Source: Candidatus Eisenbacteria bacterium (GTDB lineage: Bacteria > Orphanbacterota > Orphanbacteria > Orphanbacterales > Orphanbacteraceae). Taken from it: 40,650 bases of DNA. Location of the stretch: NCBI GenBank assembly GCA_016930695.1, contig JAFGGD010000028.1, positions 1 through 40,650 on the forward strand, read 5' to 3'. The translations under genes and the position numbers were made by a program. How positions within the stretch are numbered: the stretch's first letter is position 1; each line of letters starts with the position of its first letter. Shown here one piece after another: positions 1 through 40,650 of this stretch. Below the pieces are notes generated by a model. It ran no database searches. It was not told the origin of the DNA and saw nothing but the letters and a program-made list of their open reading frames with translations.

Positions 1-121
1 GCGAGTCGAGACGGCCCCGAGAGGGAGCCCGGCGGCGGAAGGGAGGTCGCCCGCCCCTTCTCCTCGAAGGATCACGCCGTCCGTCCGAAGAGGAGGCGGA
101 GAGGATAGCGGGTGAGGTTTA

Positions 122-169
122 GGGTGAGGGTGCCTTTCCTTCCATCCCCGGTCTCCCTTCGGGGCACGG
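122..169. repeat. Interspersed intergenic repeat, left copy
   Basis: Two blocks, GGGTGAGGGTGCCTTT (122-137) and CCTTCCATCCCCGG followed by CTCCCTTCGGGGCACGG (138-169), recur near the right end of the window at 40424-40505. The second block is present again at 40587-40608. Nothing here resembles a gene. The 1-121 stretch before it contains short open frames ending at about 106-120, but none can be assigned to a gene with confidence. Confidence 0.75.
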
Positions 170-177
170 AGTGCATT

Positions 178-199
178 CCTCTCCCGCTTGCGGGAGAGG
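178..199 (-). terminator. Perfect 10-bp inverted repeat downstream of bshB1
   Basis: CCTCTCCCGC (178-187), a TT loop and GCGGGAGAGG (190-199) form a perfect hairpin 17 bp beyond the bshB1 stop on the minus strand. There is no U-tract, so it could equally be part of the neighbouring interspersed repeat, where palindromes of this type are common. Confidence 0.4.
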
Positions 200-216
200 C
201 TGGGAGCACCGCTTGC

Positions 217-930
217 TTATAGAGACCGCCCCTCGACGGCGAGAAGAGTGCGGACGAGAAGGGGGCTTTCCGTGCGGTAGGGCTCGCCGAAGGGGACCTG
301 AACGAGGGCGCCGTATGCGCGGCAACGGAAGGTGATCTGCTCGAACAGGTCGTCTTTTCCGTTGGAAAGGATGTCCCCCGCCTCGAGAGCTCCTTCGAAC
401 TGAGAGCGGTAGGCGCGGATCGCCCGCATTTTCGTTTCGAAAACGCCGGTGATGTCCAACAAGAGGTTCGGGGGGACGTTCTGAAAGGAGACCGCCTCCA
501 GAATGCGGCGGGGCCTGTGAGGGGCGCCGCTCCCGAGACGGGCCAGGCCGGCGGAGTACGCCGCCGCGCGGGAAAGATCCGCGGCGGCGTGATGATCCGG
601 GTTGCGGCCGCCGCGGTGCTGGATCAGCAGCGTGTCCGGTCGAAGGGCTCGGATCCTCTCCGCCAAACGCATGCGGCTTTCCCGGTCCGCTTCGATTCCT
701 CCGTCCGGAAGACCGAGATTTTCCCTGTGGACGAGGCCCAGAATCGCCGCGGCCTCCTCCGCCTCCTTCGCCCGCGAGGAGGCGCTCCCCCGCGTTCCCG
801 ACTCCCCGGCGGCGAGGTCGATCACGCCGGCGCGCATGCCGTCGAATGCCGCCGCGGCGAGCGCCCCTCCCATGAGAAGCTCCGCGTCGTCCGGATGGGC
901 GGCCACGGCGAGCAGGTGTAGAGGCTCCAT
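217..930 (-). CDS. bshB1: Bacillithiol biosynthesis deacetylase BshB1
   Basis: This is a 237-residue cytoplasmic zinc-dependent LmbE/PIG-L family deacetylase. In bacillithiol synthesis such enzymes remove the acetyl group from GlcNAc-malate to give GlcN-malate. The N-terminus has the zinc-binding motif AHPDDAE (residues 11-17). The distal HHAAAD stretch (near residue 112) supplies the third metal ligand. The C-terminal YRSQFE stretch is typical of BshB1 rather than of mycothiol or antibiotic deacetylases. Length matches the family. The ATG at 930 is preceded by a purine-rich GAGGGAG. The gene stands alone and is divergent from the ParA operon. No BshA or BshC is visible nearby. BshB1 is the best call; a general LmbE deacetylase is the alternative. 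Confidence 0.88.
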   Translation of the reverse strand: MEPLHLLAVAAHPDDAELLMGGALAAAAFDGMRAGVIDLAAGESGTRGSASSRAKEAEEAAAILGLVHRENLGLPDGGIEADRESRMRLAERIRALRPDTLLIQHRGGRNPDHHAAADLSRAAAYSAGLARLGSGAPHRPRRILEAVSFQNVPPNLLLDITGVFETKMRAIRAYRSQFEGALEAGDILSNGKDDLFEQITFRCRAYGALVQVPFGEPYRTESPLLVRTLLAVEGRSL

Positions 931-953
931 CTCCCTCGATTCCTCCCGAAGCG

Positions 954-982
954 AGGCTATCCCCTCGGCGCGGCTCCGTCAA
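954..982 (-). promoter_or_regulatory. Sigma-70-type promoter of bshB1
   Basis: Read on the minus strand: TTGACG (complement of 977-982), a 17-nt spacer, then TAGCCT (complement of 954-959). The -35 is near consensus and the -10 is moderate. Transcription would start roughly 15-20 nt upstream of the bshB1 ATG. Confidence 0.55.
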
Positions 983-1043
983 GGAGGAGGCGCCATCGCG
1001 CGGCTTTCGGTTCATTTAGTTCATGTCATAAGCGATTAGGAGG

Positions 1044-1063
1044 CGCTCCCCGGAGCGTTTTTT
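1044..1063 (+). terminator. Plus-strand terminator-like hairpin with no upstream plus-strand gene
   Basis: CGCTCC-CC-GGAGCG (1044-1057) is followed by six T residues (1058-1063), a compact Rho-independent terminator shape. It lies immediately before the parA promoter. The nearest upstream gene is bshB1 on the other strand, so its substrate transcript is unknown. Confidence 0.55.
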
Positions 1064-1065
1064 GC

Positions 1066-1095
1066 TTGACTTTCGTGATTGCGTGTTAATAGTTT
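1066..1095 (+). promoter_or_regulatory. Putative promoter of the ParA-CBM operon
   Basis: TTGACT at 1066-1071 is followed by an A+T-rich stretch, TTAATAGTTT, whose best -10 is TAGTTT (1090-1095, 18-nt spacer) or TAATAG (1087-1092, 15-nt spacer). It is the only AT-rich, promoter-like stretch ahead of the operon and leaves a leader of about 200 nt. Confidence 0.5.
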
Positions 1096-1101
1096 GGCGT
1101 G

Positions 1102-1114
1102 ACGCAAGTTGCGT
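1102..1114. promoter_or_regulatory. 13-bp perfect palindrome at the expected transcription start (candidate operator)
   Basis: ACGCAA-G-TTGCGT is a perfect 6+1+6 inverted repeat at the predicted +1 of the parA promoter, a usual place for a repressor site. It does not match the canonical parS sequence. An autoregulatory operator is an inference. Confidence 0.4.
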
Positions 1115-1197
1115 TGTGAATGGACCGGGGAATCGACGGCGGAGGGAGGCGCACATGCTCGGTCTCCGCTCGGGAACGGCCTTTCGGGCCGGATAAC

Positions 1198-1235
1198 CGG
1201 GGATGGGGGTGCGGGTATCTCTTTCCCCGTTTTTT
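1198..1235 (+). terminator. Possible attenuator in the parA leader
   Basis: CGGGGA (1198-1203) can pair with TCCCCG (1224-1229), followed by six T residues (1230-1235). The loop is long (20 nt), so the terminator is weak by inspection. It lies between the promoter and the ParA start and could attenuate the operon. Confidence 0.3.
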
Positions 1236-1299
1236 CTTGCCCGGCAGGGGCGCGATTTCGGGCGGTTCGATCCTGTGACTCGCCGTGGAGGAGGCAGGG

Positions 1300-2385
1300 A
1301 TGAACGTTATCTGTATCGCCAATCAGAAGGGGGGATGCGGCAAGACGACGACGGCGGTCAACCTCGCCTGGGCGTTCGCCGAGCTGAATCTCTCCGTGCT
1401 TCTCGTCGACATGGATCCTCAGGGCCATTCCTCTCTCGCGTACGGCTATGACACGGATCTGCTGGACCGCACGATCCGCGACACGCTGACGAGGCCCGGG
1501 CGGCGCTTGCCGGAAGTGCTTCTTCCCTTCTCGGACAACCTGGACTTGGCGCCGGCCAATCTGGCCCTCGCCTCGCTCGAACAGGAACTCGCCGGGGAAC
1601 CCGAGCGGGAGAAACGGCTGCAGATCGCGCTCTCCACGGCGACCCGGACATACGACCGGGTCGTCATCGACTGCCCGCCCAACCTCGGTTTTCTGACCAT
1701 CAACGCCCTGGTCGCCTCGGACGAGGCGATCATTCCGATCGAAAGTTCCAGCTTCTCCCTGCAAGGATTGGAGCGGCTGCTCGACACGGTGGAGATGGTG
1801 GAACGCAACACGGGGCGGCGGATCCTCTGCCGCGCCCTGGCGAACGTATACGACGGGCGCACCCGCTATGCCCGGCGGTTCCAGCGCGAATTGCAGGACC
1901 GGTTCATGGACCGCCTCCTCGAGACGTCGATCCGGCAGTCGGTGATCGTCAAGGACGCCGCCGCCCGTGGTCTTCCCGTGGGGCGCACCCACACCCACAG
2001 CAAGGTCCATCACGATTACCTCGCCCTCGCCACGGAGATCCTGGAGAGCACGCCGGTGGTGGAGGTGGAGGACCTGCCTGTTTGGGAGGAGAAGCTTTTC
2101 GGCCCCGCGGTGCGCGGCGACGAGGTGATTTTTCGTCTCGAGGCTCCGCACGCGCGAGAGGTGCGGGTGGCGGGCGAATGGAACGGTTGGAATCCGGATG
2201 AAGGCGTGATGACGCAGGACCCGATCAGCGGCGTGTGGATTCTTCGTGCGAGGATTCCGGAGGGGCGCCACCAATACCGGTTCATCGTGGACGGGGCTTG
2301 GATCGAGGACCCGGAGAACGAAGACCACGATTTCGGCGCCGAGGGGTTCCGGAATTCGGTGGTCCAAATCGAAGAGGTCGGATGA
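1300..2385 (+). CDS. ParA/MinD-type ATPase fused to a C-terminal AMPK-beta/CBM48-like domain
   Basis: This 361-residue protein has two parts. Residues 1-265 form a ParA-family ATPase with deviant Walker A QKGGCGKTT (9-17), the DMDPQGHS motif (37-44) and Walker B VVIDCPP (about 122-128). ParA proteins dimerise on ATP, bind DNA or membrane, and position plasmids, chromosomes or protein cargo. Residues 268-361 read as an immunoglobulin-like E-set domain of the AMPK-beta/CBM48 glycogen-binding type: VAGEWNGWNP, then a GVWILRARIPEG-like strand and YRFIVDG. A GTG at 1285 is in frame, but the ATG at 1300 has GGAGGAGG five bases upstream and begins exactly at the ParA N-terminus. The stop overlaps the next start (ATGA). 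No ParB or parS is visible. The cargo role is inference; the domains are clear. Confidence 0.85.
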   Translation: MNVICIANQKGGCGKTTTAVNLAWAFAELNLSVLLVDMDPQGHSSLAYGYDTDLLDRTIRDTLTRPGRRLPEVLLPFSDNLDLAPANLALASLEQELAGEPEREKRLQIALSTATRTYDRVVIDCPPNLGFLTINALVASDEAIIPIESSSFSLQGLERLLDTVEMVERNTGRRILCRALANVYDGRTRYARRFQRELQDRFMDRLLETSIRQSVIVKDAAARGLPVGRTHTHSKVHHDYLALATEILESTPVVEVEDLPVWEEKLFGPAVRGDEVIFRLEAPHAREVRVAGEWNGWNPDEGVMTQDPISGVWILRARIPEGRHQYRFIVDGAWIEDPENEDHDFGAEGFRNSVVQIEEVG

Positions 2386-3107
2386 CGGGGGAGACGAACG
2401 CCGACGCGAAGGACGGCGGACGGAGGGGCCGGATGGAACGGCTCTCGCGTATCTACTTCTCCGAAAGCGGGGCGGCGGCGGAGGGGGGGGAATCCCCGCC
2501 GGCGCCGGTCGCATTCGTCCCCGTCCTGAACGGAGCGGGAAACGGCGGGGAAGTCGCCGTCGAATCGATCCGCCGCTGCCTGGATCGAGAGGGAGTCTCC
2601 TCCCTGCTCGCCGATTTCGACGGAGAGGCGTACCGCCTCCGCGGCGGAAACGGTACCGGCCTGGACGGCCCCGCGCTTCTCGACCGCCTGCGCGCCGAGA
2701 GCGACCTCGCCGTGTTCTTCCTGATCCTTTCCGCCGAGCCGGAGGAGCGGGGCCTTCGCCTCCTCTGCCGGGGGGATATATCGCTGTTGCTCGTCGACAG
2801 CGAGGTGCCCTCACTCAAGGCCGCCTATCTTGTTCTGAAACGCCTGAACGCCATCGAACGGGGAACCATGCCCGCCCTTCTTTCCGTGAGCCCCCGACGG
2901 AGCGCCTGGGACGGTCTGGCGCACCGGCGGCTCGCCGAGGCGGCGGAGCGTTTTCTCCATCGGCGCGTCGCGGTTTGGGACGCCGAGGGACCGGATCGCA
3001 CCGCCGCGCGCATCGCCGACGGTCTCCGGCGGATGCGGTCCCGCAAGGAGAGAGGGGTGGACCCCCTTCTCCGCCGTATCGCCCCCCTGGTCGAGGGGGA
3101 TGATTGA
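2382..3107 (+). CDS. Degenerate ParA/FlhG-like protein, function unknown
   Basis: This 241-residue protein starts within the parA stop (ATGA overlap), implying translational coupling. I do not recognise a characterised family. After a low-complexity N-terminus, AFVPVLNGAGNGGEVAVESI stands where a ParA/FlhG protein would have strand 1 and Walker A, but the Lys/Thr signature is absent. LLADFD resembles the Walker A' strand. The stretch LLVDSEVPSLKAAYLVLKRL resembles the MinD/FlhG segment that follows Walker B ('P...T..DAY..IK'). I therefore infer a ParA-fold pseudo-ATPase that could pair with the upstream ATPase. The fold assignment rests on spacing and hydrophobic pattern only. Confidence 0.6.
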   Translation: MTGETNADAKDGGRRGRMERLSRIYFSESGAAAEGGESPPAPVAFVPVLNGAGNGGEVAVESIRRCLDREGVSSLLADFDGEAYRLRGGNGTGLDGPALLDRLRAESDLAVFFLILSAEPEERGLRLLCRGDISLLLVDSEVPSLKAAYLVLKRLNAIERGTMPALLSVSPRRSAWDGLAHRRLAEAAERFLHRRVAVWDAEGPDRTAARIADGLRRMRSRKERGVDPLLRRIAPLVEGDD

Positions 3108-3691
3108 GGAAGAAGTCTTTGGGATTCGAAACGTTCATCGTGGCCGGCGAGGAGAGGATCGATCCGATCGCCTGGGCGGAGGAGAATCCCTCCCTCCTCG
3201 GCGAGGGTTTTCGATCGCTCTCCCGGCGCGTTCCCCTTCCCGGCGGGGACGTGATTCCCCTGCTCGGGGTGGAGGGCGGAGGCGCGCCGGCGGTGGTGAT
3301 CGCCGTCGAGAACGAATCGGAGGCCTTTCTCCGCTTGGGGAGGGCGATCGCCTTTTTAAGGGAAAGGTCCGAATGGCTGCGGGAAGCCTTTCCGGACCGC
3401 GGCCTTCGCGAGGGGGCGCCGCCGCGCCCTTTCTTGATCGCCGCCGGATTCTCCCCTTCGTTCCGTGAGACGCTGGGGGCGGTGTTCGGCGACCGCCCCG
3501 TTCTCCTCGTTCTGCGCGCCCTGACCGGCGCCGATGGGCGGCGGCTACTCTTCTTGGAGCGTGCCGCCGGCGGAGACGGCGGGGCGCCCGGCCGGGCGCA
3601 ACCCGGCGATCTGACGGCGGAAGAGAGAGCATTCTTCCGCCGTCTGGAGGAGGAGCGCGATTCGCTCCTTCACCGGGAGGGAGTGGGATGA
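3104..3691 (+). CDS. Conserved-looking cytosolic protein, possible PD-(D/E)XK/NucS-like fold
   Basis: The 195-residue product has no signal peptide or membrane segment. The start is a TTG overlapping the preceding stop (TTGA); no better start lies in frame. Function is not recognised. The order 'GGDVIPLLGVEGGGAPAVVI', then AVEN, a helix of FLRERSEWL type, and alternating hydrophobic strands (FLIAAGF, VLLVLRAL) resembles endonuclease NucS-like/DUF91 proteins. In those, an Asp precedes a strand carrying E-x-K. Here the E-x-K is AVEN, so catalysis would be lost. The C-terminus is charged and helical. Tight coupling to the ParA-like genes suggests a shared complex. The nuclease-fold idea is low confidence. 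Confidence 0.55.
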   Translation: MRKKSLGFETFIVAGEERIDPIAWAEENPSLLGEGFRSLSRRVPLPGGDVIPLLGVEGGGAPAVVIAVENESEAFLRLGRAIAFLRERSEWLREAFPDRGLREGAPPRPFLIAAGFSPSFRETLGAVFGDRPVLLVLRALTGADGRRLLFLERAAGGDGGAPGRAQPGDLTAEERAFFRRLEEERDSLLHREGVG

Positions 3692-3921
3692 TTTGGATCT
3701 GGCTCGTCCTACTTGCGGCCATCTACGTGGTGGTGGCTATCGTCGTCGGTAAGATGTGCGCCATCAACTCCCGCTGGGAAAAGAGCGTGGACGGCGTGGA
3801 GCCGGGATCTTCGGTGAACGGTCTCGGTTCCCGCGGATCCCTGATCGCGAAGAGGGAATTCGATCTGCTCCCCGCCGAGGGGATCGACGGGCAGGGGGGC
3901 GCGGCCTCGGAAAAGAGGTGA
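3688..3921 (+). CDS. Small single-pass membrane protein, copy 1 (CAxNxxWEK family)
   Basis: This 77-residue protein is coupled to the preceding gene by an ATGA overlap and preceded by GGGAGGGAG. One N-terminal transmembrane helix (about residues 3-22) is followed at once by KMCAINSRWEK (22-32). A polar, poorly conserved tail follows. A second protein with the same arrangement is encoded at 6623-6826, where the motif reads RLCAVNAGWEK. The tail should be cytoplasmic if the positive-inside rule holds. It may anchor the ParA-like proteins to the membrane; that is inference from operon position only. Confidence 0.7.
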   Translation: MIWIWLVLLAAIYVVVAIVVGKMCAINSRWEKSVDGVEPGSSVNGLGSRGSLIAKREFDLLPAEGIDGQGGAASEKR

Positions 3922-4058
3922 CGCGGGTCCGCCGACCTCCCCTGTTCTCCGCGCGATTTCCCCGATCCCCCGGCCGCAACCCGCGTTCTCTCCCCCGGAC
4001 ATCGCCGCGCCGCCCTTCCCCGCCCGCCATCGCCGGACCGGTCTTCGACCGCGCGCCC

Positions 4059-4088
4059 TTGGACGTGCGGGAGGCGCTCGGCTAGAAT
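4059..4088 (+). promoter_or_regulatory. Promoter of the glycosyltransferase gene
   Basis: TTGGAC (4059-4064), an 18-nt spacer and TAGAAT (4083-4088). The -10 matches other promoters in the window. Predicted transcription start is at about 4095, which decides the start codon of the gene below. Confidence 0.55.
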
Positions 4089-4124
4089 GGAGGGGTGTCC
4101 ATCCCTTCTCGAGGAGCGGTCCCT

Positions 4125-6251
4125 TTGAAGCGTCTTCTCCGGAATCCGGTTTTCCTCTGCCTCGCCGTGACAGCCCTCGCGGCGGTCCTCCGCTTTCACG
4201 ACTTGGGCTGGGGTTTCCCCGATATTTACGAAGAGGGGACGGTGGTCCGGAAAGCCTGGGGGTTCTGGGCTTGGGACCGGGACGGTTTTGACTTCAACCC
4301 CCGCTTCTTCAACTATCCGACTTTGTATTTCTACGTGCAGTTCGGCGCCCAGGCGGCGATCCGCGCCTGGGGAGAGGTCACAGGCGCGCTCCCCGACGCG
4401 GAGGCGTTCCGCGCCGCGTATTATCTTCACCCCGGACTCTTCTACGGGACCGGTCGAGCGGTCACGGCCCTTCTCGGATCGGCGACCGTGACGCTCCTCT
4501 TCCTGATCGGATGGCGGATCGGCGGGGCGCGGGTCGCCGTCCCCGCGGCGCTCTTCCTCGCCCTTCACGCGCTCCACGTTCACAAGTCGCGCTTCGTCGA
4601 GGTGGACGTGGCGATGACTTTTTTCGTCGCACTATCCTCCTGGGCGTCGCTCCGATATTTGCGGGAAGGCCGTCTCAGGGACGGAATCGTCGCGGGCGCG
4701 GCGGCGGGGCTCGCCGCGGCGACCAAGTACCCGGCGGCGGTATTTTTAATCCAACCGGTGTGGGCATGGGCGCTCCGCCGGGAGAGGGGGAGCGCCGCCG
4801 TCCCGGTTCTGGCCGTCACTACGGCCGGTGCCGCTTTTCTTCTCGCGAGTCCTTACGTGCTCCTCGACTGGCCCGGATTTCTGCGCGATTTCGGCGCGGA
4901 GAGGCTCCACATGCGCGCCGGGCACTTCGGCGGCGTCGCCGGAGGATTCCTCGGCGCGGCGCGTCACTTCACCGGCGGATTCGAGCCCCCGCTGGCGTTG
5001 GTCGCCGCGGCCGGCGCGGTTCTGGCCGCCGTGCGTCCGCGCGGAGACGAGCGGCTCTTCTGGCCCGCGCCGTTCCTGCTCTTCCTCTTGCTCGCCCTCT
5101 CCCGGATGCAGGCGCCGCACTATCCGTTGCCGGCCGCGCCCGCCCTCGCCCTGCTCGCCGCGGTGGCGTTGGACAGGGCTTTTTCGGGAGGGAAGGGGCG
5201 GAGGCGCCTCCTCGTGGCGGCGACGATCCTGCTCCTGATCCTTCCCGCCCGGAGGATCACCGCCGAGGAGACGGCGCGGCGGAGGGGGGACACGCGTGCG
5301 CGTGCGCGGGAGTGGGTGGAACGGCACGTCCCCGCCGGCGCCCTCGTGCTCATGGAGCCGTACGGCCCACAACTTTTTACATCGGAAACGAGAGACCGGT
5401 ACGCGGGGGATTCCTCCTTCGCGGACATCCGGGAGCTTCTTCTCGATGGGACCTCCTCCCGCCCCTGGTACCGCGCCGTTACCCTCCCTTCCTTCTCCAT
5501 CGACGTGGACCGATCCGAGCGGTTCTACGAATTCACTCCCTATCAGTGGTTCGAATACGTCGTCCTCAGCGCCGACATCTACGAGCGATACCTGGGCGAT
5601 CCGGAGCGTTTTCCGGCGCAGAATCGTTTCTATCGCCTGGTGAAGGAACGCTACGACCTGGCCGCGCGATTCGACCCGGAGGGGGGTACCGGTCCGACGA
5701 TTCTCGTCTACCGTCCGTCCGCCCCTCCTCCGTCTCCCCTGGAGGTTCGCCTGGGGGAGGGGGCGTCCCGGGACGAGCGTTGCCTTCTCTTTCTGCGAAG
5801 CGTGGGGAAACTGTACGAGGAGAGGGGATGGGCCGATCCGGCGCTCCGGGTGTACGAGGCGATTCTGCGCGAGCGGCCGGATGATCCGGAAGTCCTCTTC
5901 TATCTGGGGTTTCTGCTGGGAGGGTCGGGGGATCCGGAGGGGGGGATCGTCTATTTGCGGCGGAGCCTCGATGTGGATCCCGCGAACCGCCAGGTTCGGA
6001 TGAATCTCGGGGTTCTCCTCTGTATGGCAGGCCGGCTCGACGAGGGAATCGCCCTCTTTCATGCCATGCTCGGGGAGAGGGAGGCGGACCCGGAGGTGCA
6101 CGGAAACCTCGCTTCGGCGCTCCTCTCCGCGGGGGACGGCGCGGGCGCGGAACGCCATTTCCGTCGTTTTCTGGAGATTGCGCCCTCTCACCCGCGGGCC
6201 GCGGAGATCCGCCGTTTCCTTCGGGAGCGCGCGCAAGGGTCTCCCCGGTAA
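4125..6251 (+). CDS. Polytopic membrane glycosyltransferase (GT39/ArnT-like) with C-terminal TPR repeats
   Basis: This protein of about 708 residues has an N-terminal half with many hydrophobic segments and the layout of dolichyl/undecaprenyl-phosphate-sugar mannosyltransferase-like (PMT_2/GT39) enzymes. The first periplasmic loop carries acidic residues (IYEEGT), and a second acidic site is HKSRFVEVD. Such enzymes transfer a sugar from a lipid carrier to protein or lipid on the outer face of the inner membrane. After a soluble domain, the last 150 residues form about four TPR units. A GTG at 4095 is in frame but coincides with the predicted transcription start. The TTG at 4125 has GAGGAG eight bases upstream and is preferred. 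The acceptor is unknown. Confidence 0.75.
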   Translation: MKRLLRNPVFLCLAVTALAAVLRFHDLGWGFPDIYEEGTVVRKAWGFWAWDRDGFDFNPRFFNYPTLYFYVQFGAQAAIRAWGEVTGALPDAEAFRAAYYLHPGLFYGTGRAVTALLGSATVTLLFLIGWRIGGARVAVPAALFLALHALHVHKSRFVEVDVAMTFFVALSSWASLRYLREGRLRDGIVAGAAAGLAAATKYPAAVFLIQPVWAWALRRERGSAAVPVLAVTTAGAAFLLASPYVLLDWPGFLRDFGAERLHMRAGHFGGVAGGFLGAARHFTGGFEPPLALVAAAGAVLAAVRPRGDERLFWPAPFLLFLLLALSRMQAPHYPLPAAPALALLAAVALDRAFSGGKGRRRLLVAATILLLILPARRITAEETARRRGDTRARAREWVERHVPAGALVLMEPYGPQLFTSETRDRYAGDSSFADIRELLLDGTSSRPWYRAVTLPSFSIDVDRSERFYEFTPYQWFEYVVLSADIYERYLGDPERFPAQNRFYRLVKERYDLAARFDPEGGTGPTILVYRPSAPPPSPLEVRLGEGASRDERCLLFLRSVGKLYEERGWADPALRVYEAILRERPDDPEVLFYLGFLLGGSGDPEGGIVYLRRSLDVDPANRQVRMNLGVLLCMAGRLDEGIALFHAMLGEREADPEVHGNLASALLSAGDGAGAERHFRRFLEIAPSHPRAAEIRRFLRERAQGSPR

Positions 6252-6299
6252 CATGTTCGCCGTACCTCCCCAAAGCCGCTCGCCATGGGAGAACGAATC

Positions 6300-6308
6300 T
6301 GCTATACT
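6300..6308 (+). promoter_or_regulatory. Extended -10 promoter ahead of the structured leader
   Basis: TGC-TATACT (6300-6308) is an extended -10 element (TGnTATAAT type) without a clear -35, compatible with extended -10 promoters. Transcription would start near 6315 and run through about 300 nt of non-coding sequence before the next gene. Confidence 0.4.
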
Positions 6309-6314
6309 AGAGAC

Positions 6315-6600
6315 ACTAAGGCCGACGCCCACTCGAATATCATCCCCTTTTCCGACCGAATCGGTTTCGCCCTCTCGTCCCCTCTTTTGTTGAGCGGAGA
6401 GAGCGGGAGCCTCATGCGCGCGGTCGGGAGCTTCGGGATCGAACCGCGAAGAAGCTGTCCGCGTTCCCCGCTTGATCATTCGGTGGCAGGTTCCCCCTGC
6501 CCTTACGGGTCCGTCCCCGCGCCTTCCTTCGCGCCGGGGCGGAGTCCGGAGCGAGGAGGGGGAAACCCTTCCGCCCCGTCACATGAAACCTTCCGGACAG
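6315..6600 (+). ncRNA. Structured leader or independent small RNA, class unknown
   Basis: This 370-nt gap holds no credible coding region. Its 3' half folds strongly. GGTTCCCCCT (6489-6498) pairs with AGGGGGAAACC (6557-6567, one bulged A). Inside, CCCCGCGC (6515-6522) pairs with GCGC-C-GGGG (6531-6539). A CCC-TTAC-GGG mini-hairpin lies between them. An 11-bp palindrome, ACCGAATCGGT, lies at 6355-6365. I compared it mentally with 6S, SRP, RNase P and tmRNA signatures and found no convincing match. It is either a long mRNA leader of the next gene or a separate RNA. Confidence 0.35.
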
Positions 6601-6622
6601 AAAGGAGAGCGGCGTAAATGAC

Positions 6623-6826
6623 ATGAAAGTGACGATTATCATTTTGGTCCTCGGCGTCTATCTTGTTCTGGCTTTTGTGATTGCGCGTCTCTGCGCCGTG
6701 AACGCCGGATGGGAGAAGATCGCCAGGGTAATCCCGGGCAACGGAGAACGCGGCCGGAACGGTTTGGAAAACGGTTCGGCCGGTCCGGAAGCCGATTTCC
6801 CGGGCGCGGCGAAAACGCACAGCTAG
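6623..6826 (+). CDS. Small single-pass membrane protein, copy 2 (CAxNxxWEK family)
   Basis: The 67-residue protein has a hydrophobic helix (residues 3-21) followed directly by RLCAVNAGWEK. Position by position, the segment Y-(V/L)-V-(V/L)-A-(I/F)-V through WEK matches the product of 3688-3921, while the tails differ. AAGGAG lies at 6602-6607, a little far (15 nt) from the ATG. An earlier ATG at 6618 runs into a stop after two codons. Unlike copy 1 it is not coupled to a ParA-type gene but has its own promoter and structured leader. Function is unknown; duplication and motif conservation argue that it is real. Confidence 0.7.
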   Translation: MKVTIIILVLGVYLVLAFVIARLCAVNAGWEKIARVIPGNGERGRNGLENGSAGPEADFPGAAKTHS

Positions 6827-6915
6827 GAGGTGTTCCCGGAATCTTGCTAACGCTTTGTTTTTGAGTCGATAAGGACTGATCGGACCCCGGCCGGACCGGT
6901 CGGGCACATAGGCGC

Positions 6916-6934
6916 GGAACCGGAGAGCGGTTCC
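6916..6934 (+). terminator. Hairpin between the small membrane protein and the next promoter
   Basis: GGAACCG (6916-6922), a GAGAG loop and CGGTTCC (6928-6934) form a 7-bp perfect stem. No U-tract follows directly. It may help end the upstream transcript before the strong promoter at 6975. Confidence 0.3.
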
Positions 6935-6974
6935 ACGTTCCCCGGTTTCGCGCGTTCCGGATCCATGCGTCCCC

Positions 6975-7002
6975 TTGACAGGGCAACTTGTTGCTGTATA
7001 AT
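6975..7002 (+). promoter_or_regulatory. Near-consensus sigma-70-type promoter
   Basis: TTGACA (6975-6980), a 16-nt spacer and TATAAT (6997-7002): both hexamers are perfect. It is the strongest-looking promoter in the window and drives the small exported protein at 7060, possibly reading on into the sigma-54 activator gene. Confidence 0.8.
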
Positions 7003-7059
7003 GAAATCATAAGGGGTGGACCCCGGATAAACCCGTTCTGTCCTCGGAAAGGAGAGACC

Positions 7060-7308
7060 ATGTCTCGGCAGCTATGGGCTCGATTGCTTCTCCTCGTCGT
7101 CCTGGTCGCTTTTACGGCGACTTGGGTCCTCGCGGAGGACGAGCATCCCGATCCTCGTCCGATCACGCCGATGGAAGTCGATCCGGACGGCTTGGAAGGG
7201 TTGCACGCACCGACCGGCACCCACACAGCGGAAGCCGCCGTCGATGTGAATCACTGGTTTGTGTTTCTGCGTGTTCTGCTCCACCAGGCCTGGATAATCG
7301 GCCTCTAA
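7060..7308 (+). CDS. Small exported or membrane-anchored protein, unknown function
   Basis: The 82-residue product starts at the ATG preceded by AAAGGAGAGACC; an upstream in-frame extension lacks a ribosome site and precedes the transcription start. Residues 1-25 form a signal peptide or membrane anchor (SRQLW, a hydrophobic core, then VLA/ED). The mature part is short, acidic and proline-rich, and ends in a hydrophobic segment (WFVFLRVLLHQAWIIGL). I do not recognise it. A near-perfect promoter points to abundant expression. It lies 85 bp before the TPR-AAA+ regulator and could be functionally linked to it, but there is no direct evidence. Confidence 0.6.
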   Translation: MSRQLWARLLLLVVLVAFTATWVLAEDEHPDPRPITPMEVDPDGLEGLHAPTGTHTAEAAVDVNHWFVFLRVLLHQAWIIGL

Positions 7309-7326
7309 AGGACACGAACGCGACGC

Positions 7327-7371
7327 GATTCTCGTCGACCGTGGCCCACGGAATACGGAAGTCGGAGAATC
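7327..7371 (+). promoter_or_regulatory. Hairpin in the spacer upstream of the sigma-54 activator
   Basis: GATTCTC (7327-7333) pairs with GAGAATC (7365-7371). Inside it, CCGTG-GCC-CACGG (7339-7351) forms a second stem. It occupies most of the 85-nt spacer and lacks a U-tract, so it may modulate read-through or translation of the downstream gene. Confidence 0.3.
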
Positions 7372-7393
7372 CGCGGAGCGCAAGGGGGCGGGC

Positions 7394-10348
7394 ATGCAGG
7401 GCGACGATCGTCTCGATCAGGTCATGAAAGCCATCCGCAGAGCGGAAGCGGACGGCGACGCTCGCGCCGAATACGGTCTCCTCGAAAGCCTCGGCGATAT
7501 TTACCTCGCGTCGGACAACTACGAACTCGCCCTCTCCCAGTTCGAGAGAATCCAAAACAACGGCCAGTGGTTCTCGTCGTCCCACGTTCACCGCGCGCGG
7601 ATCTGCTACAAATCCGCGAAAGCCCATCTCGGTTTGGGAGTCCTGGAAACGGCCCTTCGTCTCGTCGCCCGCGCCGAGCGTCTTCTCGAAGGGGAAGAAG
7701 AACCGGTGCTGCTCGGCCGGATCTTTTCCCTCGGCGGTCAGGTCAATCGGAGGATCGGGAATCACCAAGACGCGCTCGCCTATTCGCTGCGCGCCCTCGA
7801 CATGCTGCGCCACTCCAAGGAGAACCGCGAGGTCGCGTTCGTCCAACTGACCTGCGGTTCCATCTTCCTGCGGCAGGGTAACTACAGGGAAGCCCTCCGC
7901 TACTTCTCCGATTCTCTCGCCACCTATCGGCGCATCGACGATGACGAGGGAATCGCGAAGGCCTATAACAACATCGGCGTGGCCAGCAAAAACCTCTGCC
8001 AGTGGGAGAACGCCACCGACGCGCTTTCCCGGGCGATCGAGATCGATCATCGCCTCGGAAACTACGCCGGTGTCGCCCTCCGGTCGCTGAACCTGGGATT
8101 GATCCGGTATCAGACCGGCGATTGGGATGGCGCGACGGAGAGGATCGAGGAGAGCCTGCAGATGTTTCGGGGGGTCAAAGACGCCCTGGGCGTCACGCTC
8201 TGCTCGCTGGCGCTGGCGAGAATCGCCCGTCACGAGAGGCGTTGGGTGGAGGCCAAACGTTCGCTGCTCGAAGCGCTTCGTCTCAGCAAACGCCACGGGT
8301 ACCGCCGGGAAATCGCCGCCTCCTATGAGGAACTCGGAGCGCTCTATTTCTCGCGCGGGCAGCATCGGACCGCGCGCGCTTTCCTCGACCAGTCCCTGCA
8401 AGTCGCCCGGGAGATCTCGGAGCGGAACGACCACATCGCCGAGGTGAACCGCCGGCTCGCCGAGGAAGCGATCGCCGGAGGCCGCCTCGACGAGGCGACG
8501 GTTTTCGCGAAACGCGGCTTGAAGGCGGCGGTGGGGATCAGGGACAAGCGACTGATCGGGAGCGGCCTCCGCGTGCTCGCCATGGTGAAACGGAAGGCCG
8601 GAGAGACGAAGCTGGCTTCTTTCTACGCCGCCCGCAGCGTGAGCATTTTCGAGGCGTCGGGGATCCCCTTCGAGCTGGGGCGGTCCCTCCTCGAAGCGGC
8701 GGCGGTGGCCCGGCTGAACGACGACATCGGCACGGCCCGCTCCGACCTCTCCCGGGCGGAGGCGATTTTCCGGCGTCTCGGCGCGGACACCTATTCCTGC
8801 CGCGTGTTGATCGAGTTCGCCCGCCTGAAAACCCGCACCGATCGACTCGAGGACGCTCTGGTGCTTCTCCGGAAAGCGGCGCGTTTCGTCGATCGGGAGT
8901 ACTCGGGCGGCGAGAGCGAGGAGATCCGCCGGCTGCGCGAGAGGATCGAGGAGCGCTTCGTCGAGCAGTCCCTCTGCACCTCGGACCGTTTCCTGGTCTT
9001 TCACGAATCGATGAACGGGGGGGTGAGCGTTCTCCCGCGGATTGCGGAGCAACTCGCCGCGGACGGCGCCTTCGTCTTCTCCCGCGACGAATCGGGCGCT
9101 TTCCGGATCGTGGAGAGCTTGAACGGGTCCGCCGACGAAGCTCTTCGCACGATCAGCCGAATCGGCGAGCGCTGGGGGCTTCCCGGCGACGTCCGTCCCC
9201 TGGTGTCCTTCGGCGAAACGGAGCGTTCCTTCCTCGTGGCGCCCGTGGGCGGGAGGAACGGAACCGGGCTGGTCGTGGAACGCCGGGCGGGGAACCAGCG
9301 GGGACTCTTCGACCGCCGGGACCTCGGCTTCCTTCTCGCGCTCGCACGGAACCTGCGCATCGCGCTTCCGGCGGAGTCCGTCGCCGCGAACCCCGAGGAC
9401 AAGGGCTTCGAGGGCGTGATCTCCCGCAGCGAAAAGATGAAGAAAATCGTCGACATGCTCCGGAAGATCTCGGGCATGAACGCGACGATCCTCCTCCAGG
9501 GGGAGACCGGGACCGGCAAGGGGCTCCTGGCCTACGAGATCTCCAAGGGGAACAACGCCCCCTTCGTCACCATCAATTGCGCCGACCTCACCGAATCGAT
9601 TCTGGAGAGCGAACTTTTCGGGCACGTGAAAAGCGCCTTCACCGGCGCCGCGGTCGCGAAGAAGGGGCTCTTCGAGGTGGCCGACGGCGGCACGGTCTTC
9701 ATCGACGAGATCGACAAGACGAGCCGCAAGTTTCAGGAAAAGCTGCTCCGTGTCGTCGACCGACGCGAGTTCAAGCCGGTCGGTTCGGTCCGGCTCAAGC
9801 AGGTGGATTGCCGGATCATCGTCGCCTCCAATCGCGATCTGGGCGAGCTGGTCGAGAAGAGACGCTTCCTCAAGGATCTTTACTACAGGCTCAAAGTGAT
9901 CTCCATCCACATTCCGCCTCTGCGGGAGCGCGCCGACGACGTGCCCCTCCTCGTGGAGCACTTTCTCGCCGATTTCTCCCGGGAGATGGACAAGAGGGAC
10001 GTCCGCTTCTCCGAGGAAGCCGTCGATCTGCTTCGCGCCTATCACTGGCCCGGGAACGTACGGGATCTGCAAAACGAGGTGGAGCGGGCGGTGGCGCTGG
10101 CGACCAGCGGCGAGACCTTGGGGATCGACGCCCTCTCCGAGGAGTTGGTCGCCTTCGGTCGCTACGAGGTGACCACGCCCGTCACGGGTGAAAAGGCTCT
10201 CGCGCAGATGGTCGAGGAACTGGAGGGGCGTGTGATCCGCGACGCGCTCCGGCAGTACGACAACAACAAATCCCAGGTGGCCCGAATCCTGGGGCTCACC
10301 CGCAAGGGACTCCGCAACAAAATCCTCCGGTACGAGATCGACGGCTGA
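7394..10348 (+). CDS. TPR - GAF-like - AAA+ sigma-54-dependent transcriptional activator with Fis-type HTH
   Basis: This 984-residue cytoplasmic regulator has three parts. Residues 1 to about 510 are a long tandem array of TPR units. A GAF-like segment follows (about 530-660). The AAA+ sigma-54 interaction domain starts near 672, with Walker A GETGTGKG (about 702-709), Walker B GTVFIDEID, the sensor region and the arginine-finger region (LKDLYYRLKV). The sigma-54 contact loop reads SAFTGA (747-752) where most activators have GAFTGA. The C-terminus carries a Fis-type helix-turn-helix (NNKSQVARILGLTRKGL). There is no receiver domain, so activity is probably controlled by ligand or partner binding to the TPR/GAF part. 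Such proteins bind upstream sites and remodel sigma-54 RNA polymerase. Target promoters are unknown; hsp20 at 16263 is a candidate. Confidence 0.9.
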   Translation: MQGDDRLDQVMKAIRRAEADGDARAEYGLLESLGDIYLASDNYELALSQFERIQNNGQWFSSSHVHRARICYKSAKAHLGLGVLETALRLVARAERLLEGEEEPVLLGRIFSLGGQVNRRIGNHQDALAYSLRALDMLRHSKENREVAFVQLTCGSIFLRQGNYREALRYFSDSLATYRRIDDDEGIAKAYNNIGVASKNLCQWENATDALSRAIEIDHRLGNYAGVALRSLNLGLIRYQTGDWDGATERIEESLQMFRGVKDALGVTLCSLALARIARHERRWVEAKRSLLEALRLSKRHGYRREIAASYEELGALYFSRGQHRTARAFLDQSLQVAREISERNDHIAEVNRRLAEEAIAGGRLDEATVFAKRGLKAAVGIRDKRLIGSGLRVLAMVKRKAGETKLASFYAARSVSIFEASGIPFELGRSLLEAAAVARLNDDIGTARSDLSRAEAIFRRLGADTYSCRVLIEFARLKTRTDRLEDALVLLRKAARFVDREYSGGESEEIRRLRERIEERFVEQSLCTSDRFLVFHESMNGGVSVLPRIAEQLAADGAFVFSRDESGAFRIVESLNGSADEALRTISRIGERWGLPGDVRPLVSFGETERSFLVAPVGGRNGTGLVVERRAGNQRGLFDRRDLGFLLALARNLRIALPAESVAANPEDKGFEGVISRSEKMKKIVDMLRKISGMNATILLQGETGTGKGLLAYEISKGNNAPFVTINCADLTESILESELFGHVKSAFTGAAVAKKGLFEVADGGTVFIDEIDKTSRKFQEKLLRVVDRREFKPVGSVRLKQVDCRIIVASNRDLGELVEKRRFLKDLYYRLKVISIHIPPLRERADDVPLLVEHFLADFSREMDKRDVRFSEEAVDLLRAYHWPGNVRDLQNEVERAVALATSGETLGIDALSEELVAFGRYEVTTPVTGEKALAQMVEELEGRVIRDALRQYDNNKSQVARILGLTRKGLRNKILRYEIDG

Positions 10349-10549
10349 CGTTCCGACTCCGTTTCGAAAGCGCGGGAAAGCAACATCCCCTCGTTCGTTT
10401 CTTGACGGGCGCGGCCGTTCGGCTTCGGCGCGCGACGACGCGCCCCCCTTCTCCGGGAGTGCGTGCGGCGCCCGAAGGGGATAAAATGCCACCGGCCCCG
10501 ATGGGAGACGGCGCTGAGCTTTCCGCGGGGGCGGGAAGAGGGGGAGGCG

Positions 10550-10972
10550 TTGCCTGAACGCGCGACCGTCCGCTGGCTCCGACACGACGCGGATCTCCGG
10601 CTGCGTCTCCGCGCGCCCGATCCGGAATCCCTCTTCCTGGCGGCCGCCCGAGCCGTCGTCGCGGCGTCGGTGGAGGGGACGCTCTCGGGGACGGATCGCC
10701 GCCGCGTCGCGCTTTCCGAGCCGGACCGGGAGAGCCTCCTCGTCGCCTGGTTGAACGAGATCCTCTACCTCGTTTCGTCGGGCGGTTTTCTCCCCGCCGG
10801 CGTGGAAGGGTTGCGCCTCGGGGGGGGCGATCTCTCGGCCGAGCTGATCGGCGGGCCGCCCGACCCGTCGCGCCACCGCTTTCTTCGGGAGATCAAGGCG
10901 GCGACATTCCACGATCTTTCGGTCGTGAAGACCGGAAGCGTATGGTCGGCGACCGTTCTTTTTGACGTATAA
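10550..10972 (+). CDS. Archease (RtcB-activating protein)
   Basis: Archease stimulates guanylylation and turnover of the RNA ligase RtcB. The product has the family start (WLRHDADLRLRLRAPDPESLFLAAARA), the 'LLVAWLNEILYL' helix and the C-terminal 'EIKAATFHDLSV' segment that carries the conserved metal-binding residues. An in-frame GTG at 10463 would add 29 basic residues unlike the family. The TTG at 10550 gives 140 residues, the usual length, though GGAGG is only two bases upstream. An AT-rich -10-like TAAAAT at 10482 also favours the shorter form. It ends 11 bp before rtcB, whose ribosome site overlaps the archease stop region. Confidence 0.85.
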   Translation: MPERATVRWLRHDADLRLRLRAPDPESLFLAAARAVVAASVEGTLSGTDRRRVALSEPDRESLLVAWLNEILYLVSSGGFLPAGVEGLRLGGGDLSAELIGGPPDPSRHRFLREIKAATFHDLSVVKTGSVWSATVLFDV

Positions 10973-10983
10973 AGGAGACCGTG

Positions 10984-12408
10984 ATGGCCGATCTGGAGCG
11001 CATCGACGAGTTCCGCTGGCGATTGCGGCGATCCGGGAAGATGCGGGTGCCCGGCGTGATCTACGCCGACGGCAAGGGGCTCGAGCGAATCGAGCGGGAC
11101 CGGAGCCTGGAGCAGGTGCGGAACGTAGCCCATCTCCCGGGCATCGTCCGCTGTTCCCTCGCCATGCCGGACATCCACTGGGGCTACGGTTTCCCGATCG
11201 GCGGGGTCGCCGCGATGGACGTCGAGGAGGGCGTGGTCTCGCCGGGGGGCGTTGGATACGACATCAACTGCGGTGTCCGGCTCGCCCGGACGAACCTGGA
11301 CCGGGAGGATATCCTCGCCGGGGGGGATCGGCTCCTCTCCGCGCTTTTCAGCCGAATCCCGTGCGGTGTCGGCGGCGGCGGCGATTGGAAACTGAACGAC
11401 CGGGAGATGCGGGACCTGCTCGAGCGCGGGGCGGGGTGGGCGGTGCGCCGCGGCTGCGGCTCGGCCGGAGACCTCCGGCGCACCGAGGAGGAAGGGTGTA
11501 TGGGTGGCGCGGACCCGGACGCGGTGAGCGCCCGCGCGATCGACCGGGGGCGAACCCAGGTGGGGACCCTCGGCTCGGGAAACCACTTCGTCGAGGTGGG
11601 TTGGGTGGAGACGATCTACGACGAACGGACCGCCGCGGCCTTCGGTCTGCGGGAGGGGATGGCGACCCTCCTCATCCACTGCGGCTCCCGGGGGCTGGGG
11701 CACCAGGTGTGCGGCGACTCGCTCCAGGCGATGCAGCGCCGGAGCGGGGGAGAAACGATCGAGATTCCGGACCGCCAGCTCGCCTGCGTGCCGATTCGCT
11801 CGTCGGCGGGACGGCGCTACCTGAGCGCCATGGCGGCGGCGGCGAACTACGGCTGGGCGAACCGCCAGGTCCTCCTGCACATGGCCCGCGAGGTTTTCGA
11901 CGGCGTCTTCCCGGGCTCACGCCTCGATCTCCTCTATGACGTCTCCCATAACATCGCCAAGACGGAGACCCACCGCGTGAAAGGGAACGAGTGGCGCCTA
12001 CTGGTGCATCGCAAAGGGGCGACGCGCGCCTTCCCCGCCAGCCACCGGGACGTGCCGGAGGAGTACCGCGCCGTCGGTCAACCGGTGCTCATCCCCGGCG
12101 ACATGGGAACCGCCTCCTACGTCCTCGTCGGGACGGAACGGGCGATGGAGGAGACCTTCGGCAGCACCTGCCACGGCGCCGGGCGGGTCAAGAGCCGTTC
12201 GCAGGCGAAGAAAGGGATCGGATTGGAGCGGTTGGAGAGGGAATTGGCCGAGGCGGGGGTGCGTTACCGCGCCCGATCACTGAAGACGTTGGTCGAGGAG
12301 GCGCCCTCCGCGTACAAGGAAGTGGACGGGGTGGTGCGCGTCGTCCACGGCGCCGGTATCGCCCGCAAGGTGGCCCGGCTCCGCCCGCTTCTGGTGATGA
12401 AGGGATGA
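10984..12408 (+). CDS. rtcB: RNA-splicing ligase RtcB
   Basis: The 474-residue enzyme joins 2',3'-cyclic phosphate or 3'-phosphate RNA ends to 5'-OH ends using GTP and Mn2+. Signature blocks are all present: GGVGYDINCGVR (metal-binding Cys), GTLGSGNHFVE, HCGSRGLGHQ, YDVSHNIAK, HRKGATRAFP, GDMGTASYV and TCHGAGR with the guanylylated histidine near the C-terminus. AAAGGAG (10971-10977) is optimally placed for the ATG at 10984; the GTG at 10981 is too close. The preceding archease is its known activator. The stop overlaps the next start (ATGA). The substrate in this organism is unknown; RNA repair is more likely than tRNA splicing in bacteria. Confidence 0.95.
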   Translation: MADLERIDEFRWRLRRSGKMRVPGVIYADGKGLERIERDRSLEQVRNVAHLPGIVRCSLAMPDIHWGYGFPIGGVAAMDVEEGVVSPGGVGYDINCGVRLARTNLDREDILAGGDRLLSALFSRIPCGVGGGGDWKLNDREMRDLLERGAGWAVRRGCGSAGDLRRTEEEGCMGGADPDAVSARAIDRGRTQVGTLGSGNHFVEVGWVETIYDERTAAAFGLREGMATLLIHCGSRGLGHQVCGDSLQAMQRRSGGETIEIPDRQLACVPIRSSAGRRYLSAMAAAANYGWANRQVLLHMAREVFDGVFPGSRLDLLYDVSHNIAKTETHRVKGNEWRLLVHRKGATRAFPASHRDVPEEYRAVGQPVLIPGDMGTASYVLVGTERAMEETFGSTCHGAGRVKSRSQAKKGIGLERLERELAEAGVRYRARSLKTLVEEAPSAYKEVDGVVRVVHGAGIARKVARLRPLLVMKG

Positions 12409-13196
12409 GGGGGCGGGGGGGCGATTGGGCGGAAAAGGGGTCGCCCGGACCGGAGCGTCCGGTTCTCCCGCCCGGCACGAAGGGGGAATCGGTTCCGGAG
12501 AGGCGCGCCGCGACTCGGCGGATGTTCGACGGAGTGAGCGGGCGTTACGACGCCCTGAACCGGGTCCTCTCCCTCGGGCTGGACCGGACGTGGCGGCGGC
12601 GGGTGGTCCGGTCGCTCGGTCTGGGTCGCGGCGATCGCTTTTTGGACGTGGCCTGCGGTACGGCGGACCTCGCGCTCGCGGCGGCCGAAGCGGCGCCGGA
12701 GGGGATCGTGGTGGGCGTCGATTTTTCGGCGCCCATGCTCCGCATCGCCCGCCGGAAGGCGGCCCGTCGCCGCACGACGGCCCGCATGGCTCTCGGCGCG
12801 GCGGAATCGCTCCCCTTCCGGGGGGGCTCCTTCGCCGCAGCCGGGATCGCTTTCGGTGTCCGCAACGTGCCGGACCGCGCCGCCGCGCTTCGCGAGATGG
12901 CCCGGGCGGTCCGTCCGGGAGGGCGTGTGGCGGTGCTCGAGTTCATCGAGGTGGACGGCGGTTTCCTGGATCGTATCGCCGGCTGGTACCTCCGCCGTCT
13001 TCTGCCGCGGATCGGCGGCCTCCTTTCCGATCGCTCGGCCTACGAGTATCTGACCCGTTCTGTGGAAGCGTTCCCCCCGCCGGATCGTTTTCTCGAGGAG
13101 ATGAGAGGGGCCGGGCTACTCGGGGCGGAGGCGCGAAGGCTGCCGCCGGCGCCGGTTTGGCTGTTCACGGGAACCGTTCCGCCGGCCGACGGGTAG
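12405..13196 (+). CDS. menG: Demethylmenaquinone methyltransferase (MenG/UbiE)
   Basis: The 263-residue class I SAM-dependent methyltransferase has the UbiE/MenG signature blocks. FDGVSGRYDALNRVLSLGLDRTWRR is at the N-terminus. The SAM-binding loop is FLDVACGTADLAL, followed by GVDFSAPML. FGVRNVPDRAAALREMARAVRPGG and an EFIE block follow. The enzyme performs the last step of menaquinone synthesis at the membrane, giving the low-potential quinone for respiration. About 35 extra residues precede the family core, so the true start may lie downstream of the overlapping ATG. Coupling to RtcB is unusual; no other men genes are in the window. Confidence 0.9.
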   Translation: MRGRGGDWAEKGSPGPERPVLPPGTKGESVPERRAATRRMFDGVSGRYDALNRVLSLGLDRTWRRRVVRSLGLGRGDRFLDVACGTADLALAAAEAAPEGIVVGVDFSAPMLRIARRKAARRRTTARMALGAAESLPFRGGSFAAAGIAFGVRNVPDRAAALREMARAVRPGGRVAVLEFIEVDGGFLDRIAGWYLRRLLPRIGGLLSDRSAYEYLTRSVEAFPPPDRFLEEMRGAGLLGAEARRLPPAPVWLFTGTVPPADG

Positions 13197-13219
13197 GAGA
13201 GTGGAGCGCTCGCTCAGAG

Positions 13220-13243
13220 GCCGGGAGGCGTTGTCGTCCCGGC
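13220..13243 (+). terminator. Weak hairpin after menG
   Basis: GCCGGGA (13220-13226) and TCCCGGC (13237-13243) form a 7-bp stem followed by TTT only. It could separate the rtcB-menG transcript from the cytochrome gene. Confidence 0.35.
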
Positions 13244-13357
13244 TTTCCGGTGGTACTTTTGTCCGGAGCGTGTGCGCGTCCCGCCGCCCGCGGGGCGCCG
13301 CGGCGACCGTCCGGATCGACGGGATTTCAACACGATGCGAGCACGAGGTGGTCAAGG

Positions 13358-14782
13358 ATGATTGGTAAGGACCGAGGATTATGGGTCGGACTCCTCGCTT
13401 TCCTCCTTCTCTCGACGCTGTCCGGGTGTTTCGAAACGGGAGAGAAGAGCTGGCGGAAGATCCGCATTTTCTATTCCAGCGACATGATCGGCGGCATCGA
13501 GCCGGTCGGGTGAAAGTCGAGCCGTAAAGGAGGCGTGGCCCGGCGGGCTGCCTACATCACCCGACTCGCGGAGAGCGACAGCGCTTCGACCCTGGTCTTG
13601 GACTGCGGGAACACGGTGGGTTCCGATTCCCGGCTCGAAAGAATCAAGGGGCAGTACCTTTTCGATGCCTACGGCATGATGGGAATGGACTGCTTCAACC
13701 TCGGCGGGAGCGATCTGCTTCTGGGACAGAACTGGCTTCTGGCTCAGGGGGAACGGACCGGAGTCCCGATCGTATCCGCCAACGTGTACTACGCGGACAC
13801 CGGCGAACGATTCCTCGCGCCCTACATCATTAAAAGGATCGGCGGAAAACGCTTCCTCGGATTCGAGTGGGGCGGGCTGAAGGTGGGCATCTTCGGCGTC
13901 CTCATGATGGAGCAGGAGCTGGAGCCGCTCCCTTGGAACCGGGACGGCGGCGAAAAGCGGCTCATCATCAAGGACGCCGCCACGATCGGCCGGGAGATCG
14001 TGGAGGAGCTGGAGCCGAAAACGGACCTGATCGTCTGTCTCGCCCAGACCGGTTGGCTGCAGGCCCGGGCGATCGCGCGGAGCGTGTCCGGCATCGATGC
14101 GATGATCGTGGGCGGGGGCGCCAGCGTGAAAACCAAACCGTACATGGTGAACGGCATTCCTCTCGTGATGCCCGGACAGCAGGGAAAGTACCTGGGTGTT
14201 CTCGAGGTCTATCTCGACGGGAACCGCAAAGTGGAGGACATCCGGGGCCGCGTGAAGGCTCTGGACAACACGGTGTCCGAAGATCCGGACATGGCGGATC
14301 TGCTCGTTCGATACAACAAAGAGCTGCAGGACCGGGGCGGGGAGCTGGCGCCCGGAACGAGCGATCTCGAGGACGTCCGCTATGTAGGCGTCGAGGAGTG
14401 CCGCTCCTGTCACGCCGTCGAGTACGAGGACTGGAAAAGCACGTCTCACGCCCATACATACAACACCCTGGTGGGAGAGAACCAGGAGAAGAATCCGAAC
14501 TGCCTGAAATGCCACACGACGGGATACGGGTTCTTTAACGGGTTTCACTCCGTCGAGAAGACGCCGGAGAGGATCAACGTGCAGTGCGAAGTCTGCCACG
14601 GCTACGGCATCGATCATGTGCAGTTCGAAAGGGAGGGGCATGTAGGCGAATGCGACCGGGACGCGAAACTCTCCTATCTGCTCGCGCCGGCGGAGGACCG
14701 CTGCATCGCCTGCCACGATTCCGAGCAGGACCCGACCTTCGACTATGAGAAGGATGTGAAGCTGGTCGATCATCGTCCCTGA
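13358..14782 (+). CDS. Selenocysteine-containing lipoprotein: UshA/metallophosphatase-like domain fused to a tetrahaem cytochrome c554-like domain
   Basis: One frame of 474 residues is crossed by a single TGA at 13511-13513, codon 52. Residues 1-24 form a lipoprotein signal peptide with lipobox LSGC. The N-terminal domain resembles 5'-nucleotidase/UshA-type metallophosphatases (RIFYSSDMIGGIEP, NLGGSDLLLG, DAMIVGGGA), though the metal-ligand motifs are degraded. At the TGA the sequence reads EPVG-(TGA)-KSSRKGGVARRA. Relatives known to me carry EPCGC-x(4-6)-GGLARRA there, so UGA replaces the second cysteine. The C-terminal domain has four CxxCH haem sites at about C348, C382, C410 and C449, of cytochrome c554 type. 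The ATG at 13358 has GAGGTGG at good spacing. Reading UGA as selenocysteine explains both halves. A nonsense mutation or sequencing error is the alternative. It is likely periplasmic and membrane-anchored; the reaction is unknown. Confidence 0.8.
13531..13553 (+). promoter_or_regulatory. Candidate bacterial SECIS hairpin
   Basis: AGGC (13531-13534) pairs with GCCT (13550-13553) and GCCC (13538-13541) with GGGC (13545-13548). A 5' bulge lies between them, and the apical loop GGC (13542-13544) starts 28 nt after the UGA. A loop at 16-37 nt with a G in its first two positions is what bacterial SECIS elements need for SelB recruitment. The fold was made by eye, and GC-rich sequence forms such hairpins readily, so this is supportive rather than decisive. 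Confidence 0.5.
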
Positions 14783-14808
14783 TCCGGGACCGCCGATCAC
14801 GCTCGAAT

Positions 14809-14851
14809 AACGAGAAGAGGCCCTCTCGACGGGAGAGGGCCTCTTCTCGTT
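14809..14851. terminator. Strong bidirectional terminator between convergent genes
   Basis: AACGAGAAGAGGCCCTCTC (14809-14827), a five-base loop and its exact complement (14833-14851) make a perfect 19-bp stem between the selenoprotein gene and the convergent beta-helix gene. The symmetrical A/T-flanked stem can serve both strands, although the T-tracts are short. Confidence 0.8.
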
Positions 14852-14899
14852 TCCCGTTCTTGCGCGAGGGATTCGCCTGCGCCGGCCGGTTCGGCCGGA

Positions 14900-15910
14900 T
14901 CAGTGGTCGCACCCCTTTCCCAAGGCGCCGATGACCCTTCCCCCGTCCGCATCGAGGCAGGGAGAGCCGGCGCGGACGCGGAAGTCTCCCCCCTTGGCGT
15001 CGCAGAAGAGGGGATCCACCGAGATGTCTCCGTTACCGCCCTCGATCCCGAGGTAGTCGCCCCCCTCGTTCTGGTAGATCAGGTTTCCTTCTACGGTGAT
15101 CAGGTTGTCCCGCGATTCGATCTGAACACCGGAAATCCCCTCGTTGAAGGCGATGATATTCTTCTCGATCCGCAGGGCGCCCTGCTGGGCGAGCACGGCG
15201 CCGAATCCCTCTTTCCCCAGGTTCATGGCGATCGTGTTGTTCCGCACCTCGGCCACGTAAGCCACAGCGTAGCCGATCACGCCGAACCCGGTAGAGAGAT
15301 TGTTGGTGATCGTGTTCCCCCGGATGTCGCAGCCGGAAAAGCTGATCGATATGGTCAGGCCGCCCGTGTTGTTCCGAATCCGGTTCTTCTCCAGAAGACC
15401 GCGTCCTCCGACGACGCCGATGGCGGACGCGGCTTCGCTCTCGTTTCTTTCGAAGGAACAGCCGGAAACGAGGAAATCGGAGCAGTTGCCGACCATCAGC
15501 CCGCCCCCCTCGTTGTCCGCCGTGTTATTGGCGAAGCGGCAGTCGAGCACTTCCACGTCGCTCTGCTGAACGGAGAGCCCGCCCCCGTTCCCCACGGTGT
15601 AACCCCTCTGCAGAGTGAGCCCCCGGAGAACGGTTCTGCCGGAGCGGAGGATCTCGATCACGATCCCTTTCTCGTTCCCGTCCAGGACGGTCTTCTCCGC
15701 CCCGCCCTCGCCGATCAGGTTGAGGGCGCCCTTCTCTTCGATCCTGATGTTCTCGAAGTAGTCGCCGGGGGCGATGAGAACCGTATCTCCTTCCGAACAT
15801 GCGTCCACGGCCTCCTGGATCGACCCGAAATGTTCGGGGACCTTCAAGGAGGCGGCTTGAACGAACATCGGCGCTAGGCCGGCAAGCAGAACGATAGAGA
15901 AACGTCGCAT
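14900..15910 (-). CDS. Exported right-handed parallel beta-helix protein
   Basis: The 336-residue product starts with a signal peptide (about residues 1-19, ending VQAA). It continues with 'VPEHFGSIQEAVDACSEGDTVLIAPGDYFENIRI', the usual opening of pectate-lyase-like/DUF1565 beta-helix proteins. Successive rungs of about 22-25 residues follow, rich in N-N-T and G-G (FANNTADNEGGG, ITNNLS, NNTIAMN, NLIYQNEGG). The C-terminal 'SPCLDADGG..IGALGKGCDH' is the common end of this group. GAGGAG is well placed before the ATG. No catalytic residues of pectate lyases are recognisable. It is probably a surface or extracellular polysaccharide-binding or structural protein. Confidence 0.8.
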   Translation of the reverse strand: MRRFSIVLLAGLAPMFVQAASLKVPEHFGSIQEAVDACSEGDTVLIAPGDYFENIRIEEKGALNLIGEGGAEKTVLDGNEKGIVIEILRSGRTVLRGLTLQRGYTVGNGGGLSVQQSDVEVLDCRFANNTADNEGGGLMVGNCSDFLVSGCSFERNESEAASAIGVVGGRGLLEKNRIRNNTGGLTISISFSGCDIRGNTITNNLSTGFGVIGYAVAYVAEVRNNTIAMNLGKEGFGAVLAQQGALRIEKNIIAFNEGISGVQIESRDNLITVEGNLIYQNEGGDYLGIEGGNGDISVDPLFCDAKGGDFRVRAGSPCLDADGGRVIGALGKGCDH

Positions 15911-16262
15911 CTCTTTTTCTCCTCAATTGATTCCGGGCTGAAACCCATAGATCCCACCATCCTGGCTCAGCTGGAGTTCCCCGGTCAAGAGAGAAACCGC
16001 CCCCCCCGATCCGGACAGCCATTATGACCCTCCTTGCATGCATCAATGGCAAAAAAGCGCCATAATGGCAGTGCTGCAAAAAGAGGGATTGAGGCCGCGC
16101 AAGGAAAAAATCTTGTATCTAACACGGAAACAACGATATGCGCGAAAGAGACGCGGGCGCTTTTTCTTGGCACGTTGCTTGTATATGTACAAGACCGGAA
16201 CGAAGAAACATACGGAGCGCGGGCTCCGAAGAAAACGAGATACGAAAAAGGAGGATGAGACA
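15911..16262. promoter_or_regulatory. Divergent intergenic region with inverted repeats upstream of hsp20 (candidate enhancer sites)
   Basis: This 350-bp divergent gap is unusually A+T-rich in its right half. GCCATTATG (16018-16026) and CATAATGGC (16061-16069) are a perfect 9-bp inverted pair. Between them are ATGGC (16046-16050) and GCCAT (16059-16063) and the 8-bp palindrome TGCATGCA (16035-16042). They lie about 100-150 bp upstream of the sigma-54-like promoter, the usual distance for an activator's upstream sites. Short open frames here look like chance. Confidence 0.45.
16168..16183 (+). promoter_or_regulatory. Sigma-54 (-24/-12) promoter of hsp20
   Basis: TGGCACG (16168-16174), four bases, then TTGTA (16179-16183) against the sigma-54 consensus TGGCACG-N4-TTGCW. 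The -24 box is exact and the spacing is right; the -12 box has T for the usual C. Transcription would start about 70 nt before the gene. Confidence 0.55.
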
Positions 16263-16700
16263 ATGAGACTGATGCAGTACGACCCGAATCTCGGAACGAC
16301 GAACCTGTTCGACTGGATGAACGGCTTCTTCAGCGGCGGTCGGCCTGAGCAGAGGACCGCGAGCGAGACGCCCTGGGCTCCGCGGACCGACGTCATGGAG
16401 AAAGAGAACGACTACGAGATCACCATCGACCTGCCGGGGCTGGATAAGAAGGACATCAAGATTACGGTCCACGACGGGGTTCTGGAGGTGACCGGCGAGC
16501 GCAATCTGGAGAAGAGCGAGGATTCCAAGGGCTACCAGCGGATCGAGAGACTCTTCGGCTGCTTCCGGCGCTCCTTCCGGCTTCCGAAGGAAGTGCGGGC
16601 GGAAGAGATCGAAAGTACCTACGACAAAGGGGTTCTGGGCATCCGGATCCCCAAGGCCGAGGAGGCTCTTCCCAAACAGATCGAGGTCAAAGTGAAGTAA
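16263..16700 (+). CDS. Small heat-shock protein, Hsp20/alpha-crystallin family
   Basis: The 145-residue ATP-independent holdase binds unfolding proteins in the cytoplasm. The alpha-crystallin domain spans about residues 40-135: PRTDVMEKENDYEITIDLPGLDKKDIKITV, GVLEVTGER, then a FRRSFRLPKEV strand and YDKGVLGIRIPK. The C-terminal I-x-V (IEVKV) is in the place of the I-x-I/V anchoring motif. The ATG at 16263 has an ideal AAAGGAGG nearby; in-frame sequence upstream is AT-rich, non-coding and includes the promoter. It is monocistronic and ends in a terminator. A sigma-54-type promoter instead of a sigma-32 or CIRCE element is unusual for hsp20. Confidence 0.95.
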   Translation: MRLMQYDPNLGTTNLFDWMNGFFSGGRPEQRTASETPWAPRTDVMEKENDYEITIDLPGLDKKDIKITVHDGVLEVTGERNLEKSEDSKGYQRIERLFGCFRRSFRLPKEVRAEEIESTYDKGVLGIRIPKAEEALPKQIEVKVK

Positions 16701-16726
16701 CATAAGGGATTCGGCACCCGCGAAGC

Positions 16727-16754
16727 GAGGGGGAGGCGAAGAAGCCTCCCCCTC
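16727..16754 (+). terminator. Rho-independent terminator of hsp20
   Basis: GAGGGGGAGGC (16727-16737), loop GAAGAA, GCCTCCCCCTC (16744-16754), followed by TTCGTTTCT. The 11-bp perfect stem lies 27 nt after the stop codon. Confidence 0.8.
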
Positions 16755-16788
16755 TTCGTTTCTCCCTTGACCCGAACCCCCCTTCGCA

Positions 16789-16818
16789 TTGACACTTGTG
16801 AGAAATCTGGAGTATAGT
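16789..16818 (+). promoter_or_regulatory. Sigma-70-type promoter of the outer-membrane protein gene
   Basis: TTGACA (16789-16794), 18-nt spacer, TATAGT (16813-16818). A near-consensus promoter giving a leader of about 20 nt. Confidence 0.75.
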
Positions 16819-16846
16819 TTCGCACGTCTGTAAGGGGGTCTGCTTC

Positions 16847-17845
16847 ATGAGACGTGTTCTCTACCTGCTTGTCCTGATGGGACTTTTCGTTTTTCCGGCC
16901 TTCGCCGGGGTTCATCGACATCCACCCGCTCCCGATGATCTTTTCGATCCGGACCTAATTGAATTGGATCTGGATGCGATCATCGCGGAGAAAGAAAAGC
17001 TCTTCTCGGTAGCGTTCTATCTCGGTTCTTCGCAGAAGGATCTGTCGACGAGCGAAACCCAGGCGCGAAATATCGCCTCGGTGAAAACGGCCTATGACGC
17101 ACTCGCCATAGGTTTTCAGGACGCCACCGGGATCGATATCTCCTGGCAGAATGATGCTTTCGAGGGGGTGCGCCCCGTCCTCGATTTCTACGGAAACTTT
17201 CGGTACAAACTACCCGAATCGGTGCGTCTCCCCGGTTTGGGAGGACGGATCGGTTTGCAAGCCTCCGCCGGCCGGACGGGAACCTCCGACCGCTTTTCCG
17301 AGAAGGGATTCGGGGCCGCCATCACCGACGAGGCTTACCAGTTCACCGGCGATTTCCTCTACTACATCCCCGGCGATCTCTCCCGTTTGAAGATCATACG
17401 GGGCGTCGAGCGGCGCGAGCTGTACGTCGGTTTCGGCATGGGCTACGTCTGGGGGAGGCATATCGTCGAGGTCTTCGCCCCCGATCTGACCCTCCAGGGG
17501 ATCGGCACCAACTTTACTTATGAAGCGGATGGCAATGCCGTGATGTATCAGTTCCTCGTGGGTGGGGACGAGTACATCACCCCCTTCCTCTCGATCAGCT
17601 ACCAGCTGAGCTACCGCCTGGTCGAGGTGGAAGATCTGAAATACAACGATGTCGACGAGATCCTGGATTCGCCGATCCTGATCGGCGAAGAGGAAACCGC
17701 CACGACCTGGGATCCTTGGTTCCCCGAGGACATGTGGCCTCCCCTGGACGGAAGCATCGAGTTCGGGTGGTCCGTGGGGGAGGATCCGATCAAGATCGAT
17801 TTCAGCGGGGTGGGCTTCCAGATCGGCCTCCGTTACCACTTCTGA
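16847..17845 (+). CDS. Putative outer-membrane beta-barrel protein, unknown function
   Basis: The 332-residue protein has a clear signal peptide (residues 1-20, ending AFA-G). After a short acidic linker come alternating hydrophobic/polar strands rich in aromatic residues (SVAFYLGSSQ, VLDFYGNFRYKL, GFGMGYVWGRH, FLSISYQLSYRLVEV). It ends '...GVGFQIGLRYHF' with a C-terminal phenylalanine, the usual recognition signal for outer-membrane insertion. I do not recognise a named family. It is monocistronic, with its own promoter and a strong terminator. The ATG is preceded by AAGGGGG. A periplasmic or porin-like role is inferred from topology only. Confidence 0.75.
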   Translation: MRRVLYLLVLMGLFVFPAFAGVHRHPPAPDDLFDPDLIELDLDAIIAEKEKLFSVAFYLGSSQKDLSTSETQARNIASVKTAYDALAIGFQDATGIDISWQNDAFEGVRPVLDFYGNFRYKLPESVRLPGLGGRIGLQASAGRTGTSDRFSEKGFGAAITDEAYQFTGDFLYYIPGDLSRLKIIRGVERRELYVGFGMGYVWGRHIVEVFAPDLTLQGIGTNFTYEADGNAVMYQFLVGGDEYITPFLSISYQLSYRLVEVEDLKYNDVDEILDSPILIGEEETATTWDPWFPEDMWPPLDGSIEFGWSVGEDPIKIDFSGVGFQIGLRYHF

Positions 17846-17867
17846 TCGCCATTCTCGCGAAAAGATG

Positions 17868-17904
17868 TCCCCCGGGGCGCTTTCCGGCCCCCGGGGGATT
17901 TTTT
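17868..17904 (+). terminator. Strong Rho-independent terminator
   Basis: TCCCCCGGGG (17868-17877) pairs with CCCCGGGGGA (17889-17898), followed by six T residues (17899-17904). A textbook terminator after the barrel gene. Confidence 0.9.
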
Positions 17905-17935
17905 CTGTTTGGGGGGACATCGTGCGAGTGAGGGG

Positions 17936-17963
17936 TAAACCGTTCCCCCGGTCCTGCCGATAG
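17936..17963 (+). promoter_or_regulatory. Sigma-28-like promoter P1 upstream of the HTH gene
   Basis: TAAACCGT (17936-17943), 12 nt, GCCGATAG (17956-17963). This resembles FliA/sigma-D promoters (TAAA-N15/16-GCCGATA). Its downstream part, CGATAGTCGGA, is repeated exactly at the P2 site (18099-18109). Confidence 0.45.
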
Positions 17964-17972
17964 TCGGATGGA

Positions 17973-18076
17973 GAGCGCATTTTCCCGCGGCGCAAGCCGG
18001 CCCGCGAAGGGGCGCCGGCCCGGTGCCGGCAACCGCGGGGAAGAGCCGCCGAAGCCGTGAAACGGATAAAAAATGC
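17973..18076 (+). ncRNA. Structured leader RNA between two promoters, class unknown
   Basis: GCATTTT (17977-17983) pairs with AAAATGC (18070-18076), closing a GC-rich core. Stacked on it, CCCGCGG (17984-17990) pairs with CCGCGGG (18033-18039), enclosing a GCCGGC...GCCGGC stem (17996-18001 with 18014-18019). CGGT-GCCGGCA-ACCG (18021-18035) can form as an alternative hairpin. The competing pairings and the position in front of a regulator gene look riboswitch-like. Parts recall the GEMM c-di-GMP aptamer (CGCAAGCC, CGGTnGCC..ACCG), but the 5' GGCAAACC element is missing, so no class is assigned. Confidence 0.4.
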
Positions 18077-18104
18077 TCAAGTAAAACGGGTCTTTCGACG
18101 ATAG
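18077..18104 (+). promoter_or_regulatory. Sigma-28-like promoter P2 of the HTH gene
   Basis: TCAAGTAA (18077-18084), 12 nt, GACGATAG (18097-18104), the same spacing as P1 and as a third site at 35431-35458. It starts where the closing stem of the structured RNA ends, so a P2 transcript would bypass that RNA. The leader to the ATG is about 45 nt. Confidence 0.45.
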
Positions 18105-18159
18105 TCGGAACAAAGGCGAACGCTTCCTCCGAACACGAAGGATTCAGAAGAGGTGCTGG

Positions 18160-18381
18160 ATGGCTAAGGAGATTCTGGACGTCGGAGCTGCTGCGGAGTA
18201 CCTGCACATCACCAGGGCGACTCTGTACAAGCTCGCCAAAGAAAAGAAGATACCGGGTCTGAAGATTGGAGGGCAATGGCGCTTCTCCAAGGAGCGGCTG
18301 GACGAACTCTTCGCCGAGGGTTTCGAGCCGGGCGATTCGGTGGAAGCAAAAGAAGCCGAAGCGGTCCACACTCTGGACTGA
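18160..18381 (+). CDS. Small excisionase-like/MerR-type helix-turn-helix DNA-binding protein
   Basis: The 73-residue protein is an HTH_17 (excisionase family) domain over residues 3-55: EILDVGAAAEYLHITRATLYKLAKEKKIPGLKIGGQWRFSKERLDEL. This is a winged helix in which the recognition helix follows 'ITRATLYKL' and the wing is 'GLKIGGQWRF'. A short acidic tail follows. No phage genes are nearby, so a stand-alone regulator is likelier than a recombination directionality factor. AGAAGAGG lies six bases before the ATG. It has two upstream promoters sharing an 11-bp repeat that could also be its operator. A terminator follows 46 bp after the stop. Confidence 0.85.
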   Translation: MAKEILDVGAAAEYLHITRATLYKLAKEKKIPGLKIGGQWRFSKERLDELFAEGFEPGDSVEAKEAEAVHTLD

Positions 18382-18427
18382 CCACCAGCTCTCCATTACG
18401 ACTACGACCATCCCCCGCGTCTTACGA

Positions 18428-18453
18428 GAGATCCGCCCCGATGGGCGGATCTC
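18428..18453 (+). terminator. Rho-independent terminator after the HTH gene
   Basis: GAGATCCGCCC (18428-18438), loop CGAT, GGGCGGATCTC (18443-18453), then TTGCTTT. The 11-bp perfect stem ends the HTH transcript. The rest of the gap up to 18649 shows only a TAGAAT (18482-18487) that may be a -10 for the next operon. Confidence 0.75.
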
Positions 18454-18649
18454 TTGCTTTCCCCCGCCCATCGTTGGTATGTAGAATAGCGACGGCGGGA
18501 GTCCCCGCCCGGCGGCCGTCCCGGACACCCGGGTCGCCGCCTCCGCCCTCTCCGGAGCGGCGGCACCAGCCGGGAACCGTTTCCCGCGCCGGCCGGTGCA
18601 AGAAGCGGGAATCGCGCCGCGAGCCGCGGCGTGGGGAGGCTGGAAGGCG

Positions 18650-19336
18650 ATGATCCCATTCTTCTACGATCCCAGCATTCTTCTGTTGATCCCGGCGTTG
18701 ATCCTCGCCGGCTACGCGCAGTGGAAGGTGCGGTCGGCCTATGCGCGTTTTAGTAAGGTCCCTTCCCGCGGAGGGCGGAGCGGCGCGGAGATCGCCCGAG
18801 CGATCCTGGGGGGGAACGGCCTCGGTGACGTGTCCGTCCGGGAAACGCCGGGCGAGCTGAGCGACCATTACGATCCGCGAAGCCGAAGCGTGAGCCTTTC
18901 GGCGGGGAACTATCGTTCCCACTCGATCGCGGCGGTCGGCATCGCCGCCCACGAAGTAGGGCACGCCTTGCAGCACGGATCGGGCTATGGACCGCTCGCC
19001 TTCCGTCACGCCGTGTTTCCGGTGGCGAACCTGGGGTCCACCCTCGCCTTTCCCCTCTTTTTTATCGGATTTCTGATGAGCTACCGCCCTCTGATCGACC
19101 TGGGGATCCTCCTCTTCGCCGGCGCGGTGCTCTTCTCCCTCGTCACCCTTCCGGTCGAGTTCAACGCCAGCCGCCGCGCCGTCGCAGAGCTGGAGCGGGG
19201 CGGTTTCCTCGCGCCCGACGAGCTTCCGGCGGCGCGGGAGGTCCTGCGGGCGGCGGCGCTCACCTATGTGGCCGCGGCCACCATGGCGATTCTTCAACTC
19301 CTCCGTCTCCTGATCTTGCGGGGACGGAAGGGTTGA
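18650..19336 (+). CDS. YugP-like membrane zinc metallopeptidase
   Basis: The 228-residue integral membrane protein begins MIPFFYDPSILLLIPALILAG, the typical opening of the YugP/neutral zinc metallopeptidase family. It has the zinc motif HEVGH near residue 101, followed by ALQH and three to four membrane helices. The family consensus 'VEFNASRRA' occurs near residue 170. Length matches the family. The start at 18650 has GGAAGG and GGGGAGG upstream; the in-frame extension to 18596 lacks support. It is coupled to the next gene by a TTGA overlap. Substrates of this family are not established. Confidence 0.88.
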   Translation: MIPFFYDPSILLLIPALILAGYAQWKVRSAYARFSKVPSRGGRSGAEIARAILGGNGLGDVSVRETPGELSDHYDPRSRSVSLSAGNYRSHSIAAVGIAAHEVGHALQHGSGYGPLAFRHAVFPVANLGSTLAFPLFFIGFLMSYRPLIDLGILLFAGAVLFSLVTLPVEFNASRRAVAELERGGFLAPDELPAAREVLRAAALTYVAAATMAILQLLRLLILRGRKG

Positions 19337-21771
19337 GCCGCCGGGGGATCGATCCGCCTGCCCGGAGCCGCCCGCTCCTCCCCGCGGTTCTACGGCTCTG
19401 TTCGTTCGCGTTTCTCCTTGCGGCGGGGACCGCTTCGGCGCTCCCCTCGGTGCGTGTTATGGAGGGGGCCGGCGAGGGGTTGGCCGGTCCTTACGCTCAA
19501 GGGACCGCCGGAGACGTGCTGCTCGAAAACGGCCGGATCCGGGTGGTGATCAGCGGCGTCGATCACGCCCTCGGCGCCGCCGCCAGTGGCGGGCGAATCA
19601 TCGACGCGGCTCCCGTCGGCGGCGAGGACGCCTGGGGGCAGTCGGTCCTGGCGCTGACCGAAGAGTTCCCCCGACAGGTCCGCTATAAGGAAATGGAACT
19701 GATCGAGCCGGGCGCATTCGGCGGGACCGCCGGAGTGCGTTTCCTCGGTGAAGACAGCCGAGTGGACGACATCGAGATCCGGACCGAGTATCTGCTCGGC
19801 GAGGGGGACTCCTACATCACCATCCGCACGGTGTACCACTACGGCATGCATCACGACCAAGAGGAAGGGATCGCCGCGGACCGGATCGAGTGCGGCGGCG
19901 CGCTCCCCTTCCTTCCCGGATTCGGCTTTCTGGCCGAGGGGGAGCCGCCGGAGGAGATCGATCCGGATCCTTCCATGCTGATACTGGTCGGCGAGACGAC
20001 CTGTTACGGCTGGACCTCCCGCGAAGGGGACGGGTTCACTCCTCTCCGGGACGGGGCGATCCGTTATCGACTCCGGCGTTTCCGCGTTCCCGCCATGGGG
20101 GAGCGCGTTCTGGAGAGACGTCTCTGGGTGGTGCGTGGCGACCCGGCCGCGCTCCGCGCGGCGGCGGTGGACGAGCCGTCGATCCTCGTCGAGGGGCGTG
20201 TGGAGGGGAACCGGAGCGGCGATCCGGTCGCCGGCGCCTGGGTGGAACTGCTCGGCGCGGCGGGCCTGGTCACGGCGGCCCGCACCGACGACGAGGGGCG
20301 TTTCCGGGCGTGGCTTCCCCCGGGCGACGACTATCGGGCGCGGGCGGTTTTCCCGGAAGGGCGCGCAGGAAGAGACAAGCGTTTCCGCGTCGAACCGGAC
20401 AGGCCCGTCTCGATCGACCTCCACGCCGAAGAGAACGCGGTCATCCATTTCGTCATCCAAGACGACGGGGGAGTATCGGTTGCCGGCAAGGTGACGGTGT
20501 GCGAGGAGAGGGGCGGCCCGCCGGCTCGCGAAAGCGGGCGCATCGCGCCCCGGGCCGTGGCGTACGCCGGGGACGGTGAGGGAACGATCCGACTCCCCGA
20601 GGGGCGCTATCGCCTGGTCGCGTCGCGGGGGATCGCGTGGTCTTTGGACGAGAGGGAGATGCGCCTCCGTTCCGGCGACCGGGAAGAGGTGGTCTTCCGG
20701 ATCCGCCGCGAAGTGGACGAGACCGGACTGACTCCGGCGGATCTCGATCTACGCACGACCGCCGGTCTGCGGAGCCCCGTTCCGGCCGCCGAGAGGATCG
20801 AGGCCGCCCGCGCCGAGGGGCTACGGGCGGCTGTGATCGCCGATCGGGGCGTGGTGACCCTCGTTCCCTCCCTCCCCGCTTTTCTCGTCGTCCCGGGAGA
20901 GGAGATCGTCCTTCGCGACATCGGACGGTTCGTCGTCTTTCCCGTCGATCCGGACCGGGCGATCCAACCGCTCGGCGGCCGTGGGGCGGAGGGGAAGACG
21001 CCGGGCGAATTGTTCCGTCTGTTCCGGCGAAGGCCCGGCCCGCCTCTCGTGATGGTGCATGCGCCGAGGAGCGCCGAAGAGGGCTATTTTCGGAGCATGG
21101 GCGTCGATCCGGTCACCGGCCTCTCGAACAACTTGGAATTCGAAACCGGTTTCGACCTCGTGGAGGTGGCGACGGGGACCTCCCTGGAGGACGCGGGCGA
21201 CGTGCTGGCCGACTGGTTTCATCTGTTGAACCTGGGGCACAGGCTCTTCGCCGCCGGGAGTTCCGCCTCCGACGGCGGGGACCGCGCCTCGGCGGGCATG
21301 CCCCGCGTCCTGGTGGAGACGAGGGAAGGGTCCCTTACTCGGGAGACCTTCCTCGGCGCACTCGGTGAAGGGCGCTCCTCGCTGACCACAGGCCCGCTGG
21401 TCCGTCTCCGCGTGAACGGCGCCGGTCGTTCCGGCGATCTCGTACCGGACGACGACGGGCTCGTGGAACTCGCCGTCCGTGTGGAGGCGGCGGAATGGAT
21501 CGACGTAGACCGGATCCGTGTTTTCGGAAACGGCGCGCCCGTGCTCTCCCCCGCGGTTCGCTCCGGCGGAGGAACGGTCCGGTGCGACGTCCGGGAAACA
21601 CTCGCTATCTACCGGGACACCTGGTTCGTGGTGGTCGTTTCCGGAGACCGCTCCCTCGACCCGGTCTACACCGGGCCGAGCGGCGGGCCGGTCCTGCCGG
21701 TGGCGGTCACCAACCCGATCTGGGTCGATTTCAACGGCAACGGGCGCTTCGACCCGCCCGGCGCCCGCTGA
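19333..21771 (+). CDS. Exported multidomain protein with a degenerate CehA/McbA-type PHP domain
   Basis: This 812-residue protein has a signal peptide (hydrophobic core about residues 20-36, ending TASA). Residues 40-275 form a beta-rich domain. A carboxypeptidase-regulatory-like domain follows (about 280-360: SILVEGRVEGNRSGDPVAGAWVEL, RTDDEGRFRAWLPPGDYRARA type). The rest matches the layout of CehA/McbA metallohydrolases (PHP fold). However, the metal motif D-L-H-x-H is DLDLRTTAG and T-D-H-N is ADRG, so the active site appears lost. The end 'NPIWVDFNGNGRFDPPG' is typical of this exported group. The TTG start overlaps the yugP-like stop. It is likely periplasmic or secreted, non-catalytic, possibly ligand-binding. 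Confidence 0.75.
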   Translation: MSRRGIDPPARSRPLLPAVLRLCSFAFLLAAGTASALPSVRVMEGAGEGLAGPYAQGTAGDVLLENGRIRVVISGVDHALGAAASGGRIIDAAPVGGEDAWGQSVLALTEEFPRQVRYKEMELIEPGAFGGTAGVRFLGEDSRVDDIEIRTEYLLGEGDSYITIRTVYHYGMHHDQEEGIAADRIECGGALPFLPGFGFLAEGEPPEEIDPDPSMLILVGETTCYGWTSREGDGFTPLRDGAIRYRLRRFRVPAMGERVLERRLWVVRGDPAALRAAAVDEPSILVEGRVEGNRSGDPVAGAWVELLGAAGLVTAARTDDEGRFRAWLPPGDDYRARAVFPEGRAGRDKRFRVEPDRPVSIDLHAEENAVIHFVIQDDGGVSVAGKVTVCEERGGPPARESGRIAPRAVAYAGDGEGTIRLPEGRYRLVASRGIAWSLDEREMRLRSGDREEVVFRIRREVDETGLTPADLDLRTTAGLRSPVPAAERIEAARAEGLRAAVIADRGVVTLVPSLPAFLVVPGEEIVLRDIGRFVVFPVDPDRAIQPLGGRGAEGKTPGELFRLFRRRPGPPLVMVHAPRSAEEGYFRSMGVDPVTGLSNNLEFETGFDLVEVATGTSLEDAGDVLADWFHLLNLGHRLFAAGSSASDGGDRASAGMPRVLVETREGSLTRETFLGALGEGRSSLTTGPLVRLRVNGAGRSGDLVPDDDGLVELAVRVEAAEWIDVDRIRVFGNGAPVLSPAVRSGGGTVRCDVRETLAIYRDTWFVVVVSGDRSLDPVYTGPSGGPVLPVAVTNPIWVDFNGNGRFDPPGAR

Positions 21772-21801
21772 GGGGATCACCCTCCGGCGCCGCGCGGCGG
21801 T

Positions 21802-21830
21802 TTGACAGAGCCGCGGGCCGCCGATAGAAT
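21802..21830 (+). promoter_or_regulatory. Sigma-70-type promoter of the S55 peptidase gene
   Basis: TTGACA (21802-21807), 17-nt spacer, TAGAAT (21825-21830), leaving a leader of about 30 nt. Near consensus. Confidence 0.75.
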
Positions 21831-21864
21831 CCGGCTGCCCCGTTTACGAGAGGAGAAACGAAAC

Positions 21865-23613
21865 ATGAAGGGCCCGAAGGCGCTCGCCCCGATCGCCCTC
21901 GCTCTCTGCCTCGCCGCGCCCGCCCTCGGCCTGCAGCCGCCCGACACCATCCCCGTGGATGGGATCCGCCGCGGCCAAACCGGCTTCGGGCTGACCGTGC
22001 TGGAGGGGACGAGGATCGACACCTTCCGTGTGGAGGTGCTGGACGTGATGCGCGGCGCCGGCGGGAGCGGCGACATCATCCTGGTTCTCGTCTCCGGGCT
22101 CGGCCTGGAGGAGGGCGGCGTCGCCCAGGGGATGAGCGGTTCGCCGGTCTTTCTGGGCGGGCGGCTCGCCGGCGCGGTCGCCTATTCCTATCCCTACTCC
22201 ACCAAGCCGATCGCGGGCGTGACCCCCATCGGCGAGATGTGGGAAGTGTTGGAGAGGGACCTGCTCGAGGAGAAGGAGGCCGCTTCCTCGGCGGGCGGTT
22301 CTCCGCCCGGAGCGCCGGGGCTCGCCCGCGGTCCGGATCCGATCGCCACGCCGCTCTCCTTCGCCGGTTTCGCGCCGGAGGTCGCCCGGCGGATGGAGGA
22401 GTTCTTCCTCCCCTACGGCATGGTGGCGACCGCCGCAGGCGCCGCCGGGGGGAACGCCGAAGAGAGCGGGGAGTGGAAGCCGCTGCCGGGCGCGGCGGTC
22501 GGCGTCAGCCTCCTATCCGGCGACGCCTCTCTCTCGGCGATCGGGACGCTCACCTGGATCGACGGGGACCGCCTGGTCGCCTTCGGCCACCCCCTATTCC
22601 AAGCCGGTTCCGTCCGGATGCCTCTCGTCAGCGCGTCGATCCACACCGTCGTGCCGAGCCGCTTCGTCTCCTTCAAGCTCGGCTCGCCGATTCGGACTGT
22701 CGGCGCCCTCACCCAGGACCGCCGCCCCGGCGTCGCCGCGGGCATCGGCGCGAAAGCCCCCACCGTCCCCATCGACGTGGAGATCGTGGTCCCCGGCGTC
22801 GGTGAGGAACGCTATCACTATGAAGCGATCCGCGAGAAAAGGATCACGCCGAACCTGGTCGCCTGGTCGGTGATGAATTCGATCCTCTACAAGGAGAGGG
22901 CGATGGGAGAGGGATACCTGAAGGTGACCCTCGACATCGAACTCGACGGGGCGCCGCCGCTCAACCGGAAGAACGTCTTCTCCGGCTACACGGCGCTTCA
23001 GGAACTGAACGACGAGATCCTCTTCCCTCTCCAGGTGCTCGCCAACAATCCCCTGGAGAGCCCGGCGATCCGGTCGGTGCGGGTCCGGGTGGAGGCGCGG
23101 GAGGCGAGAAGCTCCGCGCGGATCGAAGAGGTTCGCCTGGAGAAGGCGCGGGTCCGTCCCGGCGGGCGCGTGCGCGGCTCGATCACGCTCCGCCTCTTTC
23201 AGGGAGGCACGGTGCGCCGCGATTTCGACCTCCCCGTGCCGGCCAACCAGCCGGAGGGGAAGATGCAACTCCGCGTGTGTGACGCTTTGGCCGCGGACGA
23301 TTTTGACTTAAAGCGCGCTCCTTATCGATACGCCACCGATCGGATCGAGGGACTCGTCGGATATCTGGAGCGGCTCAGGACCAACGAAAACGTATACTGC
23401 ACGCTCTACGACGCCTCCTCCGGGGCGACCGTGAGCGGGCGCGAGATGCCTCGGCTCCCCCGGTCCGTTCTGACCGTGATCAAGGAACCGCTCCACACGG
23501 GCGACGCCGACGAAATGCGCGGGAGGATCGTCGCGGAGAGGACGGTGACGACGGACGCCCATGTCACGGGGTGCAAAACTCTTCCCATAACGGTGGACCG
23601 CGCGGCTCCCTAA
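21865..23613 (+). CDS. Exported SpoIVB-type (S55 family) serine peptidase homologue
   Basis: The 582-residue protein has a signal peptide (residues 1-22, ending ALG). 'GQTGFGLTVLEGTRIDTFRVEVLDVM' follows, and the S55 signature GMSGSPVF at about 90-96 with the nucleophile serine. It continues 'AVAYSYPYSTKPIAGVTPIGEM' and 'VAFGHPLF', the usual histidine-containing block. A long C-terminal beta-rich region of about 300 residues follows. In Bacillus, S55 peptidase SpoIVB signals across membranes in sporulation; no sporulation genes are seen here. The ATG has GAGAGGAG upstream. Its downstream neighbour is a beta-propeller protein. A processing or sensing role in the periplasm is likely; the substrate is unknown. 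Confidence 0.85.
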   Translation: MKGPKALAPIALALCLAAPALGLQPPDTIPVDGIRRGQTGFGLTVLEGTRIDTFRVEVLDVMRGAGGSGDIILVLVSGLGLEEGGVAQGMSGSPVFLGGRLAGAVAYSYPYSTKPIAGVTPIGEMWEVLERDLLEEKEAASSAGGSPPGAPGLARGPDPIATPLSFAGFAPEVARRMEEFFLPYGMVATAAGAAGGNAEESGEWKPLPGAAVGVSLLSGDASLSAIGTLTWIDGDRLVAFGHPLFQAGSVRMPLVSASIHTVVPSRFVSFKLGSPIRTVGALTQDRRPGVAAGIGAKAPTVPIDVEIVVPGVGEERYHYEAIREKRITPNLVAWSVMNSILYKERAMGEGYLKVTLDIELDGAPPLNRKNVFSGYTALQELNDEILFPLQVLANNPLESPAIRSVRVRVEAREARSSARIEEVRLEKARVRPGGRVRGSITLRLFQGGTVRRDFDLPVPANQPEGKMQLRVCDALAADDFDLKRAPYRYATDRIEGLVGYLERLRTNENVYCTLYDASSGATVSGREMPRLPRSVLTVIKEPLHTGDADEMRGRIVAERTVTTDAHVTGCKTLPITVDRAAP

Positions 23614-23641
23614 CGCCGCCTTTTCGATCGGGAGAAACGCG

Positions 23642-25720
23642 ATGAAACGAATCCTACCCTTCTCTCTGACGTTTCTGCTCTTCCTGGCCGGCGACGCCGC
23701 GGCGGTCCGCACCGCCTACTGGACCGTGTCGGGTGTGGAATCGGTCCGGGAGGGAACGACGGAAGAGATCACGATCGGCCCTCTCGGTGCGATCGAGTTG
23801 GCTCCCCGCTTCGAACCGGTCGGCGGCCTCTCCGAGTACTACGTCTGGTCCGTCGTCGCCGACGACAAAGGGAACCTCTACGTCGGCACCGGCGACCAGG
23901 GGAAGATCTATCGGATCGACCGTAAGGGGGAAGCGACTCTTCTCCACGACTCGATCGAGCTGGACATTCTCACCCTCGCGCTGGACCGGGAGGGGAACCT
24001 CTACGCCGGGACATCGCCGGACGGCGTGATTCTCCGCATCGACCGGGACGGACGGACCGAGACCTTTCTCGACACGCCGGAGCACTACGTGTGGGACCTG
24101 GTCGTCGACGAGCGGGGCGATCTCTACGCCGCCACCGGCGAGCAGGGGAAGGTGTATCGTGTGAGCCCCTCCGGCGAGGCGCGGGTGATCTATGAATCGG
24201 GGGAAACCAACCTGCTCCGCATTCTCCGGGATCGCGGGCGGGATCGTTTCATCCTCGGCGGCGCCGGGAACGGCCTTCTTTTGGAAATGAACCGGGAGGG
24301 CATCGCGCGGGTCCTTTTCGAGGCGCCTCGCGAGGAGATCGGCGCGCTCGCGATCGAGCCGGACGGGACGATCTGGGCGGCCGCGTCGGGGGGCGACGCG
24401 GGGAACCGGAGCAAGAACGGCGGCGGGGAGAACGCCCTCCTTTTCCGCGTGGAGCCGGGCGGTCCGGCGGTGATGGTCTGGCGCTCCGAGGCGGAATTCA
24501 TCTACGCGCTGGAGCCGGACGGCGAAGGGGGCGTGATCGTCGGCACCGGGACGCCCGGGGCCGTCGTGCGGGTCGGCCCCGACGGAGCCGCGACGGAGTG
24601 GAAACGGACCGCCGAGTCCCAATTGCTCGGTCTGGTCCGGACCGATGGCGGCGTTTTCGCCTGCACCGGCAACCAGGGGGCGGTCTATCGGATCGGCCCG
24701 GAGCGGAGCGCCGAGGGATCGTATGAATCGGAAATCTTCGACGCGGTCAATCTCGCGCGTTGGGGCTCGCTCACCTGGTGGGGGGACGCTCCCGAAAAGA
24801 CGGAGGTCCGGTTTTTCACCAGGAGCGGCAACCGGGAGGAACCGGACGACACCTGGAGCGATTGGGAGCGGATCGACGGCGAAGGATGCTTCGGCGCCGT
24901 GCAGTCGCCGCCCGCCCGTTTTCTTCAATGGAAGGCGGAGCTGGAAGGACGTGAGGACCGGAGCCCGCGGATCGACCGCGTGTCCGTCGCCTGGAAGGAG
25001 ACGAACCAGCCGCCGCGCGTGCTCCGCGTCGACGTGACCCGCCTGGGCGACACCTACTTTCAGGGCCCGATCGATCCCCGTCCGGAGCCGCTCCATCAGG
25101 TGCTCTCCAACGGAACGCGGGTCGAGTACATGCCGGTGGAGGCGGAGGATCCCCCCGCCGGCGCGGAGGAGATCTGGGCGCGCTCGATCCGCGTGGTCCG
25201 CTGGGAGACCGCCGACCCGAACGGCGACGAACTCGCCTTCGATCTTCACCTGCGCGCCGAAGGGGACGAGAACTGGGTTCTTCTCGACGAAGATTTGTAT
25301 TTGAACTATTACTCCTGGGACACGCGCCTCGTCGAGGACGGAGTCTACCGCGTTCGCGTGACGGCGCGCGACGATCCGGACAACTCCGAGGCGACGGCGC
25401 GGAGCGCCGAGCGGATCGGCCAGCCTTTCCAGGTGGACAACACGAATCCGGAGATCCTCCGGCTCGAGGCGCGCCTCGAGAACGGACGGATCCGCGTCTC
25501 CGCCGAGGCGTGGGACGGCGCCGGGCCGATCCGGAACGCCCACGTGTCGGTGAACGCCGGCGAGTGGAAAATGGTGGATCCGGAAGACGAGATCTTCGAT
25601 TCCCCCTCCGAGTCCTTCCTTTTCCTGACGGACCCGGCCGAGGAGGGGGAGACCGCCCTCGCCTTCCGCGTGATCGACATGGCCGGCAACGAGACGGTGC
25701 GTAAGGCGATGGTCCGTTGA
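23642..25720 (+). CDS. Exported beta-propeller protein with C-terminal Ig/Fn-like domains
   Basis: The 692-residue product has a signal peptide (residues 1-20, ending DAAA). Repeated NHL/SMP-30-like blades follow (about 60-350), each with a pattern 'D..GNLYVGTGDQGKIYRID..G', 'GNLYAGTSPDGVILRIDRDG', 'GDLYAATGEQGKVYRVSPSG'. At least five to six blades are visible. A jelly-roll-like section (about 370-450) and two beta-sandwich domains with 'ADPNGDELAFDLHLRAEGDENWVLL' and 'DNTNPEILRLEARLENGRIRVSAEAWD' complete it. GGGAGAAA precedes the ATG. It lies 28 bp after the S55 gene, and its stop overlaps the next start. A scaffold or binding function is likely; no catalytic motif is seen. Confidence 0.78.
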   Translation: MKRILPFSLTFLLFLAGDAAAVRTAYWTVSGVESVREGTTEEITIGPLGAIELAPRFEPVGGLSEYYVWSVVADDKGNLYVGTGDQGKIYRIDRKGEATLLHDSIELDILTLALDREGNLYAGTSPDGVILRIDRDGRTETFLDTPEHYVWDLVVDERGDLYAATGEQGKVYRVSPSGEARVIYESGETNLLRILRDRGRDRFILGGAGNGLLLEMNREGIARVLFEAPREEIGALAIEPDGTIWAAASGGDAGNRSKNGGGENALLFRVEPGGPAVMVWRSEAEFIYALEPDGEGGVIVGTGTPGAVVRVGPDGAATEWKRTAESQLLGLVRTDGGVFACTGNQGAVYRIGPERSAEGSYESEIFDAVNLARWGSLTWWGDAPEKTEVRFFTRSGNREEPDDTWSDWERIDGEGCFGAVQSPPARFLQWKAELEGREDRSPRIDRVSVAWKETNQPPRVLRVDVTRLGDTYFQGPIDPRPEPLHQVLSNGTRVEYMPVEAEDPPAGAEEIWARSIRVVRWETADPNGDELAFDLHLRAEGDENWVLLDEDLYLNYYSWDTRLVEDGVYRVRVTARDDPDNSEATARSAERIGQPFQVDNTNPEILRLEARLENGRIRVSAEAWDGAGPIRNAHVSVNAGEWKMVDPEDEIFDSPSESFLFLTDPAEEGETALAFRVIDMAGNETVRKAMVR

Positions 25721-27036
25721 AGCGCAAAGAGTCCTCCGACGGAATGGCGGGTCCGATTCGCGCCCTTCGGCTCCGAAACGGCCTCTCCGTTCTCCTCAAA
25801 CCGGTCCGCTCCTCCCCGGTGGTGAGCGTCTGGTGTTGGTATCGGGTCGGCTCCTCCGACGAGCGGCCAGGCGTCACCGGCATGGCCCATTGGTTGGAGC
25901 ACATGAACTTCAAGGGGACGGCGCGCTTTTCGAAGGAGGAGATGAAGAACCTGATCGAGAAGAGGGGCGGCTACTGGAACGCCTACACCTGGATCGATCA
26001 GACCGCCTACTTCGAGACACTGCCGAAGCAGCACCTGGACCTCGCCCTCGAGCTGGAGGCGGAGCGGATGACCCGGAGCCGCCTCGACCGGGCCGAGTTC
26101 GAGTCGGAGAGGACGGTGATCCTGAGCGAGCTGAGGGGAGGGGAGAACCATCCCGAGTCGCTCCTCGATCGGGAGGTGACCGCCGCCGTTTTTCGCGCCC
26201 ACAGCTATCGGTGGCCCACCGTCGGCTGGGAGCGGGACGTGAGCCGCATCACCCGCGAGGAGATGGTCGATTTCTATCGCACGCATTACGTCCCCCGAAA
26301 CGCGACGCTGGTGGTGGTCGGAGATTTCGCCGCCGGCCCGACGCTCCGGACGATTCGCCGCCTCTTCGGCGACATCGAAAACCGCGAGCCGCCTCGGTCC
26401 TTCAAAACCCCCGAGGCGGCCCTGCGCGGCGAGAGGCGCGTGGAGCTGGAGGGGGGCGGGAACACGACCTACCTGCACGTCGCCTTCCCCGCCCCGTCGG
26501 TCCGTGAGCCGGACGCGCACGTCCTGGCCGTTCTCGACGCGGTGATCGGCGGCGCCAAGGGGATCAACCTCTGGAGCTACGACAGCGAGGTGCGCCGCAG
26601 TTCGCCCCTCTACGAGAGGTTGATCGACGCGCGCCTCGCCACCGGCGTCCGTTCCTTCTACATCCCCACCCGGGACCCTTTCCTCTATTACTTCGCCGCC
26701 ACCGCCGCGGAGGGAGTGCCGGTGGAACGTCTGGAGCGCCGCCTACTGGAGACACTCGACCGGATCGCCTCCCGGCGTCCCGGCAAGCGGGAACTCCGAA
26801 AGGCGAAGAACCAGCTCCGCGCCACCGTCGTCTTCCAGAGCGATTCGGTGACCGAACTGGCTCACCAGATCGGGTACTACAACACCGTCGATCGCTACGG
26901 TTTCTTCGAGGAATTCCTCCCGCGGGCGGAGGCGGTGACGGCGGAGCAGGTGCGGGACCTGGCCTCGCGCCTCCTGGACCGGCGGAACAGGACCGTCGGC
27001 GTGTACCGCCCGAGCGGCGAGAGGAGGGGAAAATGA
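25717..27036 (+). CDS. M16 (insulinase/pitrilysin) zinc peptidase, catalytic subunit
   Basis: The 439-residue M16 peptidase carries the inverted zinc motif HxxEH (HWLEH, about residues 59-63), with the distal glutamate in 'LALELEAERM'. It has the two-domain layout of the family, including 'FYRTHYVPRNATLVVVGDF' and the second-half 'TYLHVAFPAPSVREPDAHVLAVLDAVIGG'. The first codon is TTG, overlapping the previous stop (TTGA). An ATG nine codons on is a possible start. No signal peptide is visible. The next gene encodes a partner lacking the zinc site; M16B enzymes often work as such heterodimers. Confidence 0.9.
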   Translation: MKRKESSDGMAGPIRALRLRNGLSVLLKPVRSSPVVSVWCWYRVGSSDERPGVTGMAHWLEHMNFKGTARFSKEEMKNLIEKRGGYWNAYTWIDQTAYFETLPKQHLDLALELEAERMTRSRLDRAEFESERTVILSELRGGENHPESLLDREVTAAVFRAHSYRWPTVGWERDVSRITREEMVDFYRTHYVPRNATLVVVGDFAAGPTLRTIRRLFGDIENREPPRSFKTPEAALRGERRVELEGGGNTTYLHVAFPAPSVREPDAHVLAVLDAVIGGAKGINLWSYDSEVRRSSPLYERLIDARLATGVRSFYIPTRDPFLYYFAATAAEGVPVERLERRLLETLDRIASRRPGKRELRKAKNQLRATVVFQSDSVTELAHQIGYYNTVDRYGFFEEFLPRAEAVTAEQVRDLASRLLDRRNRTVGVYRPSGERRGK

Positions 27037-28328
27037 CGCGGACCGTGCTCGAAAACGGCATGCGGGTGATCGTCCGGGCGAACCGGCTCAGCCCCTCCGT
27101 GTCCGTCCGTCTCTGCCTGCAGACCGGATCGGTCCAGGACCCGCCGGGGCGGGACGGCCTCGCGCTCGCCGTCGGCCTTCTTCTCGATGAGGGGACCCGC
27201 AGGAGGACGGGGCGGCAGATCGCGGACCGAATCGATTTTCTGGGCGCCGAGACGGACGTGGTGGTGAACAAACACGCCACCGTGCTGGTCGCCTCCGCCC
27301 TCCGGGAACACCTGGAGGAGATCCTCCGCCTCCAGGCGGAGACGGTGATGGAGCCCTCCTTCCCGGCCCGGGAGATCGGCAAGATCCGCGGGCAGATGAT
27401 GAGCGGCGTTCTGGAGGAGGAGCACGACACCCGCTCGGTGTCGCTCCGGCAACTGGCGATGCGCCTCTACCCGCCCAGCCATCCCTACCGGCGTTCCGGC
27501 GGCGGCGACAGGAAGAGCGTGCGCGCCTTCGACCGAAACGACATCGTCCGTTTTCACAAACGGCGTTACCATCCCGCCGGAGCGATTCTGGTCGTCGTCG
27601 GGGACGTGGAGGAGGAGCGCGCCGCGCGGATCGCGAAGCGCGTTTTCAGCGGATGGAACATCTCCGGTGACGGCGAGCCCCCGCCGGTGCCCGACGCGAA
27701 GGGTCCCACGGCCCCCTCCGCGGTCTCCACCGTCATCCCGGACAAAACCCAGTGCGACTTGGTCTTCGGGTGGGTGGGACTCCGCCGGACCGACCCCGAT
27801 TTCTATAACGCCGCCGTCCTCAACCAGATCCTCGGCGCCTTCGGCATGGGGGGGAGGCTCGGCAACCGGATTCGCGAGGAGGAGGGCCTCGCCTATTCCG
27901 TGCACGGTTCGGTCCACGCCTCGATCGGGGCGGGGCCTTTCCTGATCCGCGCCGGCGTTCATCCGGATCATGTGATCCGCGCCGCGAGGATCATCCGCGA
28001 GGAGGTGGACCGCATCCGCCGGGAGCGGGTCGCGCCGCGGGAACTGCGGGAGGTCCGGGACTACCTGATCGACAGCATTCCACTCCGCCTGGAGACCAAC
28101 GACGGCATCGCCGCCTTCCTCCTTCGAGAGGAGTACTACGGCCTCGGCCCGGACTACCTGGATCGCTACAAGGAGGAGATCCGCGGCGTGACCCGGGAAG
28201 GAGTGCGGCGGGTCGCCCGGCGGATCCTCCGGAAGGGCGGTTGGGTGGTGGCCGCGGCGGGCCCCCCTCTCCCCGAACCGTTGGAAAAGGTCCTGCCCGG
28301 CCGCCGTCGCGTCCGATCGGGGGCTTGA
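27033..28328 (+). CDS. M16-like peptidase partner subunit without zinc motif
   Basis: The 431-residue protein has the M16 fold pattern throughout ('LENGMRVIVRANRLSPSVSVRLCLQTGSVQDPPGRDGLALAVGLLLDEGT', 'FHKRRYHPAGAILVVVGDV', 'LNQILGAFGMGGRLGNRIREEEGLAYSVHG'). Where HxxEH should be it has LALAVGLLLDEGT, so it cannot bind zinc. The C-terminal R/Y-containing segment that helps bind substrate in the partner (REEEGLAYSV) is intact. It starts by ATGA overlap with the catalytic subunit, fitting a 1:1 heterodimer. It ends just before the fatty-acid operon promoter, which overlaps its last codons. Confidence 0.9.
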   Translation: MTRTVLENGMRVIVRANRLSPSVSVRLCLQTGSVQDPPGRDGLALAVGLLLDEGTRRRTGRQIADRIDFLGAETDVVVNKHATVLVASALREHLEEILRLQAETVMEPSFPAREIGKIRGQMMSGVLEEEHDTRSVSLRQLAMRLYPPSHPYRRSGGGDRKSVRAFDRNDIVRFHKRRYHPAGAILVVVGDVEEERAARIAKRVFSGWNISGDGEPPPVPDAKGPTAPSAVSTVIPDKTQCDLVFGWVGLRRTDPDFYNAAVLNQILGAFGMGGRLGNRIREEEGLAYSVHGSVHASIGAGPFLIRAGVHPDHVIRAARIIREEVDRIRRERVAPRELREVRDYLIDSIPLRLETNDGIAAFLLREEYYGLGPDYLDRYKEEIRGVTREGVRRVARRILRKGGWVVAAAGPPLPEPLEKVLPGRRRVRSGA

Positions 28329-28354
28329 CAGAACCTCCTCCCGTCCGCTACATT
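28325..28354 (+). promoter_or_regulatory. Promoter of the DUF177-rpmF-plsX-fab cluster
   Basis: TTGACA (28325-28330), 18-nt spacer, TACATT (28349-28354). It overlaps the end of the M16 partner gene and leaves a leader of about 175 nt before the DUF177 ATG. A FapR- or FabR-type operator is not obvious. Confidence 0.65.
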
Positions 28355-28537
28355 ATCGGATTCAAGGCGATTCCGCCGACCGACCGGAAACCGGACCGCG
28401 CCTACCGCCGGAGCACCTTCCCCTGGCCCGCGCAGCCCAACGGAGAACGCGTCGACGTGGAGCGGGAAATCGGTGAGGAGGGCGCGCCGGGGCCGGACTC
28501 GGATCGCGGTCTCCGTTTCTCGGGGGATGGAAACGTC

Positions 28538-29077
28538 ATGGGAGCGCTTCGGATCGATCTCGGTACCGTCAGGGAGGGAGTGAACCGTTTCTCCTTCCGC
28601 TTCGGCCCGGAGGAGATCGGCCTCGAAGAGGAGGACGCGGTCTACAGGGAGGCGATCGAGGCCGATCTGGAGCTGATTCGGACCGGATCGACGCTCACCG
28701 TGCGGGGGCCGATCCGGACGCGCGTGGAGCGCGTTTGCAGCCGTTGCCTCGCGCCGACCGACGAGAATGTGGAGGCGCGGCTGGACGAAATCGCCCGCAT
28801 CGAGGGGGACCGGATCCGGTTGATCGACGACCCTTTCGATCGGGGGTACGAGTACCTGGAGAGCCGCAACGGGGCCTTTTCCCTTGACCCTCTGGTACGG
28901 GAGGCCATACTTGTCTGCTCTCCCATCAAGCCGCTCTGCCGGCCGGATTGCCGCGGGCTCTGTCCGCGATGCGGAGCGGACCTGAACCGTGGAGATTGCG
29001 AATGCCCTTCGGAGGAGCCCCACCCGGCTTGGGAGGCCCTCCGGAAACTGAACGAACAACGAGAGAAAAGGGACTGA
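28538..29077 (+). CDS. DUF177 (YceD-like) protein
   Basis: The 179-residue protein belongs to the DUF177/YceD family, which almost always sits just upstream of rpmF and is implicated in rRNA/ribosome metabolism. It begins MGALRIDLGTVREGVNRFSF. The core has 'VRGPIRTRVERVCSRCLAP', then 'VREAILVCSPIKPLCRPDCRGLCPRCGADLN'. These cysteine pairs are family hallmarks and could bind zinc. The ATG at 28538 begins the family core; the open frame extends upstream but without homology-like sequence. It is followed after two bases by rpmF. Confidence 0.88.
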   Translation: MGALRIDLGTVREGVNRFSFRFGPEEIGLEEEDAVYREAIEADLELIRTGSTLTVRGPIRTRVERVCSRCLAPTDENVEARLDEIARIEGDRIRLIDDPFDRGYEYLESRNGAFSLDPLVREAILVCSPIKPLCRPDCRGLCPRCGADLNRGDCECPSEEPHPAWEALRKLNEQREKRD

Positions 29078-29079
29078 TC

Positions 29080-29256
29080 ATGGGACTGCCGAAAAGGCGT
29101 ACTTCCAAAGCGCGACGGGACAAGAGGCGTTCCCATCACGGCCTGTCCGTCGTGAACCCCTCGACCTGCTCGCACTGCGGCCAGCCCAAACCGCCCCATC
29201 GGGTCTGCCCGAGCTGCGGATATTACAACGGACGGCGGGTCGTCATCGTCGAATAG
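29080..29256 (+). CDS. rpmF: 50S ribosomal protein L32
   Basis: The 58-residue protein has the L32 start MGLPKRRTSKARRDKRRSHH and a zinc ribbon with two cysteine pairs, CSHC (about 27-30) and CPSC (about 40-43), so this is the zinc-binding C+ form. It ends GYYNGRRVV(I)VE as usual. It lies between DUF177 and plsX in the widespread order DUF177-rpmF-plsX. Confidence 0.97.
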   Translation: MGLPKRRTSKARRDKRRSHHGLSVVNPSTCSHCGQPKPPHRVCPSCGYYNGRRVVIVE

Positions 29257-29271
29257 GGAACGGGGGCTCTC

Positions 29272-30285
29272 TTGCGGATCGCCGTGGATGCGATGGGCGG
29301 AGACTCGGGCGTCTCCGTGACGGTCGCCGGCGTGGCGGAGTTCCTGCGCCGGTACCCGGACGAGGCGGAGATCGTCCTCGTCGGGGATCGGGAGCGTATC
29401 GCCCGTGAACTGGACCGGGCAGGCGGATGGTCGACCCGTCCGGAGATCGAGCACGCTTCCGAGGAGATCGGGATGCGCGAGGAGGCCGCCGCGGCGAGCC
29501 GCCGGAAGCGCGACTCCTCCATCAGCCGCGGAATCCTCCTGCAGAAAGAGGGGAGGGCGGACGCCTTCGTCAGCGCCGGCAACACCGGCGCCGTCGTCGC
29601 CACCAGCCTTCTGAACCTCGGCCGGCTTCCCGGCGTGCGCCGGCCCGCCATCGCCACCTACCTCCCCAACGAGCGGAACGGTTTCGTTCTCCTCGACATC
29701 GGCGCCACCAAGGAATGCAAACCGACGGATCTCGTGCAGTTCGCCCACATGGGCGCCCTCTTTGCCGAGAGGATCCTGAAACGGGAGAATCCCCGGGTCG
29801 GCCTGCTCAACATCGGTGAGGAGGAAGGGAAGGGGAACGACTTGGTCAAGGAGGCGCACGGGCTCCTCGGGCGGGCGAAGCTCCGGTTCGCGGGGAACGT
29901 GGAACCGGTGGGGATGTTCCGCGGCGAGGTGGACGTGGCGGTCTGCGACGGGTTCATCGGCAATCTTCTTCTGAAATTCGCCGAGGGGCTTATGGAGTTC
30001 GCCTTCGAGTCCTTCCGGGGCGATGTTTCCCGCGGCGCCGCCTCCCGGGTCGGCGCCCTTCTTCTCAAACCGTCCTTCCGGCGGTTGAAAAGACAGCTCA
30101 GCTACGAGGATTACGGGGGCGCCCCCCTCCTGGGGGTTGACGGCACCTGTATGATCAGTCACGGTCGATCCTCCCCGTTGGCTCTCGCGAACGCGATTCG
30201 TTCGGCGAGCCGGTTCGTGCGGTACGACATAAACGGAGAGATACGGGAGAAACTTCAGACCTGGGAAGAGGTGACCGTTGAGTAA
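29272..30285 (+). CDS. plsX: Phosphate acyltransferase PlsX
   Basis: The 337-residue peripheral membrane enzyme converts acyl-ACP and phosphate to acyl-phosphate for phosphatidic-acid synthesis. It begins RIAVDAMGGD (the third-position acidic motif of the family) and has SAGNTGAVVATSLLNLGRLPGVRRPAIA, LLNIGEEEGKGND, GNVEPVGMFRGEVDVAVCDGFIGN and 'YGGAPLLGVDG'. The start is TTG, with a GGGGG-rich sequence upstream; no better start is in frame. It overlaps fabH by eight bases. Confidence 0.95.
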   Translation: MRIAVDAMGGDSGVSVTVAGVAEFLRRYPDEAEIVLVGDRERIARELDRAGGWSTRPEIEHASEEIGMREEAAAASRRKRDSSISRGILLQKEGRADAFVSAGNTGAVVATSLLNLGRLPGVRRPAIATYLPNERNGFVLLDIGATKECKPTDLVQFAHMGALFAERILKRENPRVGLLNIGEEEGKGNDLVKEAHGLLGRAKLRFAGNVEPVGMFRGEVDVAVCDGFIGNLLLKFAEGLMEFAFESFRGDVSRGAASRVGALLLKPSFRRLKRQLSYEDYGGAPLLGVDGTCMISHGRSSPLALANAIRSASRFVRYDINGEIREKLQTWEEVTVE

Positions 30286-31264
30286 GCAACGCGTATGCAT
30301 CCAAGGGACCGGATCTTACGCTCCGGAGAAAATTCTGACCAACGCCGACCTGGAGAAGATGGTCGATACCACGGACGAGTGGATCGTCACGCGTAGCGGA
30401 ATCCGGGAGCGGCACATCAGCACGGATGACCAGGCCACGTCCGACATGGCGACGCCGGCGGCGCTCCGCGCCTGCGAGGCGGCCGGCGTGGAACCGGCGG
30501 ACCTGGACGCGATCATCGTGGGGACCGCGACGGGAGACCGTCCCTTTCCATCCACGGCGGTGGTGGTGCAGGCGAACATCGGCGCGTCGAACGCCTACGC
30601 CTTCGACGTTTCCGCGGCGTGCAGCGGATTCCTTTTCGGCCTCTCGGTCGGGCGGTCGATCATCCACGACGATCGGGCGGGGACGGTGCTCGTCATCGGC
30701 GCCGAGACGCTCACCAAAGTAACCGATTGGGTGGACCGGTCCTCCTGTGTTCTCTTCGGCGACGGCGCCGGCGCCGTGATCCTGCAGAAGACGGACGAGG
30801 ACCGGGGGATCCTGTCGATCAACACGGGGAGCGACGGCACGCTGCAGGAGCTGCTCTACCAGCCCGCAGGCGGGAGCCGGATGCCCGCCTCTCACGAAAC
30901 GGTGGACCAAAGGCTGCACACCATCAAGATGGAGGGGCGGGAGGTCTTCAAACACGCCGTAACGCACATGAGCGAGGCGGCGCTGAAGGCGCTCGCCGAC
31001 GCCGGCTACGAGGGGCCCGACTTGGACTGGCTCTTTCCGCACCAGGCGAACCTCCGAATCATGGAGGCGGTGGCCAAGCGGATCCGGGTCCCCCGGGAGC
31101 GGGTGTTCGTCAATCTGGACCGCTATGGGAATACGTCGGCCGCTTCCATTCCGATCGCCCTCGACGAGGCGGTTCGCGGCGGCCATTGCGGCCCCGGAGC
31201 GCTCATCGAGCTGGTCGCTTTCGGCGCCGGCTTCACCTGGGCGGCCGCCGTGGTGAGACTGTGA
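30278..31264 (+). CDS. fabH: 3-oxoacyl-ACP synthase III (KAS III)
   Basis: The 328-residue enzyme condenses acetyl-CoA (or another short acyl-CoA) with malonyl-ACP to start fatty-acid synthesis. The catalytic triad is visible: Cys115 in SAACSGF, His in FPHQANLRI and Asn in RYGNTSAAS. The TTG start lies inside the end of plsX (8-bp overlap). The stop overlaps fabD by one base (TGATG). The family opening 'GTGSYAPEKILTNADLEKMVDTTDEWIVTRSGIRERH' confirms the N-terminus. Confidence 0.96.
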   Translation: MSKQRVCIQGTGSYAPEKILTNADLEKMVDTTDEWIVTRSGIRERHISTDDQATSDMATPAALRACEAAGVEPADLDAIIVGTATGDRPFPSTAVVVQANIGASNAYAFDVSAACSGFLFGLSVGRSIIHDDRAGTVLVIGAETLTKVTDWVDRSSCVLFGDGAGAVILQKTDEDRGILSINTGSDGTLQELLYQPAGGSRMPASHETVDQRLHTIKMEGREVFKHAVTHMSEAALKALADAGYEGPDLDWLFPHQANLRIMEAVAKRIRVPRERVFVNLDRYGNTSAASIPIALDEAVRGGHCGPGALIELVAFGAGFTWAAAVVRL

Positions 31265-32193
31265 TGTCCGCTGGATTCGGGTACCTCTTTCCCGGACAGG
31301 GTTCGCAATTCGTCGGCATGGGAAGGAGCCTTCGGGAGGAGTATCCGGAGACGCGCGAGATCTTCGACGTCGCCGACGAGGTGATGGAGATCCCGCTCTC
31401 CAAGATCGCCTTCGAGGGGCCGGAGGAGACGCTCCGGGAAACGCGGTACACCCAGCCCGCGATCCTCATGGTAAGCCTCGCGATCCTGAAACTTTTAGAT
31501 GAAAAAGGATGGCGGCCGGGTATCGTGGCGGGCCACAGCCTGGGCGAGTATTCGGCGCTGGTGGCGGCGCGTGTGCTGGAGCCCCGGGACGCCCTCGCGG
31601 CGGTCAAGCGCCGCGCCGAGCTGATGTTCATGGCCGGAGAGCGCTGGCCCGGCACGATGGCCGCCGTGCTGGGCCTCTCCGCCGATCAGGTCACGCAGGT
31701 CTGCCGCGAGGCGGAGGACGCCGGCATCGTGCGTCCCGCCAACTTCAACGCGCCGGGGCAGATCGTCATCTCCGGCGAAGTGCCCGCGGTGGAACGGGCG
31801 ATGGAACTCGCCGCGGACCGGGGCGCCAAGAAGGTCGTTCCCCTCCCGGTCAGCGGCGCCTTTCATTCCGAGCTGATGGGCGAGGCGTCGGAGGGACTTC
31901 GGGAGTGTCTCGAAGCGACCCCTTTCCGGGACGCCGAGGCGCCGGTCGTGGTCAACGTGGACGCCGTTCCGATGGTGAAGGGGGCGGATCTGCGCGACGC
32001 GCTGGTGCGGCAGCTCCGAGGCGCCGTCCGCTGGGAGGACGGGATGCGGCGGATGGGCGAAGAGGGCTTTACCCGTTTCTATGAAGTCGGACCGGGCCGC
32101 GTACTCAAGGGACTGGCCCGCAAGATCGACCGCTCCTTCGAGGTGGATTGCATCGAGGACGCCGAAACGTTTCGCAAGGAGACCGGTGTCTAG
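31264..32193 (+). CDS. fabD: Malonyl-CoA:ACP transacylase
   Basis: The 309-residue enzyme loads malonyl groups onto ACP. It has FPGQGSQFVGMG at the N-terminus, the nucleophile Ser92 in GHSLGEY, and the catalytic His in 'SGAFHSELM'. 'EVGPGRVLKGL' is near the end. The ATG lies directly on the fabH stop. It belongs to the fab operon. Confidence 0.96.
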   Translation: MSAGFGYLFPGQGSQFVGMGRSLREEYPETREIFDVADEVMEIPLSKIAFEGPEETLRETRYTQPAILMVSLAILKLLDEKGWRPGIVAGHSLGEYSALVAARVLEPRDALAAVKRRAELMFMAGERWPGTMAAVLGLSADQVTQVCREAEDAGIVRPANFNAPGQIVISGEVPAVERAMELAADRGAKKVVPLPVSGAFHSELMGEASEGLRECLEATPFRDAEAPVVVNVDAVPMVKGADLRDALVRQLRGAVRWEDGMRRMGEEGFTRFYEVGPGRVLKGLARKIDRSFEVDCIEDAETFRKETGV

Positions 32194-32220
32194 CCTCGAA
32201 CAGGGAAAGGGGGATCGAAG

Positions 32221-32982
32221 ATGAGCCGGGAAACGCAAGCCGTGCCGGAGGGACGGGTCGCCATCGTCACCGGCGGAGCCCAGAACATCGGGAAGGAGAT
32301 CGCCCTCACGATCGCCCGGCTGGGCGCGGACGTGGCCGTGGTGGACGTGAACCTCGAGGGCGCCGAGGCGACGGCCCATGAAATCGAATCGCTGGGGCGT
32401 CGCGCCGCGGCCTTCCGGGTGGACGTATGCGACACCGAGGAGGTTCGTGGCTGCGTTAAAAAAACGGTGGAAAAACTGGGCGGAGTGGATATTCTCGTGA
32501 ACAACGCGGGGATCACCCGGGACAACCTCATCCTGCTCATGAAGGAAGAGGATTGGGACGCGGTGATCGGCGTGAACCTGAAAGGGACCTTCAACTTCAC
32601 GAAGGCGGCCGCCCGCCCGATGTTGAAGGCGCGTTCCGGTCGCATCGTCAACGTCGCGTCGGTGATCGGCGTTATGGGGAACGTGGGTCAGGCGAACTAC
32701 GCCGCCTCCAAGGCGGGCATCATCGGCCTGACCAAGTCGACGGCCAAGGAACTCGCCTCGAAGGGGATCACCGTCAACGCGATCGCCCCCGGTTTTATCC
32801 AGACGGCGATGACCGACGCCATGTCCGAAAAGGCGCGGGGAAGCCTGATGGAGCTGATCCCCCTGCGGCGCTTGGGCACCAGCCGCGATGTGGCGGACGT
32901 GGTCGCCTTTCTCGTGTCTCCCGCCGCCTCCTACATCACCGGTCAGGTGATCCGCGTGGACGGCGGCATGATCATGGCCTGA
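32221..32982 (+). CDS. fabG: 3-oxoacyl-ACP reductase
   Basis: The 253-residue short-chain dehydrogenase/reductase uses NADPH to reduce 3-oxoacyl-ACP. The nucleotide loop reads TGGAQNIGK (17-25) where most FabG proteins have TGASRGIG. The rest is typical: [23 protein letters not shown], catalytic Ser in VASVIG, Tyr and Lys in NYAASKAG, and the C-terminal '[15 protein letters not shown]'. AAGGGGG is well placed before the ATG. Position between fabD and acpP supports FabG over a general SDR. Confidence 0.95.
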
Positions 32983-33035
32983 TCCGGGAAGGGCTTTCTA
33001 CTCTTGGCGATTGTCGTCAAAAGGAGTGCAGGACA

Positions 33036-33269
33036 ATGTCGCACGAACAGAAGGTGAAAGAGATCATTATGGAGCAGCTCGGCGTGGGAGCGGACCAGGT
33101 CGTCCCCGACGCGTCCTTCATCGACGATCTCGGCGCGGACTCGTTGGACACGGTCGAGCTGGTCATGGCTCTCGAAGAGGCCTTCGACATCGAGATCCCC
33201 GACGAAGAGGCGGAGAAGATCACCACGGTGAAGGACGCGATCAACTACCTGAACGAGAACGCCGGATAA
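33036..33269 (+). CDS. acpP: Acyl carrier protein
   Basis: The 77-residue acidic, helical protein carries growing acyl chains on a 4'-phosphopantetheine attached to Ser36 in [13 protein letters not shown]. '[26 protein letters not shown]' is the conserved helix III/IV region. AAAAGGAG lies about ten bases before the ATG. It stands in the usual fabG-acpP-fabF order. Confidence 0.97.
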
Positions 33270-33285
33270 CCACGACAAGGAGCGA

Positions 33286-34545
33286 ATGGGTACTTCCATG
33301 AGAAGCGATCGACGGGTTGTGATCACGGGACTGGGGCCCCTATGCCCCATCGGCCAGGATGTGAAGACGACATGGGACGCCTTGGTGGAGGGCCGCCAAG
33401 GCTTCGGACCGATCACCCGCTTCGACCCGGAAGGGTACGACGTCCGTTTCGCGGCGGAGGTGAAGGACTGGGATCCCGGTCGTTGGCTGGACAAGAAGGA
33501 AACCCGCAGGATCGACCTATACGCCCAATTCGCCATCGCCGCTTCCACGATCTGCGTGGAGGACGGCGGACTGGACGTGGAGCGGATCGATCCGACTCGC
33601 TTCGGCACCATCATCGGCAGCGGAATCGGCGGCATGATGACCCTCGAGGCACAGCACACGATCCTGATGGAGCGCGGGCCCTCGAGGGTCAGCCCCTTCT
33701 TCATTCCGATGATGATCGCCAATCTGGCGTCGGGACACGTGTCCATTCGTTTCCACGCCCAGGGCCCGAATTTCTCCCCCGTCTCCGCCTGCGCGTCCGG
33801 CGCTCACGCCATCGGCGAGGCGTTCCGCGCCATTCAACACGGCGACGCGGACCTGATGTTGTGCGGGGGGGCGGAGGCCGCCATCACTCCGATGGGGGTG
33901 GCGGGCTTCACCGCCATGAAAGCCCTTTCCACGAGAAATGACGATCCCGCCCGTTCCAGTCGTCCTTTCGATAAGGACCGGGACGGGTTCGTCATGGCCG
34001 AAGGCGCCGGTGTGGTGCTGATCGAGGAATTGGAGCACGCCAAAAAACGCGGCGCCCGAATCTACGCCGAGATGACCGGTTACGGACGGACGGCGGACGC
34101 CTATCACGTGACCGCTCCCGTGCCGGACGGAAGCGGCGCGGCGCGGGCGATGACCGCCGCCATGAAGGACGGAGGCGTCGCGCCCGAGGAGGTGGACCAC
34201 ATCAACGCGCACGGCACCTCCACGCCGTTGAACGACGTCCAAGAGTCGCGGGGCGTCCGACTCGCTTTCGGCCCCCATGCCGACCGGGTGTTGGTCAATT
34301 CCATCAAGGGAACGACCGGGCATCTCCTCGGCGCAGCGGCGGGCGTCGAGTTCATCGCCACCGCCCTGACCATTCTTCACGGCGTCATACCACCGACCAT
34401 TAACTATGAAACCCCCGATCCGGAGTGCGACCTGAACTACGTGGTCAACCAGGCGCGTGAGGTCCCGGTCCGGACGGCTCTGTCCAACTCCCTCGGTTTC
34501 GGGGGACACAACGCCAGCTTGATGCTGCGTCGGTTCGAGTCGTAG
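33286..34545 (+). CDS. fabF: 3-oxoacyl-ACP synthase II
   Basis: The 419-residue KAS II elongates acyl-ACP with malonyl-ACP. Catalytic residues are Cys169 (SACASGAHAIG), His in NAHGTSTPLND and His in GTTGHLLGAA. AAGGAG is close to the ATG at 33286; a second ATG four codons on is a less likely start. The ending 'NSLGFGGHNASLMLRRF' is typical. The gene follows acpP by 16 bp. Confidence 0.96.
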   Translation: MGTSMRSDRRVVITGLGPLCPIGQDVKTTWDALVEGRQGFGPITRFDPEGYDVRFAAEVKDWDPGRWLDKKETRRIDLYAQFAIAASTICVEDGGLDVERIDPTRFGTIIGSGIGGMMTLEAQHTILMERGPSRVSPFFIPMMIANLASGHVSIRFHAQGPNFSPVSACASGAHAIGEAFRAIQHGDADLMLCGGAEAAITPMGVAGFTAMKALSTRNDDPARSSRPFDKDRDGFVMAEGAGVVLIEELEHAKKRGARIYAEMTGYGRTADAYHVTAPVPDGSGAARAMTAAMKDGGVAPEEVDHINAHGTSTPLNDVQESRGVRLAFGPHADRVLVNSIKGTTGHLLGAAAGVEFIATALTILHGVIPPTINYETPDPECDLNYVVNQAREVPVRTALSNSLGFGGHNASLMLRRFES

Positions 34546-34569
34546 GGGGTCGGATGTGAGACGGACCAC

Positions 34570-35397
34570 ATGTGGAGAACGATTCGAACGTGGCTGGGTC
34601 TTCAGCGGCCGATGTCGATCGACGGCGAGCCGATCCGCAAGAAACGGTTGCAGACCCTCCACCAGCTCGAGAAAACACTGGGAGTGCGTTTCTCCGACCT
34701 GGAGCTTCTGAATCAGGCGCTGATCCATCGCTCCTTCCTGAACGGGAAGGCGGCGGAGAGGATTCAGTCGAACGAGCGGATGGAATTCCTCGGGGATTCG
34801 GTCCTCGGGCTCGTGGTCAACGAGCACCTGTATCGGAACAGGCCCACGGAGAACGAAGGGAATCTCACCAAAATCAAATCGCTCATCGTAAGCCGGCAGA
34901 TCCTCGCCGAAAAGGCGGAGCAAACCGGTTTGGGCCGCTACCTCCTTCTCTCGGCGAGCGAGAGCGAAGCGGGTGGGCGCAAGCGGACGTCCATCATCGC
35001 CGATGCCCTCGAAGCGGTGATCGGCGCGATCTACCTCGACCAGGGGCTGGAGGCGTCGCGCCGTTTCATCAAGCACCTCATCTTGGACGAACTCCTCGAA
35101 ATCACCCAGGACGCGGATCACATCAACTACAAGAGCCTCCTGCAGGAAAAGGTCCAGAGCGAGAAGAAGGTCCACCCCGTTTATCGGATCCGCCGGGAAC
35201 AGGGGCCGGACCACGAGAAGACCTTCCACGTGGAGGTGACCGTAGCGGGCCGCACCCTCGGGCAGGGAGGCGGGCGCACCAAGAAAGAGGCGGAGCAGTC
35301 CGCCGCACGCGCCGCCCTCAGGCACCTGAACCGGGAGCGGGGGGGGAGATCCCGCCGCCGCCGCCGCCCATCGACCCGCCAACCCAAGACACAGTAA
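34570..35397 (+). CDS. rnc: Ribonuclease III
   Basis: The 275-residue enzyme cleaves double-stranded RNA in rRNA maturation and mRNA decay. The RNase III domain has the signature ERMEFLGDSVLGL (acidic catalytic residues) and 'IIADALEAVIGAIYLDQGLE'. The double-stranded RNA-binding domain follows (about 185-255: NYKSLLQEKVQ, FHVEVTVAG, GGGRTKKEAEQSAARAAL). A basic arginine-rich tail ends the protein. ATG 34570 has poor ribosome-site support; an ATG at 34612 is a possible alternative. Position after fabF is conserved in many bacteria. Confidence 0.96.
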   Translation: MWRTIRTWLGLQRPMSIDGEPIRKKRLQTLHQLEKTLGVRFSDLELLNQALIHRSFLNGKAAERIQSNERMEFLGDSVLGLVVNEHLYRNRPTENEGNLTKIKSLIVSRQILAEKAEQTGLGRYLLLSASESEAGGRKRTSIIADALEAVIGAIYLDQGLEASRRFIKHLILDELLEITQDADHINYKSLLQEKVQSEKKVHPVYRIRREQGPDHEKTFHVEVTVAGRTLGQGGGRTKKEAEQSAARAALRHLNRERGGRSRRRRRPSTRQPKTQ

Positions 35398-35400
35398 TGG

Positions 35401-35435
35401 CTTGTAGCGCCCGGCCCTTCGGGGCCGGGCTCAAG
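35401..35435 (+). terminator. Hairpin with UUCG loop after rnc
   Basis: GCCCGGCCC (35409-35417), tetraloop TTCG, GGGCCGGGC (35422-35430), with outer CTTG (35401-35404) and CAAG (35432-35435). It is very stable but lacks a U-tract. It overlaps the start of the next promoter-like sequence. Confidence 0.6.
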
Positions 35436-35458
35436 CCTTCCCTCCGTCCGGCCGATAC
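35431..35458 (+). promoter_or_regulatory. Sigma-28-like promoter of the kinase-like gene
   Basis: TCAAGCCT (35431-35438), 12 nt, GCCGATAC (35451-35458). It has the same architecture and spacing as the two sites before the HTH gene at 18160. The leader to the ATG is about 30 nt. Confidence 0.45.
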
Positions 35459-35494
35459 TCTTCCAGGAGAGCCTGTTATCCGGGAGAGCGCCCT

Positions 35495-36394
35495 ATGTCC
35501 CAAGCCAACATCGAAGAAACTCTTGCCCTGGTCGGCAGCCTCCGGGATCTGGCCGAGGGGCGCGCGCCGGCGACCGGCGGCGATGAAAGCCAGCGTCGCA
35601 GGCTTCTTCGAATCGTCGAAGAGATCTCCGACCGCCTGAGCCATCTGGAGGAGCCATCCGACGGAGAGGCCGAAGAGGGGGGCGCCGAAACGAATCTGGC
35701 GTGCCTCGCGGCTCTCGGTAAGACCGCCGGCGACGTGGGCTACCGGCTCAACAATCTTCTCGCCGTTCTCGCCACGCGCCTCGAAATCGCCGAACTCTGC
35801 GCGCGCGGCGGCGAGGGGGAGAAGGTTCTCTCCAATCTGGGCCTCGCCCGGGACTACCTCGGAAAAATCGAGACGCTGGCGGTTCGGCTGATCGATTTCA
35901 CCGGCCATCCCTCCCGTCCTCTCCGGAGCGACCTGAACGAGATCGTGGAGGCGACGGTCGCTTTCGCCCGTCTGCTCGGACCTTACGAGAACATCGAATT
36001 CGACCTGGATCTCGCCGCCGATCTGGCGCCGATCTCCCTCGATCCGGCACGCTGGCAGCAACTGCTGCTCTCCCTCTTCGACAACGCCGCCGACGCGGTG
36101 GGCCGCCGCAAGGGGGAAGGGGGGAGGATCCGCGCCGTGACCGCCAACGATCCGGCCGGAGACCGCGTGGTCCTTACGGTGCAGGACATGGGCCGGGGAA
36201 TCGCCCCCGGCGACCTCCCCCGGGTTTTCGATCCCGGCTTCACCACGAAGGGATCGCGCCGGGAGGGGCTCGGTCTGGTGAGCTGCCGCCGGATCGTGGT
36301 GGAAGCGGGGGGAGAGATCGCGATCGAGAGCGCCGCCGGCCGCGGGACGACGGTAACGGTCCTGATCCCGGTACGGGCCCGGAACGAAGCGTAA
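35495..36394 (+). CDS. Histidine-kinase-like protein lacking the H-box histidine
   Basis: The 299-residue soluble protein has no membrane segment or PAS domain. The DHp-like helix reads GDVGYRLNNLLAVLATRLE (79-97), where NtrB-type kinases have 'HDFNNLL'; the phospho-accepting His is Tyr83. The ATP-binding domain looks intact: N box FDNAADAV, G1 VQDMGRGIAPGD, F box FDPGFTTKG, G2 GLGLVSCRRIVVEAGG. It could be an ATP-binding pseudokinase, a phosphatase-only protein, or a kinase that phosphorylates a partner. No response regulator is adjacent. GGGAG precedes the ATG. Confidence 0.82.
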   Translation: MSQANIEETLALVGSLRDLAEGRAPATGGDESQRRRLLRIVEEISDRLSHLEEPSDGEAEEGGAETNLACLAALGKTAGDVGYRLNNLLAVLATRLEIAELCARGGEGEKVLSNLGLARDYLGKIETLAVRLIDFTGHPSRPLRSDLNEIVEATVAFARLLGPYENIEFDLDLAADLAPISLDPARWQQLLLSLFDNAADAVGRRKGEGGRIRAVTANDPAGDRVVLTVQDMGRGIAPGDLPRVFDPGFTTKGSRREGLGLVSCRRIVVEAGGEIAIESAAGRGTTVTVLIPVRARNEA

Positions 36395-36432
36395 CCGGCC
36401 ACCGGGTAACGAGTTCGCCCTCCCAAAACCTC

Positions 36433-36461
36433 TTGACACTCCACGCCTTCTGCATTAGGTT
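36433..36461 (+). promoter_or_regulatory. Promoter of the gap-pgk-tpi-secG operon
   Basis: TTGACA (36433-36438), 17-nt spacer, TAGGTT (36456-36461). The -35 is perfect and the -10 weak, as for regulated promoters. The leader is about 110 nt. Confidence 0.6.
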
Positions 36462-36573
36462 CAAAGGTTCAATCGGCACTGTATGGTCTCGGGCACGGTC
36501 CTCCCGGACCGGCGACCGGGACCCTTTTCCCGTTTGCGCGACGACGCAGGCACAGAACAGAAAGGAAAGGTGA

Positions 36574-37590
<1,017 letters not shown>

Positions 37591-37609
37591 TCGCCGGGGA
37601 GCGGGAAGA

Positions 37610-38800
37610 ATGAAAAAGCGGACCCTGAGGGACGTGGACGTTTTGGACAGGCGCGTTCTCATGCGCGTGGATTTCAACGTTCCTCTTCTCGAGGACCGAA
37701 CCGTCGCCGACGACGGGCGGATCCGCGCGGCGATCCCCTCGATCCGCTACGTGTCGGATCAGGGAGGGACGGTGGTGCTGATGAGCCACCTCGGCCGCCC
37801 CAAGGGAACGGTGAAGCCGGAGCTTTCCCTTCGTCCCGTCGCGGAGCGGCTCGGCGAGCTCCTGGGCGCGCCGGTCCGCTTCTTCGAGGAGTGTGTCGGT
37901 CCGGAGATCGAGAAACGGGTGGCCGAACTCCCGATGGGCGAGGTTGTCCTTCTGGAGAACCTCCGTTTCCACGCCGAGGAGACCGGCAACGATCCGGCAT
38001 TCGCGGCGGCGCTCGCCCGGCTCGGCGACGTCTATGTGAACGACGCCTTCGGCACCGCCCACCGCGCCCACGCCTCGACCGTCGGCGTAACCGCGCACTT
38101 CACGGTCCGCGCCGCCGGTTTCCTGATGGAGAAGGAGATCGACTATCTCTCCCGGCTTCTTGAGTCGCCGGAGCATCCCTTCACGGCGGTCCTGGGGGGC
38201 GCGAAAATCAGCGGCAAGATCGACGTGATCCGGAACCTGGCCGGGCGCGTGGACCGTCTTTTGATCGGCGGCGGCATGGCGGGGACCTTCTACGCCGCGA
38301 AGGGGTGGGAGACCGGCGATTCCTTGGTCGAAGAGGACCGGATCGAGGTCGCCCGGGATCTGCTCGCCGCGCTCGGCGAAGAGAAGCTGGTTCTCCCCGG
38401 CGACGGCGTGGCCGCTTCGGCCTTCGCCGAGGACGCGGAGAGGCGGATCGTCGCGGCGGATCGTTTGGAGAAGGGCTGGCGTTTCCTGGACATCGGTCCG
38501 GAGACGGTGAAGCGGTACGCCGCCGAGCTGGAGAAGTCGAGGACCGTTTTTTGGAACGGGCCGATGGGTGTGTTCGAGATGGAGCCCTTCGCCGCGGGCA
38601 CCCGCGCGCTGGCGGAAGCGATGGCGCGCGCCACCGAGGCGGGCGCGGTTACCGTGGTCGGCGGAGGGGATTCGGCGCGCGCCGTTCGCGAGGCGGGGGC
38701 GGCCGATCGGGTCACTCACGTCTCCACCGGCGGCGGCGCCTCTTTGGAATTCGTGGAAGGAAAAGAGCTGCCGGGAGTCACGGCGCTCACCGACCGATAG
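37610..38800 (+). CDS. pgk: Phosphoglycerate kinase
   Basis: The 396-residue enzyme makes ATP from 1,3-bisphosphoglycerate. It has the signature RVDFNVPL, MSHLGRPKG, LENLRFHAEE, 'DVYVNDAFGTAHRAHAS', 'VLGGAKISGKIDVI', 'FWNGPMGVFE' and the C-terminal 'TVVGGGDSARAV...HVSTGGGASLEFVEGKELPGV'. It lies 19 bp after gap. Confidence 0.97.
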   Translation: MKKRTLRDVDVLDRRVLMRVDFNVPLLEDRTVADDGRIRAAIPSIRYVSDQGGTVVLMSHLGRPKGTVKPELSLRPVAERLGELLGAPVRFFEECVGPEIEKRVAELPMGEVVLLENLRFHAEETGNDPAFAAALARLGDVYVNDAFGTAHRAHASTVGVTAHFTVRAAGFLMEKEIDYLSRLLESPEHPFTAVLGGAKISGKIDVIRNLAGRVDRLLIGGGMAGTFYAAKGWETGDSLVEEDRIEVARDLLAALGEEKLVLPGDGVAASAFAEDAERRIVAADRLEKGWRFLDIGPETVKRYAAELEKSRTVFWNGPMGVFEMEPFAAGTRALAEAMARATEAGAVTVVGGGDSARAVREAGAADRVTHVSTGGGASLEFVEGKELPGVTALTDR

Positions 38801-38813
38801 TGCGGAGGAGAAC

Positions 38814-39569
38814 TTGAGAACCGAACTGATCGCCGCGAACTGGAAAATGAATCTCCGCCGGGATACGGCGGTCGACCTGGCCCGCGCCGTCCGGCACGCG
38901 GCGGAGGGAGGGGCGAAGAAGCGGGAGGTGCTCCTGGCGCCGCCCGCGCCGTACCTCGGACCGGTCCGAGAGGCGCTGGTCGGGAGCGCGATCCTTCTCG
39001 CCGGCCAGGACGTCTCCGCCCACGAGGACGGGGCGTTCACCGGCGAACTTTCCGCGGAGATGCTCCTCGACGAGGGGTGCCGTTTCTCGATCATCGGGCA
39101 TTCCGAGCGGCGGGAACACGGCGGCGAGAGCGACGAGCTGATCGGGCGGAAAGTGCGGCGCGCTTTCGACGTAGGCCTCGGCGCGATTCTCTGCGTCGGC
39201 GAGAAAGAGGACGAACGGCTCCGGGGCCACGAACGCAAAGTGGTGGAACGCCAGCTCCGCGCGGCGCTGGAGAACGTCCAAAAGGAGGAAGCGGATCGGC
39301 TTCTGACCGTCGCCTATGAGCCGGTTTGGGCGATCGGCACCGGGAGAACCGCTACGCCGAAGGACGCGGCGGTCATGCATCGCTTTATCCGCGACTGGGT
39401 CGGCGGACGTTTCGGCGCGGCGACGGCGGAAGCGATCCGCATTCTTTATGGTGGAAGCGTGAAGCCGTCCAATGCGGCGGATCTGTTGCAGAGTCCGGAA
39501 ATCGATGGGGCGCTGGTGGGAGGGGCGAGCCTGAAGGCGGATTCCTTCTCCGCCATTCTCTCCGCCTAG
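38814..39569 (+). CDS. tpiA: Triosephosphate isomerase
   Basis: The 251-residue TIM-barrel enzyme interconverts dihydroxyacetone phosphate and glyceraldehyde-3-phosphate. It begins IAANWKMN (catalytic Lys), has His in IIGHSERR, Glu in AYEPVWAIGTG, the phosphate loop, and ILYGGSVKPSNAADLL near the end. The TTG start follows GGAGGAG by three bases; it is the only start that preserves the family N-terminus. It lies 13 bp after pgk. Confidence 0.97.
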   Translation: MRTELIAANWKMNLRRDTAVDLARAVRHAAEGGAKKREVLLAPPAPYLGPVREALVGSAILLAGQDVSAHEDGAFTGELSAEMLLDEGCRFSIIGHSERREHGGESDELIGRKVRRAFDVGLGAILCVGEKEDERLRGHERKVVERQLRAALENVQKEEADRLLTVAYEPVWAIGTGRTATPKDAAVMHRFIRDWVGGRFGAATAEAIRILYGGSVKPSNAADLLQSPEIDGALVGGASLKADSFSAILSA

Positions 39570-39605
39570 CGTTACGGAAAGAGCGAACAGGAAGGACGCA
39601 TCGAA

Positions 39606-40031
39606 ATGGTTACGGTATTGACGGTGATTCACGTGCTCAACAGCCTGCTGCTTATCGTGGTGGTGCTTCTCCAGTCGAGCAAGGGGGGCGGGTTGGCCGG
39701 CGCCTTCGGCGGCGGCGGCGGAACCGGCGCCGTGTTCGGAGGGAGAGGAGCGGGAACGTTTCTCTCCAAGGCGACCACCGCTCTGGCGGTCATTTTCATG
39801 CTCACCTCGCTTAGCCTGACCGTTCTGGGACGCCGGGGCGGCGGCGAGCAATCGAGCGCGCTTCGCCGGGCGCTCCAGCAGGAGGGGCATTCGGTTGTAC
39901 CGGCGGCGGGGTTGCCCGCGGCTCCCGCCACCGTTCCGATGGACGGCGGGGGGACGGAAGCCGCCCCGCAGGCCGCGGAAGAGGGCGCCGGCGCTCAGCC
40001 CGCGGCCGGGGGCGCCGCGGAAGGGCGATAA
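39606..40031 (+). CDS. secG: Preprotein translocase subunit SecG
   Basis: The 141-residue inner-membrane protein has two transmembrane helices (about residues 4-22 and 56-75) around the conserved 'LLQSSKGGGLAGAFGGGGG' loop and 'FLSKATTALAVIFMLTSLSL'. SecG supports SecYEG protein export. The C-terminal 65 residues are an Ala/Pro/Glu/Gln-rich low-complexity tail longer than in E. coli. Position after tpiA is conserved widely. Confidence 0.93.
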   Translation: MVTVLTVIHVLNSLLLIVVVLLQSSKGGGLAGAFGGGGGTGAVFGGRGAGTFLSKATTALAVIFMLTSLSLTVLGRRGGGEQSSALRRALQQEGHSVVPAAGLPAAPATVPMDGGGTEAAPQAAEEGAGAQPAAGGAAEGR

Positions 40032-40068
40032 AACGCCGGGGGGACCGGCCCCGAACCGCCCGAAGGCA

Positions 40069-40098
40069 TTGACAGATCGTGCGGTATGCACATAACAT
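40069..40098 (+). promoter_or_regulatory. Promoter of tRNA-Leu
   Basis: TTGACA (40069-40074), 18-nt spacer, TAACAT (40093-40098), about 30 bp before the mature tRNA 5' end. Confidence 0.65.
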
Positions 40099-40129
40099 GA
40101 TTTCGACAATTGAATAGAACGATGGGTAC

Positions 40130-40215
40130 GCCGGGGTGGTGGAATTGGTAGACACGCTGTCTTGAGGGGGCAGTGGGCGCAGCCTGTGCGGGTTCGAATC
40201 CCGCCTCCGGCACCA
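40130..40215 (+). tRNA. tRNA-Leu (anticodon GAG), CCA encoded
   Basis: A class II tRNA. The acceptor 5' strand is GCCGGGG (40130-40136), pairing with CTCCGGC. The D-arm is TGGTGGAATTGGTAGAC-like. The anticodon stem CTGTC/GGCAG encloses loop TTGAGGG with anticodon GAG at 40164-40166. A long variable arm and the T-arm GGGTTCGAATCCC follow, with discriminator A at 40212 and encoded CCA (40213-40215). It reads CUC/CUU leucine codons. Confidence 0.96.
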
Positions 40216-40219
40216 TCTT

Positions 40220-40405
40220 CGCCCGCCGATCGACGGAGGATCCTACTGCGGTTTCCATGGATGGGCTGCGGAAACCCTTCTCCGTCGAGGATTTCCTCAT
40301 CGTGACTATGGCCACGATTCCGGAAATCCTCTCGTCCGAAGGTTCTCCTCGCCTCATCCCTTGAAACCTCGCTACGGATCCTCCGTCGACCGGCGGGCGG
40401 TTTTT
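40220..40405 (+). repeat. Long palindromic element abutting tRNA-Leu, ending in a terminator
   Basis: The outer arms 40220-40243 and 40376-40399 are complementary over 24 bases with one mismatch (CGCCCGCCG...GGAGGATCC and its complement), followed by TTTTT (40401-40405). Nested inside are GGTTTCC/GGAAACC (about 40250-40276), GAGGATTTCC/GGAAATCCTC, and ATCGTG/CACGAT near the tip. The whole 186-bp unit folds as a branched hairpin. It may be a terminator/processing structure of the tRNA transcript, a palindromic mobile repeat (MITE-like) or a small RNA. No protein-coding frame fits it. Confidence 0.75.
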
Positions 40406-40423
40406 CATTGTGTAGAGATTCGG

Positions 40424-40505
40424 GGGTGAGGGTGTCTTTGTCGCTATCGGTATCGCTATCGGTATCGAAATCCCTTCCACCCCCGGCACTCCCTTCGGGG
40501 CACGG
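40424..40505. repeat. Interspersed repeat, right copy 1, split by a 12-bp tandem repeat
   Basis: GGGTGAGGGTGTCTTT (40424-40439) and CCTTCCACCCCCGG with CTCCCTTCGGGGCACGG (ending 40505) match the left-end element at 122-169. Between the two blocks are two exact units of TCGCTATCGGTA (40441-40464) and a partial unit. The left copy lacks this insert. Confidence 0.75.
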
Positions 40506-40556
40506 TGTGGGGAAGGAGGACGGACGGGTAATCCCTCTCGGAATCCGGGGCGCTTG

Positions 40557-40572
40557 GAATCGATATCGATTC
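40557..40572. repeat. 16-bp perfect palindrome
   Basis: GAATCGATATCGATTC is exactly self-complementary. It lies between the two right-end repeat copies and may be part of the repeat cluster or a protein-binding site. Confidence 0.4.
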
Positions 40573-40586
40573 ATTCTCTTCCCCCA

Positions 40587-40608
40587 CCGGTCTCCCTTCG
40601 GGGCACGG
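40587..40608. repeat. Interspersed repeat, right copy 2 (partial)
   Basis: CCGGT followed by CTCCCTTCGGGGCACGG repeats the second block of the element found at 138-169 and at 40472-40505. The sequence from 40609 to the window end shows no gene. Confidence 0.7.
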
Positions 40609-40650
40609 TCCGGATGCTTCCGCATCCTCCCTCTTCTCGCTCGCCGACCC

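Follow-up and report, generated by a model that had tools for sequence, protein, structure and literature searches.

Organization of the locus

The window, i.e. the whole stretch of 40,650 nucleotides that was analysed, corresponds to one contig (C28) of a 3.78 Mb host genome assembled in 60 contigs. On its forward strand, a single open frame runs from the ATG at 13358 to the stop TGA at 14780-14782, with one internal TGA at codon 52. A preliminary description of this DNA had placed a lipoprotein start and the long downstream frame in the same reading frame, split by this TGA only, and this was confirmed in the sequence. The deduced protein comprises a lipoprotein signal, a 5'-nucleotidase-like domain and a C-terminal tetrahaem domain, and the context across codon 52 reads EPVG-U-KSSRKGGVARRA. 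The following features are referred to below.

12525 to 13196, forward strand: UbiE/COQ5-type methyltransferase gene, upstream
13358 to 14782, forward strand: gene for a UshA-like selenoprotein of 474 aa, UGA52 being counted as Sec
13427 to 13429, forward strand: lipobox Cys24 in LSGC, following a signal peptide of residues 1-23
13505 to 13507, forward strand: GTC (Val50), two base changes from TGC
13511 to 13513, forward strand: in-frame TGA, Sec52
13535 to 13551, forward strand: SECIS-like hairpin, 7-bp stem, loop GGC at 13542-13544
14399 to 14413, forward strand: haem motif 1, CRSCH, residues 348-352
14501 to 14515, forward strand: haem motif 2, CLKCH, residues 382-386
14585 to 14599, forward strand: haem motif 3, CEVCH, residues 410-414
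14651 to 14653, forward strand: Cys432
14702 to 14716, forward strand: haem motif 4, CIACH, residues 449-453

The tetrahaem character proposed earlier was borne out by the four CXXCH motifs (at residues 348, 382, 410 and 449), whose residues were invariant across 26 full-length family sequences. The Pfam profile Cytochrome_C554 matched residues 347-415 (E 4e-15).

The surroundings of the gene were compared with those of its orthologues in six other genomes of the phylum. The UbiE/COQ5-type methyltransferase gene was syntenic in G003, G005 and G006; RtcB and UbiE both lay upstream of the orthologue in G005 and G006, as did UbiE in G003. Of the six loci compared, five had a gene for a beta-helix protein downstream. 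These shared flanking genes indicate that the window gene is the same gene as in these genomes, still at its ancestral location. In the window, the adjacent archease and RtcB RNA ligase genes (10463-12408, upstream) are ordinary. No clear partner was found among the neighbours RtcB, archease, UbiE, beta-helix protein and Hsp20. UbiE-type methyltransferases are a quinone-synthesis family, and the upstream copy may at best point faintly to a respiratory role.

Decoding of the in-frame UGA

All six orthologues carried TGA at the same codon, their proteins being 48-56% identical to that of the window, and a genome search over the whole phylum retrieved the same seven genomes only (the window's own and these six). 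In-frame identity to the orthologues was 41-56% over the 27 codons from the lipobox to the TGA and 49-57% over the approximately 420 codons after it. Comparison of the window with the orthologues gave pN < pS both before and after the TGA, and a dN/dS of about 0.2-0.4 after it. Similar identity on both sides, together with pN < pS, shows that the continuity of the frame across the TGA is more than chance. At a larger scale, 127 of 290 genomes from across the domain had a match to the NCBIfam model NF041198, and the motif was aligned at about 70 of these places. A few further matches in this wider survey were ordinary nucleotidases without the motif, and relatives sought in genome contigs with the single window protein as query were not found. 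The homologue alignment proposed in the preliminary description placed Sec or Cys at codon 52 in all 26 full-length family sequences, Cys-form homologues having their Cys at the column of Sec52. In all 47 UGA-bearing homologues, the UGA found in frame within the aligned region sat in one single column.

As had been anticipated, ordinary gene calling (table-11 ORF listing) yields a 415-aa frame from the GTG at 13535, from which the signal peptide and the motif are lost. This frame is what speaks for TGA13511 being an ordinary stop or damage, which would make the locus a pseudogene or put the start of the gene at this GTG. Such a reading is very improbable in view of the TGA at the same codon in six orthologues and of a protein conserved on both sides of it. 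In addition, the genome encodes the selenocysteine machinery, which the preliminary description had proposed to look for: selA (531 bits), selB (368 bits), selD (397 bits) and a tRNA-Sec (71.6 bits; tRNA-SeC with anticodon tca according to ARAGORN). With a start at GTG 13535, the protein would also lack its signal peptide, although the c-type haem motifs that it carries need export. A sequencing or assembly error for TGC or TGT, to which a 60-contig assembly might lend itself, has a negligible probability, since the same TGA was present in independent assemblies of six other species and the host genome itself contains a second UGA-bearing paralogue (L028). A genome-wide reassignment of TGA to an amino acid, e.g. 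Trp or Gly, has nothing in its favour beyond the open frame, and hardly any likelihood can be granted to it: TGA ends nine of the 16 window genes checked, and the residue aligned in Cys-form homologues is Cys. It was rejected on account of the TGA stops in neighbouring window genes.

The SECIS-like hairpin begins 21 nt downstream of the UGA, 28 nt separating the UGA from the loop, and reaches -8.9 kcal/mol when folded alone. As outlined in PMC13188914, the bSECIS model involves a loop of 3-9 nt with G in its first two places and a stem of 4-16 bp, at 16-37 nt from the UGA and with an MFE of at most -7.5; the window hairpin falls within all these limits (3-nt loop GGC, 7 bp, 28 nt, -8.9 kcal/mol). 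Its 7-bp stem was 99.1% paired over 16 family sequences drawn from the genomes under study, as against 34-56% when slid, and base changes on both sides were seen in two of the seven stem pairs. At 16-37 nt, a hairpin whose loop has G in its first two places was present in 46 of the 48 Sec forms versus 17 of the 29 Cys forms (Fisher p = 7e-5), and folding z-scores were lower in Sec forms than in Cys forms (Mann-Whitney p = 3e-4), both p-values overstating independence because the sequences are related. The conserved GGVARRA codons account for part of the hairpin sequence, and the 45-nt hairpin region of the window was no more stable than shuffled sequence (z 0.09), in a genome that is GC-rich. 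An Rfam search of 13300-13800 returned only a spurious SCARNA6 match below the gathering score.

At the sequence level, the insertion of selenocysteine at UGA52 is strongly supported. The replacement of a conserved Cys by UGA, i.e. a Sec/Cys pair, had been put forward from the window alone; it agrees with the TGA of the six orthologues, the Cys of the Cys forms and the bSECIS-like hairpin. Two findings that the preliminary description had listed as refuting it, a genome devoid of selenocysteine machinery and homologues lacking Cys/Sec at this position, were looked for and did not occur. This case also shows that standard gene calling trims the signal peptide and the active site from such proteins.

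The second UGA-bearing UshA-like gene of the host genome (L028, G000:C27:6312-7166, reverse strand) reads KPCGU. This paralogue was also observed in the six other genomes of the phylum (L029, L032, L036, L039, L040 and L048), and the two copies that were scored, at 249 and 232 bits, remained under the NF041198 cut-off. Two further PCGU copies (L049 in G006 and L050 in G005) have frames ending without a haem motif and encode the domain by itself as a selenoprotein.

Absence of the partner cysteine

The EPCGC motif on which the preliminary description relied is real in homologues, but the Val standing in the window where the first Cys of this motif belongs had been overlooked. All six orthologues have Cys (TGC or TGT) at the position of Val50. 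The 47 distinct UGA-bearing homologues, window and orthologues included, were distributed among CxU (44), CxxU (1), SxU (1) and VxU (1, the window), and the window copy, PVGU, was the only one without any Cys close to Sec. Homologues with Cys at the Sec column were CxC (26), CxxC (two) and TxC (one). The latter, L068 from G109, is a Cys form reading PTGC, in which the partner Cys is missing too. Two UGA forms lie near each other on one contig of G142: L092 (G142:C62:12680-13803) reads PSGUGC, with a Cys two residues after Sec and not two before, and L091 (G142:C62:10955-12111) reads PCPTU (CxxU). The DNA pattern P-V-G-U plus KGG, sought in one genome each of 84,980 species, gave five matches, none encoding a relative; the pattern holds the spacing constant and requires a Lys, so that the scan covers this spelling only.

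Sec52 may be genuine while Val50 results from an assembly error or from a recent inactivating change, in which case PVGU would not be a working variant. Val50 was seen in one genome only, the change from TGC to GTC concerns two adjacent bases, and Gln230 is found where four of the six orthologues have His. The window copy also forms the longest end branch among the orthologues (0.52), which leaves room for a weakened constraint, although pN < pS. On the other hand, two base differences are unlikely as a single error, and inactivation fits poorly with a gene that is otherwise conserved, with dN/dS as given above after the TGA, all haem motifs kept and both Sec codon and hairpin intact. This explanation was considered rather unlikely. 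It is proposed tentatively, from a single genome, that PVGU is a novel form of the motif which selection has maintained and which functions with Sec alone.

Taken as a whole, the gene very likely encodes an exported, lipid-anchored selenoprotein of family NF041198, with UGA52 as Sec in a putative redox site. SelB and tRNA-Sec would decode UGA52, steered by the hairpin just downstream, as its anatomy and conservation suggest, and the product would be exported and anchored to lipid. Sec lies in the loop that follows the first strand, at the point where active enzymes would have the beginning of their metal site. This site is predicted to carry out redox chemistry, electrons passing between Sec52 and the four haems of the C-terminal domain. 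Relatives pair Sec with the Cys two residues before it. In the window copy this partner is Val, so that Sec52 could not form a local selenenylsulfide and would have to act alone, to use a distant thiol or to be recycled by a partner. For a lone Sec, the direct reductant might conceivably be the haems, or else a newly gained thiol at a distance, e.g. Cys432; this proposal is equally tentative. Cys432 is present in the window copy only, the six orthologues having T, S or A, and lies in a loop (427-437) modelled with pLDDT below 50. A natural member that has Sec but not its Cys partner would make it possible to test which is the functional element, the CxU pair or Sec by itself.

Comparison with 5'-nucleotidases and UshA-like families

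The N-terminal domain matched 5'-nucleotidases in fold (TM about 0.55, 2.6 A), and to this extent the 'metallophosphatase-like' label of the preliminary description was appropriate. It did not extend to the metal site. Across the family, most of the dinuclear metal ligands of 5'-nucleotidases (DxH, GD, GNH, H and GH.H) have been replaced. The loss goes further in the window copy, where Asp42 was kept and the other positions were replaced (I44, N85, G117/S118, Q230 and G253). Phosphatase activity should not be assumed, since most of these positions are not kept. Compared with 5'-nucleotidase, UshA and CD73, the window protein shares the fold of the N-terminal domain but lacks the DxH, GNH and GGH metal-ligand motifs and has a haem domain in place of the substrate-binding C-terminal domain.

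With Cys entered in place of Sec, the window protein scored 275.3 bits against NF041198, 'UshA-like (seleno)protein' (UshA_like_PCGU), only just over the cut-off of 275. The protein belongs to the UshA-like selenoprotein family, known since 2008, and is not a new family. The claim of a 'new selenoprotein' was thus not retained: besides NF041198, the COG0737 UshA-like CxU selenoprotein is already tabulated in a 2008 publication (PMC2398784) and in reviews of 2022 and 2026 (PMC9312934 and PMC13188914), whose catalogue entries give no function for it. The 5'-nucleotidase-like domain, the Sec or Cys at the equivalent point of the loop, the GG(L/V)ARR that follows it and the C-terminal tetrahaem domain are all shared with NF041198. 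The family motif, however, is PCGU (CxU), whereas the window copy has PVGU and no neighbouring Cys. Kinship is indicated by score, orthology and synteny but the CxU feature is absent, and the protein was therefore filed as a variant rather than as a typical member.

Thiosulfohydrolase SoxB (TIGR04486), which is not known to have a haem domain, is of the same superfamily, but the window protein scored 58 bits, far under the cut-off of 550. NF049981, 'UshA-like selenoprotein family 2', has a related fold and Sec in the same general region. Its motif is given as CxxU in PMC13188914, and the window protein is not a member, with 47.4 bits against a cut-off of 140.
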